In this document: positions 1-64,000 of the stretch, piece after piece | Position numbering within the stretch: the first letter of the stretch is position 1 | How the letters are laid out: the number at the start of each line of letters is the position of its first letter | DNA from: Oscillospiraceae bacterium | Lineage (GTDB): Bacteria > Bacillota > Clostridia > Oscillospirales > CAG-272 | Assembly (NCBI GenBank): GCA_015064185.1 | Contig: SVSS01000002.1 | Coordinates: 173,511 to 237,510 of the forward strand | Length of the DNA stretch: 64,000 nucleotides | Direction: 5' to 3' | Position numbers and translations under genes: made by a program | Notes under the pieces: model-generated | What the model saw: only the letters and a program-made list of their open reading frames with translations | Databases searched by the model: none | What the model was told of the DNA's origin: nothing

Positions 1-1
1 C

Positions 2-778
2 CCTTGCATTGACTGCAACAAGGAGATCAAATTCGGTGCGCTTTTGCGCTTCGCCGCGGAGCATGGCTTTAACCGCCTTGCCACCGGGCATTATGCGCGC
101 ATAGAAAAAGACGGTAACGGCAGGTTTCTGCTGCGCCGTGCCAAGGATCTTACCAAGGATCAAACCTATGTGCTTTACACTCTCTCCCAAGAGGTGCTTT
201 CTCGCACAGAATTCCCTTTGGGTGATATGAGCAAGGCTGAGGTGAGGGAAATTGCCGCAGCACAGAGCTTTGTCGCAGCACACAAGAGCGAGAGCCAAGA
301 TATTTGCTTTATACCAAACGGTGATTATGCCACCTTTATCAAGGATCACAGCACTCGCACGCCCTTGCCCGGCAAATTCCTTTCTCTTGACGGCCAGGTG
401 TTGGGTGAGCATCGCGGCATAGTACATTACACCATCGGTCAGCGAAAGGGGCTTGGTATCTCTCTTGGCAGACCCGCGTTTGTGGTTTCAAAATCCGCCG
501 CTAACAATACCGTAACGCTTGGCACGAACGAGGATCTGTTTACCAGACGGCTTACAGTTGAAAATCTTAATTTTATTCCGTTTGACAATTTGACCTCTCC
601 CCTCACGCTGCTTGCAAAGGCGCGCTACCGTCAAGAGGCGGCCCCCGCCCGTGTAGAGCAAACCGGAAAGGATGAGCTTACTGTGGAATTCCAAGAGCCA
701 CAGCGTGCCATCTCACGCGGACAGTCCCTTGTGCTGTATGATGGTGATTACGTCATTGGCGGCGGCAAGATCAAATAA
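2..778 (+). CDS. mnmA: tRNA-specific 2-thiouridylase MnmA (5' truncated by window edge)
   Basis: MnmA thiolates U34 of Lys, Glu and Gln tRNAs using ATP and a sulfur relay. The reading frame is open from base 2, giving PCIDCNKEIKFG before the TTG that the ORF track uses as its start, so the true start lies outside the window. The Cys in PCIDC matches the nucleophile region and the Cys in SQDICFIP matches the second catalytic cysteine of the family. The central domain (VHYTIGQRKGLGI) and C-terminal beta-barrel follow. A terminator comes directly after the stop. About two thirds of the protein is present. The N-terminal P-loop cannot be checked. Confidence 0.93.
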   Translation, partial: PCIDCNKEIKFGALLRFAAEHGFNRLATGHYARIEKDGNGRFLLRRAKDLTKDQTYVLYTLSQEVLSRTEFPLGDMSKAEVREIAAAQSFVAAHKSESQDICFIPNGDYATFIKDHSTRTPLPGKFLSLDGQVLGEHRGIVHYTIGQRKGLGISLGRPAFVVSKSAANNTVTLGTNEDLFTRRLTVENLNFIPFDNLTSPLTLLAKARYRQEAAPARVEQTGKDELTVEFQEPQRAISRGQSLVLYDGDYVIGGGKIK

Positions 779-783
779 ATTTG

Positions 784-817
784 CGGCGAAGTCACACGCG
801 TGGCTTCGCCGTTTTTT
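784..817 (+). terminator. Rho-independent terminator of mnmA
   Basis: CGGCGAAG pairs with CTTCGCCG, extended by CAC/GTG around a short loop, followed by GTTTTTT. It starts 6 bases after the mnmA stop. The stop codon of the convergent PBP gene lies in the T-run. Confidence 0.85.
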
Positions 818-3200
818 ATATACCTGCGCGCCTGCGCCAAAAGGCATCTTCAGTGTGCGCCGGGCAAACATGATTGTACGGTATTACATCTAAGCCTATG
901 CCGAAATTCTGCTTGGTTTCGTGTTTATTTGCATAATATGGCTCATTTTTAGATAATTTTCGTTCTTTTTCAACATATGCGCCGCCATAGGAATAGGGCG
1001 CATCAAGCACCTTGATCTGGCGAGGAAAGCTTCTTGAAACACGCAAAAGTGCGGTTTTGTGGCAATGCTCCTGCGGGCAATTTTCCGTGGCTATCCCCCC
1101 ACAATCACAATAATCAATTAGTGTGTGGCATTGGCATGCGGTGTGCGGTTCAGTTCCCTTTTTAAAGTATCCGATCTCTGCACGATCACCGCGCGGATCA
1201 TGATAACAAGCATCGCTCATAAGAAGCCCCGAATCCTTGCAGTAACGCGCCGTCACAATCCCTTCCGCTGTTTTAAACTGAGCATCATTTATACCAACTG
1301 CATCAATGGCGCGCTGCATCACGGCATCCCAAATATCAAGGGCGTGATTTCCGCTGATATCTGCCACAGACTTGGGATATTCATATCCGTACCAAACGCC
1401 GCAAAGCAATTCGGGCGTGTATCCGATAAACCATTTGTCACAATTGTTGCTGCTGGTTCCCGTTTTGCCTGCTACATCCACCCTTTCCTTTAAGGTAATT
1501 GCTTTTCCTGTTCCCTCGCGCACAACGCGACGAAGCATCATCGTCATGATTGATGCGGTATCCTCACCAAGCACGCGCCTCTCGTTTCTTTCATTCGTCA
1601 GCAACAACTCTCCTTTGCTGTCAAGCACCTTATAATAACTGCGCGTTCCTTCGTATACACCGCCGTTTGCCAATGCTGTATATCCCCCAAGCATTTCTCG
1701 CAGAGTTACACCGTTATGCTGTTGACCAAGGGCTAGTGCCGCTGTACCGATATCCTTTTCTCTGTCAAGCGAGGCAAAACCCAATTTGTCGTGCAAAAAG
1801 CGATAGGATTCCTGCGTGCCAAGCTTTTGCAGTATCGAAACCGAAACAGTATTGACAGAATGAGTTAGGGCTGCGTTTACCGTTGTTAGCCCGCGATAAA
1901 TATTAGGAGAATTGCGAGGCCAAGGCGCACCGTTCGCTCGAAAAAGCTGGGGCACATCGTCAAAAACACTTGCATAATTGATCAAATTACGTTCTAGTGC
2001 GGGCGCATAAACCGCCAAGGGCTTGATAACAGAGCCTGAGGGGCGTTTGGTGTCGGTAGCGTAATTTTGAATGCGATTGGAGTTCTTTTTACCCGTCGCT
2101 CCCGCAATTGCTAAAATATCTCCGTTTGCGGGATCAACGATCATAATTGAGCTTTGCGCCTGCTCCCCGCCTTTGTGCACGGGAAAGTTTTTTGTGTTTT
2201 CATAATACTCGGTAACAACATTTTGCAGATCCTCACGCATTGCAACATATATCTTCAATCCGCCGCAATACACAAGCCTGCTTGCCTCGGCTTCTGTGTA
2301 GCCCTTTTCTTTCACCAAGGCATCTATAACATCAGATATCGCAAGATCGGCATACCACGAATTTACCCTTCCTGTCATCGCCTCGCGATTAACGGACAGT
2401 TCTACCTCACAAGCAACCGCCTCTCGATATTCACGCTCACTTATCATTTCCTGTAACAGCATTTCGTTTAAAATCAGATCGCGGCGCGCGCGGTTGTTTT
2501 CGGGATGCCGTATAGGATCGTATTTTGTGGGGTTATTGGTAATGGCAGCAATGCTGGCACATTCTGCCAGGGTTAACTCGCTTGGCTCCTTTGAAAAATA
2601 AGCATTGGCAGCTGTTTTTACACCGTAGCAATTCTCTGCCAAGTTGACAACATTGAGATATTGCTCAAGAATTGCGTTTTTAGACAGTTTTTGTTCTACC
2701 TTAACTGCACGCATCAGTTCTCCTACCTTGCGCGAAAGTGTTTTTTCACTGTCCCCCGTAAGATTTTTTACAAGCTGCTGTGTAATGGTAGAGCCGCCAA
2801 ATTTACTCCCGTTCTCTCCTGCAAGGTAACTACGTACCGCAGATGCCGTTCTGATCCAATCGATGCCGCCATGATCATAAAAACGCTTATCCTCAATGGC
2901 AACAAAAGCATTTTTGAGATTTTCGGGCATTTGCGCGATCGGACAGTAGAGTGCATTCTCATATCCGCTGACGCGATCACTGACAAGCTCCATCTCAGCC
3001 CCATTTTGATCATAGCAATATAGCCTTGTGGTGCGATCACTAACGCCAATCGAAAAAAGCTCCTCTTTTAAATCGCTTTGCGGAACAGTACGCGCCCAAA
3101 TTGCCCCCACGACCACTGCAAGCGATAAAACGATCAGTAGTATGAGTGTGCAGGAAAGGAAAAATATCGCGATCCTGCTTTCCTTTCTTTTTGTATGCAA
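816..3200 (-). CDS. Class A penicillin-binding protein (PBP1A type, GT51 plus transpeptidase)
   Basis: This is a bifunctional peptidoglycan polymerase and crosslinker, anchored by one N-terminal membrane segment (IFFLSCTLILLIVLSLAVVV). Glycosyltransferase motifs are EDKRFYDHGGID (about residue 103), GGSTITQQLVKN and ILEQYLNVV. Transpeptidase motifs are SVIK (about 390), SVN and KTGTS. The C-terminal tail is unusually rich in Cys (for example ACQCH, DYCDCGG, EHCH). Start choice: TTG at 3200 has GGGGG eight bases upstream, while the longer GTG at 3215 has no ribosome binding site. That site lies in the 3' arm of the dnaE terminator. Family call is secure; start is less so. Confidence 0.93.
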   Translation of the reverse strand: MHTKRKESRIAIFFLSCTLILLIVLSLAVVVGAIWARTVPQSDLKEELFSIGVSDRTTRLYCYDQNGAEMELVSDRVSGYENALYCPIAQMPENLKNAFVAIEDKRFYDHGGIDWIRTASAVRSYLAGENGSKFGGSTITQQLVKNLTGDSEKTLSRKVGELMRAVKVEQKLSKNAILEQYLNVVNLAENCYGVKTAANAYFSKEPSELTLAECASIAAITNNPTKYDPIRHPENNRARRDLILNEMLLQEMISEREYREAVACEVELSVNREAMTGRVNSWYADLAISDVIDALVKEKGYTEAEASRLVYCGGLKIYVAMREDLQNVVTEYYENTKNFPVHKGGEQAQSSIMIVDPANGDILAIAGATGKKNSNRIQNYATDTKRPSGSVIKPLAVYAPALERNLINYASVFDDVPQLFRANGAPWPRNSPNIYRGLTTVNAALTHSVNTVSVSILQKLGTQESYRFLHDKLGFASLDREKDIGTAALALGQQHNGVTLREMLGGYTALANGGVYEGTRSYYKVLDSKGELLLTNERNERRVLGEDTASIMTMMLRRVVREGTGKAITLKERVDVAGKTGTSSNNCDKWFIGYTPELLCGVWYGYEYPKSVADISGNHALDIWDAVMQRAIDAVGINDAQFKTAEGIVTARYCKDSGLLMSDACYHDPRGDRAEIGYFKKGTEPHTACQCHTLIDYCDCGGIATENCPQEHCHKTALLRVSRSFPRQIKVLDAPYSYGGAYVEKERKLSKNEPYYANKHETKQNFGIGLDVIPYNHVCPAHTEDAFWRRRAGI

Positions 3201-3244
3201 AAAAATCACCCCCACTTGGCTTTAGTTTGCCGCCAAGCGGGGGG
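3199..3244 (-). terminator. Terminator after dnaE, overlapping the PBP ribosome binding site
   Basis: On the minus strand CCCCCCGCTTGGC pairs with GCCAAGTGGGGG (one mismatch) and runs into a T-rich stretch. It lies 40 bases after the dnaE stop. Its 3' arm and T-run contain the GGGGG motif and TTG start of the downstream PBP gene. Confidence 0.8.
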
Positions 3245-3285
3245 ATGTCATACTTGTTTCTATATGGGAAGATGCACGGATTTTG

Positions 3286-6200
3286 TCATTTCAGCACAAC
3301 ATTTTCCTTACCTAAAATATGATACAATTCAGTAAGAGCGGCGGAGGAAAGCGCAAATCCTACTGCTTGCTTGTAATAAGTCTTAGTTGCGGCATCAAAG
3401 ATCGATACCGGCAGATCTCCTTTATTATTGTTTAGGATACTGCGTGCGCGCTGACAAAGCGCATGGTCAAGCGAAGGCACACGCAAATAAAGAATACGCG
3501 CTTTCTCAAGCGTTTCCGTGTTGGCAGCGCCACCCTTTGCTCGCTCCACTTCCTGCGCTTTAGCTGTTACCTCTTTTTTTGCATGTACCGCCGCTTGCTG
3601 TGCGGCACCGTTTGCGGGCAACTCGCTCATGCGCGAAACAATGATCTTTGGTGGCTCATCTTCTCTAAGAGAAATCTGCCCCTCAATGCGCACCACATTA
3701 TCAAGGATCAGCTGATCGGCAAATTTTTCACGTATCTTTGGGAAAGCAATGCATTCGATCTCGCCCATGCGATCCTCAACTGTGAAAAATACCATTTGCT
3801 CGTTTGATTTTGTGGTTTTGTGTGTCAGCGCTGTAATAATTCCAGCCACAGTAACCGCTTGTCTGTCAGTAAATGCGGTGCTTTCTCCCTCATCTACGTC
3901 GCAGATCGTGTGGATCGGAACGATATCGGTGGCTGAAAGCGCATTTGAAAATCCGTCAAGCACATGTCCTGAAAAATACATGCCTGCCGCTTCCTTTTCC
4001 TCGGCCAACAGTTGGCGCAGACCAAACTCGGGAAGATCGGGATAGGTAACATGCAGCTCCTCACTCACAGCGCTTGAAAACATATCAAGCTGACCCGTGA
4101 GATTGGTTCGGTTTTTGCTTTGCAGCTGATCGACCATTTGCTCATATACAGCCATAAGGCGACTGCGGAAAATGCCAAGTGAATCAAAAGCGCCCGATTT
4201 GATCAGCGACTCGATCTGCCGCTTGTTGAGGTCATGCGAGGACATGCGATCGAGAAAATCATGGAATGAGCGATATTTGCCGCCGATCCTGCGCTCCTCT
4301 ACCACGGCCTCGAGAAACTGCCTGCCTACATTTTTCAGTGCCAAAAGTCCAAAGCGAATGTGATCGCCGCAAGCACTGAAATTGATATCAGAGGCATTGA
4401 TATCAGGGGGAAGGACGCGCACGCCGCGCTTGCCAACCTCGGCAATATAGGCGGCGATCTTGGGCATATTTCCAAGCTCAGAGGTCAACAATGCCGCAAA
4501 ATAAGCCTTTGGCGCATGCTCCTTTAAATATGCGGTTTGATAAGAAATGATCGCATATGCAGCCGCATGACTTTTATTAAAAGCATAATTGGCAAAGCTT
4601 GAAAGCTCGTCAAACAGCTCTCCCGCAAGCTCTTTGTCTATGCCGTTTTGGGCACAGCCAACTAAAAATGAATCTCGCTCTGCCTCCATGACTGATGCCT
4701 TTTTCTTTGCCATGGCGCGGCGCACCACGTCTGCATGACCAAAGGTATACCCCGCAAGCTCACGAAAGATCTGCATCACCTGCTCCTGATATACCACGCA
4801 GCCATAGGTCGAGCGCAGGATAGGCTCAAGCTGAGGGATCTTATAGGTAACCCCTTGCGGATTATGATGGTTTTCTACAAACGTGGGGATAGAGTCCATA
4901 GGGCCGGGTCTGTAAAGCGCGATCGCCGCCACGATATCCTCAAAGCAATTTGGGGCAAGGTTAGCAAGCATTTGGCGCATACCGCCCGATTCCAGCTGAA
5001 ATACGCCCGATGTTGCGCCTTTGGCGATCAGCTTATAGGTTGCGGCATCATCAAGCGGAATTTTGTGAATATCAAAATCAGGATCATCACGGCGCACGGA
5101 TCTTACGGCATCGTCAATGATCGTAAGGTAACGAAGCCCTAAAAAATCAAACTTCAAAAGTCCTAGCGCCGCCACAGTATCCATATCGTACTGTGTCACC
5201 ACAATACCGTTGCTTGCCGCTAGCGGCAAATACGAGGAAATGGGCTTTTCGGTGATCACAATACCCGCCGCATGGATAGACATATTGCGCGGCATCCCCT
5301 CAAGCGCCATGGCTAGGTCAAGCAGCTTTTTGATCTCCTGCTTGCCTTCGTACAAGCGCTTTAATTCGGGCTGCTTTATGGCTTCTGCAATCGTAATTCC
5401 AAGCTCGCGCGGAATGGCTTTCGCCACCGCATCCACCTCTTGATAGGAAATTCCCAATGCCCTACCGACATCACGCACCGCCGCCCTTGCGGCAAGCGTA
5501 CCAAAGGTAATAATTTGAGATACGTGCTCACGCCCATAGCGTGCGGTAACGTATTTGATCACCTCATCGCGGCGATTGTAACAAAAATCAACGTCAATAT
5601 CGGGCATGCTGACGCGCTCCGGATTGAGAAAACGCTCAAAAAGCAGATCGAAGCGAAGCGGATCTACATCGGTAATGCCAAGGAAATATGCCACTACACT
5701 GCCGGCACCCGAGCCACGCCCGGGTCCAACGGGAATGCTTTTGGATTTTGCAAAATTAACGTAGTCCTGCACGATCAGGAAATAATCCGCATACCCCATT
5801 TTTTCAATGACGGAAAGCTCATATTCCATGCGCTCGCGATAAGCAGCCTCACTATAAAGCTCAAGTGCTAAGCCGCCTATGGCTTTTTTCATTGTAAAGC
5901 CGTTTTGGGCAAGCTCACGCAGATGCTGCACAGCGCTTTTACCCTCGGGACACGGAAACTTGGGTAGATGATTTTGCGAAAAATCAAAAGCAAACTCACA
6001 TCTATCTGCGATTTTCACGGTATTGGCTATTGCACCATCATAAGAGCCGAAAAGCATTTGCATCTCGGCGCTATCCTTATAATAAAACTCATCGGTTTCA
6101 AAGCCGATCGGGCGCCCGTCGTCAAGTCTGCTGTTTGTTTGAATACACATCAATACCGCTTGCGTTTCGGCATCGGTTCGCGTGAGATAATGGCAGTCGT

Positions 6201-6810
6201 TGGTGGCAACAAGGGGCAAAGCACATGTATTTGCCAGCTTTACCAGCATGGGCAGGATCTGCTTTTGCTCGGGCAAGCCGTGATCCTGTATTTCAATATA
6301 AAAATTATCCTTGCCAAAGATAGCGGCATATTCGCGCGCTGTTTTGCAAGCGCCCTCAAAATCCCCTGCGACAAGCAGCTGCGGGATGCGCCCCGCAAGG
6401 CACCCGGAAAGCGCGATCAAGCCCTCGGAGTGCTCACGCAAAAGCTCGATATCAATACGGGGCTTTGTGTAAAACCCTTCGGTAAAGCCACGGGAAACAA
6501 GGTCAATGAGATTGCGGTATCCCACCTCGTTTTTGCAAAGCAAGACAAGATGATTGGGGTGTGCATCAAGCGTGGATTTCGCAAAGCGTGAGCGAGGTGC
6601 AACATAAACCTCACACCCGATGATCGGCTTCACGCCCTCAGCAATGCACGCCTTGTAAAATGCAACTGCACCATACATTACACCGTGATCGGTAAGAGCG
6701 ACCGCATCATGCCCACACGCCTTGGCGCGCCTCGGAATATCACGAATGCGACAAGCGCCGTCAAGCAGGCTATATTCACTGTGCAAATGCAAATGTACAA
6801 ATGAAGACAT
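3286..6810 (-). CDS. dnaE: DNA polymerase III alpha subunit, DnaE type
   Basis: DnaE is the replicative C-family polymerase without its own 3'-5' exonuclease. It has 1174 aa, usual for DnaE1. The N-terminal PHP domain starts at FVHLHLHSEYSLLDG. The catalytic palm carries PDIDVDF with its metal-binding aspartates, after GPGRGSGAGS. An HhH region and a C-terminal OB fold (VTVAGIITALTHKTTKSNEQM) follow. The ATG at 6810 has AGGGGAGG seven bases upstream; the upstream GTG in the ORF track sits on that site. It starts 18 bases after whiA and is probably cotranscribed with it. Confidence 0.96.
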   Translation of the reverse strand: MSSFVHLHLHSEYSLLDGACRIRDIPRRAKACGHDAVALTDHGVMYGAVAFYKACIAEGVKPIIGCEVYVAPRSRFAKSTLDAHPNHLVLLCKNEVGYRNLIDLVSRGFTEGFYTKPRIDIELLREHSEGLIALSGCLAGRIPQLLVAGDFEGACKTAREYAAIFGKDNFYIEIQDHGLPEQKQILPMLVKLANTCALPLVATNDCHYLTRTDAETQAVLMCIQTNSRLDDGRPIGFETDEFYYKDSAEMQMLFGSYDGAIANTVKIADRCEFAFDFSQNHLPKFPCPEGKSAVQHLRELAQNGFTMKKAIGGLALELYSEAAYRERMEYELSVIEKMGYADYFLIVQDYVNFAKSKSIPVGPGRGSGAGSVVAYFLGITDVDPLRFDLLFERFLNPERVSMPDIDVDFCYNRRDEVIKYVTARYGREHVSQIITFGTLAARAAVRDVGRALGISYQEVDAVAKAIPRELGITIAEAIKQPELKRLYEGKQEIKKLLDLAMALEGMPRNMSIHAAGIVITEKPISSYLPLAASNGIVVTQYDMDTVAALGLLKFDFLGLRYLTIIDDAVRSVRRDDPDFDIHKIPLDDAATYKLIAKGATSGVFQLESGGMRQMLANLAPNCFEDIVAAIALYRPGPMDSIPTFVENHHNPQGVTYKIPQLEPILRSTYGCVVYQEQVMQIFRELAGYTFGHADVVRRAMAKKKASVMEAERDSFLVGCAQNGIDKELAGELFDELSSFANYAFNKSHAAAYAIISYQTAYLKEHAPKAYFAALLTSELGNMPKIAAYIAEVGKRGVRVLPPDINASDINFSACGDHIRFGLLALKNVGRQFLEAVVEERRIGGKYRSFHDFLDRMSSHDLNKRQIESLIKSGAFDSLGIFRSRLMAVYEQMVDQLQSKNRTNLTGQLDMFSSAVSEELHVTYPDLPEFGLRQLLAEEKEAAGMYFSGHVLDGFSNALSATDIVPIHTICDVDEGESTAFTDRQAVTVAGIITALTHKTTKSNEQMVFFTVEDRMGEIECIAFPKIREKFADQLILDNVVRIEGQISLREDEPPKIIVSRMSELPANGAAQQAAVHAKKEVTAKAQEVERAKGGAANTETLEKARILYLRVPSLDHALCQRARSILNNNKGDLPVSIFDAATKTYYKQAVGFALSSAALTELYHILGKENVVLK

Positions 6811-6828
6811 ACGCACACCTCCCCTTTT

Positions 6829-7680
6829 TTAGAACTCCTTATTTTGTAACGCGTCCGAAAATGCAATGATCTTTTGTAATCTGTGGTTTAAACCCGATTT
6901 TGTAAGCGGCGGATTATGTAATTTAGCAAGATCGGAAAGCGAGGCATCCGCATTTTCCTCGCGCAAGGACGCGGTTTCCCTCAATTCCTGCGGTAAAGCG
7001 TCAAGCCGTGCCGCTTCACGAATGGCTGCGATCGCTTCAAGCGCACGTCCTGAGGCTGCAACCGATTTACTGATATTTTTTGCCACGCAGTTGGTCGCGC
7101 GGTTTTCCTCGTTCCTAATCCCACGTGCAATCTTTGCGTTCATCAATGCAAAAAGTGCGTTATTTGCCCCTAGCGCCGAGAGAATCTCCTCAATTACAGC
7201 GCTATTTTTAAAATAGACGCCAAAGCCCGCGCGATGTATACGGCTTTTTGCCTGCCAACCGTTCTGTAAAAGCAGTGAGGTGAGAAAGGCTCGTTCCTCC
7301 TCCTCATACACCTTAAATTCAAGATGATACCCTTTTTCGGGATCGGTAACAGAGCCTGCCGAAACAAAGGCTCCGCGTAGGAAATGCACCGCGCAACGCT
7401 CGCAGCAAAAGGCAGGTGCCGTATCTGTGAGATCCCGATATAAGCGCTCGGAGGAAAATAGCATAGTGCCGGCATCGATCAGTGCCTCACTGCGATAAAG
7501 CTCGCGATACACACGCGCACATTCCTGCCGTGCGGCAAGGCTTGACAAGGATAACACGATCGCACCGCCCTTGGTCTGCGCGGCATTGAGAAAAAGTCCG
7601 CGAAAATATGCTTTTTTACAGCAGGCTCTGCGCGGAGCGCCCGCAATCAATTCTTCCTTTAGCTGTAAGGAATAATTCAT
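6829..7680 (-). CDS. whiA: DNA-binding protein WhiA
   Basis: WhiA is conserved in Gram-positive bacteria, with a LAGLIDADG-homing-endonuclease-like fold and a C-terminal helix-turn-helix. It is linked to sporulation in Streptomyces and to cell division and chromosome segregation in Bacillus. The ORF-track start is too early. The ATG at 7680 (MNYSLQLKEELIAG) is preceded by GGAGGG and gives 283 aa. The C-terminal HTH reads SLSDLAKLHNPPLTKSGLNHRL, a family signature. It lies between murB and dnaE. The rapZ and yvcK genes that commonly sit between murB and whiA are absent. Confidence 0.93.
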   Translation of the reverse strand: MNYSLQLKEELIAGAPRRACCKKAYFRGLFLNAAQTKGGAIVLSLSSLAARQECARVYRELYRSEALIDAGTMLFSSERLYRDLTDTAPAFCCERCAVHFLRGAFVSAGSVTDPEKGYHLEFKVYEEEERAFLTSLLLQNGWQAKSRIHRAGFGVYFKNSAVIEEILSALGANNALFALMNAKIARGIRNEENRATNCVAKNISKSVAASGRALEAIAAIREAARLDALPQELRETASLREENADASLSDLAKLHNPPLTKSGLNHRLQKIIAFSDALQNKEF

Positions 7681-7708
7681 ATTTTCCCTCCGTTCCGTTA
7701 TGTGCCGA

Positions 7709-8626
7709 TCAGCACTTATCAAATCCGACAAATCGAATTTCAGTCCTCGGCTCAAATCCTTTTTCTCTTTTGACAATGCACTTGATACGATCGATGAGGG
7801 CAGAAACGTCGGCTGCCTTTGCACCGCCAAGATTCACGATAAAGCCTGCATGCTTTTCAGAAATGGCGGCATTACCGCAGCGCATACCCTTTAACCCCAA
7901 TTCATCCAATATCTTTCCGATAGAAATATTGCCGTTTGCCCGTTTAAAAACGCTGCCGGCGCTTGGAAGATGGATTGGCTGTGTTGCCTTACGGTGCGCG
8001 ATCAACGCACACATCTGCGCCCTTACAGCATCAAAGTCCAAAGGATCACACAATGTCAGACAAGCACGCAACGCAAAGATGTTTTTGCGTTGAAATACGC
8101 TATTACGATAAGAATAACTCAATTCCTTGTTAAATAACGTTCTGATTTCACCCGTCTTAGGATATAACACCTCAACCCATTTGACAAGACTGCCAAGGTC
8201 TTTTCCATGTGCACCTGCGTTCATGCAGATGCCGCCGCCAAGCGTGCCGGGTATACCGCAAGCAAAGACAAGATCGGAAAATCCGAGCCTTGCTACTCGT
8301 TGCGCCAAGTGCGGCAAGGACGTGCCACACGAGGCGATCAATTCGTTGTTTTGTATCAACAAACCGTCTAGTGCAGTGGTACGGATCAGTGCAACGGACA
8401 TTGAAGCATCCGAAAACAACAGATTGCTCCCTCTGCCGATTACCACGTACGAAATGCCCTCTTGCTCACAAAGCAGTATTACCTCTACCAGCTCCCCGAT
8501 GCATTGGGGCTCTATCAAATAGCGGCAGGTTCCACCAATGCGAAAGGTGCACAGATCTGCTGTCTTTACATATTCTTGAAAGATAATATTCTTTCTCTTT
8601 AACGTTTCCTCAAAAAACGTCCGCAT
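7709..8626 (-). CDS. murB: UDP-N-acetylenolpyruvoylglucosamine reductase MurB
   Basis: MurB reduces UDP-GlcNAc-enolpyruvate to UDP-MurNAc with FAD and NADPH in peptidoglycan precursor synthesis. FAD-binding features include VIGRGSNLLFSD and ACGIPGTLGGGICMNAGAHG. The catalytic Ser region is PSAGSVFKR and the terminal Glu lies in EPRTEIRFVG. Length is 305 aa, as expected for the short Gram-positive form. The ATG at 8626 overlaps the TGA of the HAD gene by one base (TGATG), suggesting translational coupling. The TTG at 8629 is a less likely start. Confidence 0.95.
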   Translation of the reverse strand: MRTFFEETLKRKNIIFQEYVKTADLCTFRIGGTCRYLIEPQCIGELVEVILLCEQEGISYVVIGRGSNLLFSDASMSVALIRTTALDGLLIQNNELIASCGTSLPHLAQRVARLGFSDLVFACGIPGTLGGGICMNAGAHGKDLGSLVKWVEVLYPKTGEIRTLFNKELSYSYRNSVFQRKNIFALRACLTLCDPLDFDAVRAQMCALIAHRKATQPIHLPSAGSVFKRANGNISIGKILDELGLKGMRCGNAAISEKHAGFIVNLGGAKAADVSALIDRIKCIVKREKGFEPRTEIRFVGFDKC

Positions 8627-9315
8627 CAAGAAAGCAACAGAGGAGCCAGCTCCTGCAGTGCTTTGATCTCATAAGTAATGGGGAGTGCTTCCCTGTTTTC
8701 AAGCGCGTGAGGATTATACCAACAGGTATCGATCCCTGCTGCAATGCCGCCCTTTATATCGGAGGTAAGCGAATCTCCTACGATCAGTGCGGTCTTTGGC
8801 GTAAATTCGGGAATGCGTGCCGCCACAGCCTCAAAATAGCCGACATGCGGTTTTTCGAAGCCGATCTCCTCGGAAATAAAGATATCGAAGAAATACGGCT
8901 TTAATGCACAAGCCGCAAAGCGCCTTCTTTGTACGGACTTGATGCCATTCGTAACAATATACAGCTGATAACGCGCGGCAAGCGCTGCGCAGATCTCGCC
9001 CGCACCGTCGATCAGATGTGCCTTTTCAGAAAGAAAATCCATATAAGTCTTTGACATTTGCGGCACGTCCGCATCAAAGCCAAAGGCTTTGCAAAATTCC
9101 TCAAAGCGCGCCTCTCGCAGCGCCTCCTTGGCGATCTCACCGCGCTCCAATCGCTTCCACATACGGTCGTTGATCTCGCTATATGCCTTGATCAGCGTAT
9201 CCGTGGGAGTAATGCCGCAATATACAAGCGTGTCGGCAAGTGCCTCACGCTCCGCACGGGAAAAATCGAAAAGCGTATTATCTGCATCAAACAGGATCGT
9301 GCGATAAGCCGACAA
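8626..9315 (-). CDS. HAD-superfamily hydrolase, YjjG-type nucleotidase family
   Basis: This is a cytosolic phosphatase of the HAD IA subfamily. The nucleophile motif is DADNT in TILFDADNTLFDFSRAE, motif II is IVTNG, and motif III/IV is GFEKPHVGYF followed by IVGDSLTSDI. These match the YjjG/YfnB group, whose members dephosphorylate pyrimidine nucleotides; the substrate here is inferred. The TTG at 9315 has AAGGTGG eight bases upstream. The GTG at 9327 in the ORF track overlaps that site. It is the first gene of the murB-whiA-dnaE run and has its own promoter. Confidence 0.85.
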   Translation of the reverse strand: MSAYRTILFDADNTLFDFSRAEREALADTLVYCGITPTDTLIKAYSEINDRMWKRLERGEIAKEALREARFEEFCKAFGFDADVPQMSKTYMDFLSEKAHLIDGAGEICAALAARYQLYIVTNGIKSVQRRRFAACALKPYFFDIFISEEIGFEKPHVGYFEAVAARIPEFTPKTALIVGDSLTSDIKGGIAAGIDTCWYNPHALENREALPITYEIKALQELAPLLLS

Positions 9316-9350
9316 CCGTAACACCACCTTTTTTAATTTGTTATATAAGC

Positions 9351-9379
9351 ATTATAACCGAAAACTTCAAAAATTTCAA
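9351..9379 (-). promoter_or_regulatory. Sigma-A promoter for the HAD-murB-whiA-dnaE run
   Basis: Minus strand TTGAAA, a 17-base spacer and TATAAT, 36 bases upstream of the HAD start. It is divergent to the coaE promoter in the same spacer. Confidence 0.75.
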
Positions 9380-9409
9380 GCCAAAAACAGACTATATTAT
9401 GATTTTCTC

Positions 9410-9438
9410 TTGCATTTTAATACTAAATGTAGTATAAT
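9410..9438 (+). promoter_or_regulatory. Sigma-A promoter for the coaE operon
   Basis: TTGCAT, a 17-base spacer and TATAAT, 30 bases before the coaE ATG, which has its own GGAGGTG site. Confidence 0.8.
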
Positions 9439-9468
9439 ATTAAATAATAATTAGGCGGAGGTGCTTTC

Positions 9469-10074
9469 ATGCAGGTGGTCGGTCTTACAGGCAGTAGCGG
9501 CGCGGGCAAAAGCGTTGCCGCCTCAATTTTTAAAAAGCATGGCATTCCCGTTATCGATGCCGATTGCGTGTATCACGAAATTCTCAGCATCGGCGGCGAG
9601 TGCACCAAGGAGCTTGCCGAGGCGTTTGGTGCTGCTGTGCTGGATCAAAATGGGCTGATATCACGTCAAGCACTTGCCGACACGGTGTTTGGCAAACCAA
9701 ATACAGATACACTTTTGCATACTTTAAACACAATCACCCATAAATATGTTATGAGCGAGATTAAAAAAAGATTGCGTGAGCTAAAAGAAAACGGCGCACA
9801 GGCTGCCGTGATCGACGCGCCGCTTCTTTTTGAAGCAAACGCTCATCTTGAATGTGATTTTGTAATCGGGGTAATTGCCAAACGCACACTGCGTGCCAAG
9901 CGCATCATGGCACGCGACCGTATTTCTCTCGAAAGCACCGAAAAGCGCTTAAACGCACAAAAAAGCGATGCGTTTTTCCTCGAACGCTGTCATTACATTC
10001 TCGAAAACAATACCGATGAAGCTGCCCTTGAGCAAAGCCTCTTGGCGCTACTCGTCAAAACGGGGGTTTTATAG
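9469..10074 (+). CDS. coaE: Dephospho-CoA kinase
   Basis: CoaE phosphorylates the 3'-hydroxyl of dephospho-CoA, the last step of coenzyme A synthesis. The P-loop is GLTGSSGAGKS at residues 5-15, followed by VIDAD, the conserved acidic segment for substrate and Mg binding. PLLFEAN and the RIMARD lid arginines are also present. It has 201 aa, normal for the family. The start has GGAGGTG upstream. It is first in a plus-strand run, and the next gene begins one base after its stop. Confidence 0.95.
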   Translation: MQVVGLTGSSGAGKSVAASIFKKHGIPVIDADCVYHEILSIGGECTKELAEAFGAAVLDQNGLISRQALADTVFGKPNTDTLLHTLNTITHKYVMSEIKKRLRELKENGAQAAVIDAPLLFEANAHLECDFVIGVIAKRTLRAKRIMARDRISLESTEKRLNAQKSDAFFLERCHYILENNTDEAALEQSLLALLVKTGVL

Positions 10075-10075
10075 C

Positions 10076-10654
10076 GTGCATTATGCGGCATCTCGCAAAC
10101 GACTTATTACGGTTCTGGCAATTTTTTTACTGCTTGCGGTCTTATCCCTAACCCTTGCACACCTTACAGACGCGCACCGCAGGAACAGACGTGAAAACGC
10201 GGTTTACAGTATCGTTCTTGCAGCCGCTAACACCTATGGTGTTTCACCTGCTATGGTGCTTGCTGTAATCCGTACCGAAAGCGATTTCAATCAAGATGCC
10301 CTCTCGTCAGCCGGAGCTATTGGCTTAATGCAGCTGCTCCCTCAAACCTTCGTCTATTTGAGAGATGAAAAATTAAACGAGGATCTCACGGATAATGACC
10401 TTTGGAAGCCACAAGTCAATATCCGCTACGGAACCTATTACCTTTCCTACCTTTTTTCACGCTTTGGGAATTGGCAGGTAACACTTGCCGCCTACAATGC
10501 CGGCGAGGGTCGGGTGGAGCAATGGCTTTCTGATAGCACGCTCTCCGATGGCGAAAATCTGCTTGAGATTCCCTATCCTGAAACCGCACACTACGTTACG
10601 GTAACGCTTGCGTCTTACCGCGATTATCTTGAAAAATACAACTTTAAGGAGTAA
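10076..10654 (+). CDS. Membrane-anchored lytic transglycosylase (SLT domain)
   Basis: It cleaves peptidoglycan glycan strands between MurNAc and GlcNAc. The ORF-track start inside coaE is wrong. GTG at 10076 follows the coaE TAG by one base, has GGGGG upstream and gives 192 aa. The N-terminus has one membrane helix (VLAIFLLLAVLSLTL). The SLT domain shows the catalytic Glu in RTESDFN, then AGAIGLMQLLPQT and AAYNAGEGRV, all signatures of the Slt/MltE fold. The enzyme is expected outside the membrane. In other clostridia such a gene also often sits next to coaE. Confidence 0.9.
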   Translation: MHYAASRKRLITVLAIFLLLAVLSLTLAHLTDAHRRNRRENAVYSIVLAAANTYGVSPAMVLAVIRTESDFNQDALSSAGAIGLMQLLPQTFVYLRDEKLNEDLTDNDLWKPQVNIRYGTYYLSYLFSRFGNWQVTLAAYNAGEGRVEQWLSDSTLSDGENLLEIPYPETAHYVTVTLASYRDYLEKYNFKE

Positions 10655-10656
10655 TT

Positions 10657-12042
10657 ATGAACACAAAGGAACTTTCGGAAAAGCTGCTTTACCGCAAAAA
10701 AAGCGTTTACGAAAAAGCCGATAACAAAACAGTCGATGTAGCATTTAAATATGCAAAGGGCTACGCCGCATTTCTTGATGCCGCAAAAACCGAACGTGAG
10801 GCCGTATGTGTTTCCGTAAAAATGGCTGAGGAAAAGGGCTTTAAGCCTTACAAAATGGGCGCTTCTCTCAAAGCCGGCGATAAATACTATTACAACAACA
10901 GAGATAAAAATCTGTTTCTTTTCGTCATTGGCAGCGAGCCGATCGAAAACGGTATTCGCATCAATGCGGCGCATATCGATGCACCGCGCATAGATCTCAA
11001 GCAGTGCCCACTTTACGAGGAGGGCGGCATGAGCTTTTTCAAAACCCATTATTACGGCGGTATTCGCAAGTATCAATGGGTAGCAACTCCGCTGTCCTTA
11101 CACGGCGTTATCGTGAAGGCTGACGGCACACGCATTACCGTAAACATTGGTGAGGATGAGGGCGATCCCGTATTTTATATCAACGACCTTCTCCCCCACC
11201 TGGGGCATGAAACCGACAAAAAGCCCCTTGGCGAGGCAATTCCCGGAGAAAAGCTGAACATTCTTGTTGGCAGCCGCCCCTATGATGCCGCAGAAAGTGA
11301 CGCGATCAAGCTAAACACGATGTATCTTCTAAACGAAAAATACGGTATTACAGAGGATGATTTCCTTTCCGCAGAGCTTTGTGTGGTGCCTGCCTTCAAG
11401 GCGCGAGATATTGGCTTTGATCGCGCGCTGCTCGGTGCCTACGGACACGATGACCGTGTATGCGCTTACCCCGCACTGACTGCCCTGTTACAGGAGGATG
11501 CACCGACACATACACTCATGTGTGTGCTAGCCGATAAAGAGGAAACGGGCAGCGAGGGCAATACCGGCATGAAGAGCGCGCTTCTGCCTGACCTGATCAA
11601 TCAGATTGCAGTAGCTCTTGGCGGCGATCCCGCTGTGGTACGCGCCAACTCCAAATGCCTTTCGGCAGATGTATCCTGCGCATACGATCCCAATTTTGCA
11701 GATGTCTTTGAGAAGCGCAACACCCCCCTTCTTTCCTGCGGTGTGGTTCTGACCAAATATACCGGCTCTCGCGGCAAATCCTCAACCAACGATGCAAGTG
11801 CCGAATATGTTGGCTGGCTTCGCGGTGTAATGGAGCGTGCAGGTGTAGTATGGCAAGCAGGCGAGCTTGGTAAGGTTGACGTCGGTGGCGGCGGAACGGT
11901 TGCCAAGTATATCGCAGGCCACAACATTGAAACGGTTGACCTCGGTGTACCCGTAATCTCCATGCACGCGCCCTTTGAGGTGATCTCCAAGGTCGATCTT
12001 TATGAGGCATATCTTGCCTTTATCGCCTTTTCTCGCGACTGA
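10657..12042 (+). CDS. M18 family zinc aminopeptidase
   Basis: This is a cytosolic dinuclear-zinc aminopeptidase. Metal ligands are visible in order: His in AAHIDAPR, Asp in YGHDDRVCAYP, the Glu pair in ADKEETGSEG, Asp in CLSADVS and His in VISMHAPFE. Its 461 aa match bacterial M18 enzymes. AAGGAG sits across the stop of the transglycosylase gene, eight bases upstream of this start. The last base of its TGA is the first base of the prfA ATG. Its physiological substrate is not known. Confidence 0.92.
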   Translation: MNTKELSEKLLYRKKSVYEKADNKTVDVAFKYAKGYAAFLDAAKTEREAVCVSVKMAEEKGFKPYKMGASLKAGDKYYYNNRDKNLFLFVIGSEPIENGIRINAAHIDAPRIDLKQCPLYEEGGMSFFKTHYYGGIRKYQWVATPLSLHGVIVKADGTRITVNIGEDEGDPVFYINDLLPHLGHETDKKPLGEAIPGEKLNILVGSRPYDAAESDAIKLNTMYLLNEKYGITEDDFLSAELCVVPAFKARDIGFDRALLGAYGHDDRVCAYPALTALLQEDAPTHTLMCVLADKEETGSEGNTGMKSALLPDLINQIAVALGGDPAVVRANSKCLSADVSCAYDPNFADVFEKRNTPLLSCGVVLTKYTGSRGKSSTNDASAEYVGWLRGVMERAGVVWQAGELGKVDVGGGGTVAKYIAGHNIETVDLGVPVISMHAPFEVISKVDLYEAYLAFIAFSRD

Positions 12043-13109
12043 TGTTTGACAAGTTAAATACGACCGAGGCTCGTTTCAGAGAGCTTGAGGAGCGCAGTGC
12101 TGACCCTGCTGTGGTAACAGATCCTGCCGCTTATACTGCGCTGATGAAGGAATATCGGCGCCTTGAGCCCATTGTAACGGTTTACCGCAGCTATAAAAAG
12201 GCGAGCACTGAACTTCAGGATATCAATGATCTGCTCAAAGTAGCGGATGATCAAGAAATGAAGGCGCTTGCGCTAGAAGAGCAAAAAGCGCTTTCTGAGC
12301 ATCTTGTGGCACTGGAGCAGGAGCTGAAAATATTACTTCTGCCCCGCGACGAAAATGACGATCGAAACGTGATCGTAGAAATTCGTGCAGGAGCCGGCGG
12401 TGAGGAGGCGGCACTGTTTGCCGCTGTCCTTTACCGCATGTATACCATGTACGCTGAAGCAGCTGGCTTTAAAACCTCTCGCATGAGCGAAAATGAAACC
12501 GAGCTTGGCGGCTTTAGAGAAATTGTATTTATGGTAGAGGGTGACGGTGCTTATTCCCGCTTTAAATTTGAATCGGGTGTGCATCGCGTACAGCGTGTTC
12601 CCGTTACCGAATCACAGGGGCGCATCCAAACCTCAACCGTTACGGTCGCTGTGCTTCCAGAGGCAGAGGAAGTGGATGTAGAGATCAATCCCGCAGATAT
12701 CATCATGGAATCCTGCAAAAGCAGCGGTGCCGGCGGTCAGCACATCAACAAGACAGAATCTGCCGTGCGCATCACACATAAGCCCACGGGTATCGTGGTG
12801 GAATGTCAGGAGGAGCGCAGCCAATTTAAAAACCGCGACAAAGCATTAAAAATGCTGCGTGCCAAGCTGCTGGATATCAAGCGCACCGCACAGGAAAATG
12901 AGATCGCAAGCGAGCGCCGCACGCAAGTAGGCACGGGAGATCGCAGTGAGCGTATCAGAACCTATAACTACCCACAGGGACGTATGACCGATCACCGCAT
13001 CGGCCTTACGCTCTATTCACTCGATAAGATCCTAAACGGTAACATCGGCGATATCATAGATGCACTGATCGCCGCCGATACTGCCTTAAAGCTACAACAA
13101 GAAAAATAA
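12042..13109 (+). CDS. prfA: Peptide chain release factor 1
   Basis: RF1 releases the peptide at UAA and UAG codons. The codon-recognition tripeptide is PVT in RVQRVPVTES, which marks RF1 rather than RF2 (SPF). The catalytic GGQ is in SSGAGGQHINK at about residue 230. It has 355 aa, normal. The start overlaps the upstream TGA by one base. The prmC methyltransferase gene often found beside prfA is not here; a Sua5-type gene follows instead. Confidence 0.96.
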   Translation: MFDKLNTTEARFRELEERSADPAVVTDPAAYTALMKEYRRLEPIVTVYRSYKKASTELQDINDLLKVADDQEMKALALEEQKALSEHLVALEQELKILLLPRDENDDRNVIVEIRAGAGGEEAALFAAVLYRMYTMYAEAAGFKTSRMSENETELGGFREIVFMVEGDGAYSRFKFESGVHRVQRVPVTESQGRIQTSTVTVAVLPEAEEVDVEINPADIIMESCKSSGAGGQHINKTESAVRITHKPTGIVVECQEERSQFKNRDKALKMLRAKLLDIKRTAQENEIASERRTQVGTGDRSERIRTYNYPQGRMTDHRIGLTLYSLDKILNGNIGDIIDALIAADTALKLQQEK

Positions 13110-13121
13110 GGAGTTTTTCGC

Positions 13122-14162
13122 TTGAAAACCGAAATACTTAAAATTGAGGACTTAAGCACTCAAGAAAAAGATATCTCGCGCGCGGCAGAAATCATTTGCC
13201 GCGGCGGGCTTGTGGTGTTTCCCACTGAAACCGTTTACGGCATAGGGGGAAACGGTACAGACGCCGCAGCCGCCGTTGCCATTTACCGCGCGAAGGGTCG
13301 CCCCTCGGACAACCCTCTTATTTTGCATTTGGAAACGCCCGAGCAAGCAGAAAAATATGCGGTAACCAATGAAACCTATTATAAGCTTGCCAAGCAGTTT
13401 ATGCCCGGTCCCCTTACAGTTATTTTACCCAAAAAGGATACTGTACCGTCCTCTGTTACAGGGGGGCTTGATACGGTAGCACTCCGCTGTCCCGCGCATC
13501 CTGTAGCGAATGCGCTAATCCGTGCGGCCGGTGTGCCGATTGCCGCCCCCTCGGCAAATCTTTCGGGCAAGCCCTCCCCCACACTTGCCGCGCACGTCAT
13601 AGATGATCTTTCGGGCAAAGTAGACATGATCATTGACGGTGGCGCATCCGAGGTGGGGCTTGAATCCACCATTGTGGCACTTGACGGTGATGTTGGCACG
13701 CTTTTGCGCCCCGGTGCCATTACATACGATGCACTTTGCTGCGTTTGCAAGGAGGTGCGCGTTGCCCCTGCTGTGCTTGAGGGACTTGCCAAAAATGAGC
13801 GCCCCCTCTCGCCCGGCATGAAATATCGGCATTATGCACCGCGCGCTACCCTTACACTGCTTGACGGTGAGGATGGCAGTATAAAAGCCTTTATGAGATC
13901 CGTTGCCACAGAAAAAGGCGTTGGCTTACTTTGCTACGACGAGGAGATACCATTGTTGCCAACAGCTGCCACGCTGTTTCCCGTGGGCGCACAGGATGAT
14001 CTTGCAACACAAGCCCGCCGCTTATTTGCAGTGCTGCGAGAGGCTGACGATCACCCCAATATCACAACGCTTTACGCGCATTTACCACCAAAGGACGGCT
14101 TAGGGCTTGCTTTATATAATCGCCTGATTCGCGCCGCAGCGCATACGATAAAGAAAGTATAA
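13122..14162 (+). CDS. L-threonylcarbamoyladenylate synthase, Sua5/YwlC type
   Basis: It makes threonylcarbamoyl-AMP from Thr, bicarbonate and ATP for t6A37 modification of ANN-decoding tRNAs. The YrdC domain shows VVFPTETVYGIGGN, KGRPSDNPLILH and APSANLSGKPSPT, with SPGMKYRHYAP in the linker to the C-terminal Sua5 domain. At 346 aa it is the long Sua5 form. The start is TTG at 13122, supported by AAGGAG eight bases upstream. The TsaB, TsaD and TsaE partners are not in the window; the Kae1-like gene near 27 kb is a different paralog. Confidence 0.93.
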   Translation: MKTEILKIEDLSTQEKDISRAAEIICRGGLVVFPTETVYGIGGNGTDAAAAVAIYRAKGRPSDNPLILHLETPEQAEKYAVTNETYYKLAKQFMPGPLTVILPKKDTVPSSVTGGLDTVALRCPAHPVANALIRAAGVPIAAPSANLSGKPSPTLAAHVIDDLSGKVDMIIDGGASEVGLESTIVALDGDVGTLLRPGAITYDALCCVCKEVRVAPAVLEGLAKNERPLSPGMKYRHYAPRATLTLLDGEDGSIKAFMRSVATEKGVGLLCYDEEIPLLPTAATLFPVGAQDDLATQARRLFAVLREADDHPNITTLYAHLPPKDGLGLALYNRLIRAAAHTIKKV

Positions 14163-14186
14163 AACATAGGAAAGGTCAGATACGAG

Positions 14187-16442
14187 ATGGCAAAGAAAAG
14201 ATCCTCCCCCGTAACCGAACTCTCTCAAATTATTCCGGCACCTGCTACGCCACAGCCGATTACCGAAACGATTGAAAAAAACTATATGCCTTATGTTATG
14301 AGCGTAATCGTTTCGCGTGCCATTCCCGAAATCGACGGCTTTAAGCCCTCACACCGAAAGCTCCTGTATACCATGTATAAAATGGGGCTTTTGACAGGTG
14401 CGAGAACCAAAAGTGCCAATATCGTGGGGCAGACCATGAAGCTGAACCCACACGGTGATGCCGCCATTTATGAAACCATGGTGCGCCTTACGCGCGGCAA
14501 TGCAACGCTTCTGCATCCATTTGTAGATTCAAAGGGTAGCTTTGGCAAGCAATATTCCAGCGATATGAAATACGCGGCATCGCGTTACACCGAGGCAAAG
14601 CTTGACAGCATTTGCCATGAGCTGTTTGCGGGAATTGACAAGGATGCTGTTGATCTGGTAGACAACTACGACGGCACCATGAAGGAGCCCGTTCTGCTTC
14701 CCACCACCTTCCCCAACGTTCTTGTAACCCCGAACGTCGGTATTGCAGTAGGTATGGCATCCAATATCTGCTCCTTTAACCTTGGCGAGGTTTGTGACGG
14801 TGCGATCGCACTGCTGAAAAACCCCAAGGCATCTACCGATCGTATTCTTGACCTGATCAAGGCACCTGATTTTTCGGGTGGCGGCTTAATTGTCTACGAC
14901 CGCGATCAAATGCGCCGCATTTATGAAACAGGTCAGGGGTCCTTCCGCATCCGCTCACGTTACAGCTACGACAAAGCAGAAAACTGTATCGATATTTTAC
15001 AAATCCCCTACTCCACCACCATTGAGGCGATCCGCGACAGTATTGCGGCTCTCGTGAAGGAAGGTAAGATAAAGGAAATTACCGATTTCCGTGATGAGAT
15101 CGGAATCAACGGATTTAAGCTCACGCTTGACCTCAGGCGCGGTACAGACCCCGATAAGCTGATGAATCAGCTCTTTAAGCTTACCCCTCTCGAGGATAGC
15201 TTTAAATGCAATTTCAACGTGCTGATCAACTCAGTGCCCCGTCAGCTTGGCGTAGTGGACATTCTGAAGGAATGGATTGCCTTCCGCATAGAATGTGTGC
15301 GCCGCGAGTTACGCTTTGATTTGAAAAAGAAGCGTGACAGACTGCATCTTGTGACCGGTCTTGGCAAGATCCTTTTGGATATTGACAAAGCAGTACGTAT
15401 TATCCGTCATGCAGAAAGCGACGATCAGGTCGTACCCGAGCTGATGCGCGGCTTTGGCATTGACCAGGTACAGGCAGATTACATCGCCAATATCAAGCTT
15501 CGCAACCTCAACAAAAAATACATTGTCAACTGCATCCAAGAGATGGAGGCACTCAAGCAGGATATTGCTGAAATTGAGGATATCCTTGCCGATGATCTCA
15601 AGCTCCGCGCAAAAATTGCAGCACAGCTTACCGAGATCAAGAAAAAGCACGGGCAACCCCGCCGCTCACAGCTCATCTTTGCCTCTGATATTCCCGAGGT
15701 TGAGGAAATACAAGCCGTGGAAAATTATCCTGTTCGCTTAGTGCTGACAAAAGAAGGCTACTTTAAAAAGATCACCTTCCAATCATTGCGCGGCAACGAC
15801 GAGCAAAAGCTGAAGGATGGCGACCAGATCAATCAGATCTTTGATGCTGAAAACAAGGATAATCTCCTCATCTTTACCGATAAGGCACAGGTTTACCGCG
15901 TTGCCGTAGATGATTTTGATACGACAAAGGCATCTGCCATGGGTGACTTTTTGAATGCCAAGCTTGACATGGAAAAGGACGAGCGGCCAATCTTTATGCG
16001 CGTGCAAAACACGTATCCCGAGGGCGAAAATATGCTCTTTGTATTTGAAAACGGAAAGGGTGTGCGCATCCCCATTACCGCTTATGTGGCAAAAGGCAAC
16101 CGCCGCAAGCTGACAGGTGCATTTTCCGATGCCTCTCCTGTTGTTGGAATATTCTACGAGGTAGAAAAAAATCCGTTTGAGCTGATGCTTCTCACCGATG
16201 CCGACCGAGCGATCGTTATTAAATCCTCGCTGATTCCCGTCATGTCAACACGCTCCTCTAAGGGTAATACTCTGATCAACCTTGGTAAAAAGGAAAAGCG
16301 TGTTGTTGAGGCACTAACTGATTTTACACAGCGCTTTGGTGATGCAAAGGGCTATCGCAAGTATAAGATTCCCGCGGCAGGTGTTTTATTAAACGAAAAA
16401 AATATTGATGCCATGCAGCTGAGCATGGATGACACTTTATAA
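14187..16442 (+). CDS. Type IIA DNA topoisomerase subunit A (GyrA/ParC family, divergent)
   Basis: This is the breakage-reunion subunit of a gyrase/topoisomerase IV-type enzyme. The N-terminal domain has PEIDGFKPSHRKLLY, NPHGDAAIYETMVRL (quinolone-pocket region) and the catalytic Tyr in AASRYTEAKL. The rest of the domain, the coiled coil and a C-terminal beta-pinwheel follow, for 751 aa in all. A canonical GyrA box (QRRGGKG-like) is not visible; GNRRKLTGAF appears instead, favouring a ParC-like role. No B-subunit gene is adjacent. AGGAAAGG lies upstream of the start. Subunit class is certain; gyrase versus topo IV is not. Confidence 0.9.
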   Translation: MAKKRSSPVTELSQIIPAPATPQPITETIEKNYMPYVMSVIVSRAIPEIDGFKPSHRKLLYTMYKMGLLTGARTKSANIVGQTMKLNPHGDAAIYETMVRLTRGNATLLHPFVDSKGSFGKQYSSDMKYAASRYTEAKLDSICHELFAGIDKDAVDLVDNYDGTMKEPVLLPTTFPNVLVTPNVGIAVGMASNICSFNLGEVCDGAIALLKNPKASTDRILDLIKAPDFSGGGLIVYDRDQMRRIYETGQGSFRIRSRYSYDKAENCIDILQIPYSTTIEAIRDSIAALVKEGKIKEITDFRDEIGINGFKLTLDLRRGTDPDKLMNQLFKLTPLEDSFKCNFNVLINSVPRQLGVVDILKEWIAFRIECVRRELRFDLKKKRDRLHLVTGLGKILLDIDKAVRIIRHAESDDQVVPELMRGFGIDQVQADYIANIKLRNLNKKYIVNCIQEMEALKQDIAEIEDILADDLKLRAKIAAQLTEIKKKHGQPRRSQLIFASDIPEVEEIQAVENYPVRLVLTKEGYFKKITFQSLRGNDEQKLKDGDQINQIFDAENKDNLLIFTDKAQVYRVAVDDFDTTKASAMGDFLNAKLDMEKDERPIFMRVQNTYPEGENMLFVFENGKGVRIPITAYVAKGNRRKLTGAFSDASPVVGIFYEVEKNPFELMLLTDADRAIVIKSSLIPVMSTRSSKGNTLINLGKKEKRVVEALTDFTQRFGDAKGYRKYKIPAAGVLLNEKNIDAMQLSMDDTL

Positions 16443-16460
16443 TAAGGAAGGTAAAAAACA

Positions 16461-16643
16461 ATGAGCAAGAAAACAAGCAAATTTTACGCGCGCCTGCTGG
16501 CGATCGTGCTTTCTGTGTTGATGATAGTAAGCATGGCATTTTACACCGTTTACATGATCGTAGAAAACATTAAGGAAGCAAAAGAAGAGGAAGAAAAGGC
16601 AGAAAGCAAGGCTGTACTTCCCTCCTACACATTTACGGTCTAA
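16461..16643 (+). CDS. Small single-span membrane protein, unknown function
   Basis: A 60-aa ORF starts 18 bases after the topoisomerase gene with GGAAGG upstream. It has a short basic N-terminus (MSKKTSKFYARLL), one hydrophobic helix (AIVLSVLMIVSMAFYTVYMIV) and a charged, Glu/Lys-rich tail of about 20 residues, probably with N-in topology. A strong terminator follows directly. No family is recognised. Its position at the end of the operon and clear ribosome binding site support a real gene. Confidence 0.7.
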   Translation: MSKKTSKFYARLLAIVLSVLMIVSMAFYTVYMIVENIKEAKEEEEKAESKAVLPSYTFTV

Positions 16644-16664
16644 AAGTACATAAGAACACGCAAA

Positions 16665-16704
16665 AGAACCGCTTTCTCTGTGATAGAGAAAGCGGTTCTT
16701 TTTA
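16665..16704. terminator. Bidirectional terminator between convergent operons
   Basis: AGAACCGCTTTCTCT pairs perfectly with AGAGAAAGCGGTTCT, followed by TTTTTA on the plus strand and preceded by CAAAAG. It ends the coaE-to-small-protein run, and probably also the glyS-kinase-PqqD-peptidase run from the other side. Confidence 0.88.
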
Positions 16705-16712
16705 TACAAGTT

Positions 16713-17177
16713 TTATTGTTTAAAAATTCTTTTCAAGCGCCCCCATGCACGACGCGGCAAAAAGCGCAAAAAACGCAACGGCATAATACAGTGAAAAAAA
16801 ACATACAAACGGTATTTTTTTGATCCTACCGAGATACGGCGATCTCCTCGATATACATCACACACGCGCGCAATGATGCTCTCACGCGGCACGCCGTATT
16901 CAAATGCCGTTTGATTATCGCCGCAAAAAACAGGTGCACCGTTTTTTTTAAACTTCATCAAGCGATGCAACACAAATGAACCGTCAGCACGGCGATACAG
17001 GCAAATATCGCGCTTTTGCAAATGGTGTGGTGACACAAGTAGCACGCTATCCTTACCCTGACGAAGCAACGGCATCATGCTGGTGCCACGCGGCCAAAGG
17101 CGAAATTCCCCGCCGCTTTCGATCACCTCAAGGAGCAAGGGATACATCTCCTGCATGGTATATTGCTTATTCTGCAA
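16713..17177 (-). CDS. S24/S26-type peptidase, SipW/Sec11-like Ser-His dyad
   Basis: A 154-aa signal-peptidase-like protein. The nucleophile Ser lies in RGTSMMPLL (about residue 33). The expected general base position reads FVLHRL, a His as in SipW/Sec11-type S26B enzymes rather than the Lys of LepB. VFCGDNQ matches the family GD(N) motif. The start is TTG at 17177, with AGGGAG upstream inside the pqqD-like gene, so the two overlap by 11 bases. The C-terminus is basic with a hydrophobic patch (YVFFHCIMPL). In the context of a PqqD and a kinase-like gene it may process a modified peptide; that role is inferred. Confidence 0.75.
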   Translation of the reverse strand: MQNKQYTMQEMYPLLLEVIESGGEFRLWPRGTSMMPLLRQGKDSVLLVSPHHLQKRDICLYRRADGSFVLHRLMKFKKNGAPVFCGDNQTAFEYGVPRESIIARVCDVYRGDRRISVGSKKYRLYVFFHCIMPLRFLRFLPRRAWGRLKRIFKQ

Positions 17178-17433
17178 TCGCGCCTACTCCCTTCAGCGTA
17201 TTGATAAATTGGGTAGCATGTGCAGTAGCGGTTTCTGCGTCTATCTCATAATTTTCAACAATAGCATTTACCAGCTCATCCAAGGTCTTGCTTTGTTCAA
17301 GCTGATCCCAAATAAAGCTGCCGGTGGAGTTTACGGAGATCATTCCGTTAAATTTTTTGGTTGCAGCACCAACGGCAACGATCACATACTGTGTGCCGAT
17401 CTTGCGCTTGATAAAATCCTTACTGCGTTTCAT
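17167..17433 (-). CDS. PqqD-family protein (RiPP recognition element)
   Basis: An 88-aa PqqD-like fold. PqqD domains bind leader peptides of ribosomal peptides and present them to modifying enzymes. The pattern is typical: a beta-hairpin region ending in NSTGSFIWDQLEQSKTLDEL, then helices (VNAIVENYEIDAETATAHATQFINTLKGVG). The ATG at 17433 has AGGAG upstream; the ORF-track GTG is earlier. It overlaps the kinase-like gene by 14 bases and the peptidase gene by 11, so the three are almost certainly translated together. No radical SAM gene or precursor is adjacent. Confidence 0.82.
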   Translation of the reverse strand: MKRSKDFIKRKIGTQYVIVAVGAATKKFNGMISVNSTGSFIWDQLEQSKTLDELVNAIVENYEIDAETATAHATQFINTLKGVGAIAE

Positions 17434-18148
17434 TGTTGTTCTCCTTTTGTCCACACATACCTTGATAAGAAACGATTGCCGCCTCGGGCATCATATTACA
17501 ATGTAACAAATATGTGGGGGTATTTGTAATGAGGGAGTCGAGCAAAGCAAGCTGCTGCTCTGCCATAACGGGGTCGTTGGGTAAAAGCACCTGCGAAAAC
17601 AGGCGAGATACCGCTTCCGCATCCCCAATCGGCTTTATGGTATTTTCCTTGCCGCGCTCCAAAAAGCAAATGCTTTTCAAGGGTGCACTTGAATGATTAC
17701 CTAATTTTTCTTTACCGCGCCAAGGGGTATCAAAGACCTGCCATTTGCCGTTGATCAAACGAAAAATGGGCTTATCACCGTTTACAACCGAGGCACGCTC
17801 ACCAAAAACGCGCAGCCAAAGATCGGTGTGCGTGGATTTTCCCGTTCCGCTGTGTGCGGCAAAGGCATATCCCTCACCGTCACAGGAGATCACCGAGGCA
17901 TGAAAGACCATAGCATCAAACCGCGCAAGCTCCAAAGCGATCTTGCGATAAATGCAGATACATTCAAGATACCCGTTGGTAGAATTGTAAAGATCCAATT
18001 CTCGTTCCGCCTCTAGCTCCTCCGGGGTAACAAAGACCGTAATATCGGGCTTAGAAAATTCAGCCGCAAACTCACGGCAAAATTTTTCAGAGAAAGGATA
18101 TTTATTTTGTATTTCAACATTCAATTCTGCAATACGTATCCGAAACAA
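17420..18148 (-). CDS. HPr-kinase-like P-loop protein
   Basis: A 242-aa protein related to the C-terminal domain of HPr kinase/phosphorylase and to kinases in lasso-peptide clusters. The P-loop is AHSGTGKSTHTDLW (about residue 98). It is preceded by FHASVISCDGEGYAF, the hairpin typical of the family, and followed by VNGDKPIFR and FDTPWRGKE, which resemble the acidic Mg-binding and capping segments. It is not HprK itself: the N-terminal domain and the HPrK signature are lacking. The start is TTG at 18148 with AAAGG upstream. It begins 32 bases after glyS without a terminator. The substrate is unknown; a peptide or Ser residue is a guess from context. Confidence 0.75.
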   Translation of the reverse strand: MFRIRIAELNVEIQNKYPFSEKFCREFAAEFSKPDITVFVTPEELEAERELDLYNSTNGYLECICIYRKIALELARFDAMVFHASVISCDGEGYAFAAHSGTGKSTHTDLWLRVFGERASVVNGDKPIFRLINGKWQVFDTPWRGKEKLGNHSSAPLKSICFLERGKENTIKPIGDAEAVSRLFSQVLLPNDPVMAEQQLALLDSLITNTPTYLLHCNMMPEAAIVSYQGMCGQKENNNETQ

Positions 18149-18180
18149 AGCTAAACATCCTTTCTATCATCAAATTCCAA

Positions 18181-19596
18181 TCAAAAAGCGATGCGCTTCT
18201 CGATATAATCCTTAAGCTCACTGATCGGCACGCGCACCTGCTCCATAGTGTCGCGATCACGAACGGTAACGCAATTATCGGCAGGCTTGGTATCGTCGCC
18301 AACGGTTTCAAAGTCGACGGTTACACACAAGGGAGTGCCGATCTCATCCTCACGGCGGTAGCGCTTACCGATAGATCCTGCTTCATCGTAATCGACAGCA
18401 AAATATTTAGCAAGCTCATCGCGTACCTCAAGCGCCTTTTCGGAAAGCTTTTTGGAAAGAGGCAGAACTGCCACCTTATAGGGAGCAAGAGCAGGATGGA
18501 GATGCAGAACCACGCGCACATCATTTTTCGCAGCATCAATTACTTCCTCATCGTAAGCGTCTACAAGGAAGGCAAGCGCCACGCGGTCAGCACCAAGAGA
18601 GGGCTCAACCACGTAAGGCACGTAGTGCTCATTTGTTTCGGGATCGAAATAGGTAAGATCCTTGCCGCTGTGCTTGGCGTGCTGAGAAAGGTCGTAATCG
18701 GTACGGTCAGCAATGCCCCACAGCTCGCCCCAACCAAACGGGAACAGGAACTCAAAGTCAGTGGTGCCCTTGGAATAGAAGGCAAGCTCCTCGGGATCAT
18801 GGTCACGCAAGCGAAGATTTTCCTCTCTCATGCCAAGATCGAGCAGCCACTTTTTGCAGTAATCCTTCCAATAAGCAAACCATTCAAGGTCGGTACCGGG
18901 CTTGCAGAAGAACTCAAGCTCCATTTGCTCAAACTCACGGGTACGGAAAACAAAGTTGCCGGGCGTGATCTCGTTACGGAAGGACTTACCGATCTGGCAA
19001 ACACCAAAGGGGAGCTTACGGCGCGTAGAGCGTGCAATTGCAGGGAAATTCACGAAAATACCCTGTGCCGTTTCGGGGCGCAGATACACGGTATTTGCGG
19101 TATCCTCATTTACACCAACGAAGGTCTTAAACATAAGATTGAATTTCTTGATAGCAGTAAAGTCACGCTTGCCGCAAACAGGACAAACAATACCCTTCTC
19201 CTCAATGTATTGGGACATCTGCTCAAAGCTCCAGCCTGCGGGATTATCCTCAAGGCCGTTCTCAAAGGCATACTCCTCAATCAGTTTGTCTGCACGGTGA
19301 CGAGCCTTGCAGGACTTGCAATCCATCAAGGGATCGGAAAAGCCGCCCACGTGACCCGATGCTACCCAAGCCTCGGGATTCATGATAATGGCGCTGTCGA
19401 GGCCCACATTATAGCGGTTTTCTTGCACAAACTTTTTCCACCAAGCGCGCTTTACATTGTTTTTAAACTCTACGCCAAGGGGGCCGTAATCCCAAGAGTT
19501 GGCAAGACCGCCGTAAATTTCAGAGCCGGGGAAAATAAACCCGCGGTTCTTACAAAGGGCTACGATTTTTTCCATTGTTTTTTCACTGTTGTTCAT
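18181..19596 (-). CDS. glyS: Glycine-tRNA ligase (dimeric, class II)
   Basis: It charges tRNA-Gly. This is the alpha2-type enzyme, not the GlyQ/GlyS tetramer: one 471-aa chain with the class II core. Visible parts are [22 protein letters not shown] at the N-terminus, [38 protein letters not shown] (motif 2) and [15 protein letters not shown] (motif 3). An anticodon-binding domain follows. A Cys cluster (CKSC, CPVCG) suggests bound zinc. The true start is ATG at 19596 with TAGGAG upstream. It has its own promoter. No T-box leader is visible in the 5' region. In Clostridia this gene type is usually called glyS or glyQS. Confidence 0.95.
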
Positions 19597-19630
19597 GATC
19601 TGTGCTCCTAAAAAATAAATAATTGATATT

Positions 19631-19659
19631 ATTGTAATACTAATATGAAATATTGTCAA
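19631..19659 (-). promoter_or_regulatory. Sigma-A promoter for glyS and the downstream module
   Basis: Minus strand TTGACA, a 17-base spacer and TACAAT, 35 bases before the glyS ATG. It lies between the ybaK stop and glyS, so glyS need not be read from the nusB operon. Confidence 0.8.
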
Positions 19660-19671
19660 GCCTTTTGGCGT

Positions 19672-20145
19672 TTAAACGGTAATATCCTCGCATTTTGCAT
19701 CCACAAAGGCGATCAATTCCTTTGTGCTTAGCAAAAGCTGCGCACCGCGCACGCCCGCGCTTACCGTGATCTCGGGCTGCTCGCTTACATGATGGCTGAT
19801 AAAGGTTGGAAACCTTTTTTTCATGCCGATCGGTGAGCAACCGCCACGAATATACCCCGTTAGCGCAAGCAGATCCTTGACAGGTATCATCTCTATGCGC
19901 TTATTGCCCGTTACGCGCGCCGCCTTTTTGAGGTCGATCTCAAGATTGGCGGGAATACAAAAAACCACAGGACCTGTTTTATCACCGCGCGCCACAAGCG
20001 TTTTAAATACCTTCTCATAGGCAAGTCCGATCTCATCGGCAATGTGCGTGCCTGCAAGATTGTTTTCGTCTACCTCGTATTCAAAAACCTGATAGGCAAT
20101 TCCTGCGGCATCGAGCATGCGCATAACATTCGTTTTGCTTTTCAT
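19672..20145 (-). CDS. ybaK: Cys-tRNA(Pro)/Cys-tRNA(Cys) deacylase, YbaK/EbsC family
   Basis: It hydrolyses misacylated Cys-tRNA-Pro in trans to prevent mistranslation. The 157-aa YbaK fold shows GLAYEKVFKTLVARGD, VVFCIPANLEIDLKKAA and the conserved substrate-pocket segment TGYIRGGCSPIGMKKRFP. The ATG overlaps the recN TGA by four bases (ATGA), so it is the last gene of the nusB-recN run. In many clostridia spoIVB and spo0A follow recN instead. Confidence 0.93.
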   Translation of the reverse strand: MKSKTNVMRMLDAAGIAYQVFEYEVDENNLAGTHIADEIGLAYEKVFKTLVARGDKTGPVVFCIPANLEIDLKKAARVTGNKRIEMIPVKDLLALTGYIRGGCSPIGMKKRFPTFISHHVSEQPEITVSAGVRGAQLLLSTKELIAFVDAKCEDITV

Positions 20146-21827
20146 CGCAAGGATCCCCCCTCGCTGATCATTTCCGCAGCCGCACGGCGTTGCGTATCGG
20201 TTACCGAAAGACCGCCGAGAATGCGTGCCACCTCTGCAACCCGCCCGTCATCATCAAGCAAGGATACCGTGGAAACGGTTCTCTCTCCCTGCTCCTTTTT
20301 TGCGATCTTATAATGTGCCGTGGCAAGAGAAGCGATCTGGGCTGAGTGCGTCACGCAAAGAACCTGCGTCTTTTTGCCAATCTCGGAAAGCTTGATACCG
20401 ATCTTGCGTGCGGTCTTACCAGAAATACCGGTGTCGACCTCATCAAACACAGCCGTGCCAACACCGTCACGGTCGTTTAGCACACTGCGAAGGGCTAGCG
20501 TAACACGTGCCAGCTCGCCGCCCGATGCCACGCGTGCAAGAGGCATCATAGCCTCGCCCTTATTGGTGGCGATCATAAAGCATACCTCATCATTACCGTC
20601 CGGCAAAAAGTGATCTGTTTGTGTTATGGCAATTTCAAAGCGAACAGAAGGCATATCAAGGAAGGCAAGCTCTGCGGCAATTCTGCTGTTTAGCACCTCG
20701 CTCGCGGAAACACGCGCCGCATGACACTGTGTGGCAAGCATCTGCATTTGTGCCTCAAGCGCCTTGATCTCCGATTTAAGTCGCGCACTTTCTTCATCAG
20801 AATGGTCGATCAAGGACAGCCTTTTTGCGGCTTCGGCACGGAATGCCAAAATTTCAGCAATATCCTTGCCGTACTTGCGTTCAAGCTTGGTAATGAGATC
20901 AAGCCGCGCTTCCACGCGGTCAAGCGCCGCGGTAGGGTCACCCTCCACCACTTCACCGTAATCGCGCGCTGTGTTGGCAATATCCTCAACCTCGTAACGC
21001 ATGGCGGTAAGCCGCTCGGCAAGCAATGCTGCCTCGGGTATCACGCCCGCAATGCCCGTCATGGCGGCAGCCGCGCGCTCAAGGATCAAAAGTGCCGAGC
21101 CCTTTTCGCTTCCATAAAGCACGTGATATGCAAAGGATGTTTGCTTGGCGATCTTTTCTGCATGCTGCAGCCTTGTGCGCTGTGTAAGCAGCTCCTCTTC
21201 CTCATGAAGCTTTAGCTGAGCCTCATCGATCTGTGCGATCTGAAAACGCAAAATATCGGCAAGGCGTGCCATTTCCGCCGTGTCACGCGAGGTATCGGCT
21301 AACTGCCGTTGAAGCTCTGCTCTTTTTTGAAAGCAGCTGCGGTAATGCGCAAGCGACTCGCCAAAATCGGCAATGCCGTCAAGTATCTGTTTTTGCACCG
21401 CTTGCTGCAATAGCAATTGGTTATCGGTTTGACCGTGCACACTGACAAGATACCTTGAAAGCTCACGCAGTATCGTTTGCGGGATCATGCGGCCGTTCAG
21501 GCGCGCCGTTGTCTTGCCGTTTTGATCAAGAGTGCGCTGCAACAGCAGCTCGGCATCTGCCTCTCTCTCACCCAAAAATCCCATTTCGGCAAGATAAGAA
21601 GCACACGCTGCTCCCACCTCTGAAAAAACCGCACTGACCGTTCCCCGCTCAGCACCTCGCCTTAGCATATCTCGCGGTGGCTTTCCGCCAAGCAAAAACA
21701 AGATCGCATCAATCATAACAGATTTGCCCGCACCCGTTTCGCCTGTGATTACCGAAAGCCCGTTGCCAAAATCAACATCGAGCGAAGAAATGATCGCCAT
21801 ATTTTCAATATGGAGAGATTGCAGCAT
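20142..21827 (-). CDS. recN: DNA repair protein RecN
   Basis: RecN is an SMC-like ATPase acting early in double-strand break repair. At the N-terminus are MLQSLHIENMAIISSLDV and the P-loop TGETGAGKS. Long coiled-coil arms occupy the middle (about residues 150-370). The C-terminal lobe has the ABC signature LARVASGGELARVTLAL, Walker B TAVFDEVDTGISG and the His switch CVTHSAQIAS. It has 561 aa, normal. It starts three bases after the argR stop. Confidence 0.96.
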   Translation of the reverse strand: MLQSLHIENMAIISSLDVDFGNGLSVITGETGAGKSVMIDAILFLLGGKPPRDMLRRGAERGTVSAVFSEVGAACASYLAEMGFLGEREADAELLLQRTLDQNGKTTARLNGRMIPQTILRELSRYLVSVHGQTDNQLLLQQAVQKQILDGIADFGESLAHYRSCFQKRAELQRQLADTSRDTAEMARLADILRFQIAQIDEAQLKLHEEEELLTQRTRLQHAEKIAKQTSFAYHVLYGSEKGSALLILERAAAAMTGIAGVIPEAALLAERLTAMRYEVEDIANTARDYGEVVEGDPTAALDRVEARLDLITKLERKYGKDIAEILAFRAEAAKRLSLIDHSDEESARLKSEIKALEAQMQMLATQCHAARVSASEVLNSRIAAELAFLDMPSVRFEIAITQTDHFLPDGNDEVCFMIATNKGEAMMPLARVASGGELARVTLALRSVLNDRDGVGTAVFDEVDTGISGKTARKIGIKLSEIGKKTQVLCVTHSAQIASLATAHYKIAKKEQGERTVSTVSLLDDDGRVAEVARILGGLSVTDTQRRAAAEMISEGGSLR

Positions 21828-21830
21828 AGA

Positions 21831-22286
21831 TCAGCCGTCTTTCATAATGATATGAATGCGCTCGCTGATGCTTTTCGCGGCGCTTTCATTTTTGGTAACG
21901 ATCATGATCGTATCATCGCCCGCAACACATCCAAGCACCTCAGCAAGCGAAAGGTTGTCCACACCTGCCGCAACTGCCTGTGCAAGACCGGGATAGGTCT
22001 TGATCACGATCATATTGAGAGCATACTCCACACTAATAATAGAATCAACCAATGCAGCATTAAACTTAAGCCCGGAGACCATGTCCTCGCGCTTTGGTGC
22101 TATGTAGCGATAAGTCCCGCGGGTGGTGAGCACCTTGGTGAGCTGCAGCTCTCGAATATCACGGGAAATGGTTGCCTGCGTCACAGAGTATCCCTCTGTT
22201 TCAAGATAAGCAATCAGGTCGTCCTGCGTTTCCACGTGAAAACGGTTGACGATCTCTAAAATTTTCTTTTGTCTGTTGCTTTTCAT
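21831..22286 (-). CDS. argR: Arginine repressor ArgR
   Basis: A hexameric, arginine-responsive DNA-binding protein. The N-terminal winged helix shows YSVTQATISRDIRELQL, the family signature. The C-terminal arginine-binding and oligomerisation domain includes EVLGCVAGDDTIMIV, with the paired acidic residues GDD that contact arginine. It has 151 aa. TAAAGGAG precedes the start. Its place in the nadK-argR-recN run is common in Firmicutes. No arginine genes are in the window. Confidence 0.95.
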   Translation of the reverse strand: MKSNRQKKILEIVNRFHVETQDDLIAYLETEGYSVTQATISRDIRELQLTKVLTTRGTYRYIAPKREDMVSGLKFNAALVDSIISVEYALNMIVIKTYPGLAQAVAAGVDNLSLAEVLGCVAGDDTIMIVTKNESAAKSISERIHIIMKDG

Positions 22287-22300
22287 GTTGTCTTACTCCT

Positions 22301-23176
22301 TTAATCTTGTGCATTCATTTTATTTTGCAATCTGTTATAAAATCCACTCTTTTTAAAGCGAATGAGCGCAGTTTCCATGGGAGATTTTGTAATCGTAACA
22401 AAATCTCCGCGATAAATTTCAAAATTGATCTTGCCGTCAACGGTAAGATATAGCATTTTCTCACGTTGGCAAGTGTTTTTGATCTCCAGCGTGGCATCAT
22501 CGCGAAATACGATCGGTCGTGCCGTTAAGGAGTGCGAGCAGATCGGTGTAACGCAAAGACACCCCAAGTGAGGATCGGTAATGGGTCCGCCCGCCGACAT
22601 CGAATAAGCCGTGGAGCCCGTGGGAGTCGATACAATTACGCCGTCAGCACGGTATGTGGTAACCAATTCCCCTGCCTCATACAGCTCAAGATCAACAATA
22701 CGCGCCACCGAGCCGTTTGAGATCACGGCATCGTTTAACGCAAAGGATTCCGCTCTTGTACCGCCATTTTGCGTTTTAACGGCAATATGTAGCATCGCGC
22801 GGCGATCCAACTCATATTCTCCCGTAAAAAGCTTTTCAAGCAAAGCAAGCTCGCTCATCTCAAGCTCCGTCATGTAACCAAGACGCCCCATATTGATGCC
22901 AAGCAGAGGCTTTCCGTGTGGCGCCGCACGGCGCGCGGCATCAAGCAAAGAGCCGTCACCGCCAAGCACGATAATAGCGTCCGCCTCACGATAAAGCTCC
23001 TCTAAGGATAGGTACACATATTCCTTTTTGTTTTTATGCAAACGGAAAATACGGTCCTTGTTGATCGAGGCAAGCATGACGCTAGCACCGTATTTGACAA
23101 GCTCCTCGGCAACGGTAAGCGCCGCATTTGCCTTATCGTAAATGTTAAAATTGGTGATAAGTGCTATGTTTTTCAT
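22301..23176 (-). CDS. nadK: NAD kinase
   Basis: It phosphorylates NAD to NADP with ATP or polyphosphate. Motifs: GGDGSLLDAAR (about residue 74), the NDAVISNGSVARIVD segment, and TPTGSTAYSMSAGGPI, the second family signature. It has 291 aa, a usual size. The ATG overlaps the tlyA TGA by four bases. Confidence 0.96.
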   Translation of the reverse strand: MKNIALITNFNIYDKANAALTVAEELVKYGASVMLASINKDRIFRLHKNKKEYVYLSLEELYREADAIIVLGGDGSLLDAARRAAPHGKPLLGINMGRLGYMTELEMSELALLEKLFTGEYELDRRAMLHIAVKTQNGGTRAESFALNDAVISNGSVARIVDLELYEAGELVTTYRADGVIVSTPTGSTAYSMSAGGPITDPHLGCLCVTPICSHSLTARPIVFRDDATLEIKNTCQREKMLYLTVDGKINFEIYRGDFVTITKSPMETALIRFKKSGFYNRLQNKMNAQD

Positions 23177-23952
23177 TTGAAATTGATCACCACCTTATCT
23201 TTCACTGTTTTTTCAATGTCAATATTGGGTTTTTGGGGCGTTTGGCAAAACAAGGCAAGAAACTCCTCGTTGCCGTCACCGCCAAGTATGGGCGAGGGGG
23301 CAAGTCCCATTGGGGTAAGTCCCACCGCAGTAGCAGCCTCCAGCACGCGTGCTACGGCAAAAATGCGATCCTTAACGTTACGCACCACACCCTGCTTATT
23401 AAGCGCGCCGCGCCCCGCTTCAAATTGCGGCTTGATAAGCGACACAAGCATGCCGCCCTGTGCCAAAACCGCAGGAATACGAGGCAAAATATAGGTTTGA
23501 GAAATAAAGGAAACATCCATAACAACAAGATCTGCCACGCCTGTATCGGCAACGCTTAAATTGCGCGCATTGTACTTCTCAATATTGCGCACGCGCTGAT
23601 CTGCCAATAGCTTTGGGTGTAGCTGTCCCACACCTGCATCCACCGTTACGGCAGAGCTTGCACCGCGTTGCAAAAGGCAATCGGTAAAGCCGCCCGTTGA
23701 TGCACCGATATCAAGCACGCGAAGCCCTTTCGGGTCAATATTGAAGGCGGAAAGCGCCGCCTCCATCTTTTCTCCCCCACGTCCCACATATTTTTTAGGG
23801 GTAACCGTGATGTCGGGCGCGCCCACCACCTCGCTTGATGGCTTTGTTATGACCTTGCCGTCAAGCGTGACAAGCCCTTCTTCGATCAAGCGCTTGGCAC
23901 TCTCTCTGCTGGGTGCATAACCGGCACTTACTAAATAAACGTCAATTCTCAT
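23173..23952 (-). CDS. tlyA: TlyA-family rRNA 2'-O-methyltransferase (annotated hemolysin in some genomes)
   Basis: It methylates 16S and 23S rRNA riboses with SAM in species where it has been studied. The N-terminal S4 RNA-binding domain reads MRIDVYLVSAGYAPSRESAKRLI. The FtsJ-like domain has the SAM-binding VLDIGASTGGFTDCLLQ and the catalytic-region VVMDVSFISQTYILP. It has 259 aa. It starts three bases after the DUF212 stop with little ribosome binding site of its own, suggesting coupling. Confidence 0.93.
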   Translation of the reverse strand: MRIDVYLVSAGYAPSRESAKRLIEEGLVTLDGKVITKPSSEVVGAPDITVTPKKYVGRGGEKMEAALSAFNIDPKGLRVLDIGASTGGFTDCLLQRGASSAVTVDAGVGQLHPKLLADQRVRNIEKYNARNLSVADTGVADLVVMDVSFISQTYILPRIPAVLAQGGMLVSLIKPQFEAGRGALNKQGVVRNVKDRIFAVARVLEAATAVGLTPMGLAPSPILGGDGNEEFLALFCQTPQKPNIDIEKTVKDKVVINFK

Positions 23953-23955
23953 AGA

Positions 23956-24447
23956 TCAGATAGGGGGAAAGATCATGGGAAACAGCCACAGCTGGCAAAG
24001 ATATGCCATGATAATACCAAGCACACCGCCAAAGAATACCTGAAGCGGCGTGTGCCCCAGCAGCTCTGTTAAAAGATCCATATCAAAATTCTTCTTTTTG
24101 TTTAATTCACGTGACATCTGATTGATCGCTGCTGCCTGCTTACCCGACTCGCGTCGCACACCCGCAGCATCACGCATGACCACAACAGCAATGACTGCAG
24201 AAATAGCAAAAAAGGGTGAGCCAAAGCCGTAAATGATACCGCAGGAAAAGCTAGCCGCAGTCACCACAGCAGAGTGCGAGCTCGGCATACCGCCACTACC
24301 GGCAACAATGCGCAAAAACGAGACCCCCTCTCGATGCTGAGGTGAAGTGAAAATTTTTAAAATCTGTGCTATTATCCAAGAGAATACCGCACACATCAGT
24401 ACGCGGTTGGTGAAAAAATCAATCAAACTCTCTTTCAAATCAACCAT
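23956..24447 (-). CDS. DUF212/YuiD-family membrane protein (PAP2-related)
   Basis: A 163-aa integral membrane protein of the YuiD group, distantly related to PAP2 phosphatases. It has GSGGMPSSHSAVVTAASF, which resembles the PAP2 SxxH motif, and further hydrophobic helices at both ends. The ATG at 24447 has GGAG six bases upstream, whereas the ORF-track ATG at 24459 has none. It occupies the slot between ispA and tlyA where many Firmicutes carry dxs. Function is not established; a link to prenyl phosphate metabolism is a guess from position. Confidence 0.82.
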   Translation of the reverse strand: MVDLKESLIDFFTNRVLMCAVFSWIIAQILKIFTSPQHREGVSFLRIVAGSGGMPSSHSAVVTAASFSCGIIYGFGSPFFAISAVIAVVVMRDAAGVRRESGKQAAAINQMSRELNKKKNFDMDLLTELLGHTPLQVFFGGVLGIIMAYLCQLWLFPMIFPPI

Positions 24448-24474
24448 AGTAAACTCCATAACGCTTTTGTTTCA

Positions 24475-25362
24475 TTAAAATTTTCGCTCAATTAATTTGT
24501 CGGCAAGAGCCTGCAAAAACTCGCTTCCTTCATAGGATGAGATCTCCGCTTTTGCCGCATCGGTCACACGCTTGGCATAAGCAAGCGCTTCCTTGGGTGT
24601 GTAATAACAAAGAAAGGTCGTCTTATTCTGCTTCTCATCAGAACCAACGCTTTTACCTGCCGTTTCAGAGTCGGTGGTAGCGTCTATCACATCATCAACG
24701 ATCTGAAACGCAAGACCGATCCCCTTGGCATAGCGCCTTGCAGCCATTGTGCGAGGGTCAGAAAGCGTAAGACCTGCAGCAAGACACCCAAGGGTAGCGG
24801 ATGCCACCATCAATGCGCCCGTTTTATTATTATGCAGCTTTAAAAGTAATTCTTCAGGCAATTTCCTTTTTTCGCCCGCAAGATCAATTATTTGACCGCC
24901 GATCATACCAAATACACCCGCGAGTGAGGAAAGCGTGAGAACAGCCTCACGTACTGCACGGTCCCCCATCGCTGCGTTTTGAGCAAGCACCTCAAAGGCA
25001 TACGTCAGCAATGCATCGCCCGCCAACAGCGCAGTTGCCTCACCGTGTGCCACATGGCAGGTGGGGCGTCCTCGGCGCAGGTCATCGTTATCCATGCAAG
25101 GGAGATCATCGTGTATCAAAGAATAGGTATGCACCATCTCCACTGCTGCTGCAGCGGGTAGGGCGGCTTGATCCTCTCCCCCAAACAAGCGGCAAAATTC
25201 AAGCACGAGCGCCGGACGGATCCTTTTGGCACGGGGCGCCAGCAGGCTATACCGCAACGCCTCGAGAACAGGGGCAAAATCCGCATCGCTCTCACTTGTC
25301 AAGCGGACCAGCTCTTGCTCTGTTTTTGCTGCATTTTCAGCAAGCTGTTTTTCCACATTCAT
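24475..25362 (-). CDS. ispA: Polyprenyl (farnesyl) diphosphate synthase
   Basis: It condenses isopentenyl diphosphate with allylic diphosphates, most likely to farnesyl diphosphate. The first Asp-rich motif is DDLPCMD in SLIHDDLPCMDNDDLRRG and the second is QIVDDVID, with FARM-type spacing seen in bacterial IspA. It has 295 aa. Its ATG overlaps the xseB TGA by four bases. Short-chain product specificity is inferred from residues before the first motif and was not modelled. Confidence 0.93.
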   Translation of the reverse strand: MNVEKQLAENAAKTEQELVRLTSESDADFAPVLEALRYSLLAPRAKRIRPALVLEFCRLFGGEDQAALPAAAAVEMVHTYSLIHDDLPCMDNDDLRRGRPTCHVAHGEATALLAGDALLTYAFEVLAQNAAMGDRAVREAVLTLSSLAGVFGMIGGQIIDLAGEKRKLPEELLLKLHNNKTGALMVASATLGCLAAGLTLSDPRTMAARRYAKGIGLAFQIVDDVIDATTDSETAGKSVGSDEKQNKTTFLCYYTPKEALAYAKRVTDAAKAEISSYEGSEFLQALADKLIERKF

Positions 25363-25592
25363 GCTTCTTCACCGCCAAACGACTCTATGGTAAAGCCCTT
25401 ATCGGTTTTTCGCACAGCCTCAACACGCTGCTGCGCAGCATCTAATTTTTCATTGCAAAGGCGGATAAGTGAAACCCCTTCCTCATAATAAGAAAGTGCC
25501 GCATCAAGCGGTACGTTTCCCGCCTCTAGCTTTTCAACTACCGCTTCAAGCCTTTGAAGCGCATCCTCAAACTGTAATTCCTTATCTACCAT
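25359..25592 (-). CDS. xseB: Exodeoxyribonuclease VII small subunit
   Basis: The small subunit binds XseA to form exonuclease VII, which degrades single-stranded DNA to acid-soluble oligomers. It is a 77-aa helical protein with the family pattern FEDALQRLEAVVEKLEAGNVPLDAALSYYEEGVSLI. It starts just after xseA and overlaps ispA by four bases. Confidence 0.95.
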   Translation of the reverse strand: MVDKELQFEDALQRLEAVVEKLEAGNVPLDAALSYYEEGVSLIRLCNEKLDAAQQRVEAVRKTDKGFTIESFGGEEA

Positions 25593-25594
25593 CG

Positions 25595-26806
25595 TTATTC
25601 ACCTTTCTGCACGTGCGTAACCGTTGCCACAGCGGCACCGTCGCACATTCGAAGCAAAATTTCCGATCCTATATCAAGCATTGCGGTGCTCGACAGCGCC
25701 TTGCCCTCTTTGTCAAACACGGCGGCATAGCCACGCGAGAGCACCTTCAGAGGGTTGAGCGTATCCAATTTGCCACACAGCGTAGCAAAACGGTTTCTAC
25801 TTTGTAAAAGGCAGCGCTCCACGGGGTGCTCCAGCTTCTGCGTAAGATAGATGAGCGACATACGCTTATCATCAAGATAGGCAAGCGGAGAGCGCATGGA
25901 GCGCGCACCTGCCAACGCATTGACAGCACCGCGTGCCGCCGCAAGCCTGTTGATCAATGTATTGTATAAAAGCGTTTCCTTGGCTCCAAGTGCCTGCTTT
26001 AGCTCTGCACAGTCCGGCACCGCAAGCTCTGCGGCGGCAGAAGGAGTGGGAGCGCGCAGATCCGCCACAAAATCACACAGTGTAACATCCGTTTCATGCC
26101 CGACAGCAGAGATGACAGGCACGCGGGATGCTGCAACAGCTCGCGCAAGCATTTCATCGTTAAAAGCCCAAAGATCCTCCGCCGAGCCGCCACCGCGACC
26201 TACGATCATAACGTCAACCGGCAGCTGCTCGTTGAAAAACCGCACACCGTCAGCAACGCTTTCGGCGGCCCCCTGCCCCTGCACCAAGGCAGGATACAGA
26301 ATCACACGCGCACAGGGAAAACGCCGAGAAAGAATATCGATCATATCACGCACCGCGGCGCCCGTGGGCGAGGTTACAAGACCTATGGTGGCGGGGATCC
26401 TCGGCAACGGCTTTTTGCGCGATGCCTCGAAAAGCCCCTCTGCCTCAAGCTTTCGGCGCAACTGCTCATACGCAATATACAATGCGCCTATGCCGTCGGG
26501 CTGCATTTCATTTACATAAATTTGATACTGCCCGTCACGCGGAAAAACAGATACGCGCCCGCGCAGGATCACCTTCATGCCGTTTTCCGGCTTAAAGGTC
26601 ACGTACTGTGCCGCAGAACGGAACATAACAGCACGCAGTGTGCCCGCTTCATCCTTTAGCGAGAAATAAAAATGTCCTGTTTTGTAGTGGTTGGTGAAAT
26701 TAGAGATCTCACCGCGCACAAATACATCTGCAAGAAAGGGATTGCTATCCATCATCAATTTTAAGTATTCATTCAGCTGTGTTACCGTTAAAAGACGATC
26801 GGACAT
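25595..26806 (-). CDS. xseA: Exodeoxyribonuclease VII large subunit
   Basis: The catalytic subunit of exonuclease VII. The N-terminal OB fold reads LTVTQLNEYLKLMMDSNPFLADVFVRGEISNF. The catalytic domain includes IGLVTSPTGAAVRDMIDILSRR and the conserved GRGGGSAEDLWAFNDE and SAVGHETDVTLCDFVAD. It has 403 aa, within the usual range. A coiled coil precedes the C-terminus. AGGGAG precedes the start. Confidence 0.96.
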   Translation of the reverse strand: MSDRLLTVTQLNEYLKLMMDSNPFLADVFVRGEISNFTNHYKTGHFYFSLKDEAGTLRAVMFRSAAQYVTFKPENGMKVILRGRVSVFPRDGQYQIYVNEMQPDGIGALYIAYEQLRRKLEAEGLFEASRKKPLPRIPATIGLVTSPTGAAVRDMIDILSRRFPCARVILYPALVQGQGAAESVADGVRFFNEQLPVDVMIVGRGGGSAEDLWAFNDEMLARAVAASRVPVISAVGHETDVTLCDFVADLRAPTPSAAAELAVPDCAELKQALGAKETLLYNTLINRLAAARGAVNALAGARSMRSPLAYLDDKRMSLIYLTQKLEHPVERCLLQSRNRFATLCGKLDTLNPLKVLSRGYAAVFDKEGKALSSTAMLDIGSEILLRMCDGAAVATVTHVQKGE

Positions 26807-26824
26807 ATTCTCCCTCCTTTTAAA

Positions 26825-27796
26825 CTATTGCAAGATCTTTGCTTTTTTGCGGCAAAGAAGCGCCACGCCCGCTGCATTATCCGCAGAAAAAGCAGGGGCA
26901 GAAAAATATACATCGCGCCCAAGCTTAGCCGTGAGCTCTGCGGCAATGATACGGTTGCTCATCACACCGCCACCAAACACAAGCGGCAAGGCGGGACTTT
27001 CCGCACGCATATGCTTTGCCATAGCAAACAGCGTTTCAGAGATAAAACGAAGCACATACGCCGCCACCAAAGGCTTATCACCCGTGTCGGCAAGAAGCTT
27101 TAAGGCAAGGTTTTCAAGCCCCGACAGGTGACAGGTAATCTCTGACACACAAATACGCGGCTTTGGGATTTTTTTCGTATTTTCCTTCGCCAGCACCTCA
27201 AGGTGTGGCCCGCACGGGAACGGCAGACCCATCGCAACGCCAATACGGTCAACCGCCTGTCCTGCATGAAGATCCGCGCTGCCGCCAAGCAACCGAATAT
27301 CAAGAGCAAGCTTATTGGGTGTAACATAGAGCGCCTCGGTTGTGCCGCCAGATACATGAAAAGCCCCAAACGGCTTTTCCATAAGTGCTTCCATCGCCTC
27401 CGCCCCATAAAGCGCCGCCATCACATGCCCTTCTTGGTGTGAGCAGGTATAGATCGGTATATTCAGCGCCGCGGCAATGGCATGCGCCGCAACAGCGCCC
27501 GAAAGAAAGCACGGCATATAAGAATCCTCGGCATTGCGCGGCTTTTGCGAATAGCAAACAGCTACAGGGCGCAGCCCCTTGATGCTGTCACGCAAGCGGT
27601 CAAGCAGCGAGGGTAAATTTTTGGTGTGCGCAAACACCGCATCGCTTTGCCTAAGGCCGCGTTCTCCCTCTTTTACGGGCAGCGGTGTCTTGAGGTTTGC
27701 AATGATATCCCCTCTCTCATTTGCAACCGCCACCGAGGTAGTATAGTTGCTGGTATCAATGCCAATATAGCATGCCTCACGCATCGTTGGCACCAA
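26825..27796 (-). CDS. Kae1/TsaD-like (M22) domain protein, not canonical TsaD
   Basis: An ASKHA-fold protein of about 323 aa: YIGIDTSNYTTSVAV at the N-terminus, SHQEGHVMAAL where TsaD has the HxxxH metal motif, FHVSGGTTEALYV, and FGGGVMSNRII near the end. The HQEGH spacing keeps both histidines, but the rest differs from TsaD (which has SCDETA and HHMEAH). The protein is therefore a paralog seen in some clostridia, of unknown role. The start may be TTG at 27796 (AAGGA upstream, overlapping nusB by 20 bases) or ATG at 27784. It lies in the nusB-xseA slot. Confidence 0.85.
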   Translation of the reverse strand: MVPTMREACYIGIDTSNYTTSVAVANERGDIIANLKTPLPVKEGERGLRQSDAVFAHTKNLPSLLDRLRDSIKGLRPVAVCYSQKPRNAEDSYMPCFLSGAVAAHAIAAALNIPIYTCSHQEGHVMAALYGAEAMEALMEKPFGAFHVSGGTTEALYVTPNKLALDIRLLGGSADLHAGQAVDRIGVAMGLPFPCGPHLEVLAKENTKKIPKPRICVSEITCHLSGLENLALKLLADTGDKPLVAAYVLRFISETLFAMAKHMRAESPALPLVFGGGVMSNRIIAAELTAKLGRDVYFSAPAFSADNAAGVALLCRKKAKILQ

Positions 27797-28196
27797 ACAA
27801 CTCTTCCTTTACACTGTTGAGAATGCCGTTGACAAATGCACGCGCACTCTCCTCATCAAACTTTTTGCAAAGCTCGATCGCCTCGTTGATCGAAACGCTT
27901 GCGGGGATGTCGCGCATATACAGCATCTCATAAATCGAAAGACGCAGGAGCGAGCGAGAAATACGGGAAATACGTGCCGTTTTCCAGCCCCTTGCATATT
28001 TACCGATCAGTGCATCGATCTCCTCTTGATGCTCACACACACCGAAATAAGCGTTTTTGATATAATCATTTGCTTCAATCTCACGATTTTCACAGGAAAG
28101 AGCAAAAATATCCTCTCTTGCCTCGGCGGATTTAAATTCAGTTTCAAACAACAATTCAAATACAGCCTCGCGCGCTTGTGTTCTGTTGATAGCCAT
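27777..28196 (-). CDS. nusB: Transcription antitermination factor NusB
   Basis: NusB with NusE (S10) binds boxA RNA and supports rRNA antitermination. It is a 139-aa helical protein with AREAVFELLFETEF near the N-terminus and the family end-pattern YEMLYMRDIPASVSINEAIELCKKF followed by FVNGILNSV. It is the first gene of the long minus-strand operon, directly behind a consensus promoter. Confidence 0.95.
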   Translation of the reverse strand: MAINRTQAREAVFELLFETEFKSAEAREDIFALSCENREIEANDYIKNAYFGVCEHQEEIDALIGKYARGWKTARISRISRSLLRLSIYEMLYMRDIPASVSINEAIELCKKFDEESARAFVNGILNSVKEELFGANDA

Positions 28197-28237
28197 AGTG
28201 CTTTCCTCTGTCCTTTAGAATTTAAAACTTTTATATT

Positions 28238-28266
28238 ATTATACTCTTTAGTATAAAAAATGTCAA
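28238..28266 (-). promoter_or_regulatory. Consensus sigma-A promoter of the nusB-to-ybaK operon
   Basis: Minus strand TTGACA, a 17-base spacer and TATAAT, a perfect match, 42 bases before the nusB ATG. Eleven genes with overlaps or gaps of at most 27 bases follow, so it probably drives all of them. Confidence 0.88.
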
Positions 28267-28320
28267 TAGAAAATGTGCATATTTGTATAAAATCCTGCAT
28301 ACTTTTTTCTTATATTCAAA

Positions 28321-28357
28321 CAAAAAAATCGGAAGCGCACAGCGCCTCCGATTTTTT
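28321..28357 (-). terminator. Terminator of the rubredoxin gene
   Basis: Minus strand ATCGGAGGCGC pairs with GCGCTTCCGAT (one mismatch) around a 3-base loop, followed by seven T. It separates rubredoxin from the nusB promoter. Confidence 0.82.
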
Positions 28358-28393
28358 GTTTTTATCGTTTTGTTTTAAGGAAAATGGAACGAC

Positions 28394-28570
28394 TTACGCG
28401 TCATCCTCGCCGTTTACAGGCTCAAAATCTTCTTTTGAAGCGCCGCAAAGCGGGCAAACATAATCCTCGGGCAGATCTTCAAATTCAGTGCCTTCCACAA
28501 TTCCGTTTTCGGGCTCACCGTTTTGCGGATCGTATACATAACCACAAAGTTCACAAATATAAGCTGTCAT
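28394..28570 (-). CDS. Rubredoxin (58 aa; below the ORF-track cutoff)
   Basis: A small one-iron electron carrier. Translating the minus strand from ATG 28570 gives [15 protein letters not shown] at the start and [14 protein letters not shown] near the end: two CxxC pairs (CELC and CPLC) that bind iron through four cysteines. It has 58 aa with an acidic C-terminus, slightly longer than usual. AGGAGG lies seven bases upstream of the ATG. It has its own promoter and terminator, so it is monocistronic. It is expected in anaerobes for oxygen and peroxide detoxification or redox transfer. Confidence 0.95.
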
Positions 28571-28606
28571 ACAAAACCTCCTCTATGACTGACATTTGCA
28601 ATATAT

Positions 28607-28635
28607 ATCATAATCAGCAGCCACCAAGTTGTCAA
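28607..28635 (-). promoter_or_regulatory. Sigma-A promoter of rubredoxin
   Basis: Minus strand TTGACA, a 17-base spacer and TATGAT, 37 bases before the ATG. Confidence 0.78.
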
Positions 28636-28673
28636 GTATATTTTTACTGTTTTATAATTTTTGGCATTATGAC

Positions 28674-28704
28674 CAAAAATCAAGGAGGTTATTTTACCTC
28701 TTGA
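28674..28704 (-). terminator. Terminator overlapping the 3' end of the cytidylate-kinase-like gene
   Basis: Minus strand TCAAGAGG pairs with CCTCCTTGA (one bulge), followed by TTTTTGG. The stop codon of the upstream gene is within the hairpin. Confidence 0.65.
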
Positions 28705-29333
28705 TCCTGCTCTTTTTTCATATAAAGCCTTGCGATATCAGCAATCATTTGTGCAGAGCCCTCAATACCAAGCAAGGAGCTGTCAATACAAACATGGTAG
28801 TTTTCTGCCTTGCCCCACTTTTTGCCGGTGTAAAAATTATAGTAATTGATACGGCGCTTGTCAGTTTTGTTGATCAGAGATACAGCCTCATCGCGATCGA
28901 CACCAAGCTCCTCCCTGATACGTGCTATCCTCGTTTCCTTGTCAGCGTATACAAAGACACTGATGCGATCGGGATGGTTGCGCAATACATAGTCGGCACA
29001 CCGACCTACAAAAATGCAATTCTCCTCCTGTGCCGCCTGCTTAATAATATCAGTCTGTGTAATAAACAGCTGGTCATTGATAGGCACGTCTATCCCAAAA
29101 TTCCGTGCGCCGTAAAGCGAGGTGCCCATTGCAAGCGTATAAAGCAGGCTATTGTTCGCCTTTTCATCCACGCGTCGCAGTGCATCGGGATTGATTCCGT
29201 TCTTTTGTGCCGCTATGAAGAGCAAATCTCTGTCGTAAACACGAAATCCGAGTAGCTCTCCCAGGCGAATGCCGATATCCTTACCGCCACTGCCGTACTG
29301 TCTGCCGATCGTAATAGACAATTTTGCTGCCAT
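28689..29333 (-). CDS. Cytidylate kinase-like family protein
   Basis: A 214-aa P-loop protein of the cytidylate-kinase-like group (AAK/Cmk2). It begins SITIGRQYGSGGKDIGIRLGELLG, where the GSGGKDIG segment replaces the usual nucleotide-kinase P-loop. FVGRCADYVLRNHPDRISVFVYAD and RINYYNFYTGKKWG are hallmarks of this family. The true start is ATG at 29333 with GGAGG upstream, not the ORF-track one. Its substrate has not been established; canonical Cmk would lie elsewhere. Confidence 0.87.
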   Translation of the reverse strand: MAAKLSITIGRQYGSGGKDIGIRLGELLGFRVYDRDLLFIAAQKNGINPDALRRVDEKANNSLLYTLAMGTSLYGARNFGIDVPINDQLFITQTDIIKQAAQEENCIFVGRCADYVLRNHPDRISVFVYADKETRIARIREELGVDRDEAVSLINKTDKRRINYYNFYTGKKWGKAENYHVCIDSSLLGIEGSAQMIADIARLYMKKEQDQEVK

Positions 29334-29395
29334 ATTCGTACCTCCAAAGAAAACATTACACACTCTTATATGCACTACCATACTGTTACAATTTC

Positions 29396-29424
29396 ATCTT
29401 AGCACATTTTTTTGAGTTTGTAAA
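29396..29424 (-). promoter_or_regulatory. Likely promoter of the cytidylate-kinase-like gene
   Basis: Minus strand TTTACA, a 17-base spacer and TAAGAT, about 62 bases before the ATG. Confidence 0.6.
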
Positions 29425-29481
29425 GCCAAAATAAGTGTTAATCCCCCAAAATTTTGAATAGAGTTTTTTGAGGTGATATTT

Positions 29482-31065
29482 ATGAAAACAAAACAACAGT
29501 ATTTTTATAATGCCCTGCTTTTAACAGTGGTAACGCTTCTAATGCGCACCGTAAGCGTTGGGTTTAATGTATATGTATCGGGAAAGGTCGGCGCCGAGGC
29601 CATGGGCTTGCTTTCTCTTGTTTCGGGTGTTTACGGCTTTGCAGTCACACTTGCCACATCCGGTATTCATCTTGCCACGGTGCGCACCTTTGCCGAGCGC
29701 TTAAAGCTCTCAGGCGGCGAAGAGAACAAAAAGTGCCTTTGCGCGTGCCTGTCATATGCAGCATTCTTTGGGTGCCTGGCAAGCATTCTGCTCTTTGCAC
29801 TCGCACGCCCCATCGGTATGTATGTCCTAAAGGATGCACGCACCGTACGTGCGCTCACTATGCTTGCATTTACCCTGTTTCCCATTGCGGTAAGTGCCGT
29901 GTTCAACGGATATTTTACCGCGATGCGACGCGCCTACAAAAATGCGCTGGCACAGGTAACGGAGCAAGCCGTAAAAATTACCTTCACGGGTTACTTGCTT
30001 GTCATTGTTGCGCCCAAAACCACAGAGGGCAGCATACTTGCCATCCTGATGGGCGGCGCCGTTTCCGAAACACTTACTTTTATTTTAAACCTCGTGCTTT
30101 ACATGCTTGACAAACGCCATTTTAAAGGCATCAGGCAGAAAAAAAGCAGCTCGAAAATCAACGTATCAGCCATAGCATTGCCTGTTGCAATCAGCGCATA
30201 TATGCGGTCAGGTTTGCTAACAATAGAACATATTTTAATCCCTCGCGGACTTCAAGCCTATGGAGCAGGTAGCGCCGCTGCACTTGCAGCTTACGGCACA
30301 CTACAAGGCATGGCACTACCCGTGATCCTTTACCCGGCAGCAATTCTCTCCTCCTTTTCTGCCTTGCTCATCCCCGAAATTACAGAACAAAACACCATTG
30401 GAAACAAGCGCGAGATCCGTTACATTGCAGGGCGCGCTTACCAAGCCGCACTCCTTTTTTCCATTGGCACAGCCGCAATCATGCTCTTTCTCTCGGGCGA
30501 GCTTGGCGAGGTCCTTTATAGCAACAGCGAGGTTGGGCATTTTATCAAGCTGCTTGCACCGCTGATTCCCATCATGTATATTGACACCGCAACCGATGCT
30601 CTGCTCAAGGGACTTGGTGAGCAGGTCTATTCCATGAATGTTAATATCATCGATGCGCTGATCTCGGTGATATTGGTATGGATACTCGTTCCCCACATGG
30701 GTATAAACGGTTATTTGGTTACCATTTACGCTACCGAGATCTTTAATGCCGCATGCAGCATTTGCCGTTTGCTGAAAATAAGCGGTTTCCGCCCCAAAAT
30801 TATCAGTCTTTTTGTGCGTCCACTCTTTGCGGCGATCGGTGCCACCGTAATCGCAAATCTACTGCTGTATTTTTCAGCCGCTCACACAAGCACTGCCACC
30901 ACACTCATTTTACATATTTTACTTGTTGCCGCACTGTATGTTACACTGCTCCTGTTGACTCGAACATTACCCGTCAGCGATATAAAATGGCTTTCCGAGT
31001 CGCTTCTCTGCACAAATAAAAAGCACCTGGGCGCGCGCAAGCAAGTAAATGAAGGCACACAATGA
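29482..31065 (+). CDS. SpoVB-like polysaccharide/lipid flippase (MOP superfamily)
   Basis: A 527-aa integral membrane protein of the MurJ/Wzx/SpoVB group, with about 14 predicted helices. The N-terminus LLMRTVSVGFNVYVSGKVGAEAMG and the segment ALAQVTEQAVKITF match the SpoVB branch, which is involved in spore cortex formation in Bacillus. ATG at 29482 has GAGGTG upstream; the GTG at 29473 overlaps that site. It is a single plus-strand gene between minus genes. Assignment to a sporulation role rests on similarity only. Confidence 0.85.
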   Translation: MKTKQQYFYNALLLTVVTLLMRTVSVGFNVYVSGKVGAEAMGLLSLVSGVYGFAVTLATSGIHLATVRTFAERLKLSGGEENKKCLCACLSYAAFFGCLASILLFALARPIGMYVLKDARTVRALTMLAFTLFPIAVSAVFNGYFTAMRRAYKNALAQVTEQAVKITFTGYLLVIVAPKTTEGSILAILMGGAVSETLTFILNLVLYMLDKRHFKGIRQKKSSSKINVSAIALPVAISAYMRSGLLTIEHILIPRGLQAYGAGSAAALAAYGTLQGMALPVILYPAAILSSFSALLIPEITEQNTIGNKREIRYIAGRAYQAALLFSIGTAAIMLFLSGELGEVLYSNSEVGHFIKLLAPLIPIMYIDTATDALLKGLGEQVYSMNVNIIDALISVILVWILVPHMGINGYLVTIYATEIFNAACSICRLLKISGFRPKIISLFVRPLFAAIGATVIANLLLYFSAAHTSTATTLILHILLVAALYVTLLLLTRTLPVSDIKWLSESLLCTNKKHLGARKQVNEGTQ

Positions 31066-31186
31066 ATTTTGCAAGTTTCAATCTTAAATCTTGCAAGAAA
31101 ATATTATAACTATTAAAGTTTAAAATTTAAATATATAAATTAAAAAAGCTTAAATGTTAACAATTTGTAACCTTTGAAAGTTTTAG

Positions 31187-31215
31187 TTGAAAATTGTGCA
31201 AAAATATAGTAAAAT
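31187..31215 (+). promoter_or_regulatory. Promoter of pckG
   Basis: TTGAAA, a 17-base spacer and TAAAAT, 58 bases before the pckG ATG. The 120 bases before it are very AT-rich (A/T tracts), which may act as an UP-like element. Confidence 0.72.
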
Positions 31216-31273
31216 CTAATACGTAGATTTGACTGCTCTACACAGTTGAAAATTTTAGGAGGAAATGTAAACA

Positions 31274-33070
31274 ATGGCTAATTTGACCAACAACAAGTTC
31301 GTTTTGTCTTGGATCGACGAAATGGCTGCCATGACTCAGCCCGACAAGATCGTTTGGATCGACGGCAGCGAGGAACAGGCTGAGGCACTTCGCGCTGAGG
31401 CTTGCGCTACCGGTGAGATCATTAAACTCAACCAAGAGCTTCTGCCCAACTGCTACCTGCACCGCACCGCAATCAACGACGTTGCACGCGTAGAGGACAG
31501 AACCTTTATCTGCACCACCAAGAAAGAGGATGCAGGTAATATCAACAACTGGATGGCTCCGGCAGAGATGAAGGAAAAGCTCTTCAAGCTTTACCGTGGC
31601 TCCATGAAGGGTCGCACCATGTATGTAATTCCTTACTCCATGGGTGTTGTAGGCTCTGATTTTGCAAAATACGGTATCGAGCTGACCGACTCTATTTACG
31701 TTGTGCTTAACATGCTCATCATGACTCGCGTTGGCACTAACGTTCTTGAGGCACTTGGCGATAGCGCAGACTACATCAAGGGTCTGCATGCACGCGCTGA
31801 CATCGACGCTGAGAACCGTTATATCACTCACTTCCCCGAGACCAATGAGATCATGTCCGTTAACTCCGGCTACGGCGGAAACGTTCTGCTTGGCAAGAAG
31901 TGCTTTGCACTTCGTATCGCATCCTACCTCGGCCGTAAAGAGGGCTGGATGGCAGAGCACATGCTCATTCTCGGCGTGAAGTACCCCAATGGCGAGAAGA
32001 AGTATATCACCGCCGCATTCCCCTCTGCTTGCGGTAAGACCAACCTTGCAATGCTCATTCCCCCCAAGGCTCTCAAGGCTGAGGGTTATGAGGTTGAGTG
32101 CGTAGGTGACGACATCGCTTGGCTGCGTGTCAACAAGGAAGACGGCAAGCTTTATGCGGTTAACCCTGAGAACGGCTTCTTTGGCGTTGCTCCCGGCACC
32201 AACGAGAAATCGAACCCCAACGCACTTCACACCTGCCTGCGTGACACCATCTTCACCAACGTTGTTCACAACACCAAGGACAACACGGTTTGGTGGGAAG
32301 GTCTTGACAACAATCCTCCCCAGCCCGGCAATGCAATTGACTGGAAGGGCAATCCTTGGGATTGCACCAAGTTCGACAAGAAAGATAAGTCCACCTGCGG
32401 CGCACATCCCAACTCCCGTTTCACCGCTCTCGCTGCGAACTGCCCCTGCATTTCCCCCGAGTTTAACAGCCTGAAGGGCGTTCCGGTATCCGCTATCGTA
32501 TTCGGCGGCCGTCGCGCAAAGACTGCTCCCCTGGTTTACCAATCCTTCAACTGGCAGCACGGCTCCTTCGTTGGCTCTATCATGGCTTCCGAGACCACTG
32601 CTGCAGCAGCAGGTGCGGTTGGCGTAGTTCGCCGCGATCCCATGGCTATGCGTCCCTTCGTTGGCTACAACATGGGTGACTACTGGCAGCACTGGCTTGA
32701 CATGGGCAAGAAGATCCCCAACGCTCCTAAGATCTTCCATGTTAACTGGTTCCGCACCGACGACGAAGGTCACTTCATTTGGCCCGGCTTCGGTGACAAC
32801 CTTCGCGTTCTTCTTTGGATCCTTGCTCGTTGCGAGGATAAGGTTGACGCTGTTGAGACTGCTATCGGCTACGTTCCGAAGGCTGAGGACATCAACATTG
32901 AGGGTCTTGAGGATGTTACCATTGATACTATCCGCGACCTCCTTTCTGTTGATGTTGAGTCCTGGAAGGCTGACATCGCAAACATCAAGGAGTTCTACGC
33001 ACAGGTTGGCGAGGCTGTTCCCGCAACTATGTACGAGGAGCTTGCAGCACTTGAGGCTCGCCTTGGTTGA
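31274..33070 (+). CDS. pckG: Phosphoenolpyruvate carboxykinase (GTP type)
   Basis: It interconverts oxaloacetate and phosphoenolpyruvate using GDP/GTP, for gluconeogenesis or, in fermenters, PEP carboxylation. The kinase-1a P-loop is FPSACGKTNLAML, the GTP-form sequence (the ATP form has a GLSGTGKTT-type loop). The active-site region around YGGNVLLGKKCFALRI is also that of the GTP family. It has 598 aa, the right size for this class. Codon use is strongly biased (NNC and a narrow codon set), implying high expression. It has a GGAGG site, its own promoter and a strong terminator. Confidence 0.96.
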   Translation: MANLTNNKFVLSWIDEMAAMTQPDKIVWIDGSEEQAEALRAEACATGEIIKLNQELLPNCYLHRTAINDVARVEDRTFICTTKKEDAGNINNWMAPAEMKEKLFKLYRGSMKGRTMYVIPYSMGVVGSDFAKYGIELTDSIYVVLNMLIMTRVGTNVLEALGDSADYIKGLHARADIDAENRYITHFPETNEIMSVNSGYGGNVLLGKKCFALRIASYLGRKEGWMAEHMLILGVKYPNGEKKYITAAFPSACGKTNLAMLIPPKALKAEGYEVECVGDDIAWLRVNKEDGKLYAVNPENGFFGVAPGTNEKSNPNALHTCLRDTIFTNVVHNTKDNTVWWEGLDNNPPQPGNAIDWKGNPWDCTKFDKKDKSTCGAHPNSRFTALAANCPCISPEFNSLKGVPVSAIVFGGRRAKTAPLVYQSFNWQHGSFVGSIMASETTAAAAGAVGVVRRDPMAMRPFVGYNMGDYWQHWLDMGKKIPNAPKIFHVNWFRTDDEGHFIWPGFGDNLRVLLWILARCEDKVDAVETAIGYVPKAEDINIEGLEDVTIDTIRDLLSVDVESWKADIANIKEFYAQVGEAVPATMYEELAALEARLG

Positions 33071-33080
33071 TCAAACCAAT

Positions 33081-33115
33081 AAAAAGCATCCCCCGCTTGG
33101 CGGGGGATGCTTTTT
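33081..33115 (+). terminator. Terminator of pckG
   Basis: AAAAAGCATCCCCCGC pairs perfectly with GCGGGGGATGCTTTTT around a TTG loop, starting 10 bases after the stop. Confidence 0.9.
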
Positions 33116-33123
33116 ATCTGTAA

Positions 33124-33159
33124 GAAAATGGGCGGTTGCATAAGCAACCGCCCATTTTC
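33124..33159. terminator. Terminator of rplS (possibly bidirectional)
   Basis: GAAAATGGGCGGTTGC pairs perfectly with GCAACCGCCCATTTTC around an ATAA loop, between convergent pckG and rplS. T-tracts are short on both sides. Confidence 0.78.
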
Positions 33160-33168
33160 TTTGAGAAT

Positions 33169-33510
33169 TTAGATCTTTTCTTTAACCTTAGAAGCTTTGC
33201 CCATACGGTCGCGCAGATAGTAAAGCTTTGCGCGGCGAACCTTACCTACGCGAATAACCTCTACCTTTGCAACATTGGGGGAATGAAGCGGGAAGGTCTT
33301 CTCAACACCAACACCGTAAGAAACGCGTCTTACTGTGAAGGTCTCGGAAATGCCGCCACCGTGCTTAGCGATAACGGTACCCTCGAAAAGCTGGATTCTC
33401 TCCTTGGTACCCTCAACGATCTTGTTGTGAATGCGAATGGTGTCGCCAATGCGAATCACGGGTACCTCTGTCTTCAACTGCTCGTTTGTAAAAGCCTGAA
33501 TCAAGTTCAT
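33169..33510 (-). CDS. rplS: Ribosomal protein L19
   Basis: L19 sits at the 30S-50S interface. The 113-aa protein shows the family pattern: [29 protein letters not shown], then [34 protein letters not shown] precedes the ATG. The rpsP-rimM-trmD genes commonly upstream are absent; it is transcribed alone from its own promoter. Confidence 0.97.
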
Positions 33511-33527
33511 GTTTGGCCTCCTTTAAA

Positions 33528-33566
33528 ATCCGGATGTTCATGCAGAGCTTCGCAGCGGACCACCCT
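33528..33566 (-). promoter_or_regulatory. Possible L19 leader RNA
   Basis: Between promoter and rplS, the minus strand carries GGTGGTCCGCTGCG, a small hairpin, then GAACATCCGGAT close to the AGGAGG site. Firmicutes have a described L19 leader in this place that is proposed to let L19 repress its own mRNA. The match is from memory of the general pattern; covariance was not tested. Confidence 0.45.
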
Positions 33567-33595
33567 TAAATTCGTGTTTGACACACACGCGTGAT

Positions 33596-33624
33596 ATTAT
33601 ATCACAATTTTTTCTAAAATGCAA
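33596..33624 (-). promoter_or_regulatory. Sigma-A promoter of rplS
   Basis: Minus strand TTGCAT, a 17-base spacer and TATAAT, 86 bases before the ATG, leaving room for a structured leader. Confidence 0.82.
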
Positions 33625-33643
33625 TAGTTTTTTTGATATTTTT

Positions 33644-35281
33644 TTAAATTTCTGCTTTGACCTTACGGCTTTGATAGAATTTGATACCGAAAAGCGTTCC
33701 AACCATCAGCGCAATACCGATAGGCAGCGATACCCACCAGTAAAGACCAACGCTCTGCAAAAGACCTGCGATCACGTAAGATACAAAGGAAACGGCTGCA
33801 ACAGTGAGTGCATAGGGCAGCTGCGTGGAAACGTGCTCTACATGGTTGCACTGTGCACCTGCCGATGCCATAATAGTGGTATCGGAAATGGGCGAGCAGT
33901 GGTCACCGCAAACTGCACCTGCAAGGCAAGCGGACATACCGATTACAGCGATCTCAGAGTTAAGACCGCCAAACGCGGCAGAAACAATGGGAATGAGAAT
34001 GCCGAACGTACCCCAAGAAGTACCGGTTGCAAAAGCAAGGAAGCATGCAATGACAAAGATAATAGCAGGTAGGAAGAGCTTAAGCGCACCTGCATTCTTA
34101 AGGAGATTATCAACAAACACATCAGAGCCAAGCAGACCCGTGGTATTCTTCAGTGCAGTTGCAAGGGTAAGAATGAGGATCGCGGGAACCATTGCGATAA
34201 AGCCCTTCGGGATCGCTTCCATCGATTCCTTAAAGGAAATGAGGCGACGAGTCATGAGGTACACAATGGTGATAATCAGTGCTACAAGCGAGCCGAGAGG
34301 CAAGCCAACGGTTGCATCGGTATTACCAAAGGCATCGATCAGTTTCCACTGGTAGTCACCGGCGGTAAAGAAGCCACCCACATACATAAGTGCCACAATG
34401 CAGGAAACGATCAGAACAACGATCGGTACGATCAAGTCATACACACGTGCACCTACAGCGCCCTCGGGCAACTTTTCAGCATCCTCGCTCGGATCAGCTG
34501 CGCCAAGATCACCGGTGTTAAGCGCCTTGAATTCAACGCCCGACATTTTACCGTAGTCAAAGCCCATTACCGTGATCGTGATTACAAACGCAATGGTAAG
34601 CAGCGAATAAAAGTTGTAAGGAATGGCTTTGATAAAGTAGGTAAGACCCTGCCCATCTGCTACATGCTCAGAAACCGCAGCTGCCCAAGAGGAAACCGGT
34701 GCGATCATACAAATAGGAGCGGCAGTTGCATCGATCACATATGCAAGCTTTGCACGGGAGATCTTGTGCGTATCGCAAACGGGGCGCATAACGCTACCAA
34801 CCGTCAAGCAGTTGAAATAGTCATCAACAAAAATCAGAACGCCAAGTGCAAAGGTTGCAAGCAATGCACCCACGCGCGTTTTTACATGTGTCTGTGCCCA
34901 TTTGCCAAATGCCTGCGAGCCGCCTGCCTTGTTAAGCAAAATAACGACAGCGCCAAGGATCACAAGGAAGGCAAAAATGCCTGCCGTGCCTGACACCGCC
35001 TCAATAATGCCTGTGTTAACAACGGTATCGACTGCTTTTACAGGCGAAAAATCCGCATAAAACAGACCGCCTGCCAGCACACCGACAAACAACGAGCTGA
35101 ACACCTCTTTCGTCACAAGAGCAAGCCCAATGGCAATGATGGGCGGTACAAGCGACATAAAGGTTGCGTAGTAAGGCGTTTCGGCATCCGCCCCTGCTGT
35201 GCGCATGGTAATGGCAAGCACAACAACGGCGATGACAGCTGCTACCAAGATGATTAGATTTACAAGCTGTTTCTTTTTCAT
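33644..35281 (-). CDS. NhaC-family Na+/H+ antiporter-like transporter under lysine riboswitch (probable lysine transporter)
   Basis: A 545-aa membrane protein with about 12 helices. LVPPIIAIGLALVTKEVFSSL, IFVDDYFNCLTVG and AVCGDHCSPISDTTIMAS are signatures of the NhaC superfamily. The ATG at 35281 has AAAGGAG upstream; the 53-residue ORF-track extension is riboswitch sequence. Because a lysine riboswitch controls it, the solute is more likely lysine than Na+ alone; NhaC-family proteins (LysW type) have been predicted as lysine transporters from riboswitch context. The direction of transport is inferred: lysine-off control would suit an importer. Confidence 0.9.
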   Translation of the reverse strand: MKKKQLVNLIILVAAVIAVVVLAITMRTAGADAETPYYATFMSLVPPIIAIGLALVTKEVFSSLFVGVLAGGLFYADFSPVKAVDTVVNTGIIEAVSGTAGIFAFLVILGAVVILLNKAGGSQAFGKWAQTHVKTRVGALLATFALGVLIFVDDYFNCLTVGSVMRPVCDTHKISRAKLAYVIDATAAPICMIAPVSSWAAAVSEHVADGQGLTYFIKAIPYNFYSLLTIAFVITITVMGFDYGKMSGVEFKALNTGDLGAADPSEDAEKLPEGAVGARVYDLIVPIVVLIVSCIVALMYVGGFFTAGDYQWKLIDAFGNTDATVGLPLGSLVALIITIVYLMTRRLISFKESMEAIPKGFIAMVPAILILTLATALKNTTGLLGSDVFVDNLLKNAGALKLFLPAIIFVIACFLAFATGTSWGTFGILIPIVSAAFGGLNSEIAVIGMSACLAGAVCGDHCSPISDTTIMASAGAQCNHVEHVSTQLPYALTVAAVSFVSYVIAGLLQSVGLYWWVSLPIGIALMVGTLFGIKFYQSRKVKAEI

Positions 35282-35310
35282 ACTGACTCCTTTAAATTTT
35301 TTGGATGAAA

Positions 35311-35337
35311 CAAAAAGCCGTGACAAACTGCCACGGC
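35311..35337 (-). terminator. Expression-platform terminator of the lysine riboswitch
   Basis: Minus strand GCCGTGG and TCACGGC pair around CAGTTTG, followed by TTTTTG. It lies between the aptamer and the transporter start, as expected for transcription attenuation. Confidence 0.8.
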
Positions 35338-35351
35338 ACAAATACTTGCAC

Positions 35352-35525
35352 ACGATAGCACTCCACGCAATGTGACAGTACAGCGCATATTTTGCTCTGT
35401 CCCAACAAGCGGTATCGGAAACTACAACCCATTTCGGCAATCTTCCCTTTCGCGCGCGGCATTTCCGTGCCGATGCGGTAAAACCGCATTCACCGCGCTA
35501 CTGATGAAGCTTGCACCTCTATCGT
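35352..35525 (-). ncRNA. Lysine riboswitch (L-box) aptamer
   Basis: On the minus strand ACGATAG at the 5' end pairs perfectly with CTATCGT at the 3' end to form P1. Inside are the conserved blocks GATAGAGGTGCAAGC, TTCATCAGTA, GAAAGGGAAG, GCCGAAA, TGTTGGGAC, ACTGTCA and GTGGAGTGCTATC, in the order of known lysine riboswitches. The length of 174 nt fits. Five helices radiate from the core. It is followed by a terminator and an NhaC-family gene, and preceded by a consensus promoter. Confidence 0.93.
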
Positions 35526-35530
35526 TAACA

Positions 35531-35559
35531 ATTATAAATCAATATGAAGAAAATGTCAA
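35531..35559 (-). promoter_or_regulatory. Consensus sigma-A promoter of the lysine riboswitch transcript
   Basis: Minus strand TTGACA, a 17-base spacer and TATAAT, a perfect match. The -35 box overlaps the last codons of the upstream flippase gene. Confidence 0.88.
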
Positions 35560-36977
35560 TATCCCTTTGTCCTTTTTTGTCGCTTTTTCCATACATCCAC
35601 CATTTTTTCGAACAGCAGGGATACTCCCTCCCATATTTCAACAGTAAACGGCAAGGGTGATAAAATTGCAGGGAGAAGCGCGATCACATATTCCCCACGC
35701 ATAACAGCAAATGCAGCAAGCCACAAAAACAGTGCCGAAACTGTAAATTTGACAGTGTGATGCGAGAAGTGCAGATACCGCTTGCTGTGCAACGTTCTAA
35801 CCAAAAACACCGTGAAATATGCGACAAGCGTTGCAAACGCCGCGCCAAGCCCCCCAAAGCGCGGAATGAGCAGAAAATTAAACGCAACGTTCAGCAAGGC
35901 ACCGCACAGTGCGGTAAAAAGCGAAGCCAAGGACTTTAGTCTTACCACATATATGCTTCCCAGAAACGAGGAAAGCGCCGCAAACAAAGAGGCTAACGTT
36001 AAAAACGGAACAAACACCACCGCACCGGCGTATTCGGGTGCATAGATCAGTAAAACAAGCGGGTAAGCCACCGAAAGCACACCTGCAGCGCCTATGATCG
36101 CCACCGGCAAAAGCATACTGTAGATGCGCCCATAGCGCAGGGCGCGCGCTTCCTCCTTTGTACTGATAGCGGCATATTGCCACGCCTCCAAAAAAACACC
36201 GATCAGAAAGGTTAGAACAGTAGGAATACGGGATGCCGCCGCATAAAGGCCCGTAACCTCAGCCCCATGGTAATGAAGCAAAATATACCGATCAGAAATA
36301 GACGTGACCCACCACAGCACCGCCGTGGGCATCAGCGGCAAGGAATAGCAAAGGATTTTCTTTACCGCACCCCATTTGATTTGAAAAACAGAAAAATAGC
36401 GCCAGGGGCGCAGTAAGAAAAGCAGACAAAAAAACACAGTGGCATCGGCAAGAATAACGCCAAGCAAGTAGCCACCTACACCCTTTTGAAGCACCGCCAA
36501 AAGAAAAAGTTGCAGTAAAACGGTCAACAGCGTGCAAAACACCTGTTGCCCCGCATAAAGTGTATAATTCCCCTCTGCACGCAAAATGTGCGCGAGAAGA
36601 CTGCGAGAAACAGAAGCGAGCACATAAAAGAACATATACCAACGGTAAGCAAAGAGCAGTGAGGAATATACTGTTTGCGAAATGAGTAATGAAAACGCAA
36701 AAGCACCGATCGCCATAAGCAAAACTCCCGCTGAGAAAAATTCTCTTTTTTCGCATCTGTTATCCGCAAAAAAGCGAAAGATCGCCTCGGGCATATTGAG
36801 TGAAACAAAGGGCAGTAGCAAAAGTGCCGTGCCCACAAGAACATCTGCATTGCCGAAATCCGCAGGTGTCAGATATGCCGTATAAAACGGCATCAAGAAA
36901 AACACCGTTGCCTTTGAAAGCATCGCTGCTACGCTAAGTATTACCGTGTTTGAAAACAAGGACTCCTGCCTTTTCAT
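35556..36977 (-). CDS. Wzx-like polysaccharide flippase (MOP superfamily)
   Basis: A 473-aa integral membrane protein with about 12-14 helices. The N-terminus NTVILSVAAMLSKATVFFLMPFYTAYLTPADFGNADV is typical of the polysaccharide-export (PST) branch. YILLHYHGAEVTGLYAAASRIPTVLTF is a conserved middle segment. No glycosyltransferases are nearby, so the cargo is unknown. AAGGAT precedes the ATG. It is distinct from the SpoVB-like protein at 29.5 kb. Confidence 0.85.
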   Translation of the reverse strand: MKRQESLFSNTVILSVAAMLSKATVFFLMPFYTAYLTPADFGNADVLVGTALLLLPFVSLNMPEAIFRFFADNRCEKREFFSAGVLLMAIGAFAFSLLISQTVYSSLLFAYRWYMFFYVLASVSRSLLAHILRAEGNYTLYAGQQVFCTLLTVLLQLFLLAVLQKGVGGYLLGVILADATVFFCLLFLLRPWRYFSVFQIKWGAVKKILCYSLPLMPTAVLWWVTSISDRYILLHYHGAEVTGLYAAASRIPTVLTFLIGVFLEAWQYAAISTKEEARALRYGRIYSMLLPVAIIGAAGVLSVAYPLVLLIYAPEYAGAVVFVPFLTLASLFAALSSFLGSIYVVRLKSLASLFTALCGALLNVAFNFLLIPRFGGLGAAFATLVAYFTVFLVRTLHSKRYLHFSHHTVKFTVSALFLWLAAFAVMRGEYVIALLPAILSPLPFTVEIWEGVSLLFEKMVDVWKKRQKRTKGY

Positions 36978-37045
36978 ATCCTTATCACCGCCCTAACCAA
37001 CACTTAATATGTCTTGAAAAGCCACGCTTAAAGCAGGAATAATTT

Positions 37046-37088
37046 GAAAAAAGCACGCCGACTTGGTTCACTTAAATCCAAGCCGGCA
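37046..37088 (-). terminator. Terminator of sigG
   Basis: Minus strand GCCGGCTTGG pairs with CCAAGTCGGC (one mismatch) around an 11-base loop, followed by GTGCTTTTTTC. Confidence 0.75.
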
Positions 37089-37176
37089 TTTTATATTTTG
37101 AATTTATTTTGTCGAGAAATAGAACGTATTTTATTTTAATATTGGTTTCAAGACGTTATTTGTCAAAAGCAAGAAG

Positions 37177-37950
37177 TCAGATTTCTTTACGCATTCTCTC
37201 AAGCGCCCCCTTCTCAAGGCGCGACACCTGTGCTTGTGAAATACCGATGCTTTCCGCTATCTCCATTTGTGTTTTGTTTTTATAAAAGCGAAGCTCAATG
37301 ATTTTTCGCTCCCTGTCAGAAAGCTTTTTCATCGCATCGCGCAATGCAATATGCTCAAGCCAATGCTCATCCTGAGCCGAGGTGTCACTGATCTGATCCA
37401 TAATATAAATGGCATCACCACTCTCGTTGTAAACCGGTTCATATAGAGAGATCGGCTGGGCGATCGCCTCCATAGCACGCAAAATAGGCTCACGCTCCAC
37501 ACCAAGCTTTTGGGCAATTTCATCAACGCTCGGTTCATATTCTCGCTCGCGCGTCAGCTCTTCTCTTACCTGCAAAGCGCGATATGCAAGATCCCGCACC
37601 GATCTGCTAATGCGAATAGAGTTATTGTCACGCAAATAGCGCCTGATCTCGCCAATGATCATGGGCACGGCATAAGTGGAAAATTTAACGTCGAGCGCGA
37701 GGTTGAAATTATCTACCGCCTTAACAAGACCGATGCAACCAACCTGAAAAAGATCGTCTACATTTTCCTTGCGTCCCGAAAAACGTTGAATGATCGAAAG
37801 CACCAGACGCAAATTCCCAAGTATCACTTCATCGCGTGCAGCACCGTCCCCTGCCTGCGCTTTTTTTAACAGATCGCGCTTTTCTTCATCTGTCAACGTT
37901 TTTAATTCAGAGGTGTTGATCCCACATATTTCAACTTTGTTTTTATACAT
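37177..37950 (-). CDS. sigG: Forespore RNA polymerase sigma-G
   Basis: SigG drives late forespore transcription after engulfment. The protein starts MYKNKVEICGINTSEL, the usual SigG N-terminus that distinguishes it from SigF. Region 2 has NLRLVLSIIQRF, VDDLFQVGCIGL and KFSTYAVPMIIGEIRRYLRDN. Region 4 has the HTH TQMEIAESIGISQAQVSRLEKGAL. It has 257 aa. The ATG at 37950 has AGGAGAG upstream. The sigE and spoIIGA genes that usually precede sigG are absent here. A sigma-G-like promoter is its only candidate promoter. Confidence 0.96.
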   Translation of the reverse strand: MYKNKVEICGINTSELKTLTDEEKRDLLKKAQAGDGAARDEVILGNLRLVLSIIQRFSGRKENVDDLFQVGCIGLVKAVDNFNLALDVKFSTYAVPMIIGEIRRYLRDNNSIRISRSVRDLAYRALQVREELTREREYEPSVDEIAQKLGVEREPILRAMEAIAQPISLYEPVYNESGDAIYIMDQISDTSAQDEHWLEHIALRDAMKKLSDRERKIIELRFYKNKTQMEIAESIGISQAQVSRLEKGALERMRKEI

Positions 37951-37976
37951 TTCACTCTCCTTTTGTGGAGTAATGA

Positions 37977-38006
37977 AAGTATTGCCGTGCAAGATTTTTG
38001 TTATGC
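37977..38006 (-). promoter_or_regulatory. Candidate sigma-G/F promoter of sigG
   Basis: Minus strand TGCATA, an 18-base spacer and AATACTT, 27 bases before the ATG. It compares with the Bacillus sigma-G pattern (GHATR, about 18 bases, CATHHTA) at all five -35 bases and five of seven -10 bases. No sigma-A promoter is visible between the upstream terminator and the gene. Confidence 0.55.
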
Positions 38007-38033
38007 AAAAAAAGGATATGTAAAAACTTCCTA

Positions 38034-38070
38034 GCAAAAAAGGAGAGATAGTGATTTCCTATCTCTCCTT
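38034..38070 (-). terminator. Terminator of the 266-aa membrane-anchored protein gene
   Basis: Minus strand AAGGAGAGATAG pairs perfectly with CTATCTCTCCTT around a 7-base loop, followed by TTTT. It begins 5 bases past the stop. Confidence 0.85.
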
Positions 38071-38074
38071 GTTT

Positions 38075-38875
38075 TTATTGCTCGATCAGTTTTTTTACAT
38101 AGTCTATCGCGCGATTATATATTTCTTGATCGCTGTTATTGCCAATTATCCCCGGCATCATCATGCAAATGACTGTATTCTCGGGCAAGGCGCTTCTCAC
38201 AGCGCTGTTTTCGCGCCAAAGAGCCGTTTCGCAAAGCTTGATGCCATAACATACTGTCTTACCACTCTCAAGCGTTGCATACGCGCCATTTTCGGGCTCC
38301 TTTTCAAGCAGCTCGGCAAAATCAACAAGCACGCTGCTTCGTTTGGAATATTCTTCAGCGAGCCAAGGGGACAAAAACAGCACTGCTGCATCGCCCGTTT
38401 GAAGATACTGCGAAAAATTTGAGTATTCCTGTGTGTTTTGATAACGGTCTACCGCAACACCTGCCGGTTCTCCGTTTTCATCGACACGGTTTTCAAGCTC
38501 AGTTGCCTCATCTTCCGAAAAAATGCTATAAGAGTATACGGTAATATCCTTTATGCCATTGCCGTTATAATCCTCGGGCAAGTATGTAGAAAGGCAATTT
38601 TTCAGATCAAGCAGCCCCGCTTCGTTCGTAACAAACCCATAGGGGCCTGCGGTTACAACTGTGATATCACCTTTTTCCTCGCGCGAGCACATTTGCAAAG
38701 CGCAAACGGTGATCACGATCACCAAGAAAAGTGTCGCAAGCGTTGCCCATTTGTGGTGATACCAAAAATTATCCAGCCAGCGGTAAAGCTTTCCGTGCTC
38801 CTTTTCGGGGCGTTTTTTGCCACCGCCGAGCCTGATCTCACGCGCCTCGCGCTTTTCATCTCTATTATGTTCCAT
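38075..38875 (-). CDS. Membrane-anchored protein of unknown function
   Basis: A 266-aa protein not recognised as a known family. It has a long basic and acidic cytoplasmic start (MEHNRDEKREAREIRLGGGKK), one membrane helix (WATLATLFLVIVITVCALQM) and an extracytoplasmic domain of about 195 residues. That domain, rich in Tyr, Glu and Asn, has DGNG-like acidic text (YNGNGIKDITV, VDENGEP). The outer domain has the look of an alpha/beta solute-binding-type fold (VTVVTAGPYGFV), but this is weak. AAAGGAG precedes the ATG, in the T-run of the lysS terminator. It is a single gene between terminators. Confidence 0.75.
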   Translation of the reverse strand: MEHNRDEKREAREIRLGGGKKRPEKEHGKLYRWLDNFWYHHKWATLATLFLVIVITVCALQMCSREEKGDITVVTAGPYGFVTNEAGLLDLKNCLSTYLPEDYNGNGIKDITVYSYSIFSEDEATELENRVDENGEPAGVAVDRYQNTQEYSNFSQYLQTGDAAVLFLSPWLAEEYSKRSSVLVDFAELLEKEPENGAYATLESGKTVCYGIKLCETALWRENSAVRSALPENTVICMMMPGIIGNNSDQEIYNRAIDYVKKLIEQ

Positions 38876-38887
38876 TTACTCTCCTTT

Positions 38888-38927
38888 AAAAAGGGACTGC
38901 CACACAAAAAATAAATGTAACAGTCCC
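38888..38927 (-). terminator. Terminator of lysS
   Basis: Minus strand GGGACTG pairs with CAGTCCC, plus an inner ACA/TGT pairing, followed by TTTTT. The downstream gene's AGGAG site starts 6 bases later. Confidence 0.75.
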
Positions 38928-38937
38928 ATTATACAGT

Positions 38938-40458
38938 TTAATCAAGCGGTCTCATTGTGGGGAACAAAAGTACATCGCGAATCGATGCACTGTCGGTAAG
39001 CAGCATGACAAGACGATCAACGCCAAAGCCAAGACCACCTGTCGGGGGCAAACCGTACTCAAGCGCGGTAATATAGTCATAATCGACCTGCGCACGGCAG
39101 CTGGGATCAAGTGCCTTACGCTCTGCTACCTGGCGCTCAAAGCGCTCCTTTTGGTCGACGGGGTCGTTGAGCTCGGAGAATGCGTTACCAAACTCGGTTG
39201 CATTAATAAAGTACTCAAAGCGCTCTGTATAGGCAGGATCCTCGGGCTTACGCTTGGCAAGCGGGCTGATCTCAACGGGATAATCATAAATAAATGTGGG
39301 CTGAATCAGCTTGTCCTCAACAAAGGCATCAAAGAATTCAGCAAGGATAGCGCCCTTGGTAGGAACCTCGGGAAGCTCGACGTGGTGCTTTTTCGCCATA
39401 GCGATCGCTTCTTCATCGCTTGTGATCTCGTTAAAGTCAACGCCGCTGTACTTCTTAACCGCCTCAAGCATGGTCATGCGCTCCCAATGACCAAGGTCGA
39501 TCTGATGACCGCAGTAAGGAATCACAAGGCTACCGCAAACCTTCTCGGCAACGGTGCGCATCATTTCCTCTACCAGATCCATTAAAGCGTGATAGTCGGT
39601 GTATGCCTGATACAGCTCGATGCTGGTAAATTCGGGATTGTGCTTAGGATCCATGCCCTCATTACGGAAAATACGGCCCACCTCGTAAACGCGGTCCATA
39701 CCGCCAACGATCAAGCGCTTTAAGTAAAGCTCGGTTTCAATGCGCAGCACCATATCCATATCAAGGGTATTATGATGCGTCAAAAAAGGACGTGCGGAAG
39801 CACCGATCTCAAAGGGGGTAAGGATAGGTGTGTCCACCTCAAGGAAGCCCTTGCTATCAAGGAATGCACGAAGCTCGCGCAAAATAAGGCTACGCTTCAC
39901 AAAGGTATCCTTAACCTCGGGATTGACAATAAGATCCACATAGCGCTGACGGTAACGCGTTTCCTGGTCCTTGAGACCATGGAATTTCTCGGGCAGAGGC
40001 AAAAGGCTCTTGGAAAGCAGCACCAGCTCGGTGCAGCGTACGCTGATCTCGCCCATCTTGGTGCGGAACACAATGCCCTTTACACCAATGATATCGCCGA
40101 TATCCATCTTTTTAAAGCCTGCATAGGAGTCCTCGCCGATCACATCACGGCGCACATAAATTTGGATATCACCCTTATCATCACGCAAATGTGCAAAGCT
40201 TGCCTTGCCCATCACGCGCTTTGTCATCATACGACCTGCAAGGCATACAACAACCTCGGTTTCCTCCTCTGCGGCAAGATCGGCAAAGCGCGCCTTGATG
40301 TCAGCAGAGTAAGCATCCTGCGGATATTTGGTAATTTTAAAGGGATCAGCGCCCGCCTCGCGAAGTGCGGACAGCTTTTCGCGGCGCACGCGCAGAATAT
40401 CGCCTAAATTAACCTCGTCAGCGGCACCGACCGCCTCGTTTCTCTTTTCTTCAGCCAT
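38938..40458 (-). CDS. lysS: Lysine-tRNA ligase (class II)
   Basis: It charges tRNA-Lys. The N-terminal OB fold for anticodon binding includes VCLAGRMMTKRVMGKASFAHLRD. The class II core has RYVDLIVNPEV (motif 1), RIFRNEGMDPKHNPEFTSIELYQAY (motif 2) and GLPPTGGLGFGVDRLVMLLTD (motif 3). It has 506 aa, normal. It starts 13 bases after greA, a common pairing in Firmicutes. No T-box leader is visible. Confidence 0.96.
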   Translation of the reverse strand: MAEEKRNEAVGAADEVNLGDILRVRREKLSALREAGADPFKITKYPQDAYSADIKARFADLAAEEETEVVVCLAGRMMTKRVMGKASFAHLRDDKGDIQIYVRRDVIGEDSYAGFKKMDIGDIIGVKGIVFRTKMGEISVRCTELVLLSKSLLPLPEKFHGLKDQETRYRQRYVDLIVNPEVKDTFVKRSLILRELRAFLDSKGFLEVDTPILTPFEIGASARPFLTHHNTLDMDMVLRIETELYLKRLIVGGMDRVYEVGRIFRNEGMDPKHNPEFTSIELYQAYTDYHALMDLVEEMMRTVAEKVCGSLVIPYCGHQIDLGHWERMTMLEAVKKYSGVDFNEITSDEEAIAMAKKHHVELPEVPTKGAILAEFFDAFVEDKLIQPTFIYDYPVEISPLAKRKPEDPAYTERFEYFINATEFGNAFSELNDPVDQKERFERQVAERKALDPSCRAQVDYDYITALEYGLPPTGGLGFGVDRLVMLLTDSASIRDVLLFPTMRPLD

Positions 40459-40470
40459 GTTATACCTCTT

Positions 40471-40959
40471 TTAGTCGCGTCCTACTTCCAAAATACGGTA
40501 GGTGAAATTATAGCCGGATGCCTCCACAACACCTGTTACAACGTCGCCTGCACGGTGACCGATCAGCGCCTTGCCAACAGGAGATTGGTCGGAGATCTTG
40601 CCGCTGACAACATCAGCCTCGTTAGAGCCTACAATGCGCCAATTGCACTCTTCCTTGAAATCCTCATCATAAACCTTGATCACAGAGCCAATGTCGATTA
40701 CACCGCGCACTGCTTTGGAAGCATCGTACACCTCTGCGTTTTCAATATCATATTTCAGCTTAAGAATGCGAGCCTCGTTTTCTGCCTGTGCGTTACGCGC
40801 AGCATCATACTCCGCATTCTCGGAAAGGTCGCCAAAGCCGCGTGCGGTTACGATATCGTTTTTAATGCGCTCGCGCTCTTCACCCTCGCGCCATTGAAGC
40901 TCTTTTACAAGTTCGTTATAGCCCTCTTGGGTCATTGTGATCTTCTTTACATTTGCCAT
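40471..40959 (-). CDS. greA: Transcription elongation factor GreA
   Basis: GreA stimulates RNA cleavage by stalled RNA polymerase. The N-terminal coiled coil carries the acidic tip in GDLSENAEYDAARNAQ. The C-terminal domain includes SDQSPVGKALIGHRAGDVV. It has 162 aa, as usual. GGAG precedes the start. It lies between ctpA and lysS and is probably cotranscribed with both. Confidence 0.96.
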   Translation of the reverse strand: MANVKKITMTQEGYNELVKELQWREGEERERIKNDIVTARGFGDLSENAEYDAARNAQAENEARILKLKYDIENAEVYDASKAVRGVIDIGSVIKVYDEDFKEECNWRIVGSNEADVVSGKISDQSPVGKALIGHRAGDVVTGVVEASGYNFTYRILEVGRD

Positions 40960-40989
40960 GACGGTAACTCCTCTATTTAGAAAAATTAT

Positions 40990-42228
40990 TTACTGTGTAA
41001 CTGCCGCAATTGCAGCGCGAAGTTGGTTATCCTCCTGCTCTGTGAGAAGGTAGAGATTTTTATTCTTTACAGCGTCGTCAAGCGGCGTTTGCGCTCCGCT
41101 GGGCGCAACACCCTTGCCGTCGTAATTTTCGCCCGAGGGCGGATTATAGTACCCTGTGGTCAGCTTTATGCCACCGCTATATCCAAAGCTCGAGAGATCA
41201 AAAATGCTTTGTAATACACCCTTGCCGTAGGTTGTAGTGCCAACGATCGTTGCCAATTCATAATCTCGCAGCACTGCTGTAAAAAGCTCTGCTGCGCTGG
41301 CGGTGTTGCCGTTGATCAAAACAGCCTTTTGATAATTGCGATACTTACCAATATCCTCTTTTGCGATACTGCAAGCCTCATAATCACCCTTGTAATCTAC
41401 AGGGGATGCATACTCACTTTCAGTGGTGCCGTCCTTATAGACCGTGGTTACGATAAGATCATCCTCATTTAAGAAATAAGAAAGCACGGCAACAATCGAT
41501 TTTAAATCCCCGCCGGGATTGTTGCGCACATCAAACACAAAGCGCGTACAACCCTTAGCGATCAGATCATCCATTTCCGCTTCAAATTGCACGGGGGTAT
41601 TGATCATAAACTGAGAAATGCTTACAATACCAACCGTAGCATCCGATTCGCTTACGCGACCTGTAACCGATACATTTTCCACCAACGCGCGCGCAATCGA
41701 GAAGCTTATCTGCGCTCCTTCGCGCTGCACAGTAAAGCTGGCAATACTACCTTCCTCGCCACGCAAGGAGATAAGCGCCGCTTCATACCCACGGTCTGCC
41801 ACGGAAAAAGCATTCTCACCACTGCCGATCACCACGATCACATCCCCGGGCAATACTCCCGCCGCCTCAGCGGGTGAGCCCGGCATAACACCAACAATGG
41901 CAATGCCCACGGGATCAAGGCTCTCCACTACCGTAATACCAACGCCAACCAATTCGCCGCTGTTTTGCGCAATGATCTCGGCAAATTCCTCGGCAGTATA
42001 GTAAGCGGCATATTGGTCACCCGTTGCCGCAACATATGCCTTAAGCATACTGTCAAGCAAAAGATCACCATTTGTATCGTATAGCGCATATTCAGAAAAA
42101 ATAGTATCTACAATACCGATCTTTCCGCTGTAATCCTCTGTGCCGTCAACTCCAAGCGTGCCATCATCGGCAAAAATCCCCATAAATGCGGCGCCAAGTG
42201 CAAAGCCAAGGATCGATACCGCAAGCAC
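40990..42228 (-). CDS. S41-family C-terminal processing peptidase (CtpA type), N-terminus possibly split by a frameshift
   Basis: A membrane-anchored serine protease. The order is a hydrophobic segment (VSILGFALGAAFMGIFA), a PDZ domain (IAIVGVMPGSPAEAAGVLPGDVIVVIG) and the S41 core. The catalytic Ser is in NGNTASAAELF and the Lys in YGKGVLQS. The GTG at 42228 has no ribosome binding site and cuts into the membrane helix. Upstream the frame stays open to a TGA but lacks any standard start. The other-frame ORF starting at 42554 supplies a start and the first half of a helix (RLSVFIFLLL), so one protein of about 520 aa is likely, interrupted by a frame change near 42230-42245. Confidence 0.85.
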   Translation of the reverse strand: MLAVSILGFALGAAFMGIFADDGTLGVDGTEDYSGKIGIVDTIFSEYALYDTNGDLLLDSMLKAYVAATGDQYAAYYTAEEFAEIIAQNSGELVGVGITVVESLDPVGIAIVGVMPGSPAEAAGVLPGDVIVVIGSGENAFSVADRGYEAALISLRGEEGSIASFTVQREGAQISFSIARALVENVSVTGRVSESDATVGIVSISQFMINTPVQFEAEMDDLIAKGCTRFVFDVRNNPGGDLKSIVAVLSYFLNEDDLIVTTVYKDGTTESEYASPVDYKGDYEACSIAKEDIGKYRNYQKAVLINGNTASAAELFTAVLRDYELATIVGTTTYGKGVLQSIFDLSSFGYSGGIKLTTGYYNPPSGENYDGKGVAPSGAQTPLDDAVKNKNLYLLTEQEDNQLRAAIAAVTQ

Positions 42229-42554
42229 CGTCGCAACAAGAGAAATATGAAAACCGAAAGACGCACAGTACGCGGCTGCGGCTTTGTATAATGCTGCGGA
42301 ATATTGGTAATAGGCGGCGCTTGAGGGGGCGTGTAAGCAAGCTCCCTGACATCATAGCCAAGCCCAAGCAAACGAAATGTAATAGCATCCAGCACTGACA
42401 AGCGATCAGCCCCAACGGGAATTCTTACCCGAATCTTTGTGCCGTCTTTGCTAAATTCTGCGCTTGCTCCCGGTACCGTTGCCAAAATTGCCCCTAAAAT
42501 TTCATCGCGCCGTGTGGGGTCGGGAACGGGCGATATAGAAAAATACAGTTCCAT
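42108..42554 (-). CDS. Probable N-terminal part of the CtpA-like protein in another frame
   Basis: The frame opens with ATG at 42554 behind GAGGG and encodes MELYFSISPVPDPTRRDEILGAI and a soluble alpha/beta-looking region of about 90 residues. A Pro-rich linker (TPPQAPPITN) and the start of a membrane helix (TVRLSVFIFLLL) follow. After that the text becomes Arg-rich and unlike protein until the stop at 42108, inside ctpA. This fits an N-terminal cytosolic domain whose continuation is the ctpA frame. A sequencing or assembly error of one base, a true mutation, or programmed slippage could explain it; no classical slippery heptamer is evident. Confidence 0.55.
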   Translation of the reverse strand: MELYFSISPVPDPTRRDEILGAILATVPGASAEFSKDGTKIRVRIPVGADRLSVLDAITFRLLGLGYDVRELAYTPPQAPPITNIPQHYTKPQPRTVRLSVFIFLLLRRCLRYRSLALHLAPHLWGFLPMMARLELTAQRITAERSVL

Positions 42555-42600
42555 TTATTCCCTCTTTCCTTTGTGGGAAGCCTACGAGTCAAACAGCCAA

Positions 42601-42635
42601 AAGCAAGCGGAAAGTAAATACCCTGCCGCTTACTT
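42601..42635. terminator. Weak terminator-like hairpin after the CdaR-type regulator
   Basis: AAGCAAGCGG pairs with CCGCTTACTT (one mismatch). The T-run is good on the plus strand but only CTTTTGG on the minus strand, where the flanking genes lie. Confidence 0.4.
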
Positions 42636-42647
42636 TTTTATGTATAA

Positions 42648-43733
42648 TTAAAATTTGCCGGGCTTGGAATCAAGATACTTCTTTACCATTAAGGCAACCT
42701 TAAAGGTAATGGCATGCTCAAATTCACGAAGATCCAGGCCCGTGAGTTTACGGATCTTTTCAAGACGGTAAACCAGCGTGTTGCGATGTACAAAAAGCTT
42801 GCGCGAGGTTTCAGAAACATTAAGATTGTTCTCAAAGAAGCTCTGAATGGTCATGAGCGTTTCACGGTCAAGAGATTCAAGGCTCTCCTTTTTGAAGACC
42901 TCTTGCATAAACATCTCGCAAAGCGTTGTGGGAAGCTGGTAAATAAGGCGACCGATACCGAGATTTTCATAATTGATGATATTTTTCTCGGTTTCAAACA
43001 CCTTGCCAACCTCAAGCGCCACCTGCGCTTCCTTATATGCACGGGCAAGATCCTTAATATTGTCAACCACGGTGGAGATACCAATCGCTACCTTGGTATA
43101 AAATTCAGTAGAAAGTGTATCTGCAATGTTGGTGGCAATCTTTTCAATTTCCTTTGCTTCGGTGCCGTGCTTGATATCCTTAACCAATACGATATCATGC
43201 TCACCCACGCTGATCACATAATCTCTTGATTTGTCGGGGAACATGTTTTGCAGCATTTCAAAGGGCAGCATATCGGTTTTACCAAAGAACTTAATGAGGA
43301 ATACAATGCGCGCCTCATCGGTGTTGAAATGCAGTTCCTTGCTCTTAATATAAATATCGCTTGGCAGAATGTTATCAAGAATGATATTTTTGATAAAGGA
43401 GCCCTTATCGTATTTCTCATCGTAAAGGTTTTTGATATTGCCAAGTGCGATCGTAAGCATCTTACACATCTTCTCAGCCATTTTATCCTCGCCCTCAACG
43501 AACACGATATGATCGGCTCTGGCATTACTTACGATAGGACGGTAGGTATATCCCCCCGTTACAACTTCCTCCGATGCGTAGGCAAGCTCATCACGAATAC
43601 CCTGCTTGATCTCGCCGATCTTTACAAGCTCGGAGCAGGCAATAATGACCCCGTTTTCGTCTATTACGCCGATCACACGGTCAATTGCATCTTTCATTTG
43701 ATGAATTACGCCTTGAAACAATCTGTTAGACAT
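42648..43733 (-). CDS. CdaR/PucR-type transcriptional regulator
   Basis: A 361-aa regulator. The N-terminal part (MKDAIDRVIGVIDENGVIIACSE) resembles a sugar-diacid-recognition (CdaR) sensing domain. The middle is a degenerate GGDEF-like domain (KVAIGISTVVDNIKDLARAYKEAQVAL). The C-terminal PucR helix-turn-helix reads NLNVSETSRKLFVHRNTLVYRLEKIRKLTGLDLREFE. The ligand is unknown. It has its own promoter with an inverted repeat over the -10, suggesting autoregulation. No sugar-acid genes are adjacent. Confidence 0.88.
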   Translation of the reverse strand: MSNRLFQGVIHQMKDAIDRVIGVIDENGVIIACSELVKIGEIKQGIRDELAYASEEVVTGGYTYRPIVSNARADHIVFVEGEDKMAEKMCKMLTIALGNIKNLYDEKYDKGSFIKNIILDNILPSDIYIKSKELHFNTDEARIVFLIKFFGKTDMLPFEMLQNMFPDKSRDYVISVGEHDIVLVKDIKHGTEAKEIEKIATNIADTLSTEFYTKVAIGISTVVDNIKDLARAYKEAQVALEVGKVFETEKNIINYENLGIGRLIYQLPTTLCEMFMQEVFKKESLESLDRETLMTIQSFFENNLNVSETSRKLFVHRNTLVYRLEKIRKLTGLDLREFEHAITFKVALMVKKYLDSKPGKF

Positions 43734-43769
43734 ACTACTACCTCATCCTTCTTTGTATATAAAATATGC

Positions 43770-43809
43770 AGAATAGGTATATTCTACACGATTTTTTGTG
43801 ATTTTGCAA
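43770..43809 (-). promoter_or_regulatory. Promoter of the CdaR-type gene with inverted-repeat operator candidate
   Basis: Minus strand TTGCAA, a 17-base spacer and TAGAAT. AGAATA-TACC-TATTCT, a perfect 6-base inverted repeat, overlaps the -10 box (43770-43785). Confidence 0.6.
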
Positions 43810-43865
43810 TAGGATATTACCATTTTTCACAAAAAAAACACATATGATTTGTTGATTTTTTACGC

Positions 43866-44609
43866 TTATTGTAATTCAAGCGCAGCGCTCATACAGGCAA
43901 GTGCAAATATAGGGGCGGTTTCGGCACGCAAAATACGTTTACCAAGCCCCGTCATGCGAAAGCCTGCCGCACGTGCCTCTTGTGCCTCTGCAAGCGAAAA
44001 GCCCCCTTCGCTGCCAATGATCAGCGCAATTTCCTGCCCTGCTTGCAGCTTGCTTTCGGATAGGATACGGGAGATTGGCTCTGTACCCTCGCCCTCAAAG
44101 CAAAACAGCACCAGATCTGCTTTTTTTGCCATTGAAAGCATTTCCTCAAATCCAACTGTTGCCTTTACCTCAGGCAGCACGCCCCTGCCGCACTGCTTTG
44201 CCGCCTCCTCGGCAATACGCAAGCGGCGCTCACGCTTTTTGGGCTCTGCCTCGGGCTTGGCACGCACGATACAGCGCGCGCTTTCAAACGGAACGATCAA
44301 AGAAGCACCGCACTCCACCGATTTTTGTATCACCAAATCAAGCTTATCTCCTTTGGGGAGCGCCTGATAGAGCGTGATCTTACAGGGCGGCTCAGTTTCC
44401 TGCTTTTTGACCGTTAAGATCTCACACCGCACACAGTCGGGCAAAAACTCAGTGAGGGTACACTCGTATTCATTTGCGGCACTGTCACACACCGTGATGT
44501 GCTCACCCGCCGCCATGCGAAGGGCACGGGAGATATGATGTGCATCATCACCCCTAACGGTAATATGCCCGTCCTGTATCTGATCACTTGTAACAAAGAA
44601 ACGCGGCAC
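43866..44609 (-). CDS. rsmE: 16S rRNA m3U1498 methyltransferase RsmE
   Basis: A SPOUT methyltransferase acting on the assembled 30S subunit. MPRFFVTSDQIQDGHITVRGDDAHHISRALRM is the N-terminal PUA-like domain. The knotted SAM site is LIIGSEGGFSLAEAQEARAAGF followed by LGKRILRAETAPIFAL, both signatures. It has 247 aa. The start is GTG at 44609 with GGGGAGG eight bases upstream. It has a separate consensus promoter and lies behind the dnaJ-prmA terminator, so it is not strictly part of the heat-shock operon. Confidence 0.95.
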   Translation of the reverse strand: MPRFFVTSDQIQDGHITVRGDDAHHISRALRMAAGEHITVCDSAANEYECTLTEFLPDCVRCEILTVKKQETEPPCKITLYQALPKGDKLDLVIQKSVECGASLIVPFESARCIVRAKPEAEPKKRERRLRIAEEAAKQCGRGVLPEVKATVGFEEMLSMAKKADLVLFCFEGEGTEPISRILSESKLQAGQEIALIIGSEGGFSLAEAQEARAAGFRMTGLGKRILRAETAPIFALACMSAALELQ

Positions 44610-44639
44610 CTCGTCAACCTCCCCAATGGCGTTTTAATC

Positions 44640-44668
44640 ATTATAACGCAAATTGAACAATTTGTCAA
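44640..44668 (-). promoter_or_regulatory. Consensus sigma-A promoter of rsmE
   Basis: Minus strand TTGACA, a 17-base spacer and TATAAT, 30 bases before the GTG start. Confidence 0.85.
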
Positions 44669-44711
44669 TGGCTGTTTTGTGATTATTTACCACTTTTCGC
44701 ACAAAAATGAC

Positions 44712-44739
44712 AAAACGGACACCCAAAGATGTCCGTTTT
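44712..44739 (-). terminator. Terminator of the hrcA-to-prmA operon
   Basis: AAAACGGACA pairs perfectly with TGTCCGTTTT around 8 bases. On the minus strand it ends in GTTTTG then CATTTTTG. It lies 24 bases after the prmA stop. Confidence 0.72.
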
Positions 44740-44763
44740 GTAAATAAATTAACAATTGTTGTG

Positions 44764-45690
44764 TTATGCTTTTTGAACAACCAAGGCACACCAGCCATTG
44801 TCATCAAGTCGATCGGTCACGCGAAGCCCCTGTGCAAGCAAGGCATCTATGACCTCCTCGGCACGCTCTGTGATGATACCCGATGCAAGCAAAACGGCAT
44901 CATCCTTCATGTAGCTTCCAACGTCGGGCGCCATACGAATGATGATATCCGCCACGATATTGGCGCACACAAGATCGTATTTGCCGCCTGAAAGATCTAC
45001 CTGCTTTAAGAGATCGGAAACATCGCATGTAACGTTTTCCTCGCCGCTATCCTTAATATTTTCGCGCGCAACACGTACCGCAACGGGATCAATATCGTAT
45101 GCCTTACATTCCGCAGCACCGAGCTTGGCGGCGCAAATGGCAAGAATACCGCTACCACATCCCACATCAAGCACACGCGAGCCCTTCTTTGTATAGGTTT
45201 CAAGCAGCTCTATCACAAGACGGGTGGTTTCATGCGTGCCTGTGCCGAAAGCCATGCCGGGATCCATACGTACAATGATCTCGCCCGGCTTCTCCTCGTA
45301 TTTTTCCCAAGCGGGCACGATCACCATTTTTTTGCCGATATGAAGAGGCTTATAGTATGCCTTCCAGGAGTTTGCCCAATCCTCCTCGGAAACGCCGATG
45401 ATCTCCACATTGCCCTCAAAACCGCTTTCCGACATGCGCTCACGCACAAAGGCAACAGCATCGGTAAAGGGCCTGTCCGCCGGCAAAAAAATTGAAACAG
45501 CCGCAACGGTCTTATCTGCATTCAAAATGCTTTCATCGATCAGATCACCATAGCAGGTCTTAAGGTCGATGTCGCTGAAATCCTCGATCATCAAATTGTT
45601 ATTGAGCATGCTCATGATCGCAACAAGCGTATCAAGATGCTCCAATTTTACGGTCACCTTAAGCTGTGACCAATCCTTACAATATTCCAT
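44764..45690 (-). CDS. prmA: Ribosomal protein L11 methyltransferase PrmA
   Basis: It trimethylates L11 with SAM. The N-terminal substrate domain is followed by the Rossmann fold with MDPGMAFGTGTHETTRL and VLDVGCGSGILAICAAKLGA (motif I), then LVCANIVADIII, the conserved catalytic-site segment. It has 308 aa. It starts nine bases after dnaJ, a common arrangement in clostridial heat-shock operons. Confidence 0.95.
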   Translation of the reverse strand: MEYCKDWSQLKVTVKLEHLDTLVAIMSMLNNNLMIEDFSDIDLKTCYGDLIDESILNADKTVAAVSIFLPADRPFTDAVAFVRERMSESGFEGNVEIIGVSEEDWANSWKAYYKPLHIGKKMVIVPAWEKYEEKPGEIIVRMDPGMAFGTGTHETTRLVIELLETYTKKGSRVLDVGCGSGILAICAAKLGAAECKAYDIDPVAVRVARENIKDSGEENVTCDVSDLLKQVDLSGGKYDLVCANIVADIIIRMAPDVGSYMKDDAVLLASGIITERAEEVIDALLAQGLRVTDRLDDNGWCALVVQKA

Positions 45691-45699
45691 AGTTATTCC

Positions 45700-46845
45700 T
45701 CAGGAACGGTTCAGTTTTTCAAAAATACGTTTAAAAAAGCCTGATTTTTTGCCATAGTTGCTTTCACTGCATCCCTTGGCAAAAGCACGCATCTGCTCCT
45801 TTTGCTTATCGCTCAGGCCGTGCGGGATCTCCACGTTAACTTGGAAAATAAGATCGCCACGCCGTTGCTTATTATTGATAAAGGGAATGCCCTGCCCCTT
45901 TACGGTAAAGGCAGTGCCGGGCTGCGTACCCTCGGGAATGGTGTACTTGGTGTTCCCCTCAAGCGTAGGGATCTCGATCTCAGCACCAAGAATGGCATCA
46001 GTGACGGGGAGCGGTACCTCGCAGTAAATATTGTAGCCTTCACGCTCAAAAATAGGATGGGGCTTAACAACCACCTGCAGGATCAGATCTCCCGCGCTAC
46101 CGCCGTTTCGACCGTCATTGCCCTGACCGCGCAGTGCAATACGCTCGCCGTCGTCAATACCCGCGGGGATCGACACCTCAAGCTTTTTACTAATGCGAAT
46201 AAAGCCCGTGCCACGGCAATTATTACAGGGATTTTTGATGATCTTTCCCTTGCCGCGACAGCTGTCGCACGTGGTTGTGCTTTGGAACTGCATGCCACCG
46301 AGGCGCTGCATCACACGCATCTGGCCGGAGCCGCGGCATTTGCCGCAGGTTTCAGCAGTCGTGCCCTTTGCGGCACCGCTACCCGAGCAATCGGGACAGC
46401 GGCACACACGGTTATAATTGATCTCCTTTTTCACGCCAAAGGCAGCTTCCTCAAAGGTAACCGAAACGCGCGCACCGATATCGTCACCGCGCATAGGACC
46501 ATTTCGCTGCTGCGAGCCGCCCCCAAAGCCACCAAATCCCCCGCCGAAAAAGCTGCTGAAGATATCGCCGAAGTCACCAAAGCCGCCAAATCCCCCGCCG
46601 GCTCCACCGGCGGCGGAATCGAATGCCGCGTGCCCGAACTGATCGTACTTGGCACGCTTATCGGCATCAGACAATACGTCGTATGCCTCGTTTACTTCCT
46701 TGAATTTGACCTCCGCTTCCTTATCACCGGGGTTCATATCAGGGTGATATTTTTTCGCAAGGGAGCGATACGCCTTTTTGATAGCGGTTTCATCCGCCCC
46801 CTTATCTACACCCAAAACCTCATAATAGTCGCGTTTATCTGCCAT
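45700..46845 (-). CDS. dnaJ: Chaperone DnaJ
   Basis: A type I Hsp40 co-chaperone. The J domain ([35 protein letters not shown]) contains HPD. A Gly/Phe-rich linker ([17 protein letters not shown]) follows, then four zinc-finger repeats ([32 protein letters not shown]) and the C-terminal substrate domains. It has 381 aa. It lies 29 bases after dnaK. Confidence 0.97.
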
Positions 46846-46874
46846 AATTCTCTCTTACTTTCAAATAAGAACGA

Positions 46875-48704
46875 TCAATTGCCGCTCTTATCCTCAAAAT
46901 CAGCGTTATAGAAGCCGCCCTCAGCGCCTGAAGCACCTGCATCGGCACCGCCCATATCGGCACCTGCCGCGCCCTGCTGCTTATAGAGCTTCTCGGAGAG
47001 TGCGTAGAATGCCTTTTCCAGTGCCTCGGTATCTGCCTTGATTGCAGCGGTATCGCCGCCTGCCACGGTAGTGCGCAGCTTCTCAATAGCACTCTTTACC
47101 TCTGCCTTTTCCTCCTCAGAAACCTTATCGCCGATCTCGGTGAGGGTCTTCTCGCTCTGGAAGATCAGTGTTTCAGCATGGTTTTTGGTATCCACAGCCT
47201 CTTTTTGTTTCTTATCTTCCTCAGCAAAGCGCTCTGCATCCTTTACGGCACGGTCGATATCCTCTTGGGACATATTGGTAGAGGAAGTAATTGTAATATT
47301 GGTTTCCTTGCCTGTGCCCTTATCCATTGCGGATACGTTTACAATGCCGTTTGCATCGATATCAAAGGTTACCTCGATCTGGGGCACACCGCGGGGTGCT
47401 GCGGGAATGCCGTCAAGCGTAAAGCGACCGAGCGTGGTGTTACCGGCTGCCATCTCGCGCTCGCCCTGCAGCACGTGGATCTCAACCGAGGCCTGACCGT
47501 CTGCAGCGGTAGAATAGATCTGGCTCTTTTTTACGGGAATGGTGGTGTTGCGCTCAATGATGCGGTTAAATACACCGCCAAGCGTTTCAATACCAAGCGA
47601 GAGGGGCGTAACGTCAAGCAGGAGAAGATCCTTTACGTCGCCACCAAGCACGCCACCCTGAATAGCAGCACCAACTGCTACGCACTCATCGGGGTTAATG
47701 CCCTTGAAGGGCTCCTTGCCTGTAAATTTCTTAACTGCCTCCTGCACGGCGGGGATACGGGTAGAGCCGCCTACGAGAAGCACCTTGTGGATCTCGGAAA
47801 CAGACTTGCCTGCATCTGCAAGCGCCTTGCGGGTGGGCTCCATGCAACGGTCTACAAGATCGGCAGTCAGGCGGTCAAACTCGGCACGCGTAAGCGTAGC
47901 CTCAAAGTGAAGCGGGCCTGCCGCAGTTGCGGTGATGAAGGGCAGATTGATGTTAGAGGAAGTCATGCCGGAAAGCTCGATCTTTGCCTTCTCTGCCGCA
48001 TCCTTCAGGCGCTGAAGCACCATTTTATCCTGACGCAGATCCACACCGTTCTCACGCAGGAACTGCTCTGCCATCCAGTCGATCACGCGCTGGTCGAAAT
48101 CATCGCCGCCAAGGCGGTTATCGCCTGCGGTCGCAAGCACCTCAAACACGCCGTCGGAGATCTCGAGAATGGAAACGTCAAACGTACCGCCGCCAAGGTC
48201 AAATACCATAATGGTTTGGTCGTTTTCCTTATCCATGCCGTATGCAAGTGCTGCGGCGGTGGGCTCGTTGATGATACGCTTTACATCAAGGCCTGCAATT
48301 TTACCTGCATCCTTGGTTGCCTGGCGCTGTGCATCCTTAAAGTAAGCGGGAACGGTAATAACCGCCTCGGTTACAGGCTCGCCAAGAAACGCCTCAGCAT
48401 CTGCCTTCAGCTTTTGCAGCACCATTGCAGAGATCTCCTGAGGAGTATATTGCTTATCTTCAATCTTTACCTTATAGTTAGAGCCCATTTCGCGCTTGAT
48501 AGAGCTGACTGTACGGTCGGGGTTGGTGATGCTTTGGCGCTTTGCCACCTGACCTACCATACGCTCGCCGGATTTCGAGAACGCCACGACAGAGGGCGTG
48601 GTTCTTGCACCTTCGGGATTGGGGATGACCTTAGGCTCTCCACCCTCAAAAACTGCTACACACGAATTGGTTGTACCAAGATCGATACCAATAATTTTTC
48701 CCAT
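46875..48704 (-). CDS. dnaK: Chaperone DnaK (Hsp70)
   Basis: The ATPase domain begins [22 protein letters not shown] and contains [15 protein letters not shown] and the [13 protein letters not shown] motif. The substrate-binding domain includes [19 protein letters not shown] and a helical lid, ending in a Gly/Ala-rich tail with DFEDKSGN. It has 609 aa, typical of Gram-positive DnaK. AGGAGG-type purines precede the ATG. Codon use is strongly biased, implying high expression. Confidence 0.98.
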
Positions 48705-48764
48705 GATTCTATTCCTCCAAGAAAATAATAGTTTTATTTATAGTATTGTGTTTTTGTTTTCAAA

Positions 48765-49343
48765 TCAGTTTGCTACCTTTACCATTGCGTAACGGAGCAC
48801 ACGATCACCGCGGCAATAGCCCTTTTGCAGAACCTCTACCACAACGCTCTCCCCTACCGTATCATCCTCTACATGCATGACGGCATTATGGAAATTCGGG
48901 TCAAATACCTCACCCACGGGATCTATCTCCGTGACCCCAAGCTTGGCGAAGGTATCGCGTACACTCTTTAGCGTAAGCTCAACACCCTTGGCAACATTTT
49001 CTCCGTCGCTGTACTGTGCGGCACGCTCAAGATTATCCACTACAGGGAAAAGTACATTCAGCGCCTCACCAAAGGCATCTGTATAAATACCCTCACGCTC
49101 CTTGGCGGTGCGACGGCGGAAATTATCATACTCCGCCGCAAGACGAAGATAGGTATCGTTGAGAGAAGCCAAGTCATCGGAAAGCTTTTTTACTTCCTTT
49201 TCCTTTTCAAGAAGCGCTGCCTCAAGCGCACGCATCTTTTTCTTTGCACCCTTCTCCGGCATTGCCTCCTCGGCTGCCTCTTCCTCTACCACCGTATCCT
49301 CAATGGGATCGATGATTTCTTCATGCTTCAATTCTTCAGTCAT
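48765..49343 (-). CDS. grpE: Nucleotide exchange factor GrpE
   Basis: GrpE releases ADP from DnaK. It has an acidic N-terminal stretch, a long helix (ALLEKEKEVKKLSDDLASLNDTYLRLAAEYDNFRRR), and the C-terminal beta domain with VTEIDPVGEVFDPNFHNAVMHVED and YCRGDRVLRYAMVKVAN. It has 192 aa. It overlaps hrcA by eight bases. Confidence 0.96.
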   Translation of the reverse strand: MTEELKHEEIIDPIEDTVVEEEAAEEAMPEKGAKKKMRALEAALLEKEKEVKKLSDDLASLNDTYLRLAAEYDNFRRRTAKEREGIYTDAFGEALNVLFPVVDNLERAAQYSDGENVAKGVELTLKSVRDTFAKLGVTEIDPVGEVFDPNFHNAVMHVEDDTVGESVVVEVLQKGYCRGDRVLRYAMVKVAN

Positions 49344-50406
49344 TTTTATCTCCTTTGGGTAATTGTTTTGGCTCGTTTAGCAAATGCGAGATGTTACCGC
49401 CAAGATTATCAAGCGTAGCAAGCACGCGTGCATAATCCATGCGCAATGGCCCGATCACGCCGATCGCACCAACCGTTCTGCCATTGCTGCGGATCGGCTT
49501 GAAAACGAGCGTGGAATTGTTAATTACCTTTACCGAGCTTTCCTTGCCGATCACCACATTGACATCCTCGCCGTCGATCTCGGAGATCAGATCGAGAATA
49601 TCATCCTTGCGCTCAAAGGCACCCAGCAGCTCGCCAAGGTTTTGTGCATCGGAAAATTCGGGGTATTGCAAGAGCCTGTCAAGTCCGCTAACCTTGAGTT
49701 CACCGCTATCAAGCTCACTTAACATTTCATAAATGCTTTTCATTACAGCATTTACCAGCACGCTGTCACCCGAAAGTCGGTTTTCAAGCGAGATCATGAC
49801 AGAAAGCGAGATCTGCTCGGCATCAAGACCCACCACAAGCTCATTGAGCGCTGCGGTAAGCCGTGCAAGCACATGCTCATCGATCTCGGTATCCAGCAAC
49901 ACGTTTCTGGTCTTGACCGCGCCGTTTGAAGCAACCACGATAAGAATAAAACTATGCGCATCAATGAGCGCCGTTTCATATTTGGTAACCGTAACGGCAT
50001 GGGCACGCGGCTTTATGGCAAAACCCGTATAATTGGTCAAAACCGACGCCACCTTGGATGCCTTATCAAGAATTTGATCAAGCTCAGACATTTTGATCTT
50101 CATCAGCTGATTGATCTGTGCGATCTCCTTGGCAGTCATCGCATATTCCTCAAGCAAGGTATCTACATATAATCTATAGCCCTGCTTGCTTGGCACGCGC
50201 CCTGCCGAGGTGTGAGGCTGCTCGAGATAACCAAGGCTCTCAAGCTCTGCCATCTCATTGCGTATGGTTGCAGAGGAGCAGGACAGCTGCTTGCTTTCGG
50301 TAATGTATTTTGAGCCAACAGGCTCTCCACCCCGAATATGTGCTTCTACAATAGCCTTTAAAATCAACTTTTTACGATCGCTTAACTCATTGCTACCTGC
50401 AGACAT
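49336..50406 (-). CDS. hrcA: Heat-inducible transcription repressor HrcA
   Basis: HrcA represses its own operon through CIRCE with GroEL as co-factor. The N-terminal winged helix shows RKKLILKAIVEAHIRGGEPVGSKYITES and CSSATIRNEMAELESLGYLEQPHTSAGRVPS, the family signatures. A GAF-like domain and the inserted dimerisation domain follow (VIGKESSVKVINNSTLVFKPI, GAIGVIGPLRMDYARV). The ATG at 50406 has GGGAGG upstream, six residues inside the ORF-track start. It has 356 aa. Confidence 0.97.
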   Translation of the reverse strand: MSAGSNELSDRKKLILKAIVEAHIRGGEPVGSKYITESKQLSCSSATIRNEMAELESLGYLEQPHTSAGRVPSKQGYRLYVDTLLEEYAMTAKEIAQINQLMKIKMSELDQILDKASKVASVLTNYTGFAIKPRAHAVTVTKYETALIDAHSFILIVVASNGAVKTRNVLLDTEIDEHVLARLTAALNELVVGLDAEQISLSVMISLENRLSGDSVLVNAVMKSIYEMLSELDSGELKVSGLDRLLQYPEFSDAQNLGELLGAFERKDDILDLISEIDGEDVNVVIGKESSVKVINNSTLVFKPIRSNGRTVGAIGVIGPLRMDYARVLATLDNLGGNISHLLNEPKQLPKGDKND

Positions 50407-50428
50407 ATCATACCTCCCTCTCAAATTT

Positions 50429-50455
50429 TTAGCACTCTCGCTCGTTTAGTGCTAA
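50429..50455. promoter_or_regulatory. CIRCE operator
   Basis: TTAGCACTC, nine bases, TAGTGCTAA: the HrcA operator with one mismatch in the second arm (T for G). It lies between the promoter and the hrcA start. No second CIRCE (for example for groESL) is in the window. Confidence 0.93.
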
Positions 50456-50467
50456 CTCACAATAAAA

Positions 50468-50496
50468 AATATACCATTATTTTTACCTTTTGTCAA
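50468..50496 (-). promoter_or_regulatory. Sigma-A promoter of the hrcA operon
   Basis: Minus strand TTGACA, a 17-base spacer and TATATT, 12 bases before CIRCE. Confidence 0.85.
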
Positions 50497-50566
50497 GGAT
50501 TTTAATAAATTTTTTTGCATTTTTAAGGTACAGAGTGCAAATATTTTCTTTTTCATCACAAAACCA

Positions 50567-50595
50567 TAAAAAAAGGAGCTTTCATACAAAGCTCC
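50567..50595 (-). terminator. Terminator of the AI-2E family gene
   Basis: Minus strand GGAGCTTT pairs with AAAGCTCC around GTATG, followed by TTTTTTT. The 60 bases between it and the gene's stop hold nothing recognised. Confidence 0.85.
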
Positions 50596-50655
50596 CTTGG
50601 TAATTCATAATTATGATGCTTTTGCTTCTTCCTATTTTTCAACACAGTACCTGTA

Positions 50656-51750
50656 TCACTTGCCCACCTCGTCGGCTTTCTCACGTGTTAATAAGACCTT
50701 TGCCATAAGAGCAAGGGCGGGTCCTGCAAACACACCGATAATTCCAAAGATCTTAAGCCCTGCATAAAGAGCAACCAGCATCAAGATCGGGTGTAAACCA
50801 AGGCTTTTTCCAACGATGTGAGGCTCGATCACCTGCCTGATCACTGTAATGATTGCATAAAGCACAACAAGTCCTATGCCAAGAAAGGTATTGCCCGTAA
50901 GAATGGAAAAAATCCCCCAAGGCAAAAGCACAGTTCCAACGCCAAAGATCGGCAAAAAATCAAGAAGCGCAACTAGCATGGCGAGCAAAAACACATAGTT
51001 TACGCGCAGAATAAGAAACCCGAGAAAAAGCTCACCAAAGGTGATCAGAAACAGCAGACAATAGGCGCGCAGATATTGCCCTGCCGCTGCGCGTGCCTTC
51101 GCCGAAAGCTGCGGCACATGCTCCTGCCATTTTTGCGGCAAAAGCCTCTTGAGGCTTACTGTAACCGTTTCATATTCTACAGAAAAGTAAAAGCAGGCAA
51201 TCAGCGTGACAAGCAAAAACAGCAGTGCCGCAGGAAGTGCCCTCACAAAGCGCATAACAAGCACGGGAATCCCCTCCGAAATACGGGAAAGCCAGCCTCG
51301 CATTTGCTCAGCAAAAAAAGTTTGCGGATCCTCAATAAAATACTCAAACCAAGCAAACGCACCCGAAAGCTCGATAGGCAAGCGCGAAAAGAAGGAGCGA
51401 AACAGATCAAAAACCCGTGAAATCTTTTCTTGCAGCGCTCCTTGCTCCTCTATAAGATGTCCGATGAAGTTTTGAAGCTCCAGTAAAGCACGGCTGAACA
51501 GCAAATAAATTAATGTAGCAAACAAGCCAAGTGCACAAAGCGTAAACACCGCGGCAACCGCCTTTTGCGGAATCCTCGTACGGGCAGCAAAGCGCTTTGC
51601 TGCGGGATGCGTGACCGCCGCAAGCAAAAAAGCGATCAAAAATGGCAGAAGTATCCCAAGCAAAAAATCGAAAAATAAATATAGCGCAAGAAGCACTCCC
51701 GCAACCGTTACGGTAATTGCGGCATATTTTACCCATTTTTTCTCTGACAT
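50656..51750 (-). CDS. AI-2E/PerM family membrane protein, YtvI-like
   Basis: A 364-aa protein with about eight helices. FLLGILLPFLIAFLLAAVTHP, a central soluble stretch, and LVALLDFLPIFGVGTVLLPWGIFSILTGN with IEPHIVGKSLGLHPILMLVALYAGLKIFG are the conserved family blocks. A sporulation subgroup (YtvI) exists. Its position next to the spoIIA operon and its forespore-like promoter favour that subgroup, but the sequence alone does not prove it. AAAAGGAG precedes the ATG. It may also be read through from sigF, but a terminator lies between. Confidence 0.85.
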   Translation of the reverse strand: MSEKKWVKYAAITVTVAGVLLALYLFFDFLLGILLPFLIAFLLAAVTHPAAKRFAARTRIPQKAVAAVFTLCALGLFATLIYLLFSRALLELQNFIGHLIEEQGALQEKISRVFDLFRSFFSRLPIELSGAFAWFEYFIEDPQTFFAEQMRGWLSRISEGIPVLVMRFVRALPAALLFLLVTLIACFYFSVEYETVTVSLKRLLPQKWQEHVPQLSAKARAAAGQYLRAYCLLFLITFGELFLGFLILRVNYVFLLAMLVALLDFLPIFGVGTVLLPWGIFSILTGNTFLGIGLVVLYAIITVIRQVIEPHIVGKSLGLHPILMLVALYAGLKIFGIIGVFAGPALALMAKVLLTREKADEVGK

Positions 51751-51777
51751 ATCGCTCTCCTTTTATTCCTTAGCTTA

Positions 51778-51806
51778 TAGTATGTGCTTGCTTTGCCGAA
51801 AAATGC
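51778..51806 (-). promoter_or_regulatory. Candidate sigma-G/F promoter of the AI-2E family gene
   Basis: Minus strand GCATT, a 17-base spacer and CATACTA, about 28 bases before the ATG. CATACTA equals the sigma-G -10 consensus; the -35 has one mismatch. No good sigma-A promoter is seen in the 90-base spacer. Confidence 0.45.
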
Positions 51807-51834
51807 AAAAAACAGAGCGACTGCTCTGTTTTTT
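51806..51834 (-). terminator. Terminator of the spoIIA operon
   Basis: AACAGAGC pairs perfectly with GCTCTGTT around a 4-base loop, followed by TTTTTTG on the minus strand. It lies 10 bases after the sigF stop. Confidence 0.85.
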
Positions 51835-51843
51835 ACGAAAGGA

Positions 51844-52605
51844 TCACACGGTCATTTCACCGCGCAAAAAGGTTAATATTTTTTTCTCTTCTCGCGACAC
51901 CTTTACCTGCGTCAGGCCTAAAACCTCGGCAGTTTCCTGCTGTGTTCTGTTTCTAAAATAGCGTATGAGCAATATTTTTCGCCAAAGAGGCGGCATGTGT
52001 GAAATTGCTTCGCTGAGTGCGATTCGATCTGTTAAAATTGCGGGCTCGTGCTCACTTTCATCATCTGTGATGCGATCTCCAAGCTCACCCTTTTCATCCT
52101 CAAAAAGCTTTTCGGAAAGTGAAGCCACGGGCGATGTTGCAGAAAGCGCAATTGCCGCCTCCTCCCCCGTGACACCTACTGCGGCGGCAAGCTCGCCAAG
52201 GGTTGGCTCCCTGCCCTCTTTTGAGATGAACTCCTGCTTTTGGCGTGCAAGCTCTGCCGCGAGCTGCTTATAGCTGCGGCTGACGTGAATAATACCATCA
52301 TCGCGCAGATTTCGCCTGATCTCGCCAACAATAAGAGGTACAGCAAATGTTGAGAACGCCGTGCCGCGCGAAATATCAAAGGTGCGTATTGCGCGCAGCA
52401 TGCCAATGGTTCCGATTTGCATTAGATCCTCATATTCAATGCCGCGATCCCGAAAACGCATAGCCGCAGCACGCACAAGCCCCATGTTTTCAGTTATCAA
52501 GGCTTCGGTTGCAGCATCCGCACACTTCTTATCTTGTGACTGCGCCTCGTGCAGTAGCCGATAGTGCCTTTCTTTCCCGTTTTTTTCCTCTGTTGCAAGG
52601 CTCAC
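51844..52605 (-). CDS. sigF: Forespore RNA polymerase sigma-F
   Basis: The first forespore-specific sigma factor, held by SpoIIAB. Region 2 shows MGLVRAAAMRFRDRGIEYEDLMQIGTIGMLRAI and FSTFAVPLIVGEIRRNLRDDG. Region 4 has the HTH TQQETAEVLGLTQVKVSREEKKIL. It has 253 aa, close to Bacillus SigF (255). The start is GTG at 52605 with GGAGGA upstream, one base after the spoIIAB stop. The gene order spoIIAA-spoIIAB-sigF supports SigF rather than SigG or SigB. Confidence 0.96.
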   Translation of the reverse strand: MSLATEEKNGKERHYRLLHEAQSQDKKCADAATEALITENMGLVRAAAMRFRDRGIEYEDLMQIGTIGMLRAIRTFDISRGTAFSTFAVPLIVGEIRRNLRDDGIIHVSRSYKQLAAELARQKQEFISKEGREPTLGELAAAVGVTGEEAAIALSATSPVASLSEKLFEDEKGELGDRITDDESEHEPAILTDRIALSEAISHMPPLWRKILLIRYFRNRTQQETAEVLGLTQVKVSREEKKILTFLRGEMTV

Positions 52606-52606
52606 C

Positions 52607-53077
52607 TTATTCCTCCGTCGCCAACCGCCCCAGCCGCTTGGTTAAAACCACCAAGGTTCCTTTTCCCGCACGAGATGTAACAGTTAGCCGATCCATAAAA
52701 TTTTCCATAACTGTAAAGCCCATTCCGCTGCGCTCTCCTGCCCCGTCGGTTGTGAAAAGGGGCTCACGCGCACGGCGCACATCGGGAATACCGCACCCCT
52801 TATCAAGAATTGCTATGCGCACCGTCTTGTCAGAGTAAAGGCTTACCGTTATGTAAAAATTCCCTTTTTTGTGTTTGTAGGCATGTACGATACAGTTGGT
52901 GACAGCCTCGGATACTGCACATTTGATATCGGCAAGCTCTGTGGTATCAGGTGAAAGCTGTGCACAAAATGCCGCAACAGCCGCACGCGCCATTCCCTCA
53001 TTGACCGAAATGGCTGGTAGCACGAGCTCCATGCGATTGATCTCATCTCTAAATCTTTTTTCTGCTTTCATATCCAT
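52607..53077 (-). CDS. spoIIAB: Anti-sigma-F factor and serine kinase SpoIIAB
   Basis: It binds and inhibits SigF and phosphorylates SpoIIAA. The GHKL ATPase motifs are EAVTNCIVHAY (N box), DKGCGIPDV (G1) and GERSGMGFTVMENFMD (G2). The N-terminus (LVLPAISVNEGMARAAVAAF) matches anti-sigma F. It has 156 aa, slightly longer than in Bacillus. It starts two bases after the spoIIAA stop. Confidence 0.95.
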   Translation of the reverse strand: MDMKAEKRFRDEINRMELVLPAISVNEGMARAAVAAFCAQLSPDTTELADIKCAVSEAVTNCIVHAYKHKKGNFYITVSLYSDKTVRIAILDKGCGIPDVRRAREPLFTTDGAGERSGMGFTVMENFMDRLTVTSRAGKGTLVVLTKRLGRLATEE

Positions 53078-53079
53078 TT

Positions 53080-53424
53080 TTATCTATCTCCTTTCGCGCC
53101 TTCACCGTCGATTTCCATAAAGCGCTCCATGCCTGCAAGTCGCAAGATCTTCATAATTCTTTCATTTGGGCGTGTAAGTGCCATCACACCACCAATATCA
53201 TGCATCAGCCGCAAGCGCCCCATTAAAAGTCCCAAGCCGGCGCTATCCATAAATTCAATACAGGAAAGATCAAGCACCAAGCGCCGCGGGCGCTCTTTTA
53301 AAATAAGCTGATCGAGCTCCTCTCGCATATATACCGCGCTATGGTGATCGATCTCGCCAAAAAGCCGCACCACCAATAACCAATCGCGTTTTTTTATCTC
53401 CAAACGATAGTCTGTTCGAAACAT
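53080..53424 (-). CDS. spoIIAA: Anti-anti-sigma factor SpoIIAA
   Basis: A STAS-domain protein. When dephosphorylated by SpoIIE it releases SigF from SpoIIAB. The phosphorylated Ser is in CIEFMDSAGLGLLMGR. The N-terminal strand region LLVVRLFGEIDHHSAVYMREELD is typical. The true start is ATG at 53424 with AAAGGA upstream, giving 114 aa; the ORF-track start adds 19 residues. A strong hairpin lies about 55 bases upstream. Confidence 0.95.
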   Translation of the reverse strand: MFRTDYRLEIKKRDWLLVVRLFGEIDHHSAVYMREELDQLILKERPRRLVLDLSCIEFMDSAGLGLLMGRLRLMHDIGGVMALTRPNERIMKILRLAGMERFMEIDGEGAKGDR

Positions 53425-53479
53425 TTTTTCACGTCCTTTCAAAGCAATATCTTCCATATGATTGTAACAAAGCGTAAGC

Positions 53480-53534
53480 AAAAAAAAGGTCGCAGTCTGT
53501 CAGCACACAAAAAAAGTGTGCGACATACTGCGAC
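53480..53534 (-). terminator. Strong terminator-like hairpin 55 bases upstream of spoIIAA
   Basis: Minus strand GTCGCAGT, TGTC and GCACAC pair with GTGTGC, GACA and ACTGCGAC around a T7 loop, with one mismatch and one bulge, then CCTTTTTTTTGC. It is either an attenuator in the spoIIA leader or a second barrier behind the 46-aa peptide gene. The spacer from here to the peptide terminator (53535-53615) is AT-rich; I see no clear sigma-H or sigma-A promoter in it. Confidence 0.72.
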
Positions 53535-53615
53535 AAAAGTAAGGTATCTCTATTCTGCATAAATTTAGAGGTGTGGCGGTAAAAAATATAAATTTAAATT
53601 CAAAATAAATGTATA

Positions 53616-53657
53616 TAAAAATCGCCTCTCTACCGCTTGAACAATAGAGAGGCGATT
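53616..53657 (-). terminator. Terminator of the 46-aa peptide gene
   Basis: Minus strand AATCGCCTCTCTA pairs perfectly with TAGAGAGGCGATT around a 12-base loop, followed by TTTATATAC. It lies about 60 bases after the stop. Confidence 0.8.
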
Positions 53658-53717
53658 CTTAATTGTTAATATTTTCGTTCGGCGCTAAACAAAGCCGCCC
53701 TATACGATAAACAGGAG

Positions 53718-53858
53718 TTAGAACGGATCCGCAACAACGTCATCATTGGGAGCAGTTTCAGGCTTCAAAGGATCCACGGGCTCCTGAGATGCGGCAATGA
53801 TATCTTTGCTTAAAAGGAAACGAATTTCAGCGCTGGGCTCAAGATAGTGCAGTTTCAT
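53718..53858 (-). CDS. 46-aa peptide of unknown function, monocistronic
   Basis: Not in the ORF track (too short). Minus strand ATG at 53858 has AAGGAGG seven bases upstream and a perfect TTGACA-17-TATAAT promoter, and a terminator follows the stop. The peptide begins MKLHYLEPSAEIRFLLSKDI, continues IAASQEPVDPLKPETAP and ends with an acidic NDDVVADPF. It has no Cys and no signal peptide or membrane helix. The shape (basic start, YxxPxxE, hydrophobic middle, DII-AAS, acidic Pro-rich end) recalls short peptides common in gut Firmicutes, whose role is unknown. It could be a structural or RiPP-like peptide; no function is claimed. Confidence 0.72.
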   Translation of the reverse strand: MKLHYLEPSAEIRFLLSKDIIAASQEPVDPLKPETAPNDDVVADPF

Positions 53859-53896
53859 TTTATGCCTCCTTATTTCGGAAAATAATTCATAATTTC

Positions 53897-53925
53897 ATTA
53901 TAATGTATAAACTTAAGAATGTCAA
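53897..53925 (-). promoter_or_regulatory. Consensus sigma-A promoter of the 46-aa peptide gene
   Basis: Minus strand TTGACA, a 17-base spacer and TATAAT, a perfect match, 38 bases before the ATG. Confidence 0.85.
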
Positions 53926-53958
53926 TAGGTTTTCCGAATTTTTTATCTTTTATCGATT

Positions 53959-56004
53959 TTATTCTTTGTTTGCAGTGATTTTTGCGGTCAGATTTCCGGG
54001 CACTACCTCATAATCGGTTACAGCAAATTCAAAGCTGCCAAAGCCCTTGGTCATTGCACGAAGAGCAATGGGGTAATCCATGATCTCTGCCTTGGGTACA
54101 ACTGCATGTACCACAGTGTATCCCTTCTTGCCCTCGGCATGATCCATGCCCATTACGCTACCGCGACGCTTGTTGAGGTCACCCATAACGGTACCAACAA
54201 GCGATTCGGGAACGGTGATATCAAGATTGCCAACAGGCTCAAGCAAAACGGGTGCTGCCTGCTCAAGGCACTTCTTATAAGCAAGCTGAGCGGCAAGCTT
54301 GAAGGAAAGCTCATCGGAGTCAACCGCGTGGTAAGAGCCGTCATAAAGATCTGCAGCAAGCTGCACCAGAGGATAGCCGTAAGCGCCCTTTACCATTGCA
54401 TCCTGCAAGCCCTTTTCTACGGCAGGGTTAAAGTTCTTCGGCACTGCGCCACCAACCACGGAAACGGTAAAGGTAAGTCCCTGCTCCTCTGCGGGTGCAA
54501 AACGGATCTTTACATGACCGTACTGACCCGAGCCACCGGTCTGCTTCTTGTGCTTGCCTTCTACGTCAACGCGCTTGGTAATGCGCTCGCGATATGCGAT
54601 CTTGGGCTCATCCAGCTTTACCTTTACACCAAAGCGGCTTTCAAGGCGTGCAACCAACACCGACAGGTGTGTATCGCCCATACCGGAAATGAGGATCTGC
54701 GAGGTTTCCTTATTGTTTTCATAACGGAGTGTGCGATCCTCCTCAAGCATCTTAGCAATGCTTTGGGACATCTTGCTCTCATCCTTTGCCGTAAGGGGCA
54801 AAATTGCCTTGGTCATATAGGGCGTGGGGTAGCTCATCTGGCTATATACAACCGTGCCGCCAAGCGAGAGCGTATCGCCCGTCTTAGTGTCGGAGAGCTT
54901 AGCGATCATACCGATATCGCCGCAGCAAAGCTCCTCAACCTCGGCTTGGGTCTTACCGTTCATCACGTAGAAGTGAGCAAGCTTCTCGGCAGTGCCCGTG
55001 CGTGCGTTCTTCAAAATTATATCGCGCTTGATGGTGCCGCTCATAACCTTGAAGAAGGACATCTGACCAACAAACGGATCTGCAACAGTCTTATATACGA
55101 AAATAGCGGGATCGCCATTAACGTCAATGTCAAGCGTCTTGCCACCGGCAAGCGTTTCAACCTTTTTAGCGGTAAAGCGCGGGAAGGACTCTGCAACTGC
55201 ATCCATCATAGCGATCACGCCCCACATCTTGGTAGCAGAACCACAGTAAACAGGAGTGATAGTGCCTGCAATAATGCCCTCGTGCAGTGCAAGTGCAGCT
55301 TCCTCACGGGTGATCTCCTCACCGGAGAAGTATTTTTCCATGAGCTCGTCGCTCGTGGAAGCGATAGCCTCATTGAGCGCGTCCTTGTAGCGGTTGACCA
55401 TCTCCTTCATCTCGTCGGACATAGGAATCTCAAAGCGCTTACCGGCATTGTTGTAGGTGTAGGCCTTGTTGGAGATCAGGTCGATCATTGCCATTTCGTT
55501 GCCGATGTTGCAGGGCACAAATACGGGGCACACGGTAGTGCCGAACTTGTCGTGCAGCTCGTAGAAGGATTTTTCAAGGCTGTACTCGGGATCATCGCAC
55601 TTGTTAACAAAGAACACGCGCGGCACACCAGCTGCCTCTGCCGCATTCCAAGCAAGCTCGGTGCCTACCTCAATGCCACTCTTACCGTCTACCACGATCA
55701 CAGCGGAGCCGGCTACACGCAGTGCCTGCCCTACCTCGCCCGCAAAGTCGGGATCACCGGGGGTGTCGATCATATTGATCTTAATATTTTTCCACTCGAC
55801 ATGTGCCAGTGAAGAAGAAATAGAAATACCGCGCTTTTGCTCCTCGGGATCAAAGTCACAAACGGTATTGCCGTCAGCGATCTTGCCAAGACGGTCGGTC
55901 TTGCCCGCAAGATAGAGCATAGCCTCGGCAAGGCTGGTTTTACCGCATTCGCCGTGACCGAGAAGCGCGAGATTACGAATTGATTTTGTGTCAAAGGTTG
56001 CCAT
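53959..56004 (-). CDS. EF-G-like translational GTPase (paralog, EF-G2 type)
   Basis: A 681-aa five-domain GTPase of the elongation factor G family. The P-loop is GHGECGKTS, where canonical EF-G has AHIDAGKTT. Switch II is IDTPGDPDF rather than DTPGHVDF, and the G4 motif is NKCDDP. Domain IV has QTGGSGQYGHVKIRF, kept from EF-G. These changes place it in the EF-G-like paralog group of Firmicutes rather than the main fusA, which is usually in the str operon. Its role in translocation or recycling is not known. It has its own promoter and GGAGG site, and codon use is biased. Confidence 0.88.
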   Translation of the reverse strand: MATFDTKSIRNLALLGHGECGKTSLAEAMLYLAGKTDRLGKIADGNTVCDFDPEEQKRGISISSSLAHVEWKNIKINMIDTPGDPDFAGEVGQALRVAGSAVIVVDGKSGIEVGTELAWNAAEAAGVPRVFFVNKCDDPEYSLEKSFYELHDKFGTTVCPVFVPCNIGNEMAMIDLISNKAYTYNNAGKRFEIPMSDEMKEMVNRYKDALNEAIASTSDELMEKYFSGEEITREEAALALHEGIIAGTITPVYCGSATKMWGVIAMMDAVAESFPRFTAKKVETLAGGKTLDIDVNGDPAIFVYKTVADPFVGQMSFFKVMSGTIKRDIILKNARTGTAEKLAHFYVMNGKTQAEVEELCCGDIGMIAKLSDTKTGDTLSLGGTVVYSQMSYPTPYMTKAILPLTAKDESKMSQSIAKMLEEDRTLRYENNKETSQILISGMGDTHLSVLVARLESRFGVKVKLDEPKIAYRERITKRVDVEGKHKKQTGGSGQYGHVKIRFAPAEEQGLTFTVSVVGGAVPKNFNPAVEKGLQDAMVKGAYGYPLVQLAADLYDGSYHAVDSDELSFKLAAQLAYKKCLEQAAPVLLEPVGNLDITVPESLVGTVMGDLNKRRGSVMGMDHAEGKKGYTVVHAVVPKAEIMDYPIALRAMTKGFGSFEFAVTDYEVVPGNLTAKITANKE

Positions 56005-56081
56005 AGTGAGTTTCCTCCTTCAAACGCCTGTCTTATGCGTTACTAAATATACAAGGACGTTTATGATACGCCATTAAATTC

Positions 56082-56110
56082 ATTATATCTAATATTTTTT
56101 CATTTTTCAA
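56082..56110 (-). promoter_or_regulatory. Sigma-A promoter of the EF-G-like gene
   Basis: Minus strand TTGAAA, a 17-base spacer and TATAAT, 77 bases before the ATG. Confidence 0.8.
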
Positions 56111-56194
56111 GAGAATTTTGCTGTATTTTTCACATCGAATGTAGAAATTTGCACTCTGTTTTTGTGCAACAACAACAAAATTTTAGCAATTTAA

Positions 56195-56232
56195 AGCAAA
56201 AAAGCAACCAAAACCGTAATTTTGGCTGCTTT
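56195..56232 (-). terminator. Terminator of tatD
   Basis: Minus strand AAAGCAGCCAAAA pairs with TTTTGGTTGCTTT (one wobble), followed by a T-run. It begins 5 bases after the tatD stop. Confidence 0.82.
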
Positions 56233-56236
56233 GGGG

Positions 56237-57025
56237 TTAAATTTTAAATAAACACTTGGCATTCTCGCGCGTGGCGCGAACAAGCTCATCGGTGGTAATG
56301 CCTTTAACGACAGCAACCGCCTCGGCGGTATAGCGCATAAGCCCCGAATGATTTAACTTGCCGCGATGCGGAACGGGGGCAAGATAGGGTGCGTCGGTTT
56401 CAATAAGGATACGGTCAAGCGGTGTTGCCGCAACTGCCTCGCGCACCTTGGGTGCGTTTTTAAAGGTTACAACTCCCGAAAAAGAGATATACCACCCACG
56501 GCGCACAAGATCCCTTGCCATTTCAGCCGAGCCGCTGTAGCTATGAAACACACCCGTGACGTTAGGGTGGCGGCAAACAGCGTCAAAGCAGTCGCCGTGG
56601 GCTTCCCTATCATGGATCACCACAGGCATACCGTATTTTTCAGCCAGCTCCAGCTGCTTTTCAAAAAAATACGCCTGCTTTTCCCTATCGGTATCGTCGT
56701 AATGATAATCAAGCCCGATCTCGCCGAGCGCGACGATCTTTTTTTCTCTTGCACCGTCAAGCATCTCCTTGATCTCAGAAAGCGCCGTATCGATATCGGC
56801 AAGGCGCTGCCCGTCGCCGGGATGAATGCCAACGGTTGCATACATACCCTGCCACTTGGCAGCTTCGCGAACCACAAGGCGAGAATTTTCAGGATCTGTG
56901 CCGATATTTATAATGCCGCAAACGTCGGTTGCAAATAGGCTTTGCAGCAAAGCATCTGTACCTCCCGTTTCTCGCGTAAAACGATCATCGTAATAATGCG
57001 CGTGTGAATCAAACATTTTTTCCAT
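56237..57025 (-). CDS. tatD: TatD-family metal-dependent deoxyribonuclease
   Basis: A TIM-barrel hydrolase of the amidohydrolase type. Metal ligands are visible: FDSHAHYYDDRF (HxH), ALGEIGLDYHYD (Glu), VIHDREAHGD and FHSYSG (His residues), and LIETDAPYLAP (Asp). It has 262 aa. ATG at 57025 has GGAG eight bases upstream. TatD proteins are 3'-5' DNA exonucleases in the species tested. In Firmicutes it commonly follows metG, as here, though a terminator separates them. Confidence 0.94.
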   Translation of the reverse strand: MEKMFDSHAHYYDDRFTRETGGTDALLQSLFATDVCGIINIGTDPENSRLVVREAAKWQGMYATVGIHPGDGQRLADIDTALSEIKEMLDGAREKKIVALGEIGLDYHYDDTDREKQAYFFEKQLELAEKYGMPVVIHDREAHGDCFDAVCRHPNVTGVFHSYSGSAEMARDLVRRGWYISFSGVVTFKNAPKVREAVAATPLDRILIETDAPYLAPVPHRGKLNHSGLMRYTAEAVAVVKGITTDELVRATRENAKCLFKI

Positions 57026-57053
57026 CACAACTTCTCCGTTTTTCTGTCATAAG

Positions 57054-57084
57054 TAAAAATACGGAGGGAGAGCTCTCCCTCCGT
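57054..57084 (-). terminator. Terminator of metG
   Basis: ACGGAGGGAGAGCTCTCCCT plus CCGT is a perfect 24-base palindrome, followed on the minus strand by ATTTTTA. It lies 7 bases after the metG stop. Confidence 0.8.
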
Positions 57085-57090
57085 TTTATT

Positions 57091-59073
57091 TTACCGTACA
57101 CGCTCACCAAGGGGCGTTTCGGGATCAAGGAATACCACGCGCACCTGCTCCTCGCCGCTGGCAAGAATCATGCCCTGTGATTCGATTCCGCAAAGCGTTG
57201 CGGGTCTGAGGTTTGCTACAACGATAACCTTCTTCCCGATCAGGGCTTCGGGCTCGTAGAATTTGGCAATGCCGGACACCACCTGGCGCTTTTCATAACC
57301 GAGATCAAGCTGTAATTTCAGCAGTTTTTTCGCCTTGGGCACTCTTTCGCACGCCACGATCTTGGCGGTGCGCAGTTCGAGGCCCATAAAGTCCTCAATA
57401 CCGATGGGAGCAACGGGCTCAGGCTTCTCCACGGGCGCCGCCGCCTTTTCTGCAGCAAGGGCTGCCTCCTCGCGCTTTTTGATGATCTCATCGATCACCT
57501 TTTCATCAATGCGGGCAAACAGCGGATACGCCGCACCAAGCGGCTTCTCGGCAACCAAAGCACCAAAAGAAGCAACGCTCTCGAAATCCTTTACCTCACT
57601 GCCGATCTGCGCAAAGATCGCCTCAGCCGTGGTGGGGATAAAGGGTGTGAGAAGCACAGCAGCTGTGCGAATGCACTCAAGCAGGTTGTAAAGAACCGTG
57701 CCAAGACGCGCCTTTTTACTCTCATCCTTAGCAAGTGCCCAGGGCATTGTTTCATCAATATACTTATTGGCGCGGCGCAGCATCGCAAATACCGCTTCGG
57801 CAGCATCGGCAATATGATAATCGTCCATCAAAGCCTTATATTTTGCAACTGCCTCAGCAACGGTTGCCTTCAGCTCGGCATCCGTTCCCTCCTCGCCTGC
57901 GGGAGCCGGCACAACGCCGCCAAAATATTTCACAGTCATGGCGTGCGTGCGGCTGACAAGATTGCCAAGATTGTTGGCAAGGTCGGTATTATAGCGCGTC
58001 AGCACATTTGTATAGCAAATTCTGCCGTCCTGATCGTAGGGCATTTCGGAAAGAGCGAAATAACGCACGCCGTCAACACCAAAGGTTTCGGCAAGCTCGT
58101 CCGCATAGATCACATTGCCGCGAGATTTCGACATCTTGACCTCTGCGCCCTCATTTCCCTTCTTTTCCTCAGCGGCATTAAACCACGGATGGCCAAACAC
58201 CTTTTTCGGGAGCGGAAGCCCCAAAGCCATCAGGAAAATAGGCCAATAGATCGTGTGGAAGCGCAAAATATCCTTGCCGATCACATGCACATCGCAGGGC
58301 CAATATTTCTTAAAGTGCTCAGATTGCTCCTCAAAGCTTTTATCGGGATCGTAGCCAAGTGCCGTGATATAGTTGGTCAGCGCATCAAGCCACACGTAGG
58401 TCACGTGGCGCGTATCAAAGGTCACAGGGATGCCCCATTTAAACGAGGTGCGGGATACGCAAAGATCCTGCAATCCACCCTCAACGCGTAGGAAATTATT
58501 TACCATTTCCTTTTTACGAGATTCGGGCTGAATAAAAGAAGGATTGCTATCGATATGTGCAAGCAGACGGTCGACATACTTGCTCATCTTAAAGAAATAG
58601 GCTTCTTCCCTTGCCTGCTCAACGGGGCGACCGCAATCGGGACACTTACCGTCAACAACCTGCGTTTCGGTAAAGAAGGATTCGCAGGGCGTGCAATACC
58701 AGCCCTCGTAATGTCCCTTGTAAATATCGCCCTGCTCATAGAACTTCTTAAATATTTTTTGTACGGCGATGCAGTGCGTTTCATCCGTGGTGCGGATGAA
58801 ATAATCATAGCTCGCATTCATTTTATCCCAAATACCGCGAATCTCACCTGCTACGTTATCCACGTATTTCTGCGGCGTCAACCCCGCCTCGTTGGCAAGA
58901 TTTTCAATCTTCTGACCGTGCTCGTCAGTACCGGTGCAGAAAAACACATCAAAACCCTGCTGGCGTTTGTAACGCGCATATGCATCTGCCATGATGACCT
59001 CGTAGGTGTTGCCAAAATGCGGCTTGCGAGATGCATAAGCAATGGCTGTTGTAAGATAAAATTTTTCCTTCAT
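57091..59073 (-). CDS. metG: Methionine-tRNA ligase with C-terminal tRNA-binding domain
   Basis: It charges tRNA-Met. The HIGH-like motif is PHFGN in YASRKPHFGNTYEV. The zinc knuckle is CTPCESFFTETQ with GKCPDC. The KMSKS motif is VKMSKSRGNVI. A C-terminal EMAPII/Trbp111-like OB domain follows the Ala/Glu-rich linker (IGIEDFMGLELRTAKIVACERVP). The ATG at 59073 has AGGAGG upstream; the ORF-track start is 8 codons too early. It has 660 aa. The start overlaps the TGA of the upstream membrane protein gene by four bases. Confidence 0.96.
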   Translation of the reverse strand: MKEKFYLTTAIAYASRKPHFGNTYEVIMADAYARYKRQQGFDVFFCTGTDEHGQKIENLANEAGLTPQKYVDNVAGEIRGIWDKMNASYDYFIRTTDETHCIAVQKIFKKFYEQGDIYKGHYEGWYCTPCESFFTETQVVDGKCPDCGRPVEQAREEAYFFKMSKYVDRLLAHIDSNPSFIQPESRKKEMVNNFLRVEGGLQDLCVSRTSFKWGIPVTFDTRHVTYVWLDALTNYITALGYDPDKSFEEQSEHFKKYWPCDVHVIGKDILRFHTIYWPIFLMALGLPLPKKVFGHPWFNAAEEKKGNEGAEVKMSKSRGNVIYADELAETFGVDGVRYFALSEMPYDQDGRICYTNVLTRYNTDLANNLGNLVSRTHAMTVKYFGGVVPAPAGEEGTDAELKATVAEAVAKYKALMDDYHIADAAEAVFAMLRRANKYIDETMPWALAKDESKKARLGTVLYNLLECIRTAAVLLTPFIPTTAEAIFAQIGSEVKDFESVASFGALVAEKPLGAAYPLFARIDEKVIDEIIKKREEAALAAEKAAAPVEKPEPVAPIGIEDFMGLELRTAKIVACERVPKAKKLLKLQLDLGYEKRQVVSGIAKFYEPEALIGKKVIVVANLRPATLCGIESQGMILASGEEQVRVVFLDPETPLGERVR

Positions 59074-59921
59074 ACCGTTTCCTCCTTTATCCCGCAAGAG
59101 TCAATGCTTTCACTCTCAAGGGAGACAAGCGCCATCGAAAGGCGCATATAAGACAAATTATAAAAATGTGAGAACCATAAAACGAACAGCACGCCGACCG
59201 TGAGAAGCGAAAGCGCAAGCCACAGCAAGGATCTCAGCGAAAAAACAAAGATCTCCTTTATATGACGCTTTCCTGCCCGAACAGCAAGCACAAAGGCCAC
59301 ACGCAATTTTAACTGCTCATTGCCGACCGCAACAGCCGCAAAAGCAATATATATGCCACCAAAAAAGAGCACGCCAACCGATATCACAATTGCGAGCAAA
59401 AGCAAAAGGATCAGCAAAAGCACCGCAACGGGGGCGCTGAAATAAATCGAAAGCACCTCACTATATAAATGCAATGCCCCCGAAAATAAGCCGATCACAG
59501 CCGCCACAGGCAATGCAAAAAGCAGAACCGCTACCGCACCTGTGCGCCACGCGCGCCGATAGCGCGAAAATGATGTAAAATAGTAAAAAATTTCCTGTGA
59601 TAACGGCTCCTGTTCCTGCCACAAAAGCCCCGCCATGCGAAGCTTGGCAAGCCATAAGGGCATGAGAGTGGAAAGAAACAACAATATACCGCACACGATC
59701 AAGACGATCTCAGTAATAACTGCGGCGGTGAGTGAAGTAACAAGCCTCCCTGTAATATATACCGCAAGCTCTATCAAGCAATATGCGGCACCGGCAATCA
59801 GCAAACAAAACAGAAAAGCCGAGGTAAGGCATGGAAGGGTGCTGTTTTTTTGCATCAGCAAGGCTGTTTCTTGCCTGATGGTCTTTATGCACAGTGCGTG
59901 CTCTTTTTGCCCTTGCAGCAT
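59070..59921 (-). CDS. Integral membrane protein of unknown function
   Basis: A 283-aa protein, not recognised. After a soluble start (MLQGQKEHALCIKTIRQETALL) it has about six hydrophobic segments, for example LTSAFLFCLLIAGAAYCLIELAVYI and a very Leu-rich VLLLILLLLLAIVISVGVLFF, with a Tyr/Arg-rich loop (YYFTSFSRYRRAWRTG) between. The repeated layout of a soluble stretch followed by two to three helices resembles the DUF975-type membrane proteins, but I would not name it. ATG at 59921 has GGGGGTG upstream. It is coupled to metG by an ATGA overlap. Confidence 0.72.
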   Translation of the reverse strand: MLQGQKEHALCIKTIRQETALLMQKNSTLPCLTSAFLFCLLIAGAAYCLIELAVYITGRLVTSLTAAVITEIVLIVCGILLFLSTLMPLWLAKLRMAGLLWQEQEPLSQEIFYYFTSFSRYRRAWRTGAVAVLLFALPVAAVIGLFSGALHLYSEVLSIYFSAPVAVLLLILLLLLAIVISVGVLFFGGIYIAFAAVAVGNEQLKLRVAFVLAVRAGKRHIKEIFVFSLRSLLWLALSLLTVGVLFVLWFSHFYNLSYMRLSMALVSLESESIDSCGIKEETV

Positions 59922-59956
59922 GCCCAACACACCCCCATTTTCAAAATGATAAAAAT

Positions 59957-59985
59957 ATTTTACCATATTTTTATTTCATTTACAA
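59957..59985 (-). promoter_or_regulatory. Promoter of the membrane protein-metG unit
   Basis: Minus strand TTGTAA, a 17-base spacer and TAAAAT, 35 bases before the ATG. Confidence 0.6.
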
Positions 59986-60149
59986 GTCACACATAGAAAA
60001 AAACGCGAATTTTTTCGCAAAATCCAAAATATAAAATATTTTATGATAATTTCAAGATCTACACTCTGCTTTCACAGTTTACCGCGTTGTGTAAAAGTTA
60101 AAAAAGCTAAAAATTTCAAAATGCTTTTCTGGTAAATCGGCACGCAATT

Positions 60150-60270
60150 ATAGCGAAAAAGTGCACTTTTTTAGCGCCGTGGAATTGAAGAATTGATGTA
60201 GTAATTCTTCATGTGAGAATGATGCATCATTCTCACGGCTTGTGCTTTTTGCCTCTTTTTGAGGCAAAAA
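60150..60270. repeat. Cluster of palindromes in a 380-base gene-free spacer
   Basis: Hairpins in order: AAAAAGTGCACTTTTT; GAAGAATT/AATTCTTC with an 8-base loop; GTGAGAATGATGCATCATTC plus TCAC, a perfect 24-base palindrome; TTTTTGCCTC/GAGGCAAAAA with a T5 loop. The rest of the spacer (59986-60150) is AT-rich with a small GCGAA/TTCGC hairpin and no ORF. They could be an interspersed repeat unit or a stack of processed or terminating hairpins. Confidence 0.6.
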
Positions 60271-60292
60271 TGGCGGTGTTTAGACGCCAATG

Positions 60293-60338
60293 CAAAAACA
60301 ACGGGTGTCTCAAATGCATTTTTGCATTTGAGACACCC
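60293..60338 (-). terminator. Terminator of the metA transcript
   Basis: GGGTGTCTCAAATGCA pairs perfectly with TGCATTTGAGACACCC, a 16-base stem with a 4-base loop, followed on the minus strand by GTTGTTTTTG. Confidence 0.8.
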
Positions 60339-60346
60339 CCTTATTT

Positions 60347-61264
60347 TCATTTGATTTGCGTAATATCGTAAGGTGTGGTCTGGTAAACAAAATAGTTTAA
60401 CCAGTTTGAGTAAAAGAGATTGGCACAGCTGCGCCAACGCACAAGTGGCTCCTTGGTTTCATCGTCATTCGGGAAATAATTTTTCGGAATGGCAATGGGA
60501 AGGCCCTTTTCCTTGTCACGCAAATATTCCTTTTTCAGCGTATCAGCATCGTATTCCGAGTGCCCCGTAACAAAGATCTGCCTGCCACGCTCTGTGGCTA
60601 CGGCAAACACACCCGCCTCGTCAGAGCTGCAAAGGATCTTGAGATCGTCTACCGCCTCAATATCCTCACGAAGCACTGTTGTGTGGCGAGAATGCGGCAC
60701 CAAAAAGGTATCGTCAAAGCCGCGGAACAAAATAGAACGTTTGTGATCAAGCTTGTGCTCAAAAACACCAAACAGCTTTTCCTCAAGCGAATGCTTTTTG
60801 ATACCGTAATGGTAATATAGCCCCGCTTGTGCACCCCAACAAATATAGAGCGTGCTTGTCACGTGCGTTTTACTCCACTCCATGATGCGGCAAAGCTCTT
60901 GCCAATATTCAACCTCTTCAAACGCCATATGCTCAACGGGAGCACCGGTGATGATCATACCGTCAAAGTTTTGATCCTTGATATCGTCAAAAACCTTGTA
61001 AAAGGAGAGCATATGCTCAGGGGCGGTGTGTGTGGATTGGTGCGTTGCCGTTTGCAAAAGCTCAAGCTCCACCTGCAAGGGCGTGTTGCCAATCAGACGT
61101 GCGATCTGCGTTTCGGTTTCGATCTTTTTGGGCATCAAATTCAGCATCACGATGCGCAAGGGACGAATATCCTGCGTAATGGCTCGATTTTCTGTAATCA
61201 CAAATATATTTTCCTCATGCAGCGTTTGCGTTGCAGGCAAGGAATTGGGAATTTTGATCGGCAT
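60347..61264 (-). CDS. metA: Homoserine O-acetyltransferase, MetA family
   Basis: It acylates homoserine at the start of methionine synthesis. The catalytic Cys is in [15 protein letters not shown], with downstream His and Glu in [12 protein letters not shown]. Residue 111 is Glu (TGAPVE). In this family Glu111 favours acetyl-CoA and Gly111 (as in E. coli) succinyl-CoA, so the product should be O-acetylhomoserine. That fits the downstream partner MetY. ATG at 61264 has GGGAGG upstream. It has 305 aa. It lies 36 bases after metY and is probably cotranscribed. Confidence 0.95.
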
Positions 61265-61300
61265 TTTCAACACCTCCCTTTCAGAAAGTAAAAGCTTGTT

Positions 61301-62587
61301 TTACATGCAAGCGTCAAGCGCCTGCTTAATATCGGCAATCAGATCCTCGCTGTTCTCAATGCCGCAGGAGAAGCGCACAAGATCGGGCGAAACACCCGCA
61401 GCACGTAACTCATCATCATTCATTTGTCTGTGCGTAGCGGAAGCGGGGTGCAGGCAGCAGCTTCTTGCATCTGCCACGTGCGTTTCGATTGCCGCGATCT
61501 TCAAATGCTTCATAAACTGCTCGGCAACCTTTCTGCCGCCCTTTACGCCAAAGCTTACTACGCCGCAAGTGCCGTTGGGCATATACTTCTTTGCCAGGTC
61601 ATAATATTTGTCCCCTTCAAGAGAGGGATAGGTGACCCATGCAATACGGTCGTCGGATTGCAGATATTTCGCTACGGCAAGACCGTTTTCACAGTGTCGT
61701 GCCATGCGCACATGCAGGCTCTCAAGGCCGAGATTAAGAATAAAGGCATTTTGCGGCGCCTGGATGGCACCGAAATCGCGCATCAGCTGTGCCGTTGCCT
61801 TTGTAATATAAGCACCCTCAAGCCCAAAGCGCTCGGTATAGGTCACACCGTGATAGCTTTCATCGGGCGTGCAAAGGCAAGCAAATTTTTCGGGATATTT
61901 TGTCCAGTCAAATTTACCGCTATCCACGATGCAGCCGCCAACAGCCGCGCCGTGTCCGTCCATATATTTGGTGGTGGAATGCGTCACGATATCACAGCCC
62001 CATTCAAAAGGACGGCAATTTACGGGGGTGGCAAACGTGTTATCGATGATGAGCGGCACGCCGTGCGCATGTGCCACCTTGGCAAACAACTCGATGTCAA
62101 GAACCGTCAGCGCAGGATTTGCGATGGTCTCACCAAACATTGCCTTAGTGTTGGGGCGAAATGCAGCGTTCAGCTCCTCTTCAGTTGCGTCGGGCGAAAC
62201 AAAGGTGAAATCAATGCCCATACGGCGCATGGTAACCGAAAAAAGGTTAAAGGTGCCACCGTAGATTGAGGAGGAAGCAACAACGTGATCCCCTGCCGAA
62301 GCAATATTAAAAACAGCAAAGAAGTTTGCTGCCTGACCTGACGAAGTCAACATTGCGGCAGTGCCGCCCTCCATATCGCAAATTTTTGCGGCTACACTGT
62401 CATTGGTGGGGTTTTGCAGACGTGTGTAAAAATAGCCCGAAGCCTCAAGGTCAAACAGCTTGCCCATATCCTCACTGGTAGAATATTTAAAGGTCGTACT
62501 TTGAATGATCGGAATTTGGCGCGGCTCACCGTTACCGGGGGTGTAGCCACCCTGTACACATTTGGTTTCAATTTTATAATTTGACAT
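61301..62587 (-). CDS. metY: O-acetylhomoserine sulfhydrylase (PLP-dependent)
   Basis: It makes homocysteine directly from O-acetylhomoserine and sulfide. This is a Cys/Met-metabolism PLP enzyme of 428 aa: KCVQGGYTPGNGEPRQIPIIQSTTFKYST at the start, SGQAANFFAVFNIASAGDHVV, and the PLP Lys in HSTTKYMDGHGAAVGG. Its length (about 430, against about 390 for cystathionine gamma-synthase) and the segment IDNTFATPVNCRPFEWGCDIV favour MetY. ATG at 62587 has AGAGGTG upstream. No SAM riboswitch is visible in the short leader. Confidence 0.94.
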   Translation of the reverse strand: MSNYKIETKCVQGGYTPGNGEPRQIPIIQSTTFKYSTSEDMGKLFDLEASGYFYTRLQNPTNDSVAAKICDMEGGTAAMLTSSGQAANFFAVFNIASAGDHVVASSSIYGGTFNLFSVTMRRMGIDFTFVSPDATEEELNAAFRPNTKAMFGETIANPALTVLDIELFAKVAHAHGVPLIIDNTFATPVNCRPFEWGCDIVTHSTTKYMDGHGAAVGGCIVDSGKFDWTKYPEKFACLCTPDESYHGVTYTERFGLEGAYITKATAQLMRDFGAIQAPQNAFILNLGLESLHVRMARHCENGLAVAKYLQSDDRIAWVTYPSLEGDKYYDLAKKYMPNGTCGVVSFGVKGGRKVAEQFMKHLKIAAIETHVADARSCCLHPASATHRQMNDDELRAAGVSPDLVRFSCGIENSEDLIADIKQALDACM

Positions 62588-62625
62588 AATAACACCTCTT
62601 TGTGTTAAAAATTTAATCAACTATT

Positions 62626-62654
62626 AGTATAACACAAGTTTAGATGTTTTGCAA
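62626..62654 (-). promoter_or_regulatory. Sigma-A promoter of metY-metA
   Basis: Minus strand TTGCAA, a 17-base spacer and TATACT, 38 bases before the metY ATG. Confidence 0.75.
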
Positions 62655-62693
62655 GAGAAAAAACAAATATCCCTCACGCCTGGTCAGCACACG

Positions 62694-62729
62694 CAAAAAA
62701 ATTCCCGCGGAACACCGCGGGAATTTTTC
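62694..62729 (-). terminator. Terminator of the AEC transporter gene
   Basis: ATTCCCGCGG pairs perfectly with CCGCGGGAAT around 4 bases, followed on the minus strand by TTTTTTTG. It touches the stop codon. Confidence 0.88.
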
Positions 62730-63672
62730 AAAGACCAGCAATGGCAAACACCAACGGGATAGTGGCAAGCGCCAAGAGGTGCGAGATTACCGCCATATTG
62801 GCAGCCACCGTAGTATCCTTGCCGTAGGCACTCGGAATCACAATGGTATTGAGCCCCAAGGGCATTGCCAAGGAGCAGAGTGCGCAGATCAAGAGCGTTT
62901 TATCCTCAAAAACGGGACAAATCATTGCCACACCGATAAACGCGAGCGGAATAGCAAGCAACCGCACCAGAGAAATAATGTAGGTTTTCGTGTCTGTCAA
63001 GGTCTTTTTAAAGCTGATCGTCGATACGGTAATGCCGGTCAGAAGCATTGCCACGGGCGACATGCAAGCACTGCTGCTATCAAGCACCGCTACAAAGAAT
63101 GACGGCATCGGGACCTTTAATAGCCCAATCACAATACCAATGATCATCGAGATAAACATGGGATTGATAAAGGGCTTTACGCGGTCTTTGAGGGTCTGCT
63201 GCTTGTCTGTAGTATCACCCATGAGCAAAACGGGCACTCCCCATATATAAATTTCGACCCAAAGCGGCAAGGTAAACAGGAGATATTCAAAGAAAATGTC
63301 GGGAAACATTGCGCTCACCACAGCGTTGCCCATAAAACCGAAGTTTGAAAACGCAAGTCCGTAGGTGTAGATATTTTGAATATATTTATCACGCGTTACA
63401 GCCTTTGATACAAAAATAGAAACCGGGACAAGGACGAGCACGATCACCGTGCTTACCACCAACAGCTTCCACACAGAAGCAAGGCGCTCCACGGTAAAAT
63501 TTTCAATAAATGTACCGAGAACGAGCGCGGGAATAAAAATTGTATTTTCAAGCTTTGCAAGCACCTTTGCGGAGCCCTCAGGTAAAACCCCAAGCTTTGC
63601 AAGGAGATATCCCGCCGCGATCAGCGTAAACAAAAATGCAATTTGATTTAAGGTAGATAAAAAGACTCCCAT
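62728..63672 (-). CDS. AEC family transporter (auxin efflux carrier/malate permease type)
   Basis: A 314-aa membrane protein with about ten helices in two halves. The N-terminal half reads FLFTLIAAGYLLAKLGVLPEGSAKVLAKLENTIFIPALVLGTF. The second half contains FINPMFISMIIGIVIGLL and MSPVAMLLTGITVS, both conserved blocks of the AEC family. The substrate is unknown; family members move organic acids or amino acids. AAAGGAG precedes the ATG. It is monocistronic. Confidence 0.88.
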   Translation of the reverse strand: MGVFLSTLNQIAFLFTLIAAGYLLAKLGVLPEGSAKVLAKLENTIFIPALVLGTFIENFTVERLASVWKLLVVSTVIVLVLVPVSIFVSKAVTRDKYIQNIYTYGLAFSNFGFMGNAVVSAMFPDIFFEYLLFTLPLWVEIYIWGVPVLLMGDTTDKQQTLKDRVKPFINPMFISMIIGIVIGLLKVPMPSFFVAVLDSSSACMSPVAMLLTGITVSTISFKKTLTDTKTYIISLVRLLAIPLAFIGVAMICPVFEDKTLLICALCSLAMPLGLNTIVIPSAYGKDTTVAANMAVISHLLALATIPLVFAIAGL

Positions 63673-63711
63673 ATTTGCTCCTTTGGTTGAAAAATGACAA
63701 CACCAAGGTAT

Positions 63712-63739
63712 ATTTTATCATTTTTTTTGCCTTTGTCAA
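63712..63739 (-). promoter_or_regulatory. Sigma-A promoter of the AEC transporter gene
   Basis: Minus strand TTGACA, a 16-base spacer and TAAAAT, about 40 bases before the ATG. Confidence 0.75.
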
Positions 63740-63844
63740 GGCGTTTTTTGCTTTTTGCCTTTTTACTTTAAATAGAGCAAAAAATATTGATAAATTTAAT
63801 TCTTTCATTTTATTATCAGAATTCTTTTTATAATAAAAAGAACA

Positions 63845-63878
63845 AAAAAGCCGCAAGCAATGCTTGCGGCTTTTTTTC
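63845..63878 (-). terminator. Terminator of the rRNA operon
   Basis: AAAAAAGCCGCAAGC pairs perfectly with GCTTGCGGCTTTTTT around 3 bases; on the minus strand it is followed by TTTTTTG. It lies about 90 bases after the 23S 3' end. Confidence 0.88.
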
Positions 63879-63966
63879 GTGCTCATTGAAAACCGAACAA
63901 AGGTTGGTGAGTAGAAAAGAAACTCAAGTAATTGCAAACTTGAACAGGAGCACAATGTGCTCAAAA

Positions 63967-64000
63967 GTTCAAGCCCTCGGTCTATTAGTATCGGTCAGCT
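63967..64000 (-). rRNA. 23S ribosomal RNA, 3' end only
   Basis: The minus strand reads AGCTGACCGATACTAATAGA then CCGAGGGCTTGAAC, the conserved 3' end of bacterial 23S rRNA. The gene continues beyond the right edge. Just past it is GAGCACA-A-TGTGCTC, then TTGTTCGGTTTTCAATGAGC, typical rRNA spacer text. A 5S gene is not found between this end and the terminator. Confidence 0.93.

Follow-up and report, generated by a model that had tools for sequence, protein, structure and literature searches.

Three overlapping genes located behind glyS on the minus strand in the genome of an Oscillospiraceae bacterium (gut Clostridia) probably form a RiPP maturation module of the linear polyphosphorylated peptide (LPP) type, which would act in trans on precursors paired with secreted proteins. 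They encode an HprK-like kinase, a discrete PqqD-fold RRE and a putative S26B/SipW-like serine peptidase. The LPP family was published in May 2026 in Nat Commun (PMC13381572); the enzyme set has been known since that date, and the existence of a module of this kind is no novelty. The candidate precursor of this genome lies on another contig, directly behind a gene encoding a secreted protein, and its leader family co-occurs with the kinase also outside the order from which the profile seeds came.

Organization of the module

The three genes were found in a window of 64,000 nucleotides, i.e., the whole stretch of DNA that was analysed (Table 1). An earlier reading made without database searches (the sequence-only reading) had described them as directly following glyS, with overlaps of 14 bases (kinase/PqqD) and 11 bases (PqqD/peptidase) and no terminator between; these positions and overlaps were verified. 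The PqqD ORF also has an alternative upstream GTG start at 17454. The end of glyS and the start of the kinase gene are separated by a gap of 32 bases, in which no terminator-like site was detected, and the best promoter-like site is located ahead of glyS. Read-through from glyS is therefore plausible and glyS is probably co-transcribed with the module. The 60-aa ORF that is convergent with the module was set aside as a local precursor, as it lacks a YxxP leader and has a membrane segment.

Table 1. Features of the window (positions counted from its first nucleotide)
Feature	Position	Strand	Remarks
HprK-like kinase (LppK-like), 242 aa	17420-18148	-	TTG start; Walker A SGTGKST, residues 100-106
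Discrete PqqD-fold RRE (LppB-like), 88 aa	17167-17433	-	ATG start
Putative S26B/SipW-like serine peptidase (LppS-like), 154 aa	16713-17177	-	TTG start; triad S33-H71-D87
Intrinsic terminator closing the module unit	16662-16702	-	Strong 18-pair stem
glyS (glycyl-tRNA synthetase), upstream gene	18181 to ~19596	-	Outside the proposed mechanism
Best promoter-like site	19631-19659		
60-aa ORF	16461-16643	+	One membrane segment; behind a parC-like gene; conserved in near relatives
Lysine riboswitch	35348-35529	-	Rfam RF00168, 97.8 bits

Kinase, RRE and peptidase

In a profile scan, the module kinase matched no Pfam family, including Hpr_kinase_C, and did not match TIGR00679; against the ScmC profile it gave an E value of 1e-7. 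Its AlphaFold model (pLDDT 89) has its best structural matches with HprK/P (1kkm) and PEPCK, and the predicted fold matches HprK/P best. Residues H83, G103, K104, T106, H107, D125, K126, P142, G145 and K146 are invariant in 65 homologues. PDB sequence searches with the kinase and peptidase alignments returned only P-loop noise or chance matches.

The PqqD protein matches PF05402 (E=1.4e-17) and, more weakly, the ScmD model (E=1e-4), and it aligns with the RREs of lasso peptides and LPPs (9x90, 5v1u, 9x8z and 6jx3). LppB binds the YxxP part of the leader; its residue N33 kinks the leader at the Pro and D70 forms a hydrogen bond with the leader Tyr (PMC13381572). The equivalent of N33 is N35 in the RRE of the window and is kept in 42 of 44 relatives. 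The equivalent of D70, unlike in LppB, is His72 in the genus of the window and its near relatives; it is an Asp in 34 of the 44 wider relatives.

The peptidase itself gave only sub-threshold matches with S24/SipW profiles (E between 0.01 and 0.03). A relative (L006:1181-1723, 33% identical) matches signal peptidase I, TIGR02228, at 6e-7, and the Ser, His and Asp of the pattern S-M...H-R...G-D are invariant in all 46 homologues. The triad fits that of the SipW-like LppS (S29, H68 and D93), which cleaves the leader in an LppB-dependent manner (PMC13381572). No membrane anchor was seen at the N terminus of the peptidase and its structure model (pLDDT 43) is unusable; the S26B/SipW-like identity is thus a prediction that rests on the invariant residues and on the TIGR02228 match of the relative.

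Taken as a whole, the sequence-only reading had recognized an HPr-kinase-like protein with a GTGKST motif, a PqqD fold and a Ser-His signal peptidase pattern, and each was recovered: the kinase model matches HprK/P and the Walker motif is present, the PF05402 match is clear and the catalytic pattern, extended to a triad, is invariant. The profile matches are clear for PqqD, below threshold for the peptidase and, for the kinase, with ScmC in place of Hpr_kinase_C.

As a separate observation, five orphan kinase loci (L067, L075, L079, L081 and L088) have a gene encoding 383-406 aa directly upstream, which is larC (nickel-pincer cofactor synthesis) in both loci tested (L067:6606-8474 and L079:5699-7564). 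The larC-linked kinases have no PqqD or peptidase gene nearby. This suggests that the subset of HprK-like kinases found behind larC has a role in lar operons; no description of this linkage was found in a literature search restricted to open-licence papers.

Conservation of the module among relatives

Phylogenetic profiling by profile searches across genomes identified kinase homologues in 126 of the 394 genomes of the order. At 38 of the 66 kinase loci examined, both a PqqD and a peptidase gene lie on the strand of the kinase gene, at a distance of at most 1.5 kb. The complete triplets mostly have the order kinase-PqqD-peptidase with short overlaps, and their surrounding genes differ among loci; the linkage with glyS is limited to the genus of the window and its nearest relatives. 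As the triplet recurs in many genomic contexts, it is not a chance association, and the coupling inferred from the window alone holds across many genera.

Several other genes recur at these loci. An MsbA-like/bacteriocin-type ABC exporter is encoded beside the module in about 15 loci of relatives and in L006, and an NTP_transf_5 protein adjoins the module in L068, L074 and L090. Next to a kinase-PqqD pair, L076:8560-10074 encodes a 504-aa protein that, judged by eye, resembles an S26-NTP_transf_5 fusion. Some genomes with leader peptides carry kinases without PqqD or peptidase nearby (L069, L071, L080, L091, L093, L098 and others); these loci are either parts of split modules or kinase-only variants.

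Precursor peptides encoded in trans

No peptide with the leader motif is encoded within the window. The precursor family was found by comparing short ORFs located near the modules of relatives, which share an N-terminal part; such peptides sit inside or beside the module operons in many related loci. They carry the leader YxxPxxE[VI]IxFxxxD[VI]ITTS followed by a variable tail. Among 82 distinct members, Y5 is conserved in 90%, P8 in 85%, F15 in 93%, D19 in 98% and S24 in 96%. The leader peptides gave no significant match with NCBIfam (10 scanned) or Pfam (7 scanned).

A search of the window genome with the leader profile gave one match (contig 10, position 16315, E=3.2e-6), which is located on a contig other than that of the module. 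This precursor, MKKIYEAPTSELIYIASADIITTS-QIDAIADDFGAEITDIVIG (leader-tail), is 43 aa long with the full sequence MKKIYEAPTSELIYIASADIITTSQIDAIADDFGAEITDIVIG, is preceded by a ribosome-binding site and starts 15 nt after the stop codon of a gene encoding a protein with a Sec signal (592 aa, or about 570 aa from the signal-peptide Met) that has no Pfam match. At the orthologous locus of a genus mate (G236), the 24-residue leader is identical, all seven nucleotide differences (7/7) being synonymous, and the tail, PVGINFGYDPFEETEIYDIVDM, is unrelated. At the sequence level, an identical leader combined with a differing tail is the signature of a leader and a core. The proposal of the sequence-only reading that the substrate is encoded elsewhere is therefore supported by a YxxP-leader candidate on another contig, whose family tracks the kinase. 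A leader profile can thus reveal LPP-like precursors that have no modification gene nearby.

On contig 49 of the same genus mate (L228:2329-2495), an apparently frameshifted, decayed copy of the leader peptide lies behind a second gene for a secreted protein, which suggests birth and death of protein-peptide pairs.

Pairing with secreted proteins

The association of the precursor with a secreted-protein gene is not peculiar to the window genome. Considering the 52 leader peptides that have a complete gene on the same strand ending at most 60 nt upstream, 44 of the upstream partners encode a Sec-type signal according to a simple rule, vs 21% of 843 background genes. The partner proteins are long (median 552 aa), and their recognized domains are Ig-like, cadherin-like or cohesin. 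Several genomes hold 13-16 leader peptides each. In the three richest genomes, where the positions of partners and leaders were compared by eye, strong matches (E<1e-15) with a profile of the partner C-terminal domain immediately precede a leader peptide in about 13 of 14 cases (G409), 9 of 11 cases (G410) and 6 of 6 cases (G602). The partner C-terminal domains belong to at least two unrelated types; no single domain therefore accounts for the pairing.

That the precursor genes immediately follow those of secreted proteins suggests a function at the cell surface, which is inferred. It can be envisaged, although only tentatively, that each of many secreted proteins has its own RiPP-type phosphopeptide encoded alongside it, that a single kinase-RRE-peptidase module matures all of these peptides in trans, and that the peptide, perhaps coupled to a glycan, helps to display, anchor or assemble its partner. 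No role is known for LPPs, and the surface role suggested by the pairing is testable.

Co-occurrence of leader and kinase, and alternative explanations

Within the order, a leader match was obtained in 76 of the 126 genomes with a kinase vs 11 of the 268 others (50 of 64 genera with a kinase vs 2 of 104 genera without). This association is partly circular, as the profile seeds came from the same order. Outside the order, among 373 genomes that provided no seeds, a full-length kinase is present in 56, of which 39 have the leader, vs 1 of the 317 others. None of these tests was corrected for phylogeny. The leader is coupled less tightly to the complete module than to the kinase: 10 of 37 complete-module loci belong to genomes without any leader match and, conversely, 10 of 15 loci without RRE and peptidase nearby belong to genomes with one. 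In the kinase-only leader genomes, either the missing genes are located elsewhere or some kinases work otherwise.

Such a distribution could also arise if the module modified another substrate, such as a surface glycan carrier or the secreted partner, the leader co-occurring with it since the same lineages keep both. The window genome encodes two NTP_transf_5 homologues, neither of them in the module, and one sits in a sugar-nucleotide locus; LPP clusters of Bacilli are located in capsule loci (PMC13381572); and the partner proteins have C-terminal domains in common, all of which would be consistent with this explanation. It remains unlikely, as the YxxP leader is the known type of ligand of this class of RRE, as peptides lie within or next to module operons in many loci and as the co-occurrence is repeated both at the genus level and outside the order.

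The short peptides might also be accessory proteins (chaperones or assembly factors) of the secreted proteins, their N-terminal part being a binding motif that is not cleaved. Their close pairing with these proteins would be explained in this way, but neither the conserved leader with its rapidly changing tail, nor the conserved S26-type peptidase of the module, nor the absence of an evident signal peptide on the short peptides is in agreement with this hypothesis, which is thus very improbable.

Little more can be said for a lasso-peptide pathway in which cyclase and B2 protein would have escaped detection, the genome being a MAG. Admittedly, lasso clusters also contain PqqD, HprK-like kinase, NTP_transf_5 and a YxxP leader, and the PqqD protein of the module scores highest against lasso B1 models. 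However, the genome gave no Transglut_core3 match above cut-off, its only strong Asn_synthase match is one large asparagine-synthetase-like protein, and cyclase and B2 genes are not recurring neighbours of the module in the 66 loci. As neither B2 nor a lasso cyclase was found in a genome estimated to be 95% complete, this pathway was rejected. Finally, that the kinase, given its HprK/P fold, would be a duplicate HPr kinase of carbon catabolite control or another regulatory kinase, next to which PqqD and peptidase genes merely happen to lie, is scarcely tenable, since a true complete HprK/P (TIGR00679, 358 bits) is encoded by a separate gene elsewhere in the same genome (for which reason the catabolite-control role was rejected), the module kinase has no Hpr_kinase_C match and the three genes are kept together across many genera and contexts.

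Proposed mechanism

All parts of the minimal module for recognition, phosphorylation and cleavage that the sequence-only reading had put forward fit the LPP set lppK-lppB-lppS, for which phosphorylation and trimming of a YxxP-leader peptide have been demonstrated experimentally in another member of the Bacillota (PMC13381572). The same chemistry is only inferred for the present genome, from which neither a phosphopeptide nor any step of the reaction has been demonstrated. For maturation of the LPP type, the following model can be proposed. The PqqD/RRE would bind the YxxP part of the short leader and present the precursor to the kinase and the peptidase. The HprK-like kinase would phosphorylate the conserved Ser at the leader/core junction D[VI]ITTS, inferred to be Ser24 in the peptide of the window genome, and the cytosolic S26B peptidase would cut at this junction. 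The exact site of the cut is also a matter of inference. Classic signal peptidases obey a rule of small residues at -1 and -3, and if a similar rule holds, the cut would follow Ser24. If the LPP rule holds instead, i.e., cleavage three residues before the phosphorylated Ser (PMC13381572), the cut would follow Ile21 and leave TTS at the new N terminus. Export may use an unlinked ABC transporter. The released short phosphopeptide would then act together with the secreted protein whose gene immediately precedes that of the precursor. The genome has NTP_transf_5 homologues at two other loci, so that a sugar or nucleotide might be attached through the phosphate, although this is unproven.

Comparison with known systems

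The module shares a PqqD/B1 protein, an HprK-like kinase and a [Y/W]xxP leader with phosphorylated lasso peptides of the paeninodin type, which have a kinase, B1 and a nucleotidyltransferase. It differs from them by the absence of macrolactam cyclase and of the B2 transglutaminase-like peptidase, with an S26B peptidase instead. Its kinase and PqqD models are related to those of the SynChlorMet/HprK_rel_A system (ScmC, ScmD, TIGR04352), but the scores are far below the curated cut-offs and no radical SAM protein is adjacent. The same genome harbours another RiPP system at a separate locus, a SCIFF ranthipeptide (TIGR03973/TIGR03974) with a different chemistry, whose precursor and radical SAM maturase are encoded on contig 14 (L132:4390-5981). 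This maturase carries an RRE-like N terminus and corresponds to the second PqqD match of the genome, which was consequently rejected as a part of the module.

The closest likeness is with LPPs. In Paenibacillus alginolyticus, the lpp operon has the order A-K-B-S-D-N and LppK puts phosphate groups on Ser3 of the core (PMC13381572). The module has the identical K-B-S order, with an HprK-like kinase, a discrete RRE and a SipW-like peptidase with the S-H-D triad; the precursors have a YxxP leader and a conserved Ser near the leader/core junction, and there is neither cyclase nor B2. NTP_transf_5 (LppN equivalent) and MsbA-like exporter (LppD equivalent) genes are found beside the module as in LPP clusters, but only in relatives; no exporter is adjacent to the module of the window itself. 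The leader also departs from the published consensus YxxPxVLxHQxIxFETxxS (PMC13381572), being one residue longer from Tyr to Ser, and D70 of LppB is replaced in the genus of the window. Furthermore, unlike in LPP operons, the precursor is not adjacent to the module of the window but is encoded elsewhere and paired with a secreted-protein gene, and in relatives the number of precursors reaches about 16 per genome. Neither the leader motif of these Clostridia, nor the trans arrangement, nor the pairing with secreted proteins was described in the literature searched, which is weak evidence as only open-licence papers were covered. The variation found here is thus probably an LPP-like module that acts in trans on scattered precursors, which are paired with surface proteins. 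It extends the LPP family, whose first description dates from 2026, to Clostridia with stand-alone modules and, by inference, links these peptides to the bacterial cell surface.
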